DNA from: Schizochytrium sp. TIO01
Lineage: Eukaryota > Sar > Bigyra > Thraustochytrida > Thraustochytriidae
Assembly (NCBI GenBank): GCA_004764695.1
Contig: SMSO01000008.1
Span: 471,001 to 535,000 of the forward strand
Direction: 5' to 3'
Length of the DNA stretch: 64,000 bases
Part shown: in pieces, positions 1 through 64,000 of the stretch
Layout: each line of letters starts with the position of its first letter
How positions within the stretch are numbered: the stretch's first letter is position 1
Notes under the pieces: generated by a model
Seen by the model: only the letters and a program-made list of their open reading frames with translations
What the model was told of the DNA's origin: nothing
Database searches by the model: none
Position numbers and translations under genes: made by a program

Positions 1-1446
1 TCCCCTGCCGCCTACGAGAGCCAGGCCTTCTACGAGGTCGAGAAGGAGCGCGTCTGGGGCAAGTCCTGGGTTTGCATCGGTCTTGCCGAGCAGATCCGCC
101 AGCCCGGTGACACCATCACCGCCGAGCTCGCCGGCCAGCCCATCTTCGCCGTCCGCGACAAGAAGGGTGACCTCAACGGCTTCCTCAACGTCTGCCGTCA
201 CCGTGGATCCAAGCTCGTCCGCAAGGATGGTCGCTACCCTGTGATCTCCTGCCCGTACCACCGTTGGGGCTACGCCCTCGACGGCCGCCTCCTCGCCACC
301 CCCATGTGGGACACCGTCGAGGGTGGTGTTCGCTACGACTCCAAGACCGGTACCTTCAAGGAGTCCAAGGCTCAGGCCAAGGCCCGCAAGCAGCTCGGCC
401 TCCGCGCCGAGTCTGGCCTCACCGACGAGGAGGCCGCCCAGCAGGTCGAGGAGGCCGAGCTCCGCGCCATTGAGTCCCAGAAGGCTGCCGAGGCCGCCAC
501 CAAGGCCGCCAAGGCTGGCAAGCCCTGCGACCAGATGTCCGGCATCATGCAGGCCTTCGACACTGCTCACATCGATGCCTTCGACAAGAACGACTTCAGC
601 CTCTTCAAGGTCCGCGTCGAGCAGTGGGGCTGCTTCATCTTCGCCACCATGGCTTCTGAGGCCGAGACCCCCGACCTCAAGACCTGCCTCGGTGATGTTG
701 TGACCCAGCTCGAGTCCTACGACCTCGAGAACCTCGTCACCGTCCGCTCCAAGCAGTACGACTCCAAGGCCAACTGGAAGCTCCTCGCTGAGAACTTCAT
801 GGAGTACTACCACCTTCCCTCCGTCCACCCCGCTCTCTGCAACGTCTCCCGCGTTGACGACCACCACCGTGAGCAGGGTACCTCCATGGCTGTGTCCTTC
901 GTGACTCGCCCTCTCACCAACGGTGGCACCCCCATTGACCCGGATGTCCTCCCCGCCTTCCCCGGCATGGCTGAGAAGTGCAAGCTCGACGGTGTCTTCC
1001 ACCAGCTCTTCCCCAACGTCTTCTACTTCCTCCTCCCCAGCCACATCTTCGTTGTGCGCCTCGACCCTCAGTCTGTTGACCGCACCATCGAGCACGCTCA
1101 CCTCCTCGTTCACCCCAGCGTGATTGAGGACCACGAGGTCCGCAAGGAGACCGAGATCCTCAACGAGAAGATCGACGCCATGATGGCCTTCTACGACATG
1201 ACCAACAAGGAGGACATTGACATCTGCGAGATGGTCCAGGAGGGTGTCAAGAACAAGCAGTACAAGGGTGGCCGTGTTTCCTTCCGCTTCGAGGAGACCA
1301 TCCACCGCTTCCAGAACATGCTTATTGACCACATGGTTGGCTACCCCGGCCGCGTCCCCAAGGGTGATGCCGACATCCCCTTCTACATTGGTGGCAAGAC
1401 CCCCGTTGAGGCCCGCTCCCAGCTCTACAACCACGAGAACCAGTAA
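1..1446 (+). CDS. Rieske non-haem iron oxygenase (choline/carnitine monooxygenase-like), 5' end outside window
   Basis: The reading frame is open from base 1, so the start lies upstream; 481 codons are visible. Translation shows a Rieske [2Fe-2S] site, C-R-H ... C-P-Y-H, with the Cys/His codons at 193-201 and 250-261. A mononuclear-iron motif follows at about 790-830 (NFMEYYHLPSVHP: Asn, Glu, two His). A C-terminal block (DICEMVQEGV then YKGGRVS, about 1220-1280) is typical of choline monooxygenase, GbcA and CntA relatives. Such enzymes oxidise quaternary ammonium compounds or other small substrates using electrons from a partner reductase; the substrate here is not known. Between the two metal domains (about 340-530) sits an unusual Ala/Glu/Lys-rich helical insertion. 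Codon use is strongly C-ending, unlike most neighbours but like the formylglutathione hydrolase at 19.9 kb, which suggests high expression. Confidence 0.9.
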   Translation, partial: SPAAYESQAFYEVEKERVWGKSWVCIGLAEQIRQPGDTITAELAGQPIFAVRDKKGDLNGFLNVCRHRGSKLVRKDGRYPVISCPYHRWGYALDGRLLATPMWDTVEGGVRYDSKTGTFKESKAQAKARKQLGLRAESGLTDEEAAQQVEEAELRAIESQKAAEAATKAAKAGKPCDQMSGIMQAFDTAHIDAFDKNDFSLFKVRVEQWGCFIFATMASEAETPDLKTCLGDVVTQLESYDLENLVTVRSKQYDSKANWKLLAENFMEYYHLPSVHPALCNVSRVDDHHREQGTSMAVSFVTRPLTNGGTPIDPDVLPAFPGMAEKCKLDGVFHQLFPNVFYFLLPSHIFVVRLDPQSVDRTIEHAHLLVHPSVIEDHEVRKETEILNEKIDAMMAFYDMTNKEDIDICEMVQEGVKNKQYKGGRVSFRFEETIHRFQNMLIDHMVGYPGRVPKGDADIPFYIGGKTPVEARSQLYNHENQ

Positions 1447-2427
1447 GCGAAAGCTACTCGGGTTGTTCGACTCACAAAATCACAATATAGTCAATACTCT
1501 CTTCCCTCTACCTCACTCTCAATGATTGCAAGATCTGCAGTCCCACAAAAAAATAACACAAACGCGCGTTTTGACGCACAAGTCCCCGTTCCGTGTAATA
1601 ACTCCTGAATGTTTTTTCCTTTGATCATCATTGCCTTCTTCACCCTTTTTGTCTATCTTTGAATATTTGGTAAGCTGGAGCAAGATAAGATCATCGTCAT
1701 CAACAACATCAAACTTTCTGGAGAATACATACACACATACGCAAGAGTACTTTGATATCCCATCAACGATTACTTTGAACTGGTGAGTTCAGTGGGGGCC
1801 AAGGATCTTCGTTCTATCTTTCGAGTTGGTACTTTCTCTGCTCGTACGAGGTCATTCGTGACCTCCTTCTTACGAACAGGTTATATCCTTAACCGATTGT
1901 ATGCACTTCTTTCTATATCTAAAAGTTTCTCGATATTAAAAATCTTCAAAATTAGAAAATTATTCTCAAGTTTCAAAACATGAAAGAAAGAAAAGAAGAA
2001 AAAAAAGTTTGTTACAATCAACATTTCTTCTTGCTCCAAGTTCTTTGGCATAATACATGGAATTATCATGCCCTGTACTGGTCAGGAGAACCAAGCTCAG
2101 CGCACCTCTTTTCCAGACTGACTGTGTGGCGACTTGACCTTGACCCTTTTTTTCCCCTTGTCTTCAAGGCCTGTTATGTGCCCAAACAGGAACGCCAAAA
2201 GTGCAAACATATGCTTTTTACAATATTTTGCCTAATTGCTTCCCGACACATTCGCGAGACGTAATTTTATTTTACTATGCGCGAAAACTGAGGCTGTTTT
2301 TCATTGCAGGCTTATTGAAGACAACCAATATATTACGCAAAAAACAACCCAAAAAAACTATGTATTTCCTACAAGATTTTCCAATTAGTTGATTTCTTAA
2401 GTGAGCAAGATTCTTAGCATGCATGGG

Positions 2428-2462
<35 letters not shown>

Positions 2463-4200
2463 TAACGCTATAGCTATTAAGTACAATGAAGATCAATTGC
2501 TCCTTCTCAAAGCTAACATATAAAGTTCTTTTATTTCCTATGTCAGCAGTAGCTGACTTGATACCTTCGCCTAGATATTGATAAGGTTAGAAACGATTAT
2601 GATTTTGTATCCTTTATTACGTATGTCATCATTGATGTATGCATGTGTTGTAAAGTTTAATGGATGGTTCATCCGTCCAAGCTATATGCTACCTTAGTGC
2701 TGAGATCTCCAATCGAAGGAATTAGTGGACAAAACATTGCCAGAGTTCTTGGTGTCCCTTTGTAAAACCCATAAGAAATAAGGTTTACATTAGAACAAGA
2801 ATATGCAGCCAGATTTATGTGGCTGCTGAAGCCAAGAACTAGAAGTGTGAAGACACATCACCGACACCCAAGCTTGGTTTAGCTTGGATCGATGGTGGAG
2901 AAGGTTGGATAACCTAACCCCATCGATTATCTCTAACCACATTCAAGAATGTCTTAATCTCCCTAATTACTACATGAATCCATCTGTCCTGGAATTCATT
3001 CCTCAGGACAGCAGTTCGCTAACTCTTAAATCAACCTTCTTATAGCCTTCATCAAAGCTTCTTACCTTCATCTTTACTGTAAAACACACTCATAAGCTAT
3101 TATCAATGCTGCAATGGACCTCGTTTACCTTCTGTTTTACCTTCAGTGTTGCCTTTCTCGCCCTCTCACAACCCGACAAAATACAAACCTCAGGTAGAGG
3201 TGCTCTTCATTCACAGGGAAGCATATACGCGTGAGAGCCTGGGCAGCCCGATCAACTCTGCACGCACATACCTGTCAAAATCTCCAAAAATTAAGAAAAC
3301 CAGCATGCTTCTCTTTGTCCTCAACGGGCAGCCTCACAGCCAAAGTATCTCGCGCCAGAGACGCTTAGAACCCTTGCGATGGCCTGGCGTAGGTCTTCCG
3401 AGCTGCTTTTCTTATTCGGAGCCTTCGTCGCCACGCCTGCCTTGGCCAAAGTCCCCCTGTTCTGGTTTCATATTGCCCCCTCTAGAGGACTGGTAATACA
3501 CTGGGCAATTAAGATGGCACAATCGTATCTTGGACCGGGTCGCTGCGTCAGGCGGTGGTGGGCGACGCGAACCCGTGTGGCAACGACAGCCTAAGGAAGA
3601 TGAGCCCCTGAAAACCATGCAAAACGAACCAGCTCAATGAGATGATTATGAAACTGTCTTCATTGCTCTGATTGAGCTTTTGATAGGGGAGATCTATATC
3701 GGTTAGCCCAGTGGCGGACGAACGAGCAGAACTGGACCGCCTTCGGTGACCTTGACACAATTCGGTTGAAAGCTTAGCAGTATTCCTAAGGATGCGCAAA
3801 AGATCAGATCGTCGTGAAGATATTTCCCAAGAATCTATACAAGTTCGCTCTATTTATATTACAGGGTAAGATCTAGCTTATAAAACGATACGCTTGCCCG
3901 AACGAAGTCCAGGGCAGCAAAACTCCAACTCCAACTTAGAGAGAGGCTTATTGGATGTCTGGTGTGTCCCCCTTCCTTAGTTTTAATCAAAGTGAGGAGT
4001 TCTCATCAGGTACTGCTAGTTTTAGTCGTATCCTTAACGAGGAGGAGTTATCTGGACGCCGAACGTGACACCTTTGCTCAGCGGCTCCCATCTGTCGCTG
4101 CCAACCTTTGAAACACAGGCATTCTTATTTAGTTTCTATTCAAGTTTGCTGCATCGTGCAAGCTTCTACTACAGCTGAGATTTCGAGGTAAGAGTACAAG
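1447..4200. other. Intergenic spacer, AT-rich
   Basis: No convincing gene. It contains a (TA)n microsatellite at about 2430-2459. An open frame at 3379-3594 begins with a signal-peptide-like stretch (hydrophobic FLFGAFVATPALA) but then becomes arginine-rich and has no recognisable domain; a possible splice donor (GGACTG then GTAATA) lies near 3493. It is kept only as a weak candidate first exon of a secreted protein. Confidence 0.5.
2430..2459. repeat. (TA)n microsatellite
   Basis: About 14 uninterrupted TA units read directly from the sequence, in AT-rich non-coding DNA. Confidence 0.95.
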
Positions 4201-6849
4201 ATGCTCTCTCCAAGATGGCGAAGATTCGCTAGCACAGCGGTGATTGCGCTCGTAGCTACAGTTGTAGCTATGAAACTTCGCACAAGAAACCAACTAAAGG
4301 CTCAGACTGCATCAGAAGCAAAACGAAACAAAGTACAACAGCGTGAACGAGATCCTGCACTCGTGAATCCATCAGAGAAGAAACTTTTTACTGGTCTCAG
4401 GGTCGTGGATATGTCGACTCATATCGCAGCACCAAACGTGGGGCGATGCCTTGCCGATTTGGGCGCCGAAGGTAAGTTTTTGATTATCAAATACATTTCT
4501 AGAGTTGAACATGTATTTGGCTGAAGGAAATAGTAATTTGTGTTGCTAGCGTAAACTTTTAGAATCTTGTATAAAGGTGATTTGACAATCATGGAAAATC
4601 TAACAACCCTTTGAGTCAATATAAACACAGTAATTAAAGTCGAAGTTCCCTCCGGTGACCTTATGCGAAGATTATTGGTGGACTTTGAGAAACCACGCAC
4701 CTTTGGCACCATCTTCGAAACACAAAACCTGGGGAAATCCTCGATCGCCCTTGACCTGAAGACGAAAGATGATGTTCAATTCCTTAAAGAGCTTCTGAAG
4801 GACGCAGACATTCTCATTACAAATACTCGCAGAAATTCTCTCGTCAAGCTTGGTTTAACATTTGAAGACCTTCATAGGGAATTTCCACACCTTATTTACG
4901 CGCATGTGAGTGCATGGGGCGTACGGGGCAAAGATGCTGGTCTTCCAGGATATGATATTGGAGCTTTCTGGGCTGGAACAGGACTTGCAGCCATGGTTAA
5001 TACTCCTGAGCGATTCAGCACCTACCCAGGCGCGTTTGGAGATATGACAACAAGCCAGCTTATTCTTTCCTCCATTCAACTGTCACTTCTTGAACGCATG
5101 CGAGGTGGTGTAGGACGAAAAATTGAGTTATCCTTGATCCATGTAGGAACATGGATGCTGGCTCCGCATGTGCTCACGGGCGAACGTTTCCTCGACGGTG
5201 AAGTTCCTGACTACAGTTCAAAGCCTGCTCAACACCTTGTAGACCAGGTGTATGGTACCAAATCAGATACTGTCATTGGTATTCTTTACAAAGGCTCATT
5301 CGCTGATGAAGCAGCTGCTGAGGCTGAACTCCGCGGTGCTTTAGGACTTGATTCTCAAGCTGGCCATCTTGACATCACGAAACGAGTTGCAGGGATGACT
5401 GTTGAGGAAGTTGACGCTGCTCTTGAGAGTTGCTCTCGTCTACGCACGCAACACTACACCAATCTCATTGAGATGTGGGACCAGCTACAGAAGGAGACCA
5501 GCGACCCATCCTATAAACCAAGTAAAGGTTTGGTCGAGCCAACACCACCAGGCTACGACGATGTTCCTCTTATTCCCCGTATCCCATACGAGTATTCTGG
5601 ATATCCCCAGCATGGTTCTCTCTCATGCGCACCTCACATTGGTGAGCACTCTGAATGTATTCGCAAAAACAAGTGGCTGAACGAAGCCTTCGGTCTTCCA
5701 AAGCCAGACAAGGACATCACGAATAAAGCTCCATCAGGTCTTCAATCTACTGACCTTCTCCGCGACATTGTTGTACTAGAAGTGTCCGATACAAAGACGC
5801 GCCACGATGTCGCTATAGCTGCCACGGGGAAACTTCTTGCTGAGGCAGGAGCTAAAGTTCACCGCATTCTTCTTGGCTCTAGTAAGGAAGACTCTCTTCG
5901 GGCGAAAACGGTTGAATCAGTTTATGATCATTACCACGGCATCAAGACTGAGGTTTCATCCAAGCGTGAAATAAAGAAGCTGAAATACAGCGCAAATATC
6001 ATCATTACCGATATGTCCGAAGGGCAGCTCAAGGCTCATGGCCTCGATATAAGTACTCTTCAAGGCTACAAGTCTGACATTGTCATGGTACGGCTCGTAG
6101 GCAACATGACGGATACTGAAGCTGACTTTACTGCCCTATGCTCTGCATATATGAATTATGGAGTTGGCAATGTACTTAGCGGCGAGCCTGCTTTGACCAT
6201 GCCCAGGTTTCCTGAGCATGTTATTGAAAATATCTCAAGTGCATTCCTGTTGAGCGCTTGTACAGGTGGGCTCTTGCATCAGGCGCGCCATAGCACTTCG
6301 CAGACCATTACTGTCAGCTATGCGCGAATCGGCCTGTGGCTTGGACAACTTGGAGCGATTTCAACCTTGCGAACTAAGGATTCGTACAAAATGGTTGCCT
6401 ATGATCGCAGTATTACCAAGAAGAACTACCCAGTGTTCGGTTTCCTATCGCATAAGACCAAGGATGGAGCCTATGTCCAGCTTTTGGGTCTTGATACGAA
6501 GCGGCACCTCCCCAATATCCTCACGTCTTTGAGCTGCAAGTGGAAAACTGCAGCCAAGTCTTTCTTTACATATCTTTTCAAGGTGGATCACAAAGATCCA
6601 GTTCTTCTGCGCAAACTTGACCCACTTTTCATCACCATCAATGAATCCATTGCAGAGAGTTTCTCCAATTTTACTTACAAGGAAATCATCCAGCGTTTTG
6701 ATGCAAATGGTACATGGTATGGCCCAATGCGCATGCCCTCGCAATTGATATCTTACGAACAGCAATGGGACAATGAGGTATTCTCCAAAGGCGAGGCTAG
6801 CGAGGATCATGTTCTTGTGAATACTCCGGTACGCATATTTAACTTTTAA
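4201..6849 (+). CDS. CaiB/BaiF family (class III) CoA-transferase, two fused domains, one intron
   Basis: Two exons: 4201-4471 and 4631-6849, with a 159-nt GT..AG intron (donor GGTAAGT, acceptor ACACAG). Splicing restores the family signature LGAEV-IKVE-PSGD at the start of the first CoA-transferase domain. The product is 829 aa. An N-terminal hydrophobic segment (residues about 13-25) suggests a membrane anchor or targeting signal. The first domain (about 65-400) keeps an Asp in GAFGDMTTS (about residue 228) at the place of the family catalytic Asp, followed by the G-R-K-I-E-L-S-L strand. A second, diverged copy starts near residue 465 (IVVLEVSDTK...GKLLAEAGAKV) and lacks an obvious equivalent Asp, so it may be structural. 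Class III enzymes move CoA between carboxylic acids; the substrate is unknown. The last few codons after GTNTP-like residues (near 6829) include a GT and could hide a further intron. Confidence 0.85.
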
Positions 6850-7776
6850 CTTGTCCAGCAGAAGTATTGCACCATCATCGAATTTCCGCCTTGCACCTTG
6901 CACAATAAGTTGATTTTGCTTGTCTCATTTTCTTTTTTGTTTTGTTTGTTTGTAAACATTTAAATCAACTCGACAAGCAGCAAAATGCGTCTCCTTCGTC
7001 TTTGAATGCGCGCTTTACAGGACCTCGTTGAATCCTCTCCATCAATCACCAGTGTGCTTTTCAGAGGGCTCGCTATCAGCTGGCAAATTTTGTGAGTTCC
7101 TAATATGTCTACAACAGCTTACCTGCCCTTCTTTTCAGATTTGATTGACACGAATGCTAAGCAAGTATTACTTCACAGCATGAACTATTTGTTACTCCAT
7201 CACAGCATCATTTCTGCCAAATCTTCAAAAAAATAAAAAAAATATTACATTGCCTACTTTAGAAATATGAAACATACGCAGCTCGTCATGATATGATATC
7301 TCAGCGTGGCTCAATAGCTTGCTATTTTCGTTTTCCCTAAACGCGAAATAGCCGAGTTATACCATCCATCTGATTCTAAGCAAGAAAAGTACGCGCCGTC
7401 CCTGCTCTGGGCCTATATAGGCATATTTGGGTACTAACCACTACCTATGGAGTGTGATTATATTGATTATTGCAGTTAGTTTCCGAGCAGCCAAACTCAA
7501 AAGTAGCCAAGCGATAGCAAGCAACATCAGCATCAAAGCTACAGGGCCCTCCGCCCGTTGTCATTGGCCACACCCTTTGCGAAAAGAAAAGTACCATCCC
7601 TGATTCCGTCGACAGACTTGTCTGCAAGTGTGCTTTGATCGGTCTTGCCATCGTACAAGGGACGAGCTGTTCGGGGGGGGTTGTCAAACCAAGAACCTTT
7701 TGAGAATCCTTTCAGCACCCAAAGTGGTAGGCAACCAAGGTGAATTTTTCGACAATATCTTCGAGAGAGTCAGAAA
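6850..7776. other. Intergenic spacer with possible promoter of the dioxygenase gene
   Basis: No gene seen. A 12-bp palindrome containing TATATA (GCCTATATAGGC, about 7410-7421) lies about 355 bases before the next start codon and could be a core-promoter element. A run of eight or more G occurs near 7673-7680. Confidence 0.4.
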
Positions 7777-8766
7777 ATGTCGATCAACACTGAGACTAGC
7801 GGCGTCCCTGTAGTGGACGTGAGCAGCTTTGCACTGGCCGAGGTTCTGCCCATAGAGGTCTCAGAACTCACTCCTGAACAGACCGAAACTGTTTCCGCGT
7901 GGTCCAAGGCCCTGACCGAAGCTGGGTTTGCCGTCGTGATAGGACACGGGCTATCTAATGACTTGTTGAAAGCCGCGTTCGACGGCTCGAGGCACTTCTT
8001 TCTGGACCTAGGCGCCGAGGAGAAGCGGAAATTTCATTATGGACCATACGGCACGCCACAAGGAGGATACACACCTCAAGGTATTGAAGGCGTAGGTAGG
8101 TCCCTGGACCAAGCTGCGGCCCCTGCAGATCTTGTTGAGAGCTATGTCTTCAATGCGGCAGCACGTGCAAACCGAGACTCGCACTATTCGGGTTTGTACG
8201 ACCCAGTGGTGGCGTACGTTGAAAAGGCCACAAGACTCATGCACATTTTGCATCGTGTTTCTGCATTTTCGTTGGGTCTTCGTGGAGACTTTTTCGATGA
8301 GTTTCACACAACACCTGATTCCGTGCTGCGGTGTGCTTGCTACCCGCCACTAGATAATGAAAAGGCGCAGGCAGGTGCGGTGCGGTACTCGGCTCACACA
8401 GACTACACAGGTTTTACAATTCTAGCACTAGAGTCATCATTGAACGGTGGACCACGTGAGGCATCGGGGCTTGAGGTTCACCTCGAAGGAGAGTGGCGCA
8501 GCATTGTATTGCCTACGGAGGGCAACCCGCTTGTGACCAACATTGGTGATCTGTGGCAAGTGTGGACAGCGGGACAATGGAAGTCAACCCTGCACCGTGT
8601 TGTCAACCCGGAAGCTGGCTCGGAGGCCGCCAAGCGTTATAGATTTTCAATGCCTTTTTTTACAGGTCCTAACAAGGAATCTAATATAATGCCGATTGAT
8701 GGCTCAGGAGAGGTTGTGAATGCCGGTGATTACCTTCGCCAGAAGCTTAAAATCACGAATGTTTAA
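7777..8766 (+). CDS. 2-oxoglutarate/Fe(II)-dependent dioxygenase, isopenicillin N synthase-like
   Basis: A 329-aa intronless product. The N-terminal DIOX_N-type region (VPVVDVSSF, then TEAGFAVVIGHG) precedes a double-stranded beta-helix core. Iron ligands are visible as H207-T-D209 and H273 (STLHRVVNP), and the co-substrate-binding R-x-S is R289/S291 (RYRFSMPFF). Length and order match the plant/fungal/bacterial IPNS-like 2OG oxygenase family, which hydroxylates or desaturates small molecules; the substrate cannot be inferred. The start is the ATG after CAGAAA, with purines upstream. The 3' end overlaps by 14 nt the 3' end of the convergent HEAT-repeat gene. Confidence 0.9.
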   Translation: MSINTETSGVPVVDVSSFALAEVLPIEVSELTPEQTETVSAWSKALTEAGFAVVIGHGLSNDLLKAAFDGSRHFFLDLGAEEKRKFHYGPYGTPQGGYTPQGIEGVGRSLDQAAAPADLVESYVFNAAARANRDSHYSGLYDPVVAYVEKATRLMHILHRVSAFSLGLRGDFFDEFHTTPDSVLRCACYPPLDNEKAQAGAVRYSAHTDYTGFTILALESSLNGGPREASGLEVHLEGEWRSIVLPTEGNPLVTNIGDLWQVWTAGQWKSTLHRVVNPEAGSEAAKRYRFSMPFFTGPNKESNIMPIDGSGEVVNAGDYLRQKLKITNV

Positions 8767-11362
8767 TTCGGGCTTGCCGCACCGAAGATGGTTTAGAGGT
8801 GCTGCCAAGCGGCCGCGTTGGTAGAGCTGTTGTCGAGGCTGTGGTGCCTGAACTGTAGCTAGAGCTCCCGCCATTAGTAACAGAGCTCGCTCCCGCCGGC
8901 TGCCGAGCCTGGTCATATTTAGATTGGGAAAGCTGCTGGTGAGAACCTTCTGATGACTCACTCGAGTACCTACGAGCCGGCTGCTGTCCACTGTATGATG
9001 AAGATATATGTGAAGAAGGCGTGCCTTGCTGCTTCGAGTTACTTGCTGATTTGATCGCAGGTAGCTTGCGCACAGAAGAGTAGTTCCCGACACCGTGATT
9101 GTTATAAGGACTATTCGTATGATTCCCTGTTGTTGAAGTAATACCACCATTCCCATGTGTTCTTGCTACCCTGTCCTTGTTCCTTCGCTTCACTACTTCG
9201 GGCGCATCTTGAATTCCAGACGCTTGTAGAATTTCATGCACCACAGCGATCTCTGGGGCCAATGAAGTATCGACCTCTTCCAATACAATCAAAGTTTGTT
9301 CTACAAAAGCTCTCGTCATAATTCCAGATTGAGTAAACTCGGGCAATGCTTTGCACAAAGCAAGGCGAATGCCAGCAACTCGATCATGTCCTAGGGCGCC
9401 AAGAGCCTCCTCAAGGCGATGCTTTTCAAAAAAGTCAAGATGGCCTCGAAGACCGCGCCCGAGTTCACAACACCAGTAGATGAATAATGATCGCATTGAC
9501 CACTGCGGGGCCTTGCCAAATTCGCATTTAATATCATGCACGAGACGGGCGTCTAGTTGAGATGCAGAGTTGTTTATAACAAACCAGGACAGCGCCCTCG
9601 CGGCAGCAAGTCGTAGAGGCTCTCCGCCGTAACGCATATAATTAATTAATGCAGGTACAGAGCGTTGATGCAAGAGCTTGTCGTCGTATATATCCTTAGG
9701 CAGGTTTATAAGTGTTTCGAGACCCTTCACGCGATATCGCCAGTTATTCTTGACAACGCTGCATTGTGGATCAGGTAGCAAAAGACTCATTGTAATATCA
9801 AACATACTGTCAAGAATGGTTGTTCTCTGCTTCAAGTCTGCAACTAAAAACTTGTCTTGTATTGACAGCCATGAATCAAGAATATTGTTACGTACCTCAA
9901 GCGAGGAATCTTTGCACATAGCTTTAAGCAGGTCTATTAAATGCCGCGAAACCCTTTGCTTACCTAGAATCTCCACAACAGGCTCAATCACTTTGGAGGC
10001 GCAAACTCTAACAATACTCTCTTCATCCGTGCACAGAGCTTCAAAGACCTCTTGTAAATACTTCAGAAAGTTTCCAGCACCAATAGTTTTTAAAACTCCC
10101 GGGAAAATGTAGATGCATACTCGTCTTGTTGTTGGATCTCTGGCACGAGCGTAGCATCTATATGCACCAACTAACTTCGAAAGTGAGGACTTTGGGTCCT
10201 GTATCTCACTTTTCGCATCTGCTTCAAAAGTATAAATCGCGGGTCCGAGAGAAAGAACAAGCTCCCGCACAAGCTGGGCCTCCTTTACATTAAGATCAAA
10301 CCAGCCTTCGTCTTGAGAATAACCCACAAAAGTCTCCACGTGCTTCATGAAAAGAGGTAGAATAGTCTCTTTGAATGAACGCTGAGTGATTGCCTGAGCG
10401 ATTGGCCCAAGGGACGTCATCGCTCCACAGCGAACGTCAACCTCCTCATCCTGAAGCAGCTCTACAAAGTCATTCATTGCATTATTTTCGAACCAAGTGG
10501 GATTTTCAGTAGCTAAGCACCCTATCTCGACTGACATAGCTTGCCTTACTTCTGTGTCAACGTCCTGGCATAAGGCTAGAGTCAAGACTTGAATTTCGCT
10601 GCGCTGTGTATCCGTGAGCCTATCCAAATATTTGACGCGAGCCATAAGGCCCAGTAGTCTCGCTCCAAATGCCCGTGTTCCACTTGATCTAACATTGCTG
10701 AGAGTGCCCTTACACAGACTATGGAAATTGCTCGCCCGTTCGTCGTGTTCTTTAAAATTAATATCTTTGTTTCCAATAAGCTGTTCAATGACAAATAGCA
10801 TACTTTCTAACCCTTGAGCATTCTCCTCGGTTGTTGGCCCGTATGAACTTTGTATTGCGTTTTTTGTACAAAGATCAAGGGCACAAGAAATCATAACTTG
10901 TCTAGTCTCATAGAATCTTGCTGATTCTATGAGATCCATGACATGCTTCATCATGAGACCTCGAATCATCTCGTCGGGATCAGCCATCGAGCTTTGTAAT
11001 AATGGACGCAAACTGCACAAAAATGTTGCAAGGGCTTGACCAGCGCTTCGCCCATCGTTTAATGTTTTGATGTGCAGTGATAGTAAGCTAAAAGCTGCCA
11101 TTTGCTGAAATCGATTTTCGCTGTTAACAAGGATCTTGAGACGTTCATACATGGGTAAATTTTCATCCAAAGTAAGTTTCTCGATCTCCGTTTCATCATG
11201 TAAACCCTCTTGAACTTTGCTAGCCTCGTTTTCGGAGGCTGATCCAGCGAAGGTTTGAGGATCGAAAACGACATCCTCGACAGAGTTTAATGCCCGAGCG
11301 TGGATATCGGTAGCCTGTATACCTGCATCAAAGTCTGCTAACCCTGGAAAATCACTATCCAT
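8753..11362 (-). CDS. HEAT-repeat protein, PP4 regulatory subunit 1/4-like
   Basis: An 869-aa single-exon product. Residues about 70-690 are a continuous run of HEAT-type alpha-helical repeats, with recurrent patterns such as DEEVDVRCGAMTSLGPIA, DEESIVRVCASKVIEPV and DSSLEVRNNILDSW. This arrangement and the spacing resemble the scaffold regulators of protein phosphatase 4 (PPP4R1/R4) and, more distantly, PP2A-A. The last about 170 residues are Ser/Gly/Gln-rich and probably disordered. The inferred role is a scaffold for a Ser/Thr phosphatase, cytosolic or nuclear. Other HEAT scaffolds cannot be excluded from sequence reading alone. Its stop lies inside the coding end of the convergent dioxygenase gene. 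Confidence 0.75.
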   Translation of the reverse strand: MDSDFPGLADFDAGIQATDIHARALNSVEDVVFDPQTFAGSASENEASKVQEGLHDETEIEKLTLDENLPMYERLKILVNSENRFQQMAAFSLLSLHIKTLNDGRSAGQALATFLCSLRPLLQSSMADPDEMIRGLMMKHVMDLIESARFYETRQVMISCALDLCTKNAIQSSYGPTTEENAQGLESMLFVIEQLIGNKDINFKEHDERASNFHSLCKGTLSNVRSSGTRAFGARLLGLMARVKYLDRLTDTQRSEIQVLTLALCQDVDTEVRQAMSVEIGCLATENPTWFENNAMNDFVELLQDEEVDVRCGAMTSLGPIAQAITQRSFKETILPLFMKHVETFVGYSQDEGWFDLNVKEAQLVRELVLSLGPAIYTFEADAKSEIQDPKSSLSKLVGAYRCYARARDPTTRRVCIYIFPGVLKTIGAGNFLKYLQEVFEALCTDEESIVRVCASKVIEPVVEILGKQRVSRHLIDLLKAMCKDSSLEVRNNILDSWLSIQDKFLVADLKQRTTILDSMFDITMSLLLPDPQCSVVKNNWRYRVKGLETLINLPKDIYDDKLLHQRSVPALINYMRYGGEPLRLAAARALSWFVINNSASQLDARLVHDIKCEFGKAPQWSMRSLFIYWCCELGRGLRGHLDFFEKHRLEEALGALGHDRVAGIRLALCKALPEFTQSGIMTRAFVEQTLIVLEEVDTSLAPEIAVVHEILQASGIQDAPEVVKRRNKDRVARTHGNGGITSTTGNHTNSPYNNHGVGNYSSVRKLPAIKSASNSKQQGTPSSHISSSYSGQQPARRYSSESSEGSHQQLSQSKYDQARQPAGASSVTNGGSSSYSSGTTASTTALPTRPLGSTSKPSSVRQARIKHS

Positions 11363-12164
11363 GGCATTTACAGCCTCTTCAGATCACTGTAAAGACTTAG
11401 CATGTGAGGCAAGCAGCTAGCTCGTGCGCTTCCAGAACGGAGGCTGAAGTGATGTCGCTTCTCTTCTTGGCTCTCTAATTCTAATCAATGCCAACCTTAT
11501 TTTTGAATTTTGCGTCGCCTATGATGAAATTTTATTCTTCCAAAGTATAGAGAAGTGACTTGATCGTTTAATCTCGGCGTTTACTCTATTTGATCACTAT
11601 GTTCTTAGTTAGGGCTTTGCTTAGAGATTCACTTTAAATTATCGACGTCAATTACTCTCTGTGTATGCCTTTTCTTTAATGAACGCTCCTGAGAGTACGA
11701 CACGATTGATTTACTTTCTGAATATGGAGTTTAATCTTCTTTCAAACCTTCAGGAGAGTCATTATGAGCAGGCTCTGTAGTCGGTATTCGTGGATATGCA
11801 TGGAGTAAGGGGAAAATTGTTTTATTCTCCCAATGTACAATACCAAATTTTATTTTTTTGCTTCATAACTAACTCCTTAGAATGCCTTGTCCTAACGGAT
11901 CTAAGCCAAGGATTTGGGGAGCATGTGATGTGTATCACCTATCCTAACATAAATATCTCTTTTCGCCAACTTGCATTTACCTCTATTCACAAGTCGAACA
12001 CGGGTCCATCTGATTTCGCAAAAGCTCCACCATTATTCACACCTACTGTCACTTCTCCTTTCTATCGACTAATTCTCAAAGAGCCACCGCCGAGAAAGTG
12101 ACAGGTATTCGTTAGAATTGAGTAAAGCTAATCCTAAAACCCTAACCAGTATCAGAGCTACTTA
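11363..12164. other. Intergenic spacer
   Basis: AT-rich upstream DNA of the HEAT-repeat gene. An open frame at 11790-12101 (+) has no domain or coding-like composition, and nothing else is recognised. Confidence 0.4.
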
Positions 12165-12584
12165 TCACACACAAATACACACACCTAAAAAGAGAAAATA
12201 AGATAAATCAACTAGTAAAAATATGACACATAAAGTGCCAAGTATGCTGACAGGCAACCATGGAAGCATGTACTTGTCGTGACCTTTGCTAGCTACAACG
12301 GACAGTATTATGGGAACCCAGGGAATGGTTTCAATCGCTTCTTTTCTATGGTCGATACTCTTATATATGTAGCTATCTGAGACCTTAGTCATGGGGAACA
12401 ACCCTCTCTGTAAAGCGACTGAAGAAGAGCCCAAAGATCGCCGCAATATCCGCTCTCTAGCACGTTGACGAGGTAGAGCTTCCAGACGTGCGAATATTCT
12501 ACGTAGTATAGGTGGCCTGGTTGGGCTGCTGGTTAAATTCGTCGAATAGAATTGTGGAAGGAGGGACTGCTTTAGCGGAGGCAT
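12165..12584 (-). CDS. Small putative membrane protein, unrecognised
   Basis: A 139-aa ATG-started open frame. The N-terminal half is basic (RRIFARLEALPRQRARERIL...), followed by KEAIETIPWVPIILSVV and a strongly hydrophobic C-terminus (LPVSILGTLCVIFLLVDLSYFLFLGVCICV), giving one or two membrane segments. No family is recognised. It lies divergently from the LOG gene with about 310 bases between starts. It may be a real short protein or a chance frame; the basic-then-hydrophobic layout favours the former only slightly. Confidence 0.4.
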   Translation of the reverse strand: MPPLKQSLLPQFYSTNLTSSPTRPPILRRIFARLEALPRQRARERILRRSLGSSSVALQRGLFPMTKVSDSYIYKSIDHRKEAIETIPWVPIILSVVASKGHDKYMLPWLPVSILGTLCVIFLLVDLSYFLFLGVCICV

Positions 12585-12898
12585 CGCTTCAGGAGTGTTC
12601 CAAAGCCACCACCGTCAGCCTTCTCGATTGCTTCTACTACTGCTGAGTGTGCTGCCCAATCGTGAAGTGGGAGACAATTGTAAGGGAAGCATTTAAAAAA
12701 CAGTTTTACTTTGAGCCTGAGCAGTCCTCAAACACTAGGTTGCCACAGCCAAGCTAGACGTAGATACTCAAACCTTTCAAAGCATTCTGCAGAACTTTGG
12801 AGAATATTTGCAACGCAATTCACCTTGAACAAAGTTCAGATAAGAACTTGAAGCCCTTTGTTTGTAGTACTAAGAGGGCCTGATCTGTGAAATTAACC

Positions 12899-13642
12899 AT
12901 GCCTAAACTTGCTATTGTAGCTGTTGTTGCGGCACTCGCCGGTGTCGCGATTGGACTGCGCATCTCAGTGAAACGCGACCAGAAGCGCTCTCAGCAACAG
13001 GATGATGAACAAGCTCGCGCAATTGCCGCTGCTCGACGGAACCTCCGTGATCGTCGTGGAGTATGCGTATTCCTGGGCTCCAAACCTGGGCGACGTGAGG
13101 AGTACGTGATCGCGGCTCGCCAGCTTGGCCAGGAGATTGCTCGGCGTGGGTTTAGCCTTGTGTATGGCGGCGGAGACGTTGGCCTGATGGGTGAGCTGGC
13201 GCGCTCTGTACACGAGAATGGTGGTACAGTTGTCGGCGTCATTCCGCGAGCCCTGGCGCCGCGTGAACTTTCCGGTGTCGGCGTGCAGATTGATAACACT
13301 ATCTTGACCAACACTATGCATGAGCGTAAACAGCTCATGGCAAGCTTTGCTGATGCATTCATTGCCCTTCCCGGTGGTTTTGGTACTATGGAGGAGGTTG
13401 TGGAGGCCATTACTTGGACTCAACTAGGTATCCACGATAAGCCTATGGGCTTACTTAACACAGCAGACTTCTACGGGCCAATGTACGAGTTCTTCAAGCA
13501 GGCCAGTACTGAAGGGTTCATTAATGCTTCTAGCCTAGACATTGTTATCGTTGAGTCAGACCCAGCAAAGATGCTAGAGAAAGTTATGTCTCACCGCCCG
13601 CCCCCGGGACTCGCTACCAACTGGAGCCCGCATTCTATCTGA
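12899..13642 (+). CDS. LOG-family cytokinin riboside 5'-monophosphate phosphoribohydrolase-like, membrane-anchored
   Basis: A 247-aa product from the ATG in AACCATGCC; an earlier in-frame GTG was ignored because this is a eukaryote. Residues about 54-230 match the LOG (lysine-decarboxylase-like Rossmann) family: VCVFLGSKPG, VYGGGDVGLMG, MHERK (140-144) and the nucleotide-binding PGGFGTMEE (158-166), then TWTQLGIHDKP. LOG enzymes cleave cytokinin nucleotides to free bases or act as general nucleotide 5'-monophosphate phosphoribohydrolases. Unlike typical cytosolic LOGs, an N-terminal hydrophobic helix (residues about 4-22) followed by a basic/Gln-rich linker suggests attachment to a membrane. 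All key motif residues appear intact. Confidence 0.9.
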   Translation: MPKLAIVAVVAALAGVAIGLRISVKRDQKRSQQQDDEQARAIAAARRNLRDRRGVCVFLGSKPGRREEYVIAARQLGQEIARRGFSLVYGGGDVGLMGELARSVHENGGTVVGVIPRALAPRELSGVGVQIDNTILTNTMHERKQLMASFADAFIALPGGFGTMEEVVEAITWTQLGIHDKPMGLLNTADFYGPMYEFFKQASTEGFINASSLDIVIVESDPAKMLEKVMSHRPPPGLATNWSPHSI

Positions 13643-15096
13643 AATTTTCCTTCCATGCCTGCGTGTACTCATCCTAAATTGTTTGCTCGCAATATTCATG
13701 CCAACAATAAAACCAGCTCTGTCAGCTTAACTTCAATCGTACAGAGCATACATTCCCAACATGGGGGGGCACAAGAATATAATGGAACGGGTACATAGCT
13801 CGCTGCTTGATGTGGGTAGCATAGATGAATAATTTTGTTAGACAGGCTCTGATATAGATAAATTTCCCCCTCCTTTCCTCTGCAAATGGAAAAGATGAGC
13901 ACTTCTTCTTCTTTATCTGCAATGACCTGTGCATTTTTATTCAAGTGAAAGTATTGCTTCGTTACCTTTTTTGTTTACTATTTTTCTTTTTTCTTAAAAA
14001 AAAAATGGAAATGTGAAATTCTAAAACATCTTCATTTGGTCAAACCTTATAATATGCACCCCTTCAAACTCAACAATTTTGACTTTTGCTGGTAATTTAT
14101 CGAATAATTTGTCTTTTCTAAATAGAACTTTCGGTTGCTGCAGTTCATCATTAGAAGACTGAAGATCAAAAAATTTGTTTACTGTAAAAAGCATTGGTTG
14201 AAAAGTTATGATGTGGTAATATGCGCATGCTTGCTAAGTGAAAAACAAGTTTGCACATACTTTAAAAGGGTATAATGCGTGTGATTGATGCAAAGTTGAG
14301 AAGAGAAATACAAAGGGAACAAAGAAATTTTGCGATGCAAAATCGCACGTCGATGAACCAAGCAGCCCCATCGAATCACACATCATCCGCAGATTAAACG
14401 TTTCAGCGTATAAAAGCAAGTTACTCAGCAGAAATAGATGAGACAACACTACTCGTAACTAGTCCGAAGCATCACTTGACCTCGTGATAGGTCACCATTA
14501 AGTTGCACTGGCAGTGTGTAGGCTCACGTGCACTTTATTTATTCTTTAAAAAATAAAGAAGGGAAAATAATACGTAATGAATGATTGGGTACACCGCAAG
14601 CACATGATTTTGCTGAAACGTTGGTCCAACTCGTCGCTCATTGTTGGTTTAGATTGAAATAATATGTATAGACTATTTATTGGCCGCCCCGGCCTTGTTC
14701 GACCGACGAAAGAAGTATTCAGCACTTTGGATTGCTTTTTTCACCTGTCATTCACCTACCTAACATTTGAAAGGTATGTGTGCAACAGTAATCTCACGTC
14801 GGAACCCCGGTTTCCAGGCCGTCAGAGTTCTCACGTGCACGCCAAATCCACTCACTCCCCTGCGCACAGATCAGTGGTCAAACGCAGCGGTGCAGTCCAA
14901 AATAATAATTCATTCATTCACCAATTCAACTCGACAACGATAGCATGAAATGAAACGCTGCAATTATGTAGATCATCCTTCAATACAGCCAGGAGTTTCC
15001 TTGCGGCGTAATGAATGAAACCTACATCTGATGAAGTATAAAATGAATCACTGCGAAGCATCGCGGATTCAACAGGATAAAAACAAATAATACTCT
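13643..15096. other. Intergenic spacer
   Basis: AT-rich, with poly-A/T runs (about 13990-14005) and no supported gene. Short open frames on both strands have no recognisable content. Confidence 0.5.
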
Positions 15097-15540
15097 CTAC
15101 ACCATAGATTGGCTGGGCTTTCCGGAAAGTTTGTCTGCCACAGTGGAAATAACTGGCATATTAAGCACAGGACCCACGACAGGGAGGCTTCTAAGGAAGG
15201 CGAGGACTAGCGGAAAGAAGGATCCAAAAAGGTTCACGAAGCCGAAGAGCTCCACTAGCATACCGACAACGGGGTAACCCGCCATCACAATGTAAATACC
15301 ACCGAAGAAGGTAACGAGTCCCCTCCAGCGCTTCTGCCATCGGTCGCGTACCCTGTCTCCATAGAGTCCAAAGAACTCTGCCGTTCGACGCGGAGTACTG
15401 AGCAGTGTGAACCCAACGAGGAAGAGGATGTTGCCCATGGCAAGGAGCTTGCGGTCGAAGAGCAGTAGCATACCCAGGAGCAAGAAGAAGACGCCCAAGC
15501 CTAGGAGGCCTAGGCCAATCTTTCGAAGGTCACTAAGCAT
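15097..15540 (-). CDS. GOT1: Golgi transport protein GOT1 (Got1/Sft2-like)
   Basis: A 147-aa intronless protein with four hydrophobic segments (about 7-24, 33-49, 73-95 and 98-122) in the order typical of GOT1. The N-terminal KIGLGLLGLGVFFLLLG, the central FDRKLLAMGNILFLVG, and PRRTAEFFG are all characteristic of the family. GOT1 is a small tetraspanning membrane protein of the early Golgi/ER that supports ER-Golgi vesicle traffic and SNARE-dependent fusion. Length is normal (yeast and animal members are about 140 aa). The start ATG begins with a short polar stretch (MLSDLRK). Confidence 0.92.
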   Translation of the reverse strand: MLSDLRKIGLGLLGLGVFFLLLGMLLLFDRKLLAMGNILFLVGFTLLSTPRRTAEFFGLYGDRVRDRWQKRWRGLVTFFGGIYIVMAGYPVVGMLVELFGFVNLFGSFFPLVLAFLRSLPVVGPVLNMPVISTVADKLSGKPSQSMV

Positions 15541-18120
15541 CGCGGAGAGGCGCAGGCGCAGAGACCGCGAGCGCTAGCGTCGGCAACCGCCACGTCAACA
15601 ATTCGGTTCTGTATGTATGTATGTATTACTGCTTTCATTTACTCACTTCGCTATCTGCTAAAGTGAGCGTTTAACTTCGCTATTCTTCCCTATTCTTCAC
15701 TGTGGCCCTCCGAATACCTATTCAACGAGGCCATCACAAATGTAGTTTATACCATTGTACACTATAGGATTTAGAAGTTTAAGTCAATTATGGCATTGTA
15801 CCAAAGATTCATGCCATTCCACTATACACAATAGACAATTACTATACACTATATCCCACCTTACTTGGAAAACAAAGCGCACACCACAGGTTTAAATGAA
15901 CGTTATTTCCTCACGATAAGCTGAGAAGGGGTTTACCAATAACATCCACCGCAAAATAGAACATTCACACACTAAGGTGGCTAGCTTAGGCGAAACAGTA
16001 GGCTCCTGAGGAACCTCCTATAGAAGTGGGCTCTAATCATATCATAAAAGCATAGTAGTATGCGTTATGGAAAGATGATCTGGAGAGTTGACGAAAAGAA
16101 GAGGTTCCAGATGTTCAGAGAACTCGGAGGTAGTATCATGAATTAAGCGCAGTCAGAAGAGGGAGGAATGCAGAGAGTGGTGAGGAAATAAGATCCTGAG
16201 GAGTGCTTGATGCAATACAGATATAGTTTCATCATGAAGACTTAAAGCTGCACTCGAATAACATTGAATGACGTGTTCAAGAGTGGCTTTATTTATCTAT
16301 GACACTAGAACCAGTTACAACATCACCCATTCCTAATACTGGTTTTACTGCAACGTGTATGCAAGTAACAAAAGTGGGACGGAGCAGTATGCTTTGAAAC
16401 AATATCTATATCTATATATATATGCATACATTATCTATGACACGACCGACAGATTCATGCTGGAGACTTTGATACAAACTTATGTTTCTTTCTGACGTGG
16501 CAGAGCCAGGAACAGGTTCGCAAGGCCTGGATGATCTGTAATGTTCAGTAGCGAGCGGCGAAATGGTTTTACTGGAGATGTTTTATAGTTTAATTACACA
16601 GGTCAGATCCCGGGAAGCTCAATTACCTTACGCATTCCTAGTCTTCACCTTTAAGGGTCTCCATAGGAGAAACAAGATTTAGCTACCTGCATAGGCTTTG
16701 CTGAAAATAATGCAACCTAAGCATCGTGTGTGCTGATGGTTAGTTCCCCATTGTACCGGCAGAGCAATAGCGTGACTTGTATCTTGTATACCTCCCTACC
16801 AATAGCGCGATGCTGTCTCATCAGTTTGAAGCCACATGCAATCAGTACTGACCAAATTCTACACATTTTTCCACAAAACATACTATCTGTCCTATTGCAC
16901 CTACACAATTTGCCACAAAGCGTACTATCTATCCTGTTGCACTTGCTGGCCTTTTTCTGGTCTCACCACTTCTATTCGTTATTCCCTCCCTAAAGATTGC
17001 CTCCATAGGGCCGTGCCTGTCTACCTACGAGCCACACACAGCCCGGGGTATTGTTTTCAGACGCCCTCTCGTGCAATCAATTATCTCGTGCAGGTCTAAC
17101 GAGTCCTTTACGAACTTCGCTTCGCTCGTTTCTTGGTCCTGGACCCCAATATTTTGCGCTGGTACATTTGGGTCTCGTTTGACCTCTCGACCGGTTCAAC
17201 GGGGTGTGTACTGCGCTCTGCCTCGGATACTATCGTGATAGAATCAATCAGTTCCTGGCTCCTCAAGCCGTGTCATGTCCGATGAGTTCGTTCGGAAGGG
17301 ACCTCTGCGGATCAATTTGGCTTTCCCCGCTTTGGGTTTCCGCTGCCAGGAGGTAAGTAACTCTGCTCATCGAAGTTGTGGATGTGGCAAATGAATCAAA
17401 CGAAGCCACGAAGAAATAAGTACGTGAAGAATCAACCATCGCGTGAAGTCAATTCTTTTTCCCAGCATCTTTAAAACTAAAAAAAGATTCGCCTTTTTTT
17501 TATTTATTGAAGTTTTCCCACCGCAGTTTATTTATTTTTAATTTTAAAATAAACAAAGCTATTACAAAACTTACTACTATCTCTCAAAAAACTTGAATTA
17601 AAATCCATTAAACCTCAGAAATAGAATACAGAAACGCAACTAACTACCCAGGCACCTAGCATCTGCTAACTGGCTGCTACCTGTCGCTCCTTTCCTGTCG
17701 CATCGAGTCAGTCAGTCATCTTGGCAATCTTCAAGTGCATGTATAGTGCCTATGAGTAATGCGGTTGGCGCCGCAGCCGCATATTTTTTTCCTTTATACT
17801 CTTATATTCTTCAGTTGATCATTATTCCATTCTACCAACTGAGAAAATATATATATATATTCGAGATCCCATGTGATTTGCTGAAAAGGCGGCTTTGGTG
17901 CATAAGATCGTGGATTCTGATGTTCGCATGGGCTCTCCGTCGGCAGCTGCGAGTTCATACGTGCTGTCGCCAAGTCATTTGCTATCTATCCTTTTTCTGA
18001 TGTAAGCTCTCGTTTGGAGGTCTGCATTTACAGAGCTTTTGCGCCATTGTGTTTGCGCGATATCGAGAAAAGAAAATGGCGGCCATGTTTTTACTTATTT
18101 CCTTTGGTGCGTGTGTAATT
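15541..18120. other. Long intergenic spacer with one exon-like segment
   Basis: No full gene seen. At 16845-16940 an approximately 50-bp segment (ccacaaaacatactatctg / ccacaaagcgtactatcta) is imperfectly tandem-duplicated. At 17275-17352 a 26-codon ATG-started, GC-richer stretch ends exactly at a consensus donor (GAG then GTAAGTAA) and looks like a first exon, but no matching second exon could be found. Confidence 0.45.
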
Positions 18121-18175
18121 AATTAATCAATTTATTTATTTATTTATCTATTTATTTATCTATTTATTTATGCGC
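18121..18175. repeat. (TTTA/TCTA)n microsatellite
   Basis: Interrupted tetranucleotide array of TTTA with TCTA variants, followed by a 14-bp direct repeat (GATAAGGGCCCTGT twice, near 18198-18227). Confidence 0.9.
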
Positions 18176-18330
18176 GAAGCGAAGTCTGAGGCAGCCATGA
18201 TAAGGGCCCTGTGATAAGGGCCCTGTGGACGACCTCAATAGCGCTTAGTGCCGCTCTCAACGCGCCGCAGCGAAGAAGCGCCTCGAGTCTTCAAGCTTTT
18301 GCATGCGAAATGGCGGCGCTCACGTTTTCC

Positions 18331-18334
18331 TTTT

Positions 18335-18409
<75 letters not shown>

Positions 18410-18411
18410 CT
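18331..18411. repeat. (TTTC)n microsatellite
   Basis: About 20 uninterrupted TTTC units. It creates long open frames on both strands that are not genes. Confidence 0.95.
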
Positions 18412-18458
18412 TTTACCTCATTTTACAATCGCGCTATCTCTATCTCCGTCTCCCCTCT

Positions 18459-18594
18459 TCTTTTCTTTTCTTTTCTTTCCTTTTCTTTTCTTTTCTTTTC
18501 TTTTCTTTCCTTTCCTTTCCTTTCCTTTCCTTTCCTTTCCTTTCCTTTCCTTTCCTTTCCTTTTCTCTTCTTTTCTTTTCTTTTCTTTTCTTTT
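18459..18594. repeat. (TTTTC/TTTCC)n pentanucleotide array
   Basis: A pyrimidine-only tract of pentamers alternating TTTTC and TTTCC blocks. With the TTTC array it forms nearly 270 bases of polypyrimidine on the plus strand, which could adopt triplex (H-DNA) structure. Confidence 0.9.
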
Positions 18595-18990
18595 ATTGGC
18601 ATTATTCTTTTCCATTTTTTTCTTTCTCGCATTTACTTTTTGCGCTTTCCTGCAATCAACATCCTCAACAATATCCCGCGATCAACCATCGCCGCATCGG
18701 CATATGTGCTCCTGCGTTGAAGCTTTCGCTGCGCTTTTCGCACTCCTCCGCCCGTGATAAGCATCGCCATCATTATCCCGTCCACCCGCAACCGACCTTC
18801 GACCGGATCGACGAGGGAATGAAAGGAAAAGAAAGCACTCGCAAGAAATGCAGACATAAATACATAAATACATACAAACATACAAACATACATAGACACC
18901 ACTGTTAACTTTCTTTCAAGAAACCAGAGCAAAAGCTATTGCAAAAGCTATTTCAATCTTCTGTGCAATTTGAAGAACAAACTTGAACTT

Positions 18991-19030
18991 CAACAACAGC
19001 AACAGCAGCAGCAACAGCAGCAACAGCAGC

Positions 19031-19100
<70 letters not shown>

Positions 19101-19112
19101 GCAACAACAACA
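18991..19112. repeat. (CAA/CAG)n triplet repeat
   Basis: About 40 CAA/CAG triplets. On the plus strand an open frame (18970-19215) would read as poly-Gln then Lys-rich; the minus frames read poly-Leu/Val/Cys. With nothing domain-like around it, it is treated as a repeat upstream of the formylglutathione hydrolase gene. Confidence 0.85.
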
Positions 19113-19870
19113 ACAGAAATCAAAGAAAATAAAGAAAACAAAGAAATCAAAGAAAGTAAAGAAACCACAAAAAGATGAAGGACTCCAGGCGCACACCCTG
19201 GAGTTGACAGGATAGTGGAAAGGGTGCGCGGCGTCGAGAGCAGAATCGAGACCAATTCCACTCCCAGAGCAGCAGCAAATCCAGAACAAGATTCGTGGAC
19301 GACTCAACCCGCACTCAGGTACGTGCTCGTGGCGGCGGATGCCAGCACCACGCGTGCCCCGCGCTGCACCCCTCGCGGCGGCGGCGGCAGCGGCGGCGCG
19401 CGACAGGACCCGCGAAGGAAAGGAAGAAGCGGCGGCTTTTCTGCGGTCGAAAAAGCAGAGGATAATAGGGAATTAAATAGACAGCGAAGACAAAGAAGAA
19501 CACATGTAAATGTAATGCAAAGCGAAGCGTAGAAGAAGAGCAGCAAAGATGGCGAAGGCAAAGCTCGAACGTGACCGGGGACTGGAGCTGCGGGTCGGAG
19601 CGTTGTGGAGCGTGGAGCAGGCAGCTGCGGAGAGCGTGGCGTTGAAAGAAAGCCCTTGCGGGTGTTTTGTGAACAGCGAGAAACTGACGATCGGGTTGTG
19701 GTATCTTTTTTTCGTGTGATTTCCCCCTCATTCTGGACGAACATCATATTCGTGTTGGAATCGCAACTGCCTACGCTGGTGCTCGTGCGTGGCTTGGTTG
19801 CTGACGTAAACTTGATCTTGACGGGGTTCGTATTTTGGTTGGTGGATTGCGATTGAACGACCGTGTTAAA

Positions 19871-20734
19871 ATGAGCTCAGAAAACAAGATGGCTCTCAAG
19901 CTTGTGAAGCAGAACAAGGCCTTTGGCGGATGGGTGAAGCAGTTTGCCCACACCTCCTCCGTCCTCGGTGACTTGGAGATGAAGTTCTCCGTCTTTCTCC
20001 CTCCCCAGAGTGAGAACGCCAAGGTCCCCGTAGTGTACTACCTCAGCGGTCTCACCTGCAATGATGAGAACTTCACCACCAAGGCTGGCGCCCAGCGCGT
20101 TGCCTCCGAGCTTGGCTTCGCCATTGTCGCCCCGGACACCTCCCCCCGCGGTGCTAACATCGAGGGTGAGGATGAGAGCTACGACTTCGGCTCTGGCGCT
20201 GGCTTCTACGTCGATGCCACCACCGACAAGTGGCAGAAGAACTACAACATGTACTCTTACGTCACCAAGGAGCTTCCCTCCCTCATTGCCTCTGAGCTCC
20301 CCGTCGATGACGCTCGCAAGGCCGTCTCTGGCCACTCCATGGGTGGCCACGGTGCTCTCGTCACTGCCCTTAAGAACCCGGGTATGTTCAAGTGCGCCAC
20401 CGCCTTTGCCCCCATCGCCAACCCGATGAAGTGCCAGTGGGGCGAGAAGGCCTTCACCGGCTACCTTGGTGAGGACAAGTCCACCTGGGCTCAGTACGAT
20501 GCCACCGAGCTTGTCCAGTCATACGATGGCCCCAAGCTCCCCGTCCTTGCCGACCAGGGTCTTGATGACCAGTTCTACCCGGCCCAGCTTCTCTCTGAGA
20601 ACTTCGTGGAGGCCTCCAAGTCCAACTCCAACGTTGATGTTGAGTTCCGCTTCCAGGAGGGCTACGACCACTCCTACTACACCATTGCCACCTTCATCGA
20701 GGACCACCTTCGTTTCATTGCCAAGCACATCTAA
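19871..20734 (+). CDS. S-formylglutathione hydrolase (esterase D type)
   Basis: A 287-aa intronless alpha/beta-hydrolase. The nucleophile elbow [10 protein letters not shown] is present, with the Asp in [11 protein letters not shown] and the His in GYDHSYYT completing the triad. Other family hallmarks are [13 protein letters not shown] and [13 protein letters not shown] with [13 protein letters not shown]. The enzyme hydrolyses S-formylglutathione to glutathione and formate, the second step of glutathione-dependent formaldehyde detoxification, normally in the cytosol. The start is the ATG in GTTAAAATGAGC; an upstream TTG frame extension was rejected. Length is typical of the family. Codons are strongly C-ending like the Rieske oxygenase, which suggests high expression. 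Confidence 0.95.
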
Positions 20735-21435
20735 AACTATCTACAAAATGTTTCATTCTACATACATACATTATGTTGTAACCCAATTGCACGCTCTCAA
20801 GGAAAGAAATCAAGTTCTTCAACTAATTTCACACGCCACCCTTTCCTCTTGCCTTTTGGTGGTCTCTAGATGTGCAGCAGTTCCTTGTATCGAACATGCT
20901 GCACTGCTAGGCTGTTTATGTGGGGGTTTACTTGAGTACTAGATATCCATTCCACCCTTTTTCTTAGGACTACTCTCAGTTCTGTTGATGGCACAGAGAT
21001 TGTCCAAGTAAAACTCCAATCGCTACATATTCAATAAAAAAGTCTTTCCCATTTTCTTTTTTCTCTTTTTCTTTAAAGGAAAGAAGTATTAGAAGAATAT
21101 GTACAAAGTCTTCGCTAAACTCAATTCCCGCGTAAACAATCAAAGAACCTAAATTCCTAATTTAAAGCTAGTTTCTAACAGTTTGACAGAATTCATGCAA
21201 CTAAGGTTCTTTAGAGTAATGAAACATATTCTAGTTTATTTCAAAGCATTTAAACTGCAAAACATTTCTCCTCACGCGAGAGCCAAGGCGCATAGTGATA
21301 TAGACCCAGAAATACGGTTTCCCGTGCTCAGATAGACTGGAAGAAAAAAGTATCGAGGCATACATAGGTTGGCAAATCAACAAAAATAACAAATTCTAAA
21401 CTATTCAACACGCCTTAGTCTTCGGGAAGTATTGC
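20735..21435. other. Spacer between convergent genes
   Basis: AT-rich 3' flanks of the formylglutathione hydrolase (+) and the CNB protein (-). No further feature seen. Confidence 0.5.
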
Positions 21436-24400
21436 TTACTTTAAGTTGAAGTCCCCTTTCCCCTTGTGCTTAGGTGATTTAATGAGTTCGGTATCAACCT
21501 TTTGACCTTCAGAGATACTTGACTTGGCTAACTTTTGCCCAAAGCACGACATCATAGGTACTCCACTCGACAGCCTTGCAACCCGCTTCTCTGCACCTGC
21601 TCTACTCGCCGTCAATTGAGAACTTTGTACCAGCGAATGCACTGGAATTCCTGCTTTGTGAACCTGAAGCCACATCTCACCTTGAAATGGGTTACCAGGG
21701 TACCGGGATCGTACCAGCATATCATCTTCACTCTGTGTTGGAGCTTGTCTTACCTGAGCCAAACTTCGGATATCAACATTAACTGCTTTTCGAATTTGAT
21801 GGAATGTTGACGAGCTTGGGTTTGGCAGCTCTACATCACGTGTGTCCAAAGCTACGTTGTCTTTAGCGTGGGTGCTGTTTTTACCGGTCGTAGTCTGGGT
21901 ATTGTTTGTAGGTTTGAGACCATGAGAGCGAATCTGATCTAAAATGGCAGCCCGGAGCTGAAGTTGAGCTTTGGCGTGACTGCTCTTTCTCGACACAGAT
22001 GCTTGCCGCGATAGATATGCTAGATGCCATGCATGCTTTACACATGCCATAGTCACCATTATATTTAAGGTAGTCTGTGTCAACACCGCTGCAAGCTGAT
22101 CTGCAGGAAACACATAAGCCTCTGATTGGCATTTCGTAATGAGTCTTTCTTGTGCGAGCTGACGAACGAACTTCTCGTGACCACAACTGTAACCTTCGCC
22201 GAACATCTCACCAACACCAAGTTCTGCAAGAACTACTTCAGAGTGCTCACGAGAGTGTACCTCACATGCACCTTCACGAATTAAAATTACACGACCTGTG
22301 CAATCAATTTCCACGTTCCGCTGAAACTTTTCGAGAGTCATGATATGTATCAAACTTGCTAACTCCCGGGGGTAAGCTTGTGCAAAAATGGCAGATTGCT
22401 GCAGTATACGGAGTTTACCCCGCAATCTCTGATCCTTGGGCCAAAGCTTCCGATACCAGTACCCTGAAAGAGATAAGACAACACTTCGGCCGACACTTTT
22501 TAATGTTGCATGTTGCGGAATTTTCAACGCGAGGGCTGATTCCAACGCAGTATCTCCTCCTTTGTAACGAATAACTTCTGCCTCTGCTTCCTCACCTCCA
22601 ATTGTCTCTTGTAAAACCCCCTTAACCACAATATACATTTTTGTAACTTTATCCCCCTTGTGTGCTAAAATCTGGCCTGGACTTAGCACCATATACTCGA
22701 GACGCTCGCAAACAGCGTTAATGCGATCGTCGCCACCGAAGGCTTGTAACTCTCGACAAATCTCCATACTTTCAAGCACTGACCGTATTCCACGAATATG
22801 ATCCCCCAAACTAAGTGTTGTATGATCCGCAAGCTTCTGTTTCGCTAACGTAGGCTGAAATACTAATGTCTTTAGGTGACGCCGGAGAGTATCTTCAAAG
22901 TCATTGCGATTGATTGTCAGCAATAAGCACGGCTCTACTGTTATTGCTGTACCGCTGCGCTGGTTATTATCAGGAAACAATGCCATTTCTCCAAAAGAGT
23001 CTCCAATATGAAGTTCCGCTTTGATCTCACCAAAATGGAAATTAAGAATTCGATTATAATCATCCCTGTCCGGGAAAATTTTGCCCGCTCGCAAATCAGC
23101 AACACACTGTGCTTTATTTAATCTACGCTTGGAGGCCATACGCGGTACCGATCGAAAGTCTACGACTCTCGGGATAGTAGTGTCGCCAAACTCTTTCTGT
23201 TGACGAATATGAATTGACCCGCGAAGAATAATATATAAAAAGTCACCGTCATCTCCCTGCTCAAATATTACTTCGGATGCCGGGACTCGTATACACTTCA
23301 GCGCTTGTGAAATCCGCTGCAGAATATTTGACTCGTACGCAAGCTGTTTCAAAAAGGAGACACGGACCAGTAAATTTTCCAAAAGTTGAGATTCCTGAAA
23401 ACTTCGTTGACTGGGAATCTTATGAACAACCTCCTTGATCAAATCGGGTAGTATAGTTGTTTGATTTTCACTTAGGAGTCGACGAATGACGCTTTCATCA
23501 ACTATGCATACCTCTGTTCGTCCTCTTGCTACACCGCTTGTGATATGAAACCACTCAGGTGTAGCTCCAGGTCGCGCGCGACCCATCTCACGAGGATTTG
23601 CCTCCCACACAAGCTCACCTGTAGCTGCAACATCAACACAAGCTCCAAGGACAGAAAAATCGGCAAACTCACCTTTGATTTTGCCCTTCATAGAGCCTGA
23701 AGCAGGTGGGAGGGGTCTCTCAGTCTTATGAATTGACACTCCACCTGATATGACTATATATGCAGTATTAGCGTCCGAACCCTGCGCAAAAATAAGTTCC
23801 GTAGCTTCGAAACAAGCATAGCGAAGTGTTGAACAAAGTAGTCGGCGCCCTCTCATGTTGATGCTTTGAAAGAACTCAAGCTTCGATGTCCACTCCACAA
23901 GCATGCCAATATCTTCTGAGGAACGAAGAGATGGATCACAGTTCAGGCATTCGATTATTTCATCGGAGATTTCAGCATGATTGCGTAGTTTACCTTCTTT
24001 TCCATCCAAATTAAGGCACAGCATCCTCGCATAGTCAGAATAACTAATCGATAATAAACAAGATGGCTCTCGGGCTATCACTGAAGCTGAGCGCCCTGCT
24101 TTTCTTAACATCGCAGCTTCGCCGAATGCATCTCCTGGTTTTAGCAGCATAAAACAAGACCCAAAAGACTCTCGAAAATTCCCAACTCGTTTGGGTACTC
24201 CTGCATTCGGATGTTTCAAGATAGACAACGATCCACAAAGCACGATATAGTATTTTTCTGCTCGAGTATCACCCTGAACTACTACAATTTCACCTGTTTT
24301 GAAAGTTTCAAGCTTTGCTCGTCGGCAGAGCTCTAAGCGTGAAGAAGGGGGAAGTTGTACTAAAGAAGCCAAGCTTCGCATACGATAGGCTATCTGCATG

Positions 24401-26520
24401 ATATCATCCTCCGTTCGGGCGTGTGGAGGTTGTGCAAAAAGATGGCCAATAGGGACAGCTTGTAAACGGCGTGAAGTAGCTTGTCTCTTCACCTTCTTTC
24501 TTCCAAAAGCTTGTCGAATAGCCTCTGGGGAGATACATAATAGCTGGCACCCAGAGAGTTTGTCAGCTTGGAAACGATAACCATTTAGTTCTGACTCATA
24601 CTCTTGCTCTACATCTCGTGTTCCGCAACAGTGATTGTCTTGTTGTACACTGTCTTCAGTTTCATCCTCTAAAACAGTGCCATACTCCAGCTCGCAAACA
24701 AATAGAATACCATTTGCATAGTCCTTCCACTTTTGTGATGCCCGACTCCCCAATGCTGCAATGGTTGATTTTCTGAACTTTTGCATAAAATTTTCTGCTC
24801 CCTCTTCGATTACTTGGGGATGAGTTGAACGTCTTCTGTGTTGTGCTTTAACATGCTTGATAAACCCTTCGCGTAAAGCTCCTGGTACATTTTGTGGCGG
24901 CTTCAGCATACTAGATGGCTGCAAATTCACTGCTTGAGGAACTCGCATACTTGCAAACTTCATTTGAGATCGTTGATGCTGGCCCAGCGCTACAGATGGG
25001 CCACGAAGTGATTCAGTTCGTTCAAGAAGATCATCCTCTTCATCAGAAATCTCATCATCGCTATATCCATGACTACTACGAGCTTGACAAACACTTTCCA
25101 GATCTTCTGAGCTTAACAATGCAGATACTGTACTGCTTCCAGAAGGGGCGGGTCTGTGTCGTGTGTTTTTTAGGACTTGACGCCACCAAAGGTCTTCTTC
25201 CACGAAATATTGTCGAATTCGATCCAATGAGGGCTTCTCTGTTGTATTATATCTCCACTCCTTAGGCATTTCTGTTGAAACCTGTATGGTGCCTTTAATT
25301 AAAAGCGTAATCCCACGAGCTTCAAAGCGTCCCCCGGGTGGTATCTCAAGTATGTCTGCCTCGGCACAGAGTTTCTCTACCTCAGCTGCAGGCAAGAGCT
25401 GGAGAAGACGTGACTGAGAAGCAAGCAAGCTGCAGTGAGCTCTTCGATATGTCTTAAGTGCATCATCATTTGTTGTGATACCACTATACACTTGGGCTGC
25501 CTCCAGAGCCTCTAAAAATACACGATGAACATGACTTTCTGTTGCCTTCAAGTGCTGGAATGCAGGAAGGCTTAGCTGGAGCACTATGGATGACGACTCC
25601 GCTCGAGCTGAGTGTTCACGAGTTTGGTCAGGTCGAAGCAAAGCTCGCTGCCCAACAGCATCTCCAGCATAAAGCGTTGTGAGTTTACACTCCTCTTTTA
25701 TTGATACAGAGCCTGCATCGGCAGAACTCTCAAAAAGGTCAATAGCACCCTGCAGTACAATATAAAGTCCTCCGACATTTGAGTCCCCAGATTGGTAGAG
25801 GTATTCCCCACGATTCAAAGCTAGGAGGTGACAAGCTCTAGCAACCCGTGTTCGTGAGGATTTTGCTAGGCCACTAAAAAGTGCAAAGGATGCTAGCCAA
25901 GTTTCTAAAATACCCACTTCAATCGAGGACCGCATCCAAACATGTTTGACAAAACTTTCTCTGAGCTTTCCTGCAATCACATGGAGTGCTTTACATTCTC
26001 TGCTTCTTTCTTCTGTCAAAAATAGTTCTTGTTCGCGGAGGGCATCCTGGTCGTTGACACCTGCTGACCCTCGATCGTTGATATCGGAGATGGCCCCTAG
26101 TCGCTCGATAATTTGCTTCGATCCAAAAGGCCGAAATTCCTTTTCTTTATTTGGGCTAATGTAATGGATCAGCTTGCTCTCAGCTTGTGTGCATTTTGTC
26201 TTGTACATTTGCTCGATATCAATTGAAGACCTCTTGGTGCCAAACACTGCTCGTTCTTCTCCGTCTTCAAAAATCAGCGCTGCTGGCCTAGCCTCTCCAA
26301 TTGTTTCTCTACGCCTCAAACGCGAAGCCGTGCAATGCTGCTCAGATTTAAGCTTCTCATGATGCTGTTGCTGTAGTGCTTCTGCAGATTCGCGCAACTG
26401 ACGGGCCTGCTTAGGAGACAGCGAGGATCGCCGTCCAGGTCTAGACTGAGAACCTCGTCTTGCAAAACGGTTCTGCTGCTTACGAGGCTCTCGAGGCACA
26501 TCTGACGGCGAGCCAAACAT
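21436..26520 (-). CDS. Large protein with about seven cyclic-nucleotide-binding-like modules
   Basis: 1694 aa from the first ATG (complement of 26518-26520); an upstream TTG was ignored. CNB-type beta-barrels recur at about residues 208-325, 365-415 (degenerate), 730-840, 880-1015, 1060-1210, 1255-1360 and 1370-1490. Typical strands are EYLYQSGD..GGLYIVLQG, EIVVVQGDTRAEKYYIVLCG, ELIFAQGSDANTAYIVISGG, EVIFEQGDDGDFLYIILRG and QILAHKGDKVTKMYIVVKG. Phosphate-binding-cassette-like motifs are good in the third (GDAFGEAAML..GRSAS) and fifth modules (GDSFGEMALF..RSGTA) and poor elsewhere, so probably only two bind ligand. There is no kinase, channel or GEF domain. Residues about 490-505 are acidic and both termini are basic and Ser/Gln-rich. 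Inferred role: cAMP/cGMP-sensing scaffold, possibly flagellar or signalling. Confidence 0.85.
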   Translation of the reverse strand: MFGSPSDVPREPRKQQNRFARRGSQSRPGRRSSLSPKQARQLRESAEALQQQHHEKLKSEQHCTASRLRRRETIGEARPAALIFEDGEERAVFGTKRSSIDIEQMYKTKCTQAESKLIHYISPNKEKEFRPFGSKQIIERLGAISDINDRGSAGVNDQDALREQELFLTEERSRECKALHVIAGKLRESFVKHVWMRSSIEVGILETWLASFALFSGLAKSSRTRVARACHLLALNRGEYLYQSGDSNVGGLYIVLQGAIDLFESSADAGSVSIKEECKLTTLYAGDAVGQRALLRPDQTREHSARAESSSIVLQLSLPAFQHLKATESHVHRVFLEALEAAQVYSGITTNDDALKTYRRAHCSLLASQSRLLQLLPAAEVEKLCAEADILEIPPGGRFEARGITLLIKGTIQVSTEMPKEWRYNTTEKPSLDRIRQYFVEEDLWWRQVLKNTRHRPAPSGSSTVSALLSSEDLESVCQARSSHGYSDDEISDEEDDLLERTESLRGPSVALGQHQRSQMKFASMRVPQAVNLQPSSMLKPPQNVPGALREGFIKHVKAQHRRRSTHPQVIEEGAENFMQKFRKSTIAALGSRASQKWKDYANGILFVCELEYGTVLEDETEDSVQQDNHCCGTRDVEQEYESELNGYRFQADKLSGCQLLCISPEAIRQAFGRKKVKRQATSRRLQAVPIGHLFAQPPHARTEDDIMQIAYRMRSLASLVQLPPSSRLELCRRAKLETFKTGEIVVVQGDTRAEKYYIVLCGSLSILKHPNAGVPKRVGNFRESFGSCFMLLKPGDAFGEAAMLRKAGRSASVIAREPSCLLSISYSDYARMLCLNLDGKEGKLRNHAEISDEIIECLNCDPSLRSSEDIGMLVEWTSKLEFFQSINMRGRRLLCSTLRYACFEATELIFAQGSDANTAYIVISGGVSIHKTERPLPPASGSMKGKIKGEFADFSVLGACVDVAATGELVWEANPREMGRARPGATPEWFHITSGVARGRTEVCIVDESVIRRLLSENQTTILPDLIKEVVHKIPSQRSFQESQLLENLLVRVSFLKQLAYESNILQRISQALKCIRVPASEVIFEQGDDGDFLYIILRGSIHIRQQKEFGDTTIPRVVDFRSVPRMASKRRLNKAQCVADLRAGKIFPDRDDYNRILNFHFGEIKAELHIGDSFGEMALFPDNNQRSGTAITVEPCLLLTINRNDFEDTLRRHLKTLVFQPTLAKQKLADHTTLSLGDHIRGIRSVLESMEICRELQAFGGDDRINAVCERLEYMVLSPGQILAHKGDKVTKMYIVVKGVLQETIGGEEAEAEVIRYKGGDTALESALALKIPQHATLKSVGRSVVLSLSGYWYRKLWPKDQRLRGKLRILQQSAIFAQAYPRELASLIHIMTLEKFQRNVEIDCTGRVILIREGACEVHSREHSEVVLAELGVGEMFGEGYSCGHEKFVRQLAQERLITKCQSEAYVFPADQLAAVLTQTTLNIMVTMACVKHAWHLAYLSRQASVSRKSSHAKAQLQLRAAILDQIRSHGLKPTNNTQTTTGKNSTHAKDNVALDTRDVELPNPSSSTFHQIRKAVNVDIRSLAQVRQAPTQSEDDMLVRSRYPGNPFQGEMWLQVHKAGIPVHSLVQSSQLTASRAGAEKRVARLSSGVPMMSCFGQKLAKSSISEGQKVDTELIKSPKHKGKGDFNLK

Positions 26521-27069
26521 TCCCTCGGGCGCGCGTACCAAAGAAAGTCGTCCAAATAAATTTGAGATCTCACGACCTCGAAAGAACCTTTCAAGAGGCT
26601 AAATCTCTTTGAAAATCAGTAAATGGCAATCCTTTTGATGTATGTTCTAACCTTCATCTCACAATGTTCTTTCAAGTACACACCTTATGATGGGGTCAAG
26701 AAAGACCTGATGTGAAGAGAAAAAGACTATCCTAGAAGCTTAACCAAATGATCGTTCCATGATCTTCCTTAAATTATAAAAAGAAGACTCGATCGGAAAT
26801 CAAAAAGAATAACTCCGTTTATGATGAGAGCTCCCACTCAGAAGGAGAAGTATGTGCTACCTAGCAAAAAAGGATGTATATTTTATAGATTCTATCTTAA
26901 TTTATTATAACATAACTCATACGTCATCCTATTCATCTTTCTCAAAGCATGTGAGAAACAACGTGTTATGTTGTTTTATATTTAAATCCTTTCGTTGAAT
27001 TGACTTTTGATTCATTTATTTTGATACTTGGCAACATCAAATATTACCAGCACATACATACACACAGAC
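26521..27069. other. Spacer between the CNB and HECT genes
   Basis: AT-rich. It holds the upstream region of the CNB gene and the 3' flank of the HECT gene, with no additional gene. Confidence 0.5.
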
Positions 27070-29161
27070 TTAGTCAAGCGCGAAGTGGCCCTGGCCATCT
27101 CGAATAGCCTGTAGCAGACGTTGCTTGAGGACAGATCGAGAGGAGTATGCAGGGAGTTTGAGATAGACTTGGCATGTGCTGCATGAAGGTAAACTCCCAT
27201 CTGCCTCGCCGGTAGTATTTTTTCGCACAACGGTTAGTCGAGGGCGGAGTTCTCCAAACCCCCCTACAGGAAGACGCGGAGAACCTGTTAAGAATTGCAT
27301 AAACAGTCGGCGGTCTTCAGCACCAAGTTCAGAAAGCACCTGGACAAGGTTTTGAATTTGCGGAGCCTTTGCATCGTAACCGTGTTTGCAGACAATATTT
27401 CTCATGATGACTTCAGCATCCCAATTAGAGGAATCTCCGCCATCAGACAATAGAGACTGCAGCTCGCTGGGTGTAAAAACTCGTAGTGCCTCCACTGGGA
27501 AAAAGGTGCTTATTCCATCTCTGATGCACCTCACTTGTTCTTCGACGTCCTCGTGAAGTAAACGCTTGCACACGAGATCCAGATACTCATGTAAAGTGGA
27601 AGCTGTAACAGAAATATCTACACCACCAGGTACAAGCTCCTCTTGTTCTCTGCCTGGTACAGTAAAATCAATTGCCATGTCGATGACTGAAGACTCGAGT
27701 TCACAGAGCTCTGCCTCAACATCCTCATCAGCACTGCGTGCAATAAGACGCGCATAAGCATCTGCCATGTCTTGAAGATACTTAAACGATCTTCCCAAAG
27801 CCTCGTCGAGGAGTCCAGCATCATTCAACTTCAAAGACTCGCCAATCAAGAGCTTACATAGTGGAATTGAAAGTGGCAAATCCAACAAACGTTTATCTTG
27901 AAGCGCCTTACCGATGAAGCGACCAACGAAGGTAAACAATGCCAACATTCGCTCACGAGAATGCTCGGATTCAAGAACACTAGGTTCTTCGAGACGAACC
28001 TCCGTAGGTAAAGGTGTATGCCTTCTAAGTGCCGCTATACGGAACTCGCCACGTCGCTGGAGGGCTTCAAATCGTGAGGGAATGGACGCCGATGATGCTT
28101 CATTCATGCCGGTAATGGCTGCCAAGGCAGAAGCTGCTGCACCCGAGTTGCCACTGATTCCAGCAATAACCTCAGACAGAGGTACACTTCGAGAACCTAG
28201 ACCTCGTGAAGTGGTGGTGGTAGCTGATGCTGAGCTCGATGAAGACGAAAGTAAGAAACGATGCGAAGACTCATTGGATGGGGTATGATTCGATCTGCTC
28301 GCTTGCTCTGAAAACTTGTGCGCAGATTCATTGTCATTCAAGTCAGCCTTGTGTTTGGCATCCAGCTTTTCGGATGCTGGGAGGCTCGCGGGCCAAAGTC
28401 CTTGAGGGCAAAACACTAGCTCGCTACTCTGAGTCACTTCTCCCTCAGTGCTTGACTTTGAGGAGGAGACCGTTTCAGAATCTCCATTCGATGTTACGCC
28501 GGAAGAGGGTGCACCTGCACGTTCTGGCTGGCGCCAAATATTGAGATCTCTTCGATGAAGTTCGCGGCAAACAAGAGAGTAGAACTCCAAGGTTGGGCCA
28601 AGACCGTGCCCAATCTCCCCGGTGAACTCCACACTAAGCAGATAAGTTGGAGCTGAAGCGTGCCCAATGAGGAACATTGCTGCTTCAAGAACACGGTCCC
28701 TAGGTACAACTGCTTTTTGTCTTTTCAGTACACCTAGCTGCCCATGGCTGCTTGGAATGTTCGGAATAATTCGCAAGCCGATGCGATATCTAACTTCATT
28801 GTGATGACGACGCCAAGAAGCGCGCAAAGACGCACTGACCTTTTCAACACGACGAATGATATTAGCAGCGCCCTCTGGCTGATTCAGAGCAAAATTGCTT
28901 GGTCTTTCGCGATTAGCATGAGAGCTTTGAGATGTGAGAGATTGGCGTGCGTTCTTGCCCCTGGTCCTGGCGCGATCATTGCGTGACGTAAGCCCGCCCA
29001 TATCTTCTCTGTTACCTTCCTTTGCGACTTTATCACCTCTCTTGCTATCCAACTCATCCTCACTCTCGTTGTCGTCATCGTCGCGGTTATTGTCGTTGCC
29101 ATCTTCATCTTCATCTTTATCCTCCTCCCCATCATCGCCATCATCATGATCGTCGTCGTTG

Positions 29162-29193
<32 letters not shown>

Positions 29194-32100
29194 ATCGTCG
29201 TCATCGTCGTCGTTATCGCCATCATCATCTTCACCATCACTGTTACCATCGCTATGACTATCATCGTCTTCCTCGTGGTCTTCGTCGTCTTCCACCACAT
29301 CATTATTCTTATATTCATCAATATGCTCACGGCCAGGAGTGCCATTCCTATGCGCACCTGTCTCGTCACCATTACCATCAAGATTGGGATCACCTCCTGC
29401 GCTGCTTGAAGTAGTCGATCTGCGTCGGGACTGTTCGCCTAGATTGATCGAAGGACGTCGATCACGAGCGTTCGAAAGACGCCTTGTGGGCATAGGGCGG
29501 CCAGCAGACGGCTGCTCGCGACGACCCTCTTGCAACCGCTCTACGGAGCGTGTCACGCCAAAAGACGCACTTTCAAACAACAGCATACGAGCTTCAAGCG
29601 GAACTAAGAACTTAAATTGGGTTGCCAATTCCCATACCCAATCTGGAAGAGAATTTGTACAGACTGATACCATATCTTGAATTTGCAGAACAAGTTTCTG
29701 GGTCAGTCGCTGACTCTGTAAAGCGTCTTCTCGCGCTTTGTTGAGTACGCTCATACTAGTCTTATTTTGTACACGAGAAAGTTCAGCTAATAGCTGCAGC
29801 ACGGCCTCCGCACCATCAATTTCATCACTTTCATCAAATGCATCTTGCATGCTTCTTGAGCTTGAAACACGACGGGGTCTCGTCAAGACAACAGGCGATT
29901 TGGCTTCACGACGGCCTTGCTGATCAGATTCTTCCTTCATTGTGGGATGAATAATAGCATCTTCTATTGAGGAAGCGCCTTCTGGAAGTGCAACAAGATC
30001 AGCACGTTTCCAATGAATACGGCATTGGAAAGACTTGTTAAAAGTAACAACTGGAAAGAGAGCAGGACCTGCAAATGGGATGCTATCAAATGCTGTCCCC
30101 ATAGGTGCATCAAAAGAGCCATTTTGAGAAAATCGCATAGTGGCAGTCCGTTGCACGGCATCAATCTCTATTTCACAGCCAATGACATCCCCATATTTCC
30201 AAGCAGTACCCCAGTCATGCGAGTCCATATTCCATCGCTTCAAGCGACTACCATCAAAGGCCCAGCTATACTGATCATCTCCACAGCCGACACCCTTGGA
30301 ATCATTAGGGCTGAAAAAAATTGAACCCCAACCAATCTGGGCAAGCCCACTATGTACAACCTCCACTTCATAGTACCATTTTCCACTCGTTAGCCATGCA
30401 CCTTGAATTGTTACAGATGGAAAATATGAATGAATCTTGACAATTCCATCTGCCTTTATACTTGTTTGACCACTAATAGGTATAATCTCACTTTGATGGA
30501 GAAGACCATCAAGAATTGCGATAGGATTTCTGCTTCCCGGCCGGCCAGTCCAGTCATACCGAATATCCTCATCAGCACCCCAAGGCTTCGTGAGTCCCAC
30601 ATCACGTGTAAGGACTATCCTTCTGCGAGTTCCATTCTCCAAGGCTTCATCTTGCTCTCGCTTCTTGCGACGGCGCCTGAGTGCTTCAAGCGCCTCCAGA
30701 AGCATATGGTTCTCATTGAGAGCCCAATCCGGATCGCGAGCGCTCATAAGCTCGATTGGGGCCATGCTGCAACCAGGAATTGTGTGCGCAGAAGCATTAT
30801 TTGAGCTTTGCCTATCAGGTGCCCGTTGCGGAACCATATCACCTAGAAGAACTGGTTCATGCGGGCTTCCCTCAACCCGAGATGCTTGCAAACGAGTAAA
30901 ATGTCGGCTTAAATACCTATGGTGGCCTGCATTGTGGGTGCCGTGTCGACGAGCGCCACTAATTTGTGATGGTGATGGTGATGACAAATTCTGTACCGCT
31001 CTGTCTCCAAAGCCAGATGAAGAGGAGTATGCAGTTGAAGCGCGTGACGCTGCTCCATAGTTTCCCATACGACCAACTTGACCCCGAAGGCCGAATACTG
31101 AGGATCTAGGTGTGGGTAAACTCGCTTCTTCCCTGGGCCCTTCACTACGAACGCTGTTGGTAGCAAGACTTCGTTGCGTGGGGAGCTGACTTTGATTAAT
31201 AATTCCCGCATTTACGAGATTATGCTGCACAGCCATAGGAATAGGTCCTCGCAATAAATTTTCAATTGCAGTTGACGGCTGACCTTGCGTAGCTGGTCGA
31301 CGTCGAGATGGGGAGTTGAGGGGCACCAGGGAATTTACAATTGCCATAATATCGCTGGCTGTTTCAGGGGCAGATGCTGTTTGAAATGGTGCAGCAAATC
31401 CTGATACATCAACCCGCGTAGTATCTGAAGTAAACTTTGCCTTTTTGGCGCCTTTGCCATGCGACTTCCACAAATCCTTTAATGCTCGCACTCGCTCCAC
31501 CGCAGTATTACTTTTCAAAGCTGAAAGCGTCTCCATCTCAAGCCGTGACCAAAAAGTTTTATCTCTCCCAATTAAACGTCGCAGGAGATCTGCTGTTGTC
31601 ACTTTGTCGTTTGCAGCAATCTCTGCAGAGTATAGCATGTTTATGGGTACACAACGTACCGCACAGGACTGATCACAAAGCACAACAATGATTTCATCTG
31701 ATTCTTTGGCGAGTGGGCACAAAATAGTTCCTTTCACAAACAAATCCGAGCGTTTACCGACGTGAACACCAAACGACACCTTTGTACCGATAACACATTG
31801 TTCCTCAGTGAGAGGGTCTGCAGAGCGAACTGCGCGCATTGGAGTCGCAGCATGTACATATCCAAGGACTCCTCCCATCAGAGCATCCTTCACAGCCGCT
31901 GTCTTTGCGGATGCAGTAACTTTAGAACTTCTGGAGGATTGAGATTTGGACATAGTAGCTTGTGATGATGATGGTGATGTAGATGGTCTACGCCTGTTCC
32001 CCCTCAAAGACACCATCCGGGTGTCTGATATTTCTTCGCTAGAATCATCTTCATCTTGAGACTCGGTAGGTGCTTCTCGTGTCATCTCGCTTGCTGATCG

Positions 32101-35100
32101 AGCGAAAAGACGGTCCACCTCTTGCTTGCCCTTTTCAGACACCCATTGCAAACTCATAGAAGGCTCCGCATTGAGATTACGTACTAAAATGTCCTTGCTA
32201 GATTTACCTGCGATTGCATCGCGCCCTTCTCCACATGCTAGAACGACTGCAGGGAACCAAACCATGCTTTCTCCGTCCAAAATATCTAGGCAATCTCCAG
32301 GTTGCAAAGTTTTCCATACAGGCAACTTCTGAGAGGCAATCATGAGTGCATCGCGTTCAAAGATTGTCGTACAAGAAAGTGATTGTATGCATGAGTATCT
32401 TGCCTTGGTTCCTATCTTGGCAATTCGCTCCGAAATATCAAGTACCCATTCGAAAAAATCATCTCCATTTAGTTGGCTGGACAATTGTCGATCATGGGAA
32501 CGCTGAGTACGCATAAATGATGCTTCGGGATAACGCATTTTTAGAGCTTTGCAACCAAGTTCCTGAACAAAGAATTCATCGACTATCTCAGCCCTAACCC
32601 AGCGACGTTGGGCCATCAAAAGTTCAGCGCTGATGCCAGTCACAAGAGAAAGTCGCCATACGTTTACGGGACTAGGTTTTAAACTATCCTCCAGGGAGTG
32701 AGCACTTACTTTCACTCCACGTAATGGGGTTAGCTTTTGAGCAGCCCCAGAGCCGCTATAAAAGTGTACAGTGATCCGGTCTTGGCTGTCATTTGGCCAG
32801 AGTACACACACTTGTTGTTGAGAGTCGCTTGACTTTTGTTGTTCATTCGTATTCTTTGAAGAGCTCGAACCGAGTTCCGAGGATTTAACGCTAGGGAATG
32901 TAGAGATGACAATTCCACAATTAGTATGTGACTCACTGGTCGAATTGAGCTTTACAAGGTCTCCAGCCCGCAGAGAAGGCACATCAAAAGTAGCAACAAA
33001 TTGCCAGGCAGTTAACTGAGCAGAATAAATGATGTGCCGAAAGTTTGTGTAGAAATTTTGGGAGCAAGCAGCTAGAATATCTCCGACACAAACAAGTGGT
33101 TCTAATTGGAAATGTTGATCAAGTTCGTTGACTTCATTGCGAGCTTCGGCAATCACACCTTGCATTTCCTCCTCGCTTACACCCAGTTTTACAAGGACAG
33201 AGCGAGCTGCATTTTCACACGCCATTTCGGCACATGTACGAATTGTATCACTAGGTCGAACAACGAGATATTCAGACCCAGTTAACTTTTCAATTGAGTT
33301 ACCAAGCAGCCGTACGTCAAAAACGTCTTCATCGTTCAATACATCAAACAACTTCTCAGTGAGCCTGTTCATTGAACAATCAGCGCTACTTACAGAGAAC
33401 ACGTGAGAAAATGCAGCTCGACCTGCTGGGCTGGAAAGAAGTCTTGCAAGAATTGAGGCGACGCCGGCGGTTCGCATCTCATACGAAGTGGCACTATCGC
33501 TTGTCAAAAGAAGTTCCTTTAGGGACTCGAGCGAGGAGACCATCAACCCACGAACTGTCTTACTCGAAGTTGTTGAGCCTGCTTGGTTCTGGTTGCCTGT
33601 GGTATCAAAAATAATACCACACGACTGAACATGATTGGCAGGTGAGAACAAGCGTCGACGCTTTGTTGCTGGCTGCGGTGGATTTTCTTTGGCTGTTAGT
33701 GGTAAAATCTGCGATACTACTGAGCCCTCTGATGTTGCCTGCGCGCGATTCTTTGTACGTTTGGATGATCTTCCCTTTAAAGTATTAGGTTGACTCACAC
33801 TTCGGCGCTTGCGTTGGCTCTTCCCCTTAACACCACCTTGAGCCTGATAATTCTGACGATTGCTAGGGTTTGAGTCCTGAGTGATACCTCCTTCGTTGCC
33901 TGATTCTTCGTCACCATTGTCTTGTTCATCTTCCTCAGAAAAGCATGCTTCTTCCAGCGGAAGCGAAGACGATGCCGAAGACATTGATTGTGCAGATGAC
34001 TCTTGCGCATGCTGAATAATATAATCAGCAGCCTCAGCAAGCTGTCCGACGATCTCGCGAAGTGATATGAGCACCTTGCTTTCCGTTGCTGATGGAGAGC
34101 ACACCTTACAATTTTCTGGATCAGAGTGATCAGCTGAAACTCCTTGCATCGTATGAAGCTTGCGGAAGGCAGCTTTTGCCAAGGTTGGGATATCGTGGGA
34201 ACCCACTGCTCGTCCAAGCTGCCGAAGTCGTGGAACAAGGCCCTCGCGACTGACAATTCGACGAAATGCCTGTACAGGAACTCGTTGCAGATCCACCATG
34301 ATACATCGTAGAGCTGCAAGTACAAGGTCTACATCGTTGGAGGTGACAGCTGAAGCAAAGACGCCAGTACTTCGATTAAGAGTCATATGACGGTGTTCTT
34401 CAATCGTTTCTGATGGCAGTGCAAGAATTAGACCACCAAAAATCTCCAGCGCATGCGCTCGAGAGCCTGGAAGACTAGACTCCCTCGCTACTCGAAGCAG
34501 GCGATCAGCTAGCATGGAGTAACAGTGCTCGGCAAGCTCTGGCTGATCTACGTAAACATCCCAAAGTGTACTGTTATCGGAGCTATTTTGCTGGTCAATG
34601 AGACTCTCTACACTAGGTCTCGACTCTGGCTTGGCTGATGCAGCTCGCTGGGAGATCTCTGGGCAAACTTGACCACACATTTCGCAGGAGGTTTGACTTA
34701 AAGAGTTGTGGTATGTACATGTAGGGCAGGCCCAAATGCCTGCAGCTGCAGCTGCAGCAGCAGCATCTGAACTTGGATCGTTATCACCGCCCGAGACAGA
34801 ATTATTATTACCTGGACCACCCTCGCTTCGAGGACTATGTTGAGTGGCCCCATGATCAGTTGACTGTGCAGAACGTACGGCAGTACTGTGTTCAGGAAGA
34901 GAGGGGAGGCTAAGTGAGACAGGGCCCCATACACCATCTCCAAATGACGATGAACGATCTGTACGCCCCTGTGTTAAATTTGGATTTGAAGCAATCGTTG
35001 CAAATGCAGGCATAGCCGTGTCGTCGCATAGAATTTCAGTACTGGGCATCTCTAGTGCTAGAGCTGACGCAAGCTCAAGTGTGTCTGCAAGGTCATGCTC

Positions 35101-36261
35101 CATTCTACGGAGACGACCCAATGTCCGGTTTGATTCAAGAGACGCAGTTGTAGTGGGGCCCTCAGGTGTGGGCGGGAGTTCGTGGCTTGTGACGAGATCG
35201 AGACGGCTCGCGATGAGTTCCAGCGTACCCTTTTGAACAAGGGGTAGCACGCGATCTGCATCCGCTCGTGCTGTGCACGCTAAAGTGCGCATGACATGAG
35301 AGAGAAGATCAGCATCAAATTTGCTATCAGAACTACTACCGCTTCCGTTGCTGCCTTGGGCCAGCCCAATGAGTTTACTAGTAACTGAGCCGGGTACGAT
35401 TTCACGAATCATAACCCTTTGCCAGTCCCTAAACTTTACTGGATCCAACACGCGCCCTTCACTGTCTTTTGGCTGCCGGCGAGATTGTCTCAAATTAAGT
35501 TTTGCAGCCCGCCGTCGCTTGGAAGCCTTGCGACTACGGTTATCTCTTCTTTGGTTTTTGGCTTGCAATGACGAAACCTTTGCTGAGGTTCGCGCTTCGA
35601 TGGCGGCAGCCCGTGCGTGGTCCTTTTCATATTTCTGTGCGAGAGTCCAAATTGATGTGCATACCAAACGAAGACTCTGATCATCATCTGTGCTGTTGAG
35701 AATCTTGTGAATGGCAGGTAAAACCTGGAGAACGTATGATGCGTCGGCAAGACCTTTCCCAAGATCCTCGTTTTCGTCGCAGACATGTTTACAAATCTTG
35801 GAGACAGTTTCGAGTGCTTTGTTTTGCATATGTTTAGGGAAAAAATCAAAGAATGCGGTGCACGCGTGCATACCTCCAGCGCGTAACAGCGCACGAAGTT
35901 GGATGGGCGTTTCGCCATGCTCACTTTTCGCAATAAAATGCAGGCAGTTGAGACACTGCTCCGCGACTTCAAAGTCCTGGAAAGCAAGGAGCTTGTCACA
36001 AAGAATAGGAAGGCCCTGCTCGTTAACAATCATACGTGCCATACGCGGGTCCATATCCAGAATCATGTTAAGTGATCTAGCGGCTAATAAGACCGCCTCG
36101 GGCGTTCTTTGGCATTGCTGAATGATACGTAGAAGGCAAGGCACGAGCGGCTCCGTGCGAATATCTGTTTGACCCATCGTCAAAACTGTTGTTACCTCCC
36201 TCAGGACCTCCAAGAGGGTTGCTTCATCCTCGAAGTCGCCAAGACTGCTAATGAGATCCAT
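27070..36261 (-). CDS. Giant HECT E3 ubiquitin ligase, TRIP12/UPL3-like, with RanBP2 zinc finger and SPRY
   Basis: A single 3063-aa open frame with an ATG start. Residues about 1-200 form ARM-like repeats (LLAARSLNMILDMDPRM, EVAEQCLNCLHFIA) like the N-terminus of plant UPL3/animal TRIP12. A RanBP2-type zinc finger lies near 507-535 (WACPTCTYHN..SCEMCG). A SPRY domain is at about 1945-2090 (GKWYYEVEV..IGWGS..DDQYSWAFDG). LPDWVWELATQFKFLVPLEARMLLF matches the pre-HECT region of TRIP12/UPL3. A poly-Asp/Glu stretch follows at about 2325-2410. The C-terminal HECT domain (about 2510-3063) is split by a Ser-rich insert; the catalytic Cys is C3030 in SCSTCQVYLKLPAYSS (codon 27172-27174). It transfers ubiquitin from E2 to substrate through a Cys thioester. 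The combination of ARM, zinc finger, SPRY and HECT is not the usual TRIP12 layout. Confidence 0.92.
29140..29290. repeat. GAT/GAC-type triplet tract coding for poly-Asp
   Basis: TCG/TCA-rich triplets on the plus strand encode the acidic stretch of the HECT protein on the minus strand. It also opens long meaningless frames in other phases. Confidence 0.85.
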
Positions 36262-37719
36262 CTTGCTAGCTAGTTCCTGCCCTCAGCTTGTATTCAGATG
36301 TTGCAAACTTGCTAGAAACCTCCGGGCTTTTGAACAAAGGCCTTGAGCTCCTTCAAGATTAAGGTCAGCCTAAATCTGAATACAAATTGATGTTGAAGTA
36401 AGCCTTCGCGAGGCGCTACGTCAAAGTCAATGTTTCCGTCAGTCCTAATGAATTCTCTTGTTCCAAGCCCGTTCTGCACTCTTTAGGGTGTCAATGCGGC
36501 CCCGCAGGGATTCTGAGGCGCTCTTCAAGATTAATTGGCTATCCACAGTACCTGATCGGCGCTCCTGGTTTGGCAAGAGCGCCTCCAAAAGTGGCGATGC
36601 AGCACGAGATGAACCTAAGCGCCCGGCGCGACGCAGATGCTGATGCCTGATCAGCACTGCTATGGCCGTCAGAGAGCCAAAACGCGTCGCAGAAAAGTTT
36701 TCCCTGGTCACGATGCTCTCGATGCTGCCTCTGCCACTCCAGATTATACGAAAGGCGTCGCAGATGCAGGTCTGTCTGGATGCGAAAGCCCGAAAGACGA
36801 AGATGATCTTCAAATAATTTCTCTCTTTCTGTCTTTCATTTCTAGTAGACTATCCGCTGCTATAATCTACTTTACGCAGTTTTAGTATAATAGTATAAAT
36901 TTATAATCTATAATGCGCTTGTTTTATGAAAATAGCGGAAAGTGTCGCGGAGAGAGAGTGATTATCGCTAGCATAAATAGACAGCGTTAGCCGTAGGATT
37001 AAATTGGTCAATTGGGAGTGGACAACTTGAACAAAGGTACGCTGAGAGGGAGAGAACAGCAGCAGAAAGCGGAGAGAAAATATCTCTGCAAGTCAATGTC
37101 GATGGTGCTGCTATGAGTGGACTGATCTAGCTAGATGATTTTCATTTTTTCATTTTTCGTTTTTTAGAAAAGAGATGGCAGCAGTTTCTGATTTATTGTA
37201 AAAATTCGCTCACATCAGTGTTTTTTGTTTGAGAGATATTTGGGTAAAGTTTCAACGCGAATAGTTGTTCTGACAATACAAAGGTAGTAAAGCAAAGCAG
37301 ATGACATTGAGACATTCGCAAAAAAACTCTGTAGGATGGCTGGAAGCATAGTAACTGGTGCTTTGTTCTCTTGAGAGCGCCTGGAGAGTGATGTACGGCT
37401 AATATGTTTACTTAAGGTAGTCTATGTTTATGGGAGCATATGACAGCTTTCAATTTTACAAAAGAGAAAATATCTTATCATTCACTTCATTCATGCACTA
37501 GGCTGCACTGCATTTCTGTGATTCTGATGCAAGTTCAGTTCTAAACGATGAAGGTCGTTGGGAGCCACACTTTAATTTCCTTCTAAAACTTGCAGAATAT
37601 GCCTCATATGGCTAAAAAACAGACATGCTGCGTTGCCAAAACAAACGTTTATAGTTCAATTCATCTTATAATACATGGCTCAATTATCATAGCTCATAAG
37701 AGGTGCTGTGCCTTGGCTC
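36262..37719. other. Spacer upstream of the HECT gene, with a coding-like island
   Basis: Mostly AT-rich and featureless. A GC-richer island at 36440-36800 is open on the minus strand for 122 codons without an ATG (ends ...TLKSAERAWNKRIH). A second minus frame over part of it also looks coding. It may be an exon or remnant of an unrecognised small gene, at low certainty. Confidence 0.35.
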
Positions 37720-38697
37720 TTAAATTGGCGGAGGACGACTGAGTGGCGCCCCTGTCCTAAAATTGTGAGTAGAATTATCATTACTGCATTGTATAGTATC
37801 TTGTCGCTGGCGCAATACGCAAAATGGATGCTCATTATGTCCTGCTGCACGTCGGCTTGTTGCTTGGCGATGGAGCGTGAAGCGATCATCTCTGGAGAAC
37901 CGCATATTATCGGCATGTTTGAGAACTGCATTGACCTCGAGGTGCAACGGGCGCTGCCCCTTTTGCAAGCGTTCAACTTCAGGCATAATGACACGGTCGA
38001 ACCATACAGGTGGCTTAGCTTCTGCAGGATCAGCTCGCGAAGGGAGGACATACGAATCACCAATGTTGCTTCGTTTTTTTCTTTCGGCGGCTGTGTATCG
38101 CGGACAGTTTGGTAGGGAAATTGCCGACATGGAATTTGATAAATCAGGTGCGTGGATGAGGCGGTGGAGATCATCGGTACTCATGAGTACTGGAACCTGT
38201 TTTTGCTCATAATTTGTTGCCAAGTAGTTTGCCGGCATCATGTTCCTGCTTCGATCTAGAGGATCAGCCATACGGGAAGCAGATTCTGGCCTGTGACCGA
38301 AACTTGGGGATTTTAGTCTAACAAGGTTGTCACTTGTTGACTTCTGCCGCGTACTAGATGACTTCCTCGAGGGAGACTGATCCTTTTCTGAAACTGCTTC
38401 ATCGCGTTGTGCCATTTCTAGCGTATCCCGAAGTATACTTCTGACTTTTCCACTAGGAAGACCTGGATCTCTCTTGCGATATGCCCGAGCTGCAGGCCCT
38501 GCCCACTGAATGACGCGTCTTCTCCCTTCTTTGCGGATATCTTTCAGGTCGTTTAACTGTCTTGACTCGCAGAAGGGATGTTCTTCCAGATTAACTTTTG
38601 GTTTCCGCTTCGTCTGTCGAAAGCGCTCTGACTCACGCTTAACACGAGCCATCCGTCGTCTCTCTTCGCGTAAAATGCGCTCATGATCAGGATCCAT
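37720..38697 (-). CDS. Basic, charged protein of unknown function (probable upstream exon at 38801-38908)
   Basis: The main exon reads 325 aa from the ATG at the complement of 38695-38697 (MDPDHERILREERRRMARVK...). It is rich in Arg/Lys/Ser, starts with a basic helix and has no recognised domain. A repeated HPFC element (EEHPFCESRQ near the start, NEHPFCVLRQ near the end) is notable. Upstream, a 70-nt GT..AG intron (38731-38800, acceptor TTCTGCGCAG) would join an open exon (ending ..FKRKRAWAED) in phase 0 to GSLQSFVDFVEMDPDHE. The join keeps the frame open through the junction, which supports splicing, but no ATG exists in that upstream exon, so the true start is unresolved. Function unknown; nuclear or cytoskeletal roles are only guesses. 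Confidence 0.65.
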   Translation of the reverse strand: MDPDHERILREERRRMARVKRESERFRQTKRKPKVNLEEHPFCESRQLNDLKDIRKEGRRRVIQWAGPAARAYRKRDPGLPSGKVRSILRDTLEMAQRDEAVSEKDQSPSRKSSSTRQKSTSDNLVRLKSPSFGHRPESASRMADPLDRSRNMMPANYLATNYEQKQVPVLMSTDDLHRLIHAPDLSNSMSAISLPNCPRYTAAERKKRSNIGDSYVLPSRADPAEAKPPVWFDRVIMPEVERLQKGQRPLHLEVNAVLKHADNMRFSRDDRFTLHRQATSRRAAGHNEHPFCVLRQRQDTIQCSNDNSTHNFRTGAPLSRPPPI

Positions 38698-38908
38698 CTC
38701 CACAAAATCTACAAATGATTGCAGAGACCCCTGCGCAGAAAGTTCGTTCTCTCACACCTGATAGAAGGGTAATGACTATCCTTGACTGAGGAGTACGTAC
38801 GTCTTCTGCCCAGGCACGCTTCCTCTTGAAGTCCCTTTCAGGGCTCAGAGTTATAATGTCCTCTTTGCTAAAGTTGTTTGCCACGCAGAGGTGAAGTGCC
38901 GCAAGCAG

Positions 38909-39931
38909 CTACCACCTTTCCCGCGTTTCGCTTGCGGTTCTGTTTGTCTGGACTCGGCGCGGAGATGTCCCCGTTCTTTCGTTCTAATACTGTTCTGGTC
39001 TATGGTGACCTTGGGACAACAGAAGGGCTCTTCAGCTAACTTTTTGCGTGTAATGCACAGCATAAACGCACTTGGTAGCTTTAAAACTCGCTGGAGTATT
39101 CGAATCAAATTTTTCTAAGAGGTATGATCTATTTTTATTCTGGTTTTGATTCTAAATGTCGGTGAAAAGTAAAAAAACACGGACTCATGGACAGGTGTAA
39201 TGCAGGAGCAACAAGGTAAAGAACACAATAGTACGTTCATATTGTTTGATATATATGCGTGGCGTTATTATAAGGAACACTTGGTTCCGTTTGTTGTCTT
39301 GTTTTAATTGTTTCGCTTGATTTTACGGAAAACGAAACATTTTTTTAGTTCAGGTGAATTCAAGCAAGACTTTGAACCGCACAGCAGTAAGCTTCAACAC
39401 ACCTGCTTGACTGTTAAATGAGACCATCCGTACAGTGAAATACATTCATTTACTACAAATATGTCGCTAGAATGCGATGCCGCTTTCGCAAGTCACAACA
39501 TCTCCCTGAATTGTGGGAGGAAGCTGAGTTGTCACAGTAAAGGAGCATGTTTGCACGTCCAGTTGTGTCATGAGTTTAAAGTTTGAAGGTTTCTGAACGA
39601 TTAAGTCTCGACATACAAGATAATGTAACAATTCTATTAGAATTTTTATAGCTAGTGATGCAACGCGTCTTGTAGGGACTATATACGAATGGTTCGTTCA
39701 CTTAATTCCACGTAAATTGCAGGACAACTAAGTCAGTCTGTTAATGAGTGTTAGATAGACGTGGAGTTACTCATCATTTGAAAGTTTTGATGGTTATAAG
39801 ATAGTATTGCAAGCCCTGGGTTCCTTACAAGTTAGCGAGGTGCGACTGTAGAGCGAGAACCTCAAGTACTTTAATTGGCTAGAAAGAACATATACAAATA
39901 TATTCGAACGTATAGAAAAAAATTAATCCCT
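38909..39931. other. Intergenic spacer
   Basis: 5' flank of the basic protein gene and 3' flank of the TPR gene. AT-rich, with no supported gene. Confidence 0.45.
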
Positions 39932-42034
39932 TCAATCTACCCTTGAGATCCATCGGTGTATCTGGTACTTTATACGAGTTTGTGACCGCCTCCAGCGGGC
40001 AATTTTGTGCTTTCGACTGGTTTCCGGTGTCATTGAGAATATTTGTATCGCCTGCTCAAGACGCTCCAAGGAGTCGTTAAATCTTCCTAATTTCTCAAGT
40101 GGAAAGGATTGATTGAAGAGTGATTCTCCAACAGAGGGATGCGTTGGACCATACACTACCTCGCGAACTTCTTGTGCTTCTATATGATACTGAAGGGACT
40201 TCTCGTAGTCCTTAGTGTTGAGGTATATACATGCAATATTAGTCAAGGTAATCCCAATGCAGGGTGCATATTGTCCAAGCACATTTCTCCGAGACGTGAG
40301 AACTTCAAAATAAAGCTCCAGAGCGGCAGCATACCTCCTCTGCCTCTGAAATATACCAGCAATATTACTTTGAGTAATAAGAGTTGATGGACTACTTGCT
40401 CCAATAGTTTCTTGCTGTGTTTCGAGCACTGTATCTAAAATCTCCAGTGCCTTGGAGTATTGTTTCATTTTCGAGTATATGGCTGCGATGTCCCGCGAAG
40501 TCTCAGCAACCTCGTTGTGTCTATGGCCCAGAGACTGGGTTTGCAAGTCTCTTGCAGATTCGAGTATATGCAAGGCAGCTTTAAGCTCCCCAGTCAATTG
40601 CAGAACATCTGCATAGTTACACATGACTGAGATTGTTTGGGAGTCATACGGACCAACTCCCTCTTGAAATTTCTCAAGGCAAAGCTTTAGCAGCGGCTTT
40701 GCTTTTAAAACAAAATCATGCTGAGCCAGGGAGGCCGCGTATCTGTGCACATTACTCCAGAAGATATACTGGTCGTCTTGGCTTCTGGCCAGAGCAAAAG
40801 ATTCATTCATTAGCTCTTCTGATTTAGGGAGGTTGCCTAAGACTGCATTAAGCATTGCAATTGTAGATAGTAAAACTGCCTCTTGGTACCTACTTCGCGC
40901 TGGGCCTTGTGCCATGGTAATTGTGTAACATTCTTCTACGCGGTTAAGAGCCGTCACATTATCATTAGATTTTTGAGCAAGGGCAGAAGCATTGTAGAGA
41001 AGCTCACAAAATTGATCGCAAGAACAGTCTTGGTTAAGATAAGCATTCCTTGCTCTGTCAAGAGCACGTTCAGTCATGTCATCGAGCCACTTCCTTACTT
41101 GGATGTTGATTTGGCTATTAAGTTCAACAAAACCACCAGGCAAAATTGTTGCAATAGCCTGATCAATCATGTATTTGTCAGCCGTACTCCAGCATTGGGC
41201 ATCTCTCATGTCCATATCTTGTGCAATTGCCTTAAAAATTGCTTCGTTGTCAACCACAAGCTGTCTTGTGAAAGATGCTTCTTCACCAGGTGCATAAATG
41301 ACACATATATTCTTAGAGCACCTAACAGCACCAAGAATCTCCCAAACGCACCATGCACGATGTAGCGGGGCAGGTTTATCCCAAAGATCAAAGAAGAGGC
41401 AGAATTCGTCGAATTTGGAGATTGCATTATGGAGACCTCGCGTGAGAATATCCTCCCTTGTTGTTTGCCTTTGTCCGGACAGATGGTCTCCAGCTGTGAG
41501 GAGAGGCTGGTTTGCGCTGAACAAGTCAAGCCAGATAAAGGTTTGTGATAAGTCGTGCCCGAGAAAGTGTTCTTGTAAAGTCTTGACCAGGTCTGTGAGT
41601 TTACACTTGCGTGCTTGACTTACAAAGGTTCCTTGGTACTCTTTTCCAACGGAGAAGGAAGGCGCTGTGTTGATGTAGAACTGCTGTCCGTCAGGCATCT
41701 GTCGCGTGATTGGAAGGACCACGAACTCTGCAAAGTCCTCAATTGTCCATGCGTGTGGTTCTTTCATTTCAACGTCTACACCATCCCGCAAGTTAAGCAC
41801 GTAATCCTGACGAGGAACCCTAACTCGAATAGTTTCCGCATCAAGCCTTTTCTCAAGGCTCACTGAAGTCCCCGCCGCAACTACGCCAAAGGGTGTTTGT
41901 ATCTCCCTGAGCAGAATGTACAACTGTGTAGGCGGGTTTGCAGTAACTTTTGCGGCCTCCTCTACAAAAAAGGCGACGCTGACTCCGCGATAGTCGATGA
42001 TTCGCTGCTGCTCTTCTCGGGTTGCTGCGCGCAT
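39932..42034 (-). CDS. TIR-like region plus tetratricopeptide repeats (kinesin-light-chain-like TPRs)
   Basis: 700 aa from the ATG at the complement of 42032-42034 (an upstream GTG was ignored; ACTACAG just before this ATG could also be a splice acceptor). Residues about 95-260 contain TFIWLDLFSANQ, then FDEFCLFFDLWDKPAPLHRAWCVWEILGA. This W-x-D ... RAWC-x-WE pattern is found in protist and fungal proteins carrying a TIR-like or toll-type effector fold next to TPRs. From about 350 to 680 there are repeated 42-residue TPRs of the kinesin light chain/nephrocystin type (ALHILESARDLQTQSLGHRHNEVAETSRDIAAIY and similar). No NB-ARC/NACHT P-loop was seen. Likely a protein-interaction or signalling protein; an innate-immunity-like role is speculation. 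Confidence 0.75.
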   Translation of the reverse strand: MRAATREEQQRIIDYRGVSVAFFVEEAAKVTANPPTQLYILLREIQTPFGVVAAGTSVSLEKRLDAETIRVRVPRQDYVLNLRDGVDVEMKEPHAWTIEDFAEFVVLPITRQMPDGQQFYINTAPSFSVGKEYQGTFVSQARKCKLTDLVKTLQEHFLGHDLSQTFIWLDLFSANQPLLTAGDHLSGQRQTTREDILTRGLHNAISKFDEFCLFFDLWDKPAPLHRAWCVWEILGAVRCSKNICVIYAPGEEASFTRQLVVDNEAIFKAIAQDMDMRDAQCWSTADKYMIDQAIATILPGGFVELNSQINIQVRKWLDDMTERALDRARNAYLNQDCSCDQFCELLYNASALAQKSNDNVTALNRVEECYTITMAQGPARSRYQEAVLLSTIAMLNAVLGNLPKSEELMNESFALARSQDDQYIFWSNVHRYAASLAQHDFVLKAKPLLKLCLEKFQEGVGPYDSQTISVMCNYADVLQLTGELKAALHILESARDLQTQSLGHRHNEVAETSRDIAAIYSKMKQYSKALEILDTVLETQQETIGASSPSTLITQSNIAGIFQRQRRYAAALELYFEVLTSRRNVLGQYAPCIGITLTNIACIYLNTKDYEKSLQYHIEAQEVREVVYGPTHPSVGESLFNQSFPLEKLGRFNDSLERLEQAIQIFSMTPETSRKHKIARWRRSQTRIKYQIHRWISRVD

Positions 42035-42536
42035 CCTGTAGTTCCCAAGCACTTGTTGTGGCTGTTTGGATTTTTGCTGGAGGGTGCCAGTTCCGGGTTG
42101 CCTGCACGGGTTTTTAACTGGCGCGAGGGGTTTGGACTTGTTGCTGTGCTCCAGAGCCCGTGTAGACTCAATTTTTTTGCTGGGTTTGCCTTTGGTTCCT
42201 TTCTATTTACCTCAAGTAATATTTTATTCTGAGAGCGAAGGTATGATAAATCAACCAGTACAGACCTCTAGCCGCCAAGAGACAAAGGACTGAGCGAGCG
42301 AACTGGGGTTGTCACAAAGCGATGGATGCAATCACTGCGTTGCCCCCTGACTGATCAATGTTTTAAAGCTTTGTTGTCCACTCGGATATGTAAGGATCGT
42401 GCTTTGTTTGGTGAACAAAATATGCACACACTCAAGATAATTTAGCCTACCTACCTACCTACCTACCTATACTACCTACCAGAAGAACAATGCGTGCATT
42501 CTCTTACTATAAAATGTGCAAAACTTGCACTTCATA
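42035..42536. other. Spacer with (CCTA)n array, 3' flank of the IS607-like element
   Basis: Contains a CCTA tetranucleotide array at about 42448-42480. No gene. The transposon end must lie here or just upstream, but IS607 elements lack terminal inverted repeats and target duplications, so it cannot be placed by eye. Confidence 0.5.
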
Positions 42537-42538
42537 GT

Positions 42539-42582
42539 GGGGCTATAAGACCCCATCACGGATTAGTAGGACTAACCCGTGA
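42539..42582 (-). ncRNA. Candidate guide-RNA (omega/reRNA-like) hairpins at the 3' end of the nuclease gene
   Basis: Two adjacent hairpins overlap the last codons of the TnpB/Fanzor reading frame. One has an 11-bp stem (TCACGGATTAG with CTAACCCGTGA, five-base loop; 42556-42582, one G.U pair in RNA). The other is a short GGGG/CCCC stem (42539-42554). In TnpB and Fanzor systems the guide-RNA scaffold is transcribed from exactly this 3' region and can overlap the coding end. No expression evidence is available, so this is a structural inference. Confidence 0.35.
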
Positions 42583-43922
42583 CTCAACGAAATGACTTTT
42601 TTAAAGATCATGTCCTTGGATAGGCAGCGTAAAAGGATGCCTCTGGCGGCGTGTACATCACGGTCAGCTACGTGGTTGCACTTGAGATTAAGGCATTGGA
42701 AAACCTTGGATGCACCGATTTGTGGTGAAGGGTACCCCACTCGTTGCATGTTTTTGAGGTGTAGCTCTCTTGGCAAAGAGCAAGTTTGCACCATGGGAAT
42801 AACTTGGCTTTAAGAAATATAAGCGCTTGTCGGAAACTAAAATGGCGCCAACGACACATCATGCGAACAGATCTCTTGGAGATTCGTCGCTCCATCTTCT
42901 TGCTCATCTTGGAGGTTTCATATTCAGGTAAGAGGATAACACGATAGTTTTCGCAAAGCCAAAGCGCGAGCTTAGGGTGAATCTCAGTGATCTTGTTCTT
43001 GATCTTGAGTTGGGCACGATAGAATGCACGCTTTAAAGGAGTGTTGAAATTGTCATTGCCCTCAGATGTTGCTTTCTTGTTTTCTTGGGCTTTATCGATT
43101 CTGTTCTGGATCTTATCTGTACGGCGACAGAGATAGAATATGGTTCTAAAATCTTTCCCTGTGCCCCAGTCAATGGCTCGGCCATCAGCGTCATATATCG
43201 TCCGAAACGAGCGTACGTCTGGATTCAGGGCAATAACACTATGGTGCGCCGTGGGTGCCTGGTCCATTGGACACATCTCTTCTTCGTGCAAGAAGCAGAA
43301 GTAGACATGCCCGAGGCGATTCATTTGCACACGCATTGCATTCGAAACCTGATCAGGAAACTTTTCTTGCGTGTACGGAAGCTTCTCAAGAAACGAGCAA
43401 TTTTTGAGGTCTTTCTGTTCCAGTCGCGTGGATTAGCCTCGAAAATATGAGATTCATCACGCTTGGCCCGGAACTTATAAAAAGATCGCTCACCGACTTT
43501 CTTTTGAACGGAGAGTTCTTCGTTTTTTGCTAGTCCAGAACCAAGAACCTTGAAGAAATCCAGAATCCAGGAATCACGTATAGGCTGCGGGACTTCGAGG
43601 ACCCATTCAGGAGCATCGGAACTCTCTTTATGTCGAACAGCTTGCTTTTCTCCGTTAAGGGCACTCACATTTGAGGATTCCCATCTACTAAGATCTGCTT
43701 CGTCTTGGGATCCCTCTTGATGTATGCTTCTTGATACGATTTGATGGCGTCCTCTTCGCCCTTTTCTACATCTCTATGAAACGCGACGCCAGTATTGTAG
43801 GCTCTTCTAGTAACACCAAACCATTCAAGCAACTGGATGCGTTGATCTTTGGTAGGGTATACTCTAACCTTCCTAGCACGGACAAGGTTATACTCTTGCT
43901 TGGTGGTCTTGCGCGCCTTCAT
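42543..43922 (-). pseudogene. tnpB: TnpB/Fanzor-type RuvC nuclease pseudogene
   Basis: The start is probably the ATG at the complement of 43920-43922 (MKARKTTKQEYNLVRARK, then VRVYPTKDQRIQLLEWFGVTRRAYN), a typical TnpB N-terminus. The frame then shifts near 43665, near 43360 and near 42728. Conserved blocks can be followed: WVLEVPQPIRDSWILDFFK, FYKFRAKRDE, RuvC-I IALNPDVRSF, RuvC-II VILLPEYETSKM, zinc-finger start ESYTSKTCNEWG, then IGASKVFQC and RuvC-III ADRDVHAARGILLRC. The first RuvC Asp is Asn (codon 43223-43225) and one zinc-finger Cys is Trp; Glu and the last Asp remain. Intact relatives are RNA-guided DNA nucleases. This copy cannot work: it has at least three frameshifts and a lost catalytic residue. 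Confidence 0.88.
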
Positions 43923-44604
43923 GCGAGCTCGCTTCTTCCTCGCTTCTTCCTCGCCGTCTATTTTGCGCTGCTCGTTTTCCGTGATGCGATGCCACAAAGA
44001 CCGTGATGATTCTGAGGAGGTCTTTTGTGAAGGTGTCTGAGTCTCCGGTATGTGCATCTTGGCCGTGTACCACGAGTTTGCCATTTTTCTTTCGAAAAGG
44101 TGTTCCAGGAGGTCGACCACGATTCGCGCAAGTCGGTCGCGGTGCATGACCACAACTTGGCCGACTCCTCCGCTGTCACAGGCGTCCAGTAGGGAACACA
44201 GGCCTTTGCGTTTGAAATTGACCCCGCTACCAATGTCTTTGTAGACGGCAGAAGCATCTGGGTAGGCCCGCTGGAGATCGCCAACCTGACGTTCGAGGTC
44301 CTCCTTTTGCTTGACCGAGGAACTCTGGCGTAGCTAACGGTACGTCCAGAGCTGCGTTGCTCGCAGCCGGTGGAGCCGCAGTCAAAGTTGCGCTCAACAT
44401 CGTCGATGGCGTCGATGGCGTCGATGGCGTCGATACGCTTGCCTCCAGGGAAGCGCGCGCGCAGCGCACGCATCCGCCATCGGCCCAGCCAGGGGGGGCG
44501 CTTGATGAGACACCAAACTACTGGTGAAAGAACTTTGCTGGTTTGTATTGGAGGTTTGCTTCAGTTGCAGCGTTTGGAGCTTGGTGGTTCCTTGGCCATG
44601 CCAT
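43888..44604 (-). pseudogene. tnpA: IS607 TnpA serine recombinase pseudogene
   Basis: Begins at an ATG (complement of 44602-44604). LQYKPAKFF, an in-frame TAG, and FGVSSS followed by GWADGG correspond to the MerR-like helix-turn-helix. A frame change leads to RARFPGGKRIDAID, the PGGKR wing typical of IS607 TnpA. SYARV carries the serine-recombinase nucleophile. After a one-base shift the catalytic domain continues as VKQKEDLERQVGDLQRAYPD, YKDIGSGVNFKRKGL and VVVMHRDRLAR. A further shift near 44075 leads to GDSDTFTKDLLRIITVFVAS and HHGKRAAQNRR, the C-terminus. At least three frame changes plus one stop make it non-functional. A GTCGATGGC triplication (44403-44429) adds extra Asp-Ala-Ile repeats after the wing. 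Confidence 0.88.
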
Positions 44605-45060
44605 TTTCTTATCTAACCTCCACTGCTTAATAAAGACCTAGATAAGCATAACTTATATGCTGAAAGGAAGAGAACAATTGTGTAAAGCAAGATAAAATGA
44701 GTAGAGAAGACTTTATAATATTGATTATATTCGATAGGGAGTAGCGAATATGTGTGGTATATAGTTGATTTGTCTTTTAAGAAATATGTTCGGATTCTGC
44801 GCAGCTTGCTACGTGTGATTGGACGTTTGAGTAAATTTGCTCCCCTGCAAAATACTACGGTCGAAAATCTTAATAGCAAACACTCATGTTTGAAAAAAGA
44901 TAGAAAAAATATGCAGACAGAAGTCAGATGCGTTTGTAGCTTTTGCTCTATTCATATAAATGGCTGAATATATGTTGTGCAAGCACATCCGAGGTCATGG
45001 TTTGGTTAAACGTATGCAAGTCTAGACAGACAGATAGACAAAGCGAAGCTAAGACTAAAT
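44605..45060. other. Spacer between the IS607 remnant and the bZIP-like gene
   Basis: AT-rich, with no gene seen. The 5' end of the transposon should lie near 44605-44640. Confidence 0.45.
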
Positions 45061-46797
45061 TTAGCATTCAGTAGCTTCAGCGTAGCCGATGATCTCCTCT
45101 GCAAAAATATCAAAGGCCCGGTCGAAACCTTGGGCAAAGAGTTCAGTGAGCTCACCATCTTCGTTGAACATGTCCAGCGAAGTGTTGACAACATTAAGCT
45201 GGCCAAATGGTACTGAGCAAGTAACAATCGCATGAGAAGTTTGTGTGCCGGTTCTGCCAGGGAGTACGACATGGCCATATAACATCTTTCCACCAAGCGT
45301 GGCTGAGTCAGATTCGGCATTCGTTTTGTTGCCTGTTAGATCTTCACTACAGGAAACATTTGCGTAAACTGAGCATGGTACCATTCCCGTATCTACAAAT
45401 TGAACAACATCGATTGCATCCCCATCCCTGGTGTCACTCTTAGTGTTGAGCAAAACCTGACCAACAAGGTCGCGGGTGGCAGAACAAGACGTTAGCGTGA
45501 ATTCTGCGCTTGTGTCTGCTTTGGTCTTCTCTGCAGCCTTGAAGAGGGCCACTTGCTCATTCTCTAGCATAGCCATGGCCTCCTTGATTTCTGGAGAATC
45601 GACAGGCTCAAGTTGATAGCCAATGTCGCCTGCGGAGCCCACAAAGCTTCCGTACAGATTGGCGAGCTTGTCAGGGTTTGTCCAGCACAAGGTAAGGATC
45701 TCATGCAGGCCTGTTGCTGAGAGTGGTGCATTGAGGATTTGGTACCTTAGATTGAACCTTTTCTTCTGTGCCAGGGGCGCAAGGCGCGGCAGAAGCTCAA
45801 CAGCACTTGAAATCTCCATACCATGCTCGTATTCGTTCATCCACACGGGGTCCCATTGAGTGGACGCGTATGTGAGACCAACCACCTGGGCTACTGCTGC
45901 GCTGATCATATTTTGCACGAGCTTGACGCGTTCTCGCTTCTGAGACTCAGCCGAAAAGGACTGCATGCGATGCAATAGATTCGAGATATATGTTTTGTGC
46001 TTGAGGATTTCCACGCGAAGTAGTTTATTCTCCTTTCGTAAATCAATGGAGCCTGCCATGCGCATGCTATCAACTTCCTGTTGAAGGTCTGCGATGCGTT
46101 TCAGGTACATCGGTCTGCTCGCCTCCAGTTCCTCATTTCGTGTTTTGAGGCCATCTCGATCGGACTTTCGTTTCAAGGCCCTTTTGTTGGTAGGGTCTTC
46201 GTTAACTTCCGTCACTTTGAGACGCGCTGCTTGCTCTGCAGAGACACCACCACCAGAGGGTTTTCTCCTCGCTGCCTTGAGTGAAGCCTGACCCCAGCTC
46301 TGCCCATCCGTAGAAATGCTATTGTTCTCATCATCATCATCATCATCATCATCATGGTTGTTGATACTGTTGTTGTTGTTGTTGTAATGGTTGTTGTCGC
46401 TATCAGCATCATCATCATTACCGTCGTTTTCACCTGGGTTTTCATTCCCATTCTCCGAGTCATGGTCACAGCTATTTGCATTAGAAGCGCTATCGCCAAT
46501 GTCTTTGTCGTTCTCTTCTTCTTCTTCTTCTTCTGTGCCATATTGATCTTTGTTTCGTGGACCACTGTGCGTATCGCCGCTCATATTCGTGTGTCTGTTT
46601 CTGTTCGCGACCTCGTTCTTGAGGCCATTTTCATAGCTGTTATCCTTGTCGCTGTTATCCTTGTTGACGTCATTGACATCTTTTGGAGCATCCCCGTCGG
46701 GGTCATCGAGCACTACCTCGAAGGCTGCGCTTTCACTGTCCAGGAAGACATCCCAGTCTGCCTGATCCCGGGCCGCTGCGTCGACCGGGGTCTCCAT
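45061..46797 (-). CDS. bZIP-like protein with a large conserved C-terminal domain
   Basis: 578 aa from the ATG at the complement of 46795-46797 (METPVDAAARDQADWDVFL). An in-frame extension upstream has only a TTG, so an upstream exon is possible. Residues about 30-170 are acidic and Asn/Asp/Glu-rich (poly-E, poly-D/N runs), resembling an activation domain. A basic stretch (NKRALKRKSDRDGLKTRNEELEA) runs into a long heptad coil (RPMYLKRIADLQQEVDSM, then LRKENKLLRVEILKHKTYISNLL), as in stramenopile bZIP factors. The C-terminal about 280 residues (from VAQVVGLTYASTQWDPVW) form a globular domain with no certain name; it may be START- or PAS-related. Probably a nuclear DNA-binding regulator. A partial paralogue lies at 54.9-56.2 kb. 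Confidence 0.75.
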   Translation of the reverse strand: METPVDAAARDQADWDVFLDSESAAFEVVLDDPDGDAPKDVNDVNKDNSDKDNSYENGLKNEVANRNRHTNMSGDTHSGPRNKDQYGTEEEEEEENDKDIGDSASNANSCDHDSENGNENPGENDGNDDDADSDNNHYNNNNNSINNHDDDDDDDDENNSISTDGQSWGQASLKAARRKPSGGGVSAEQAARLKVTEVNEDPTNKRALKRKSDRDGLKTRNEELEASRPMYLKRIADLQQEVDSMRMAGSIDLRKENKLLRVEILKHKTYISNLLHRMQSFSAESQKRERVKLVQNMISAAVAQVVGLTYASTQWDPVWMNEYEHGMEISSAVELLPRLAPLAQKKRFNLRYQILNAPLSATGLHEILTLCWTNPDKLANLYGSFVGSAGDIGYQLEPVDSPEIKEAMAMLENEQVALFKAAEKTKADTSAEFTLTSCSATRDLVGQVLLNTKSDTRDGDAIDVVQFVDTGMVPCSVYANVSCSEDLTGNKTNAESDSATLGGKMLYGHVVLPGRTGTQTSHAIVTCSVPFGQLNVVNTSLDMFNEDGELTELFAQGFDRAFDIFAEEIIGYAEATEC

Positions 46798-46942
46798 CCT
46801 CGCGTTGTATTTTGCAGGCGTACGAATCGGAATTGCGAAGCTGCTTGCCGCTTCAATTTCGTCGATAGTCAATTGTCAACTATCACTTTCCCTTTTGGAA
46901 AGAGGGGACAAACTTGAAGAATGAATAGAAAAGAATGAAAAA

Positions 46943-47474
46943 TAAACAAACAAACAAACAAACAAACAAACAAACAAACAAACCACAGTGTCAGAAAAAT
47001 CAAACGAAAACACTCATACTACGATCTACTTCCTAGCAATTTAGCTATGTACTACTGCTACTGCTGTTGCTACTGCTGCTACTACTACTGTGTTGCACTT
47101 CATTAAACAAACAAACAAACAAACAAACAAACAAACAAACAAACAAACAAACAAACAAACAAACAAACAAACAAACAAACAAACAAACAAACAAACAAAC
47201 AAACAAACAAACAAACAAACAAACAAACAAACAAACAAACAAACAAACAAACAAACAAACAAACAAACAAACAAACAAACAAACAAACCACAGTGTCAGA
47301 AAAATCAAACGAAAACACTCATACTACGATCTACTTCCTAGCAATTTAGCTATGTACTGCTGCTACTGCTGCTGCTACTGCTGCTACTACTACTGTGTTG
47401 CACTTCATTAAACAAACAAACAAACAAACAAACAAACAAACAAACAAACAAACAAACAAACAAACAAACAAACA
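46943..47474. repeat. (AAAC)n arrays with a duplicated 120-bp interspersed unit
   Basis: Three AAAC/CAAA arrays (46943-46984, 47105-47288, 47410-47474). The first two are each followed by the same about 122-bp sequence (starts at 46983 and at 47288, 305 bp apart), differing at only a few triplets (CTACTGCTG region). This is a tandem duplication of array plus spacer. Confidence 0.95.
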
Positions 47475-47505
47475 AAAACCAATATAAATAATAAACAACC
47501 ATATT

Positions 47506-47617
47506 CTCAAGTTTTCAAGTTTTCAAGTTTTCAAGTTTTCAAGTTTTCAAGTTTTCAAGTTTTCAAGTTTTCAAGTTTTCAAGTTTTCAAGTTTTCAAGT
47601 TTTCAAGTTTTCAAGTT
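47506..47617. repeat. (TTTTCAAG)n octamer minisatellite
   Basis: About 14 nearly perfect 8-bp units. Confidence 0.95.
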
Positions 47618-48519
47618 AGTTTCTTTTTCCTTTCTCGTTGTTGACAGAAATAGAAAAGCAATTTATTATTTTAATTTTTGAATTTGTTATTTAATTTTTA
47701 AAAAGCAAAGAATAAACATACTACTATACCTATCTATAGCTGGAATCCTAGGTCCATAAAAGTTACCTTGAGAAATTCTAAAGAAGAGAATCAAAGGCAA
47801 TATCATCTCCAGAGCTAGCCAGCTAAGTCACCCAAGGCAAGCGACAGAAAATACACAGATATACGAGGTGTCGATCAATCCACCACCACCTCGCCAGGTA
47901 TGTCCGTATGCATTCATGCACGTGCATCCAAATACGCCAATGCACCTACGCTGGAGACCGCAAACCATGCGCCTGATACGGAGGAAAGCTTTGCTGGCGT
48001 GGTACCTGGCCACCTTTTGCTTCTTTTGCCTTCTCCCACTCAGGTCTTCGTGCCAACTCCAGGGCCTCAAGATTTTCAAGATCTAGCTGAGTGATTGGAG
48101 TGAATAGTAAGTGGTTCTTTCCGTGCTGAAGTTTAGGTTTCTACTTTTTCAGCCCTTGGAGTCCTCCAAGTTCAACTTCCTGTCCAAGGCGAGGCCAGCA
48201 GCGCCGTCGTTTGTGCTAGCTAGTTACTTATTCAAGTTCTTCTGCATTCTACATTGTACATTCTACATCCTCAACCAAGGGTTGATTCCTACGCATCGCA
48301 TCGTCGCTCACTGACTCACGCACTCAATCGCTCACGCACTCGCGGTTCCAGTCGTACCTTTCTGCACCCTCGAAGCAGAGTTGTCTGCGGTGTCTGTCTG
48401 TCCTTCACGCTGGACCCCTAATTCTTGCCCTAATTCGCACCGACATGTCAATCTCGGCTTTCCTTCGAGTGCAAAAATTGTCTTCGCCTCCTTGAGCTTG
48501 GCCTTAAACTTCTTAAACT

Positions 48520-48648
48520 TGCGTGTCTTGCGTGTCTTGCGTGTCTTGCGAGTCTTGCGAGTCTTGCGAGTCTTGCGAGTCTTGCGAGTCTTGCGAGTCT
48601 TGCGAGTCTTGCGAGTCTTGCGAGTCTTGCGAGTCTTGCGAGTCTTGA
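48520..48648. repeat. 9-bp minisatellite (TTGCGAGTC/TTGCGTGTC)
   Basis: About 14 units. The first three are the GTGTC variant and the rest GAGTC. Because the period is a multiple of three, it keeps all six frames in register (Lys-Thr-Arg or Arg-Val-Leu repeats). Confidence 0.95.
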
Positions 48649-48677
48649 GCTCTTTGGGCCAAGGACCGGCTTGGGCT

Positions 48678-48738
<61 letters not shown>
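48678..48738. repeat. (ATCA)n microsatellite
   Basis: About 15 pure tetranucleotide units starting 30 bases after the 9-bp minisatellite. Confidence 0.95.
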
Positions 48739-48951
48739 CCGGTCATGCGTGGCTTCGAATCGTGAGCGATTAGATCAATCTAAATCAACTCAATTCTTCA
48801 ATCTCGCGCAAACGAAGCCCGCAGAAGACGCAACGTTAGGTACGAAGGCCGCCTTCCTTCCTAACAAACAACCTAAGAAGAGCTTTCGCAAACAAAGAAA
48901 GAAAGTCCCACTCACTCAAAAGCTTTCTTTCGATGAAGAACCTACTCACGA

Positions 48952-49052
<101 letters not shown>

Positions 49053-49857
49053 CGCCTCTCAGTTCAAGTTCTCTCCTTTTTTCGAACCCGACGGCGCTTT
49101 CTTCCAAATCTCTCTGCAGCTTCGAACTGTTGGAAAACCACATGTCGGTCGGTCTGTCGGTTTTGACCCCTCACGGTACGAAACAAACAAACATACAAAG
49201 ATTGAAATCGCGGCGAAGGAAGAGAACAGAGCAAACGAGGATGGATATCAGTCGAAGGACTCCGCGCGAATAGAGAACCGATCGATCGGCGGAGCTTCGA
49301 CGTAGCAGCTTCGACGTAGCAGCGAGGAGAGCGAGGGAGTTAGTTGGTGGGGAGGCCTTCGTTTCTTCCCCGATCCACGGTTGTACAATGCAATGCGTCA
49401 TCGCCGCCATCACATATGACTGAGCGACGGCGTAACCGACTGACCCTGCCTGCCTGCCTGCCTGCCAGGCTTCGAGAGCTCTGCTCTGACTGCCAGCAGC
49501 TGCGTCTTGGGCAGAGACGGCAGGTCAGCTTCGGGATGCCTTCGCACGGTTGAGGCCGCTTTCTCGATCGAGTCCCACGGCCGTGAAGACAGGACAGGAG
49601 GCAGCAGCCATTGCCATTTTCACCGCCATTGCCATTGCCACTGCCATTTTCAAGGCAGGCCGCCGATCTCGAGGACTGCCGACCTCGCGAAGACTTTGTC
49701 GAAGGCTGATTCGAAGTTGGAGGCTGATTCGAAGTTGGGGGCTGATTCGAAGGCTGGCGATCTCGAATTCAAATTCCTTTCTGAGTTGTAAAGAAAGAAA
49801 GACCGCCTTCGATCTATCTCGAGGACGCTGCGACGAAAGCCCTTCGCGTCTCGAGGC

Positions 49858-49921
49858 CATGAATGAATGAATGAATGAATGAATGAATGAATGAATGAAT
49901 GAATGAATGAATGAATGAATG
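49858..49921. repeat. (AATG)n microsatellite
   Basis: About 16 pure units. Confidence 0.95.
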
Positions 49922-50194
49922 CGTTGCAGCGCAGCACCTCGGCGAGGCACCACCTGCTGCGCTACCTCCTTCGCAGGTTCTGAGTAAACATTGGAAATGA
50001 AAGCCACGTCGGACAAAGGTTTGAGGGCTTTTCGACAGAGAGCGAAGTGGGATATCGCGACGACTCCAGACAGCGACGACTCCAGCGATTGCGAGGCGCA
50101 GTTTGGCTTGCGGAGAGGAGAGAGCTCGACGTGGAGGGACAGCTGGCTGTAGCTGCCTGATGTGCAGCAAGTTCACGTCGACTCGCAGCGCATA

Positions 50195-50226
50195 CGTTCG
50201 TTCGTTCGTTCGTTCGTTCGTTCGTT
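50195..50226. repeat. (GTTC)n microsatellite
   Basis: About 8 pure units. Confidence 0.9.
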
Positions 50227-51368
50227 CATTTATTCATTTGTTCATCCGTCGCAACTGATCTTGAAAATGCCGCAAAACAGCGGTAACTTTTGAAGATGGC
50301 GTGAATAAGAGTGAACTCAATTCTTCATTTTTTAGGTTTAGTTTTTGAAAAGTCTAAAAACAAAGCAGATTGCACCCTGGAAACACATTGTTGAATGTTT
50401 TTAAAACAAGATAAAACTATAAAAAATCCCAACGCAAAGAATGAAAAGAGGGCAGCTGGTACCAATAGCAAGCCTGCTGAGGATCAAAATGCTGACGAAG
50501 GTGCGATAAACCGTGGAAAAGAGTAAAAAGAGAGCAGCTGATACTGATAATGAGCCTGCCGAGGATTAAAATACTGACGAAGGTATGATAAACTGTGGCT
50601 TGAAATGGAATGGAGGGGGAAAAAGAGACTCAAAAGCACCAGGGAGGAAGAAGAAGGCTTTGGGAAGGAGCGGCCTGCCCTCACCGGACTACGCGCACGC
50701 GAATGTTGGAGGTCTTTAGGGAGCGCCGTGTCGTGTAAGATGGCACGGCCTGCGCCCCTTTCAATTTTCTTTGACCAAATTTCCCTCCCTTTGAAAAGTT
50801 TCAAAGTTTTGAGAACGAGGTCGATTAAAAATAAATACATTAAAAAGCATAAATAACAAATAACTCGTTCGAGGTCTCCTTCGAAGCCCTGGTTCGCAGA
50901 GGCCATCGCGCTCAACGGAACGGCGCTCGCCATGGCGGGCAGCGACACGAAGCCCGTGGACAAAGCGCACCGCACCGCACCGCACCAGCCCGACTCGACC
51001 CCGGCTCTCTTCTCCAAGCTCCTCGAGGTCTCCAGTCCGGGCCCGAAGCCGGGTTCCTCTCTGCCGGTTCGCGCAGCGATGATTGACGATGCCTGAGCAA
51101 GTGGAGCTCGCTCGCGAGCTCGAGGGCCCAGCCGACGTCGCGGGGAGCGCGGCGCAGCAGGGCTAGGTCGGCAGCGGCATATCTCCTCGACGTCGAGGCT
51201 GTTCGCGCTCGGCTCTGCAGAAGCGGAGTGGACCGCCGGAACCTGGAGATCGATCTCGAGGGCAAGCGATCTCGCGCCTCGTTTGCAGTGCCCTCCTTGG
51301 TCCGCGAAGAAGCTGGCAATCTCGTGCCTAGAGACCAGGGTGGTTGCAATCGCCAACGAATTGCGCAG

Positions 51369-51419
51369 AGCTTGAGCTTGAGCTTGAGCTTGAGCTTGAG
51401 CTTGAGCTTGAGCTTGAGC
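51369..51419. repeat. (GAGCTT)n hexanucleotide array
   Basis: About 8 units. The plus strand reads Leu-Glu or Leu-Ser repeats depending on frame. Confidence 0.95.
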
Positions 51420-51826
51420 ACCGAATCGAGGTTGAGAGATCAGCTTCGACTTCCGGGTTGGACCCGGCCTCGAGCGGTGTCGTCAACTTGAAACCTGGAA
51501 TCGGAGCGGTGTCGTCAGCTCAGAGCGAAGCCGCACGGCCGCAGCGATGCACGAGTTCCCAAAGGGCACCCGCGATGTCGGCGAGAGGAATATTGCAGAT
51601 GTACCTTCTACCTGCATACTCACTCGAACACACCGGCTGAGAGAGCTTGAACGAAAGAACCGCAGGCTTCAAGGCCTCAGGTGGAGCAGAGGAGCTCTCC
51701 TCGCCGACTTACTTATCGATCGATCGGTCGGTGGATCGTTTGTTTCTTTGGTTGGTTGGTTGGTTGGCCGATCGATGGATCGACTGACCGATCGATGGGT
51801 CGAAACCTCCTCTGCGGAGAATACAT

Positions 51827-51947
51827 AAAACCTTTCTCCTCTGTTCTTTCTCTTTCAAGAAAGATACATTTTGTAGAATTTTACAAAATGTATCTTTCTT
51901 GAAAAGGAAAAGAGAGAGAAAGAGAGAAAAGAGACGAAAGGTTTTAA
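51827..51947. repeat. Inverted repeat with perfect 23-bp inner arms
   Basis: Inner arms 51853-51875 and 51882-51904 are perfect reverse complements with a 6-base loop. Imperfect purine/pyrimidine-rich pairing extends outward to AAAACCTTTC / GAAAGGTTTT. It could be a fold-back element or a hairpin RNA precursor; no transposase-related sequence is nearby. Confidence 0.85.
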
Positions 51948-52212
51948 CTTTTCACCTCTGCTGTGAGAGAATCTCTGAGAGGCTTTCAACTTACTTCCTA
52001 ACTATAGCGAGTGAGTTAGTTTGTTAGTTTGTTTGTTAGTTTGTTAGTTTGTTAGTTCGTTGATTAGTTAGTCAGGAAGGACAGAGGTCGCGAGCTAGAA
52101 CTTCAAGTCTCGAGGCGCCAGGGCGAGGTCGCCTGCCCGAAGAAGGAGGCTGCGTGCCCAGCCGTTTGGCTACGAAGCTCATTGGCTCGTTGGTTCGTTG
52201 GCTCGTTGGTTC

Positions 52213-52284
52213 GTTTGGTTTGGTTTGGTTTGGTTTGGTTTGGTTTGGTTTGGTTTGGTTTGGTTTGGTTTGGTTTGGTTTGGT
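52213..52284. repeat. (GGTTT)n pentanucleotide array
   Basis: About 14 pure units. Confidence 0.95.
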
Positions 52285-52712
52285 TTTGTTGCTGCTTGGT
52301 TGCTTGCTTGTTTCAAGCTGATTGTCGCGGTGGGCATGAACTTGCTGCGAGCTAGGAGGTTAGCTGCAGCGAGGAAGCTGGCAAGTGCGGGAAGGACGAA
52401 GCTGGAAGCTCCCAAGCTCCAAACAGAGACATCGCTTTAGCCCCGCAAAGCCCGAATGTCGCAGATGCCGCAGGCTGGCTGGGCTGGTCTTCTGTTCTGC
52501 TCAAGGGGCTTGTTTGGAAATTCGTGATTATTAAGCCAGGGAGCCAGGGTTAGATCGTTGGTTCGTTGGTTCGTTCGTTTGCCTGTTTTACAACAGTGCG
52601 ATTGTCGTTTCAATGCTCTGGGTAGCTAGGTAGCGTTTCGATACCTCGGCTTTGCCGCTGCAGCATCTGTTCCTGACCGAGACTTGTAGCGAGCGCTTGC
52701 AGGCTGCGTAGT

Positions 52713-52742
52713 TAGCTAGCTAGCTAGCTTAGCTAGCTAGCT
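52713..52742. repeat. (AGCT)n palindromic microsatellite
   Basis: Self-complementary tetranucleotide array with one interruption. Confidence 0.9.
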
Positions 52743-54895
52743 ACAAGTTGGTCGCTTGGTCGCTTGCCGGCTTGCACGCTTGGAGCACTGCCACCAGCCA
52801 GCGGTCACCGGCGATTCGATTACTCTGCGTCGGTGATGAGCTAAGGATGGGGAAATCAGCGGAGACAGCTGGCGCGTAGGTACCACCCGCATAGTGTTCC
52901 TTGAACGAAGATCTGGGTTGGACAAAGTGAGGTGCAGTCTCTCTGGGCAGTGCTCAGCTCGAAGGGCCGGCCTCTTGTTGCTGGTGCGGTGAACCATGCC
53001 GGCTTAGTCGCAGCTCAAGGACGCCCCTCAAAGCAGCGTCCTTCGGCGTTTGTGCTGGGCTCTGCCTTCTTTGCAAGGCGCCTGGAACCACAACTGGCAC
53101 CTTGATGGAGTGTGTTGATTTGAGAAATTCACAGTCTAAGACTGAGCTCTTGGTAGATGCCATTAGTACGATGCATGCGACTTATCATAGGAGGATCTGC
53201 TACCTTGCTACCTAGCTACCTTTGTGTGTGTGTTTCACTGTCACGGTTGAAAAGGTAAGGCTCTCTTGGTTTCGCTTTGTTTGAAACTGAGGAAAGCATT
53301 ACTTCAATGTTTCATGGCTCTGCTAGAGTGTCTCACGTAATCATATGCAGGTTTATCCAGGTTGACACCCAGAAATGAAATAAAAAAGAAAGAGCTGTGA
53401 AAGGAAAGAAAGGCTTAAAAGGCTAGAAAGATCGCATTTTTTAGATGTTCAGTACTTGCACATTTGCATGGTAGGTGTCATGTTGTGGAGCTGCTCACAT
53501 ACTTAATAAATTATTAGAGGCTAATCCTAGAATTTAATCTCTTCTTTGGGTCAAAATTCCAGTCAAAGGCATATCATTGCTATGGGTGTTAAATGCAGGG
53601 ATTTCGTGTAAAGCTTCTGAAGGGATCCTGGGAAATTCGAATGTGCAGGAATGGAAGGAAGTTACTAGTCCCGATATATAGCTACTTTCTTTTTCTCAAA
53701 GTAATCTAGAGCTAGGTATTCTTTGCTTTATCCTTGTATGAATATCTTTGGCCCGTGCCATTCAAGTCGAATTGCACAAGATTCACACGAAAGCTCCAGG
53801 TTAATCACACAAAACTCTAGCCTATGTGCGTGTTGTAGATCTGCAGTACCCTAGCAACAGAAATGGAGATGCACAAAGTTCGCAATAACTCATATAATGC
53901 TGAATGCCAAGAAACCCAGGATTTTTATATGTGAAAATCACCATCGATTCTGCTAACACCACCTTAGCAAGATTCTTTTGTTGCAATTAGGCCCATTGCT
54001 CATACATTCTAGCACGACGAATTACACGGCGTTGTCCACCCCGCCGGCTCCTCAAATTACTTCTGGGGGCAGCCACAGACAAAGGAACGGTTTCCGAATG
54101 ACAACGCGACAAAATTATTCCTCTTGCTGATAGTTAGCTGTACTGTGTCATCAAAAACTGGGAGGTGGCGAAATCTCGTGCCCATCCTCTCCAGGGAATT
54201 GAGAAACTCCTTCGGCGCGCTCTTGTCAATCAACTTGGGTCCTTATAATTTAGGACCTACTATTCTTACTTCTCATATTCTGTATGGCCAAGTCTCTACC
54301 AAATTATCGTTGCAACTTCAAGCTTTCGTCATTGGTGTCAGTTCTCAAGAACGGGGTTGTTCACAACTAGAGGGGTTGATCCTGTCAAGAATATGTTGGC
54401 AAAGAACTCAAGGAGGTTCTGTATGTCTTTCCATTCAAATTTATATATATTGAGGGCGCATTTATAGTTTATCCCGGAACACATGATGGCGCCGAATATA
54501 TCATTAGCAGCGGAGATGCGATCAATCTCTGCTTTTGAATATTTAAAAAGAAATTCGCAATTTCTTCTCACTTCGAAAAGTTGTTAGCTGTACGCGATCG
54601 ACTAAGAAACCCAGTGTTCATAGAATTTTGAGATTTGAGTCCCACGATTTATCAATTAGCAGAGTTGTAAATTACTAGTTCTTTTTTCGTTTTTTGTTTT
54701 GTAATTTTAAAAAGTATTTATTTATCAAATTACTTGTTCCACCTATTTTCCAAAACAAAGTACGGCTCGACAAAGAAGTGATCATATTCAATGCTTTTAC
54801 ATAAGAGCAGACCGGCAAACGGAAAGATACATTAAACACTCAAATTAAATAGTCGAATTCGTTCTATTTTGAAACAGGTTTAATTCACATCTTAA

Positions 54896-56249
54896 TTAGG
54901 TTGATTTATCTCGACTTTCGAAGATGCTTGTGATCACTCTAGAAAGCACCTCCCGCATGTTTGCAACAACAATCGACATTTTTCCGTCGGAAAGGTCGTT
55001 AGTGTTTGGAGAACCAACATGATTGGTTTCTGTATCAAGTGGTATCGAAATGCTCGCCAAGACTTGACATGAAGGAGTGTCCATGTCCAGCCTGGGAGCA
55101 ACAACATGGCCATAGGCGACATTGTCACGTAAAGTAGTCGCACCTGACTGAGAGCCGACCAGATGTTTGTCATTTTAACAATATTCGTGACAACCTGACA
55201 GGATATCTTGTTCTGGTTCGAAGGCGGTCTCAAGAGACCTAGATGGTCTATAAGCTATGCATCCTGATCTCGTTCCGACAAAACCATGTTTTTGATGCTA
55301 TTAGTTGTATCAGCCGGCAAACCCCCTTAAGCTTTGAGTTTTTTGTTTTTTTGTTTTTGTTTTTAGTTTTTTTTGTTTTCAAGGCAGGACTTCTCTTTGT
55401 AAACCTGAAAACCTGTAATCCTGCACGTTGCAGAGCCCCTGCCTTTAATCCAGGTATGCTAATACTTTCTGTGTCATGGTTAGAGGCCTTGCATCTACCT
55501 AGTCACAGAGTAAGACCTGTGTAGGGTAGCTAGGCCATTCGGGCGAAGCCAAGCCTTCAAAACACCCTCGTGCACATGTTAGCCCACGCAAGCAACACAT
55601 GACTTTCTACTCTTTGTATCTTCATTAAGTCCTTCGCAGCGTTCGGAAACGATTTCAAACGCTGCATGCGCCCAAAGCCTCTGTGATACAAAAGGGGGCC
55701 CAAACTTGGTCCAGATTTTGTCCCAATTTCTGCTGAAGCTTGCCTGTATACTAACGGGAAACGCCGCAGAGGACCTGGAGTTCGTAGCAACTATGCTAAG
55801 AGTTTCTTCCTCCGAATCGAAGCCTGTTGAGGGTTGCATGCGACGTTTGTACCGGCATCCTGGTGGACGGCCTGAAGCACATTTGAGATATAAAACTTAT
55901 GCTTAAGCACCTCGACATGTAGCAGCTTGTTTTCTCTACGCAGGAATGTATCTACGAAGCTGGCGTACTTCCGGCAAGCTACAGCAGCCTCCACCTCCAT
56001 CTCTAGTTCTGCAATTCGCCTCAAGTATAGCGGTCGCTCCGCCTCCAGCTCTGCATTTCGGGTTAGCAGCCGCCTCTTCCCCAGCGCTCCAATCCCTGTG
56101 ACGCCGCTGACCGAGCCATCATAGCCGCGCTTGCCGTGGTCACCATGTTTTCCTTGTGGGGCTCCGTCGTTGCAACCTCCATCAGAATTCGCTCTGCCTC
56201 CACGCTCAGTGTCTGTAGAACTCTCTGCGGAGCACTCGCGATCTGCCAT
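54896..56249 (-). pseudogene. Partial paralogue of the bZIP-like gene (probably decayed)
   Basis: An intact 152-aa N-terminal frame (55791-56249, ATG start) carries the same basic/coil block as the 45-46.8 kb gene: LLTRNAELEAERPLYLRRIAEL and RRENKLLHVEVLKHKFYISNVL. A C-terminal match lies at 54896 to about 55190 (TTLRDNVAYGHVVAPRLDM..., compared with GGKMLYGHVVLPGRTG of the first gene). The middle, about 280 residues in the paralogue, is not recognisable and contains stops and poly-T. The acidic N-terminal tract is replaced by a Gly/Asp-rich one. Either a pseudogene or, less likely, a multi-exon gene whose central exons could not be read. Confidence 0.6.
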
Positions 56250-57197
<948 letters not shown>

Positions 57198-60100
57198 TTA
57201 AGCAGCCCCATTTTTTTTAGCCTTCTCATCTCGAAATGCCTGAATTATTACATCGCGATCTTTATAAGTACTAATACAGATGTCTTTGCGCAGAACAGTG
57301 TGGTTAAGTTGAGCAGCTTTCTCGACGGTGTCATATCCCTTACTTATAATCAAAGCCGCATAGGAATCCATCCCAATATTCTTCAAAACACGTGTAACCT
57401 CATCCATGCGAGCATCCTCTTCCATAATCGAGAAGAGGCGAGTTGATCGACGACTGGCAACGGTGCTTGATCGCTCTCGGGCTGGCTCTGCTGCGTTTGA
57501 GATGGAGTTTGGTTTCGTTCGAGAAGAATCGTTTGGAGTGAAAGCCTCAATAATTTTCTGGCGGTCGCCAAATCTTATAAATCCAGCTGCACGTAGTTCT
57601 GTGTGAGTGAGTTTCTTCATCTTTCTCATCGAGGTCAAGTTTGCTTCGTCTAGAGCTTTAAATGCGGACATAAGTTCATGTTGGCGAAGAATCTTTAAGA
57701 CCATACCCTTTTCTGAGTTCTCATCAACAACAGGCTCGGAGCGACGACTGCGAGTGCTTCCTGTGCCACTTGAAATTGATGATGACAAACGAGAGTCCTC
57801 GTCAGTAGTACTGTCATTGTCTGCGCTCTTCTCTTCCTCACTTAGTCCTTCAAGCGGCTCTGGTGCAGGTTGAGATTCTCTTTTCGACTTTCTGGATAGA
57901 CGAGCTATCGATTTTCTAATGAAGGATGTAATCTTGCTTTGACGAGCAGGGCGACTTTGATCTGGTAAGTCTGAAAACGCCTGAATCATTTTATCACGAG
58001 TTGAAAAATTCGGGAATCCAATATTTCGAAGTTCCCGGTGGCTAAGAGCTTTGCAATTCTCAATAGTGTTAGCACCTTTCTCGAATAATTTATCGCAATC
58101 GGAATCGCTTACACCAGCCTTTTTGAGAATCTCTCTAATCTGGGTTTGCTCATTGACTTCTGAGGGCGAAGGAGGATATGGTTCTATCGGCAATGGCAGT
58201 TCTATCGGCTTTGGCAGTTCGATCGGCTTTGACGTTTCTTTTGGTTCATCATGGGGATCTCGCAATACCCTTAATGCTTTTGCTCGTTCTGTATAGGTAC
58301 TTACACCCATGCTACGCAGTATTGTATGATCAAGTTTTTGGCAATCTTTTAGGGTTCGAAATTTGTGCTCAGAAAAATTAGCCTGATACTTTTCCAGGCC
58401 AGCTTCCTTCAGAATTTTCAGAACTTCAGAGTCTACATCTGGGGTAGCGATCGGCAATCCAGTTTCTTCGTGGTTGTTGCTTTCATCTTCTTCTGCTTCA
58501 TCATCTTCCACTTCTGCTACAACAGCGTCCTCTTCTTCGTTTTCGTCCTCTTCTTCAGTATCGCTGGAAGCACGCGAGTTGATGTCCCTGTACTCTTGGC
58601 AAAGCTTGATAATAGCTGCACGTTCAGCCCGTAATACGCCAGCACTTTTCAATTCCTGTACAGATCCTGTTCTACCTACTGCCAGTGAGAACCCATGGAT
58701 CTTTGCGTCTTCAAACTTGTCCGGGACTTTTGCTTTCTTGAAAATCTCCAGGACTATTGCGTCATCTCGAGCAATCTCGTCCTCGCTTGGTATAACGCTC
58801 TTCTTTCTGCTTCGTCGTTCGCCTTTAAGATTTTGGCCATATGCCTTGCACGCTTTAATGAGGTGATGGCGTTTACCCATACTAACACCAGCTTCTTCAA
58901 GCCCGACATGGGATCCAGCCATTCCTACTTCCATCGAGAAACCGTGGGTCAAGGCATCCTCGAATTTATCTTCAATCTGAAGATCAACGAAAATTTTGTG
59001 CAATGGTTTGTGTTCTGGAGGATAATCATCTTGTTCGCCATCTTGTTCGCTTGTTGAGCTCTTCTCACTTACTTTGCTACTGGCATAGCTAGATTTGCTG
59101 CTCCTCCGCTTGCTTCCTTGTTCGCTTTCAGCGTCTCCACTCGGTGGTTTATAAGCTTGACATGCTTTAATGATCTCGCATCGCTTGCCCATGGGGATGC
59201 CACCAGCCGCTTTCAACTCCACATGAGACCCCTTCTTGCCAGCCTCGATGGTAAAACCGTGTGTCAAGGCATCTTCAAACTTGTCACCCAAGCCGACCTC
59301 TTCAAAGATCCTCTGAAGAGCCTTTTCTTCAGGAGTACGAGCAATTTCCTCTTCGTCATCTACCTCATGCGAACTTTTGCTACGCTTACTATTCTTGCTT
59401 CGCTTGCTACTGGCATAGCTGGATTTGCTGCTCCGCTTGCTACTTGCATAGCTAGATTTGCTGCTCCGCTTGCTTCCTTGTTCGCTTTCAGCGTCTCCAC
59501 TCGGTGGTTCATAAGCTTGACATGCTTTAATGATCTCGAATCGCTTGCCCATGGGAATACCACCCGCCGCTTTCAACTCCACATGAGACCCCTTCTTACC
59601 AGCCTCGATGCTGAAACCGTTGTCAAGAGCGGCATCGAGCTTGTCGGGAACTCCAGCTGCTTGAAAGATATCCTGCAACACCTCACGCTCAGATGGTATA
59701 CTGACTGATGGGTTCTCGGGTGTCTCTTCGTGTCTACTCTTACTGCTTCTACCGCTCGTACGGCTCGAAGAGCTTCTTCTACCGCTTGCAGAACTTTGTT
59801 TGCTACTTGCTCTGCTGCTTTGACGGTTTCTCCCACCCTCATCATCATTGGGCTTTGCGTCCCCACTTGGAGGAACATATGTTTGACAAGCTTTAATGAT
59901 GTCGAACCGCTCCTTAAAAGCAAACCCAGCCTCCTTAAGGCTGTCAGTATTGCCTTGTTCTCCTTGCTCTACTGTAAACCCAGATGCAATAGCAGCATCT
60001 ACCTTGCTCTCCAAACCTATTTCTGTAAAAATGGCTCGCAACGTGTCGACATTGCCAGGAGGCAATATGGGTGCACTTTTGTGGCTATTGATACTTTTCG

Positions 60101-63100
60101 TGCTTCTGACAGAGCTCCGCTTGCTACTGGCATAGCTGGATTTGCTGCTCCGCTTGCTTCCTTGTTCGCTTTCAGCGTCTCCACTCGGTGGTTCATAAGC
60201 TTGACATGCTTTAATGATCTCGAATCGCTTGCCCATGGGAATACCACCAGCCGCTTTCAACTCCACATGAGACCCCTTCTTACCAGCCTCGATGCTGAAA
60301 CCGTTGTCAAGAGCGGCATCGAGCTTGTCGGGAACTCCAGCTGCTTGAAAGATATCCTGCAACACCTCACGCTCAGATGGTATACTGACTGATGGGTTCT
60401 CGGGTGTCTCTTCGTGTCTACTCTTACTGCTTCTACCGCTCGTACGGCTCGAAGAGCTTCTTCTACCGCTTGCAGAACTTTGTTTGCTACTTGCTCTGCT
60501 GCTTTGACGGTTTCTCCCACCCTCATCATCATTGGGCTTTGCGTCCCCACTTGGAGGAACATATGTTTGACAAGCTTTAACGATGTCGAACCGCTCCTTA
60601 AAAGCAAACCCAGCCTCCTTAAGGCTGTCAGTATTGCCTTGTTCTCCTTGCTCTACTGTAAACCCAGATGCAATAGCAGCATCTACCTTGCTCTCCAAAC
60701 CTATTTCTGTAAAAATGGCTCGCAACGTGTCGACATTGCCAGGAGGCAATATGGGTGCACTTTTGTGGCTATTGATACTTTTCGTGCTTCTGACAGAGCT
60801 CCGCTTGCTACTGGCATAGCTGGATTTGCTGCTCCGCTTGCTTCCTTGTTCGCTTTCAGCGTCTCCACTCGGTGGTTCATAAGCTTGACATGCTTTAATG
60901 ATCTCGAATCGCTTGCCCATGGGAATACCACCAGCCGCTTTCAACTCCACATGAGACCCCTTCTTACCAGCCTCGATGCTGAAACCATTCTCAAGAGCGG
61001 CATCGAGCTTGTCGGCAATTTCAGCTGCCTCAAACATCTCCTGCAACACCTGACGCTCAGATAAAGGTTCTCGTCCACAGCTTTCCAGTCGAGAGTTTGA
61101 ACTACATTCGCTGTTCTGACTACAACTTGAACTCTCTTGTACCGTAGCAGGTGGTGTGCTGTCTGATTCGGACTCCTCGTCCTCTGAACCTTCCTCAATA
61201 ATTGTGGAGATCCTCTTATTGGATGATTGTCTACTTTTGCGATAGGAAATACTCATACGTTTACTAACGACCCTCTTCGCATCACTTTTTGTTGTTGAAT
61301 GACTTTTAACTTCACTTTGTGAGGACACACCGCTTGTTCGACTGACCCTATCAGCACCCACACTGGGCGTCCTAGATGATCTCTCACTTCGGTGGTTATT
61401 ATTCCCGACAGAATGAGACCGCTTACTACTCTGGCTAGAACGCGTCCTGCTGCGACTACTGCTTGTGCTTTGGCTTGCTGCTACTGAGCTTCCAGATGAC
61501 GATGTGAACGATTGCGGTCGGGCTGGTTTGACTTTCCAAATAGATGTTGGAGAATCAATGATGACGCTTTGCGGCTCGCTTGGTCTACTTGAAGTGCTAC
61601 CATGGTAGTTCTCTCCGCTGGGATGTCCCAAATCGGGATCAGCCACTTCAATTGCCAAGGCTTCATCGTCTTGATCTGTATGACTGGTAGTTCTTCTCAC
61701 AGATGGGTACGGTTCACCCTTGTTTGCTTGAATAATCGATAATCTGCGCGCAACAGCTTGTTGCTCCAACGCCTTCTTTTTCTTCGCCCGCTTTGCCGCC
61801 TTGGCTTCACGCTTGTTTTGTGTTGCCTTCTTGAAAACCTCTTTATAGTGTTCTTTTAACCCAGGGTCCTGAAAAATCTCATCTACAGAGTCGCTGTTTA
61901 TTCTTTTTGAGGCTGCTGGTGACCTGAACAGAGAAAACCGGTGTGAGACACCATTATGAATATCCTTGTTGTCACTGGAAGTGTTGGAAGTGATGTCTTC
62001 GTCTGCTCCATGTAGACGAAACAGCGTATTCATGACCCTGGTGGATCGTCTTTCCCGAGGCATTTCGCTAACCTTCTGAAGCACCATATCCATGTTTGGG
62101 CGAAATTTGGGTTGCGGGGCCCAACATTGCTTAATGAGTTTGCACATGCGAGCTTTCCATCCCGTGTTATCGCCAAAGGTTGGCCTTTCTCCACGGTCCA
62201 CAGCATCGACGACTTCGTCCACAGTGTAATTGTACCAAGGGGGTTGACGCTCTTTAATTTGCCAACACAGTATTGCGAACGAGTACACATCTGACCGTGG
62301 TGACCACCTCGCTGGCAATTCAAGAGTCTCCGGAGCAGCGTATGGAATGTTCCCTTCTGCAAAAGAATCTGGAATGAAGCCAAAGTCCGTCAACTTCACA
62401 CCGGGTTCGGCGCCCTCCAAGAGCAACACGTTCCGGGGCTGTAAGTTGCGATGCAATATGTTCAAGCTATGAAGGTGTGCGAGTCCCCGTGCTACTCCTT
62501 TCATAATAGTTTCTTCCTGTGATGGTGTGAGTTCGACCTCTTCATCATCGAGAAGGTCATCAAGACTCCAGTCGCACCGCTCCAAGACCAGCTGCAGACG
62601 CATGTCCCACATGTAGGCGCCCCATAAATGTACAAGATTACGATGGCTTATATTGGTCCATACACGTAAAACACGAAGAATCTCGACTTGGTCCTGGACA
62701 GACGTAAAGGAAGGATCTGATTTTGCCACAACGTCGATTCCTCGCCAGCGTCCGGCAACTGCTGTGCCAAAAGTTCCTTGGTGAATGATTGGCTCGATTA
62801 GCTTAACCTTTTTCCTGCGAATCGTGGCTGATTCGGCCTGCATTTCAACAGCAAGTTTTGATGCTAACTCTGCGAGACGGCCTTTTAAAGATTTGCGACC
62901 TGCCTTGGAGCTGTGTAATTTGGCATCTAATCCCTTGGCAGACAAGTCCCTCACCATGTGGCTTACTTTGCGTGCGAGGCGTGAGAGAGGGGGGTACTCG
63001 CTAGAAACTGCCTCCAAAGATTGTTTGAGCATAGCTGCGTCCCTCTCCAGGTCTTTACGATTATCACTCTTAAAGACCTCAAAAACGTCATCAGCATCAA

Positions 63101-63521
63101 AGGTATGGTGTGCATAAAAGTCATCTTGTCTGTGTGTCATTTCCAGCAAAGCTAGGTGCAGTTCATTTAAGTAATCAATGTAAAACCTTGACAAAATAAA
63201 CTGAGAGACAAAACCAGACTCCACATCGATATCTCTGGGTTCCTGCAATAGTGTCAGTATGTCTAGAAGGCTATGCAACATCTCCTCAAAGTCTACAAGA
63301 GCCTCAACACGTTCACTTCCGGAGAGTCGTTTATTGACAGCAATGACATCTTTCACTATACCCCAGATGGCTTTCCTTTTTTTGCCCAAAACACCTGGAG
63401 TGCTCAAGGCATCACGAAGCTCATTTGCAAGGTCATCTAGTCTCGCGTCGCCAGCTCCTTTGCGATGTCTCTGTGGAACAACCGCGCGACTTTGTGCCTT
63501 TTTGCCAACTAGACTTGACAT
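57198..63521 (-). CDS. Probable pseudokinase (TKL-like) with about twelve SAM-like modules
   Basis: A 2107-aa single open frame with an ATG start. The N-terminal about 230 residues are helical. The kinase-like domain spans about 243-490: glycine loop HQGTFGTAV, VVAK lysine, DFG (LTDFGF) and AAPETL are present, but the catalytic loop is HRNLQPRN, with Asn at the catalytic Asp (N359, codon 62445-62447) and Gln at the usual Lys. Phosphotransfer is therefore doubtful. After a Ser/Arg-rich linker come about twelve 60-70-residue SAM-like modules (for example VLQDIFQAAGVPDKLDAALD, and LTHTELRAAGFIRFGDRQKI near the C-terminus). Modules 1-8 are a lineage-specific variety (GFSIEAGKKGSHVELKAAGG..KACQAY); modules 9-12 resemble ordinary SAM domains. 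They are separated by Ser/Arg/Lys-rich linkers. Probably a polymerising signalling scaffold. Confidence 0.88.
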   Translation of the reverse strand: MSSLVGKKAQSRAVVPQRHRKGAGDARLDDLANELRDALSTPGVLGKKRKAIWGIVKDVIAVNKRLSGSERVEALVDFEEMLHSLLDILTLLQEPRDIDVESGFVSQFILSRFYIDYLNELHLALLEMTHRQDDFYAHHTFDADDVFEVFKSDNRKDLERDAAMLKQSLEAVSSEYPPLSRLARKVSHMVRDLSAKGLDAKLHSSKAGRKSLKGRLAELASKLAVEMQAESATIRRKKVKLIEPIIHQGTFGTAVAGRWRGIDVVAKSDPSFTSVQDQVEILRVLRVWTNISHRNLVHLWGAYMWDMRLQLVLERCDWSLDDLLDDEEVELTPSQEETIMKGVARGLAHLHSLNILHRNLQPRNVLLLEGAEPGVKLTDFGFIPDSFAEGNIPYAAPETLELPARWSPRSDVYSFAILCWQIKERQPPWYNYTVDEVVDAVDRGERPTFGDNTGWKARMCKLIKQCWAPQPKFRPNMDMVLQKVSEMPRERRSTRVMNTLFRLHGADEDITSNTSSDNKDIHNGVSHRFSLFRSPAASKRINSDSVDEIFQDPGLKEHYKEVFKKATQNKREAKAAKRAKKKKALEQQAVARRLSIIQANKGEPYPSVRRTTSHTDQDDEALAIEVADPDLGHPSGENYHGSTSSRPSEPQSVIIDSPTSIWKVKPARPQSFTSSSGSSVAASQSTSSSRSRTRSSQSSKRSHSVGNNNHRSERSSRTPSVGADRVSRTSGVSSQSEVKSHSTTKSDAKRVVSKRMSISYRKSRQSSNKRISTIIEEGSEDEESESDSTPPATVQESSSCSQNSECSSNSRLESCGREPLSERQVLQEMFEAAEIADKLDAALENGFSIEAGKKGSHVELKAAGGIPMGKRFEIIKACQAYEPPSGDAESEQGSKRSSKSSYASSKRSSVRSTKSINSHKSAPILPPGNVDTLRAIFTEIGLESKVDAAIASGFTVEQGEQGNTDSLKEAGFAFKERFDIVKACQTYVPPSGDAKPNDDEGGRNRQSSRASSKQSSASGRRSSSSRTSGRSSKSRHEETPENPSVSIPSEREVLQDIFQAAGVPDKLDAALDNGFSIEAGKKGSHVELKAAGGIPMGKRFEIIKACQAYEPPSGDAESEQGSKRSSKSSYASSKRSSVRSTKSINSHKSAPILPPGNVDTLRAIFTEIGLESKVDAAIASGFTVEQGEQGNTDSLKEAGFAFKERFDIIKACQTYVPPSGDAKPNDDEGGRNRQSSRASSKQSSASGRRSSSSRTSGRSSKSRHEETPENPSVSIPSEREVLQDIFQAAGVPDKLDAALDNGFSIEAGKKGSHVELKAAGGIPMGKRFEIIKACQAYEPPSGDAESEQGSKRSSKSSYASSKRSSKSSYASSKRSKNSKRSKSSHEVDDEEEIARTPEEKALQRIFEEVGLGDKFEDALTHGFTIEAGKKGSHVELKAAGGIPMGKRCEIIKACQAYKPPSGDAESEQGSKRRSSKSSYASSKVSEKSSTSEQDGEQDDYPPEHKPLHKIFVDLQIEDKFEDALTHGFSMEVGMAGSHVGLEEAGVSMGKRHHLIKACKAYGQNLKGERRSRKKSVIPSEDEIARDDAIVLEIFKKAKVPDKFEDAKIHGFSLAVGRTGSVQELKSAGVLRAERAAIIKLCQEYRDINSRASSDTEEEDENEEEDAVVAEVEDDEAEEDESNNHEETGLPIATPDVDSEVLKILKEAGLEKYQANFSEHKFRTLKDCQKLDHTILRSMGVSTYTERAKALRVLRDPHDEPKETSKPIELPKPIELPLPIEPYPPSPSEVNEQTQIREILKKAGVSDSDCDKLFEKGANTIENCKALSHRELRNIGFPNFSTRDKMIQAFSDLPDQSRPARQSKITSFIRKSIARLSRKSKRESQPAPEPLEGLSEEEKSADNDSTTDEDSRLSSSISSGTGSTRSRRSEPVVDENSEKGMVLKILRQHELMSAFKALDEANLTSMRKMKKLTHTELRAAGFIRFGDRQKIIEAFTPNDSSRTKPNSISNAAEPARERSSTVASRRSTRLFSIMEEDARMDEVTRVLKNIGMDSYAALIISKGYDTVEKAAQLNHTVLRKDICISTYKDRDVIIQAFRDEKAKKNGAA
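59430..61076 (-). repeat. 684-bp intragenic tandem duplication (about 2.4 copies)
   Basis: Copies at about 59430-60113 and 60114-60797, with a partial third copy to about 61076, are nearly identical at the nucleotide level. Only single differences were seen, such as ATGATG versus ACGATG giving Ile or Val. Each encodes one pair of SAM-like modules and their Ser/Arg-rich linkers. The period is divisible by three, so the frame is kept. Confidence 0.92.
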
Positions 63522-64000
63522 CTTCCGCTATTCTGAACAAAAACCGTCTGTTTAGGAGGCCGTCGATGGTTCTTGCAAGGTCAGTCTCGCACTCCAGATC
63601 TCCGCTACTTTTATACGATACTAATAGCCAGCTACTGGTGCAGCTTACCACCGTCTCAAACCTTGACTAATGTCAGCTGCACAAACTTGGTCGTAGATTT
63701 CGTCGTGCTTGTCACAGCACGAGCTGCTGCTGCTGCTGTTGCTGCAACTCTCTAAAGGCTTACTAATACAAACAGTAGGACTATGTTGAACACACGCCGC
63801 CTTGATCAGCAATCTCGTGCACCACGGTGATTTGCGACGGCCTGAGCCCTGTGCGAGCGCGTAGAGCCTCTTTGAAGATACGTGGGGCTCCCTTTGCTCT
63901 GCAACAGCAGCTGTGCTGGTGGGTTAGATCCCACGCAAGCACCTAGCCACCTGCTGCCTAGACGGATTGCGGTCTGCCTCCTCGTGCGCGTGCACCAACT
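63522..64000. other. Upstream region of the SAM/kinase gene
   Basis: Includes a short CTG-rich stretch (about 63722-63745). No gene seen to the end of the window. Confidence 0.45.

Follow-up and report, generated by a model that had tools for sequence, protein, structure and literature searches.

An IS607-type element with a Fanzor2-type nuclease in a thraustochytrid genome, and a TnpB extension that appears to be overprinted on tnpA

Introduction

Eukaryotic IS607 elements that carry a Fanzor2 nuclease are already known. IS607 insertion takes place between matching dinucleotides, and the nuclease fingerprint associated with these elements, DPG together with an alternative Glu, is found in <1% of TnpB homologues (PMC10711439). 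Overlapping and separate types of IS607 open reading frames (ORFs) have both been named (PMC9956272). For the N-terminal part of the nucleases, Bao & Jurka 2013 (PMC3627910) reported highly variable regions, Saito et al. 2023 (PMC10432273) described Fanzors as having gained various extensions, including in the N-terminal region, and the main text of Yoon et al. 2023 (PMC10711439) makes no mention of the N-terminus. We found no description of a long TnpB segment overprinted on tnpA in the literature covered, which is partial, so that an earlier account is possible.

Here, we analyze a 64,000-nucleotide stretch of the Schizochytrium sp. TIO01 genome (C7:471001-535000, hereafter “the window”) together with its own assembly (64.06 Mb in 37 contigs) and related loci from bacteria, viruses, and other eukaryotes. 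Taken as a whole, the locus is highly likely to be a dead copy of an IS607 element from a clade whose TnpB, judging from the sequences compared, carries an N-terminal extension overprinted on tnpA.

Results

A decayed IS607-type element in the window

The minus strand of the window carries a decayed IS607-type element encoding a TnpA serine recombinase and a TnpB/Fanzor2 nuclease (Table 1). The original prediction of such a transposon, with a Fanzor2-type TnpB, in a protist genome is upheld by profile matches in the window as well as by the profiles of sister copies. In the Pfam search, the HTH_OrfB_IS605 match fell within the minus-strand ORF 43665-44153, while zinc-ribbon pieces (PF07282) were found in ORFs 42543-42794 and 42668-43336 with E-values of 4.1e-4 and 0.024, both below the Pfam cut-off. 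TnpA pieces at 43891-44601 (C7:514891-515601) cover, piecewise, residues 2-232 of an intact TnpA from the same genome, and the tnpA ATG lies at 44604-44602 (-). The alignment to sister copy L013, 2167 columns long, contains 10 insertions and 8 deletions, and both the tnpA and tnpB frames are broken, i.e., this copy is a pseudogene. By eye, the RuvC-I Asp is replaced at 43225-43223 (ALNPD vs ALDPG), and one zinc-ligand Cys is gone from the window TnpB. The right end (...AAGAG) is at 42501 and the left limit, about 44660, is approximate, with the terminal ~60 nt on that side missing or too diverged; the element is thus slightly wider than the 42537-44604 first proposed.

Table 1 Features of the element and its flanks, in window positions
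Feature	Position	Strand	Evidence
Decayed IS607-type element (window copy)	42501..~44660	-	Sister L013, 85.2% DNA identity; end alignments
tnpA remnant, IS607 serine recombinase, frame broken	43891..44604	-	Matches to sister TnpA (232 aa)
tnpB/Fanzor2 remnant, frame broken	42606..44480	-	Overprinted ATG (44480) to end of homologous core
Part of tnpB overprinting tnpA (+1 frame extension)	44064..44480	-	
HTH_OrfB_IS605, start of TnpB core	43779..43880	-	PF12323, E 1.3e-9
Right-end structured segment, candidate guide (omega/fRNA) scaffold, three hairpins	42501..42603	-	
TPR-repeat protein, flanking host gene	39932..42052	-	PF13424, 2.5e-41
603-aa ORF, flanking host gene	45061..46872	-	98% identity to MMETSP transcript-derived protein

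In sister copy L003, TnpA scores 144.6 bits against NF033518 (transpos_IS607; cut-off 110) and matches PF00239 (Resolvase) at 6.6e-20, along with a weak match to an N-terminal MerR-like domain (0.006, under the cut-off), and the sister TnpB reaches 92 bits with guided_TnpB, under its cut-off of 100. The L003 TnpB displays LDPG in RuvC-I and a RuvC-II Glu six residues ahead of the first CxxC (ESYTSKTCNEC), two patterns found in 118 and 120, respectively, of the 120 homologues listed from 984 matches. Its pairing with an IS607 TnpA distinguishes it from Fanzor1, which goes with non-IS607 eukaryotic transposons. The first zinc knuckle is CxxC and the second is Cx4C in the host copies compared, including L003 (CPNLKC/CPNPKC), and in P0001, an MMETSP transcript-derived relative; for 16 aligned relatives, the second knuckle is Cx4C in P0008 and P0015 and CxxC in the other 14. 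At L032, L043/L084, and L085, zinc-finger cysteines have been lost (e.g., TSKTVSWTGE, TSKTCSWNGE), with DPG and the Glu before the former finger kept.

For the phylogenetic check suggested alongside the original prediction, we used a midpoint-rooted tree of 33 TnpB rows, in which the sister TnpB is placed among sequences from metagenomes and eukaryotes and apart from the sampled cyanobacteria. The tree splits in two: L032 and L043 are on the side of the cyanobacterial rows, and the host, Durusdinium P0016, bacterial-bin L034, and L031 join the metagenome/eukaryotic rows, the position of L031 being uncertain because of its long branch. L034 comes from an uncultured bacterium (bin-281), and its contig may be misassigned to the bin or may form a bridge between the two sides. 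A scan of viral contigs yielded no match with a single-protein query and three loci with an alignment query, and a match was found in 1 of the 299 genomes from the phylum of the Thiomargarita genome.

The tnpB frame runs across tnpA

The overlap and order of the two genes had been likened to those of prokaryotic IS607. The order stands, and the frame overlap is far larger than first described: in L012-L014, the TnpB frame, +1 relative to TnpA, runs open for 662 codons, from shortly ahead of the TnpA start down to the stop of TnpB. The corresponding overlap measures 440-701 nt at nine loci of bacterial and viral relatives and 212 nt at the truncated L033. Native TnpB of this clade would accordingly be larger than its roughly 430-residue core, its frame continuing upstream over almost all of tnpA and adding a predicted ~100-190 residues at the N-terminus, in which three conserved aromatic patches occur (P[FY]W, LW, SW[FY][ST]). 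In the window copy, a Ser-Trp-Tyr-Thr motif lies at 44075-44064 (-), inside this +1 extension.

We evaluated stop codons in 28 distinct tnpAs of the fetched loci plus three host rows, with permuted tnpAs as the null. For 15 tnpAs followed by a DPG/Glu TnpB, the +1 frame held 0-2 stops (five in L040) vs permutation means of 2.1-9.6, and depletion was significant at P ≤ 0.01 in 13 of these, with 0.036 for L046 and 0.10 for L061. Ten other IS607 rows had 9-23 stops in +1, like their permuted versions, and three rows whose TnpB is cut or unrecognised (L074, L032, L072) had 1, 1, and 2. The +2 frame showed no rule of depletion, with P of 0.04-0.05 reached by L060 and by the controls L050 and L048. 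In eight ordinary IS607 elements, open +1 tails spanned only 2-95 nt.

For replication, we searched 292 genomes of the phylum to which the L042 genome belongs and obtained a match in 23. The resulting cyanobacterial set comprises 21 tnpA rows, in which L087 repeats L042 and several others are near-copies. The +1 frame was open over 85-100% of tnpA in 20 rows and extended unbroken into TnpB in 17, over ≥527 codons, the [SY]WFS motif was present in 18, and permutation P was ≤0.012 in 15 (L110, L090, L109, L114, and L098 being above 0.05). The TnpB core lies in another frame in L101, and the open +1 stretch is 229 and 180 codons in L086 and L115. L103, which has a TnpB profile match of unrecognised class, is a clear exception with 16 stops in +1. 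TnpB class was recognised by the DPG/Glu pattern in 10 of the 21 rows, eight of them DPG and two DLG (L097 and L113), and the trait may thus reach past the strict DPG group. Across recognised rows, TnpB is +1 of TnpA in 14/15 of the first survey and 9/10 of the cyanobacterial survey; L068 has TnpB in another frame.

Possible routes of translation

The tnpA start is uninterrupted in 12 host copies. Reading on from the TnpA AUG, the next AUG occurs after 124 or 172 nt and belongs to the TnpB frame in 11 of them; in L027, it is shifted out of register by a single nucleotide. The first +1 ATG past the last +1 stop is ≤127 nt from the tnpA start in 32 of 35 cyanobacterial rows (counted without L103), and the +1 frame is open in P0001, which stems from a transcriptome collection. 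We infer that in the host, leaky scanning past the TnpA AUG could bring ribosomes to the next AUG, in the TnpB frame, and that bacteria could start at an ATG a few codons into tnpA. Leaky scanning is harder to accept because the context of the TnpA AUG looks strong (AAAATGG) and because one to three upstream AUGs lie within 115 nt before it in each of the 12 host copies. Many of these upstream AUGs are in the TnpB frame, which closes just before the TnpA AUG, and this frame is possibly a uORF.

Alternatively, programmed frameshifting within tnpA would produce a TnpA-TnpB fusion containing the extension, and not a separate extended TnpB. The recurrent +1 relation in both surveys would fit such a mechanism, but the extended TnpB of L031, a locus where no tnpA was found, starts from its own ATG, and the next AUG of nearly all host copies is already in the TnpB frame, so we regard frameshifting as unlikely.

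Conservation of the extension beyond TnpA coding

Subsets of the surveyed tnpAs were used for the similarity, third-base, host-copy, and HMM tests, the partial rows L063, L055, and L072 being omitted from these later controls. We built an extension HMM from 50 extended metagenome/eukaryotic rows and compared each tnpA with 200 synonymous-codon permutations of itself; L036, L046, L075, L087, and L101 were omitted, and L103, the miss of the cyanobacterial survey, served as a control. The +1 frame of 32 bacterial and viral tnpAs scored 68-164 bits vs permutation averages of 28-84, with 29 rows outscoring all 200 permutations and the other three outscoring 197-199, while the +2 frame of the same rows reached at most 1.1 bits. 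Nine control rows scored like their own permutations. With a reciprocal HMM made from 23 cyanobacterial rows, the scores of four host copies were equalled or exceeded by 0, 6, 3, and 1 of 500 permutations.

The strongest single point for upkeep at the protein level appears to be the extension at two loci where no tnpA was found, viral-contig L031 and Thiomargarita L043. There, 101 and 109 codons of the former tnpA frame contain 17 and 18 stops, respectively, and TnpB retains the extension; the extension sequences as scored end before the SW motif. Since L031 and L043 fall on opposite sides of the TnpB tree (the place of L031 being unsure), loss of tnpA with the extension kept has probably occurred more than once. 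In young host copies, dual-frame constraint was not seen, the class counts of 43 changes being near the neutral expectation in a comparison of low power.

These results bear on the possibility that the window holds a copy of an ordinary eukaryotic IS607/Fanzor2 element, in which codon usage and the conserved TnpA sequence would yield the open +1 frame as a mere by-product, without any translation of it within TnpB. IS607 ORFs often overlap (PMC6188088), and permuted tnpAs of the clade hold only about 2-10 stops and still average tens of bits with the extension HMM, so that part of the extension signal stems from TnpA itself. We nonetheless consider a by-product quite improbable, as other IS607 tnpAs of the same ten genomes have no open +1 frame, the scores lie above those of permutations that preserve protein and codon usage, and the extension is still there where tnpA is gone.

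Similarity between divergent rows (TnpA identity <35%) was also raised in the +1 frame, with a mean pairwise z of 3.7 vs 0.3 in controls (17 and 20 pairs); z for +2 was raised as well but less, at 1.9 vs 0.8. At TnpA codons 171-173 (host numbering), the third bases are nearly fixed across 13 lineages (C in 12, G in 13, T in 12) and vary in 8 controls. Read in the TnpB frame, these codons give Ser-Trp-Phe/Tyr, which is part of the conserved extension motif P[FY]W..LW..SW[FY][ST] with its three aromatic patches. The motif pattern was found in 55 of 60 long-N-terminus proteins; four of the other five had been clipped in slicing, and P0188 has PWFT. A 52-row extension alignment was drawn from the 120 listed of 984 matches by length and mostly by the motif itself, and its invariant Ser-Trp is therefore weak evidence.

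Third-base conservation could also reflect an RNA or DNA element inside tnpA, such as a regulatory RNA or a TnpA binding site, instead of a second protein. The concentration of third-base fixation in one short block and the raised +2 similarity are in line with this; yet stop depletion is specific to +1 and absent in +2, the motif residues are constant with variable spacing (including in L031 and P0094), and L031 and L043 hold the protein motif in frame, which makes a nucleotide element very unlikely. We favor a protein: it is quite likely that an ancestral N-terminal module was overprinted on tnpA, selected in bacteria, viruses, and protists, and kept after tnpA loss.

Copies, ends, and residence in the host genome

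Intact relatives elsewhere in the genome had been anticipated, and they were found. With a 222-residue TnpB piece as query, 142 matches were listed (pieces counted apart), the best being the window copy, and 17 further copies among them are stop-free over this piece (76-86% identity, 202-221 residues). Open frames of these 17 are at least 615 aa in 16 cases and 290 in one. The sister TnpA query (232 aa) gave 10 stop-free places over residues 1/2-232, plus the broken pieces of the window. Aligned copies indicate an element of about 2.2 kb, and L012 and L013 are 99.6% identical over 2213 columns. Old fragments at about 35-60% amino-acid identity are numerous, which suggests a long residence of the element family; the horizontal acquisition first put forward for the window copy is, at least as a recent event, unsupported.

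Five IS607 copies in separate locations, namely L019, L023, L024, L026, and one with its insert at C13:5455965-5456258, carry a near-identical 294-bp insert in tnpA. An intron was considered and rejected, the insert being a dispersed repeat found at no fewer than 40 places in the genome, five of which are IS607 copies. These tnpA-broken derivatives seem to have spread, presumably on TnpA made by other copies. At C30:8395848-8395953, a right end 93% identical to the family stands with no TnpB match nearby among those listed, possibly as a right-end-only or non-autonomous copy.

Of 20 fetched rows, 18 include both ends and were surveyed. Seventeen of them terminate on the right in CTAAGAG and the remaining one in CTAGGAG; by eye, the left junction has CAG in 13. 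Flanks differ among copies, save for one short match and a 71% match of two left flanks, those of L020 and L012. As its left flank (C13:5820931-5821060) shows, L012 is a young copy that entered shortly before the start of tnpA in an old reversed copy. When the joined flanks of four insertions and part of those of a fifth were searched against their own genome, the queries recovered their own halves, and paralogous empty sites, matching across the junction, were found for L012 only, with none for L020, L013, L017, and (in part) L018. The L012 empty sites lie in older reversed IS607 copies, and the unoccupied site reads ..TAGACAC.. in L076, L077, and L078, with variants in L079 and L080. Because AG is single in these matching empty sites and stands at both ends once the element is inserted, nothing was duplicated at L012; the insertion shows no terminal inverted repeat (TIR), no target site duplication (TSD), and a dinucleotide-core crossover, as in the IS607 family.

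Together, this IS607-type transposon is, or until very recently was, mobile in this protist, and the element is resident in the host genome. Although the protein families are bacterial in origin (PMC10711439 and general background), bacterial contamination of the assembly has a negligible probability and is ruled out by the 17 further stop-free copies among the 142 listed matches, spread across the contigs with different flanks, by the dispersed host repeat inside five copies, by the 91% identity of the P0001 TnpB to a sister copy, and by the MMETSP match of the neighbor gene.

A candidate guide scaffold at the right end

Three right ends, including that of the window, fold with z of -3.5, -5.6, and -6.2 relative to shuffles; the window segment (z -6.23) was equalled in stability by 0 of 200 shuffles. 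A three-hairpin structure, modeled from single-sequence folds, is the best fold in two of the three. Over 15 copies, two of its helices pair in 97.5% of cells vs 34-45% when slid. No two-sided covariation was detected at the helices in these 15 copies, and RNAalifold, run on the 15 right ends, gave another fold, whose covariation term was 0. The single-sequence folds are compatible with a candidate guide scaffold, short of proof.

Discussion

Known IS607 biology and the ends seen in host copies suggest a cycle in which TnpA would excise the element as a circle and put it back by crossover at an AG, so that each end carries AG and nothing is duplicated. By inference, TnpB (Fanzor2) would be guided by the right-end hairpin RNA together with ~20 nt of the adjoining right flank and would cut sites without the element, which would favor retention and copying. 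The extension might dock on the core or the RNA, assist nuclear import in eukaryotes, or underlie a switch between long and short isoforms.

If this reading is correct, a same-strand transposase/nuclease overlap of about 440-700 nt would be conserved from bacteria to a protist, and locking tnpA and tnpB in one DNA stretch would explain their coupling in this clade. It would also add a missing part to direct relatives of Fanzors, compact RNA-guided nucleases of interest: core-only constructs would miss a native segment with a possible influence on activity, on RNA binding, on the balance of TnpA and TnpB, or on entry into the nucleus. The host is a eukaryote with many near-identical full IS607 copies, and mobility could be studied there in a native setting.

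Compared with known systems, the novel component is the TnpB module apparently overprinted on tnpA, which we consider well supported by the sequence comparisons. Like the eukaryotic and viral IS607 elements with Fanzor2 (PMC3627910, PMC10711439), the element combines a TnpA serine recombinase, no TIR or TSD, DPG with the alternative Glu, and a right-end RNA, here a candidate; unlike those described there, it has 17 further copies in its host, an AG core, a Cx4C second knuckle, and an overprinted tnpA. The Fanzor extensions of PMC10432273 are not tied to tnpA or to bacterial pro-Fanzors in the text consulted. Ordinary IS607 elements (IS1535, ISC1926, ISC1904; PDB 6dgb, 6dgc, 3ilx) share the TnpA catalytic domain, and the control IS607 elements sampled, a set other than these three, have no overprinted frame. 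Among solved structures, the best profile match is the Mimivirus TnpB-like L79 (PDB 9b0l), in which the core aligns (E 1.4e-44) and the match begins at chain residue 95, leaving the extension unaligned. Finally, the cyanobacterial pro-Fanzor IS607 elements (PMC10711439) match the element in protein families, mostly in the +1 relation, and in the putative overprinted extension, but have only 28-35% TnpA identity to the host element and lie on the other side of the TnpB tree.
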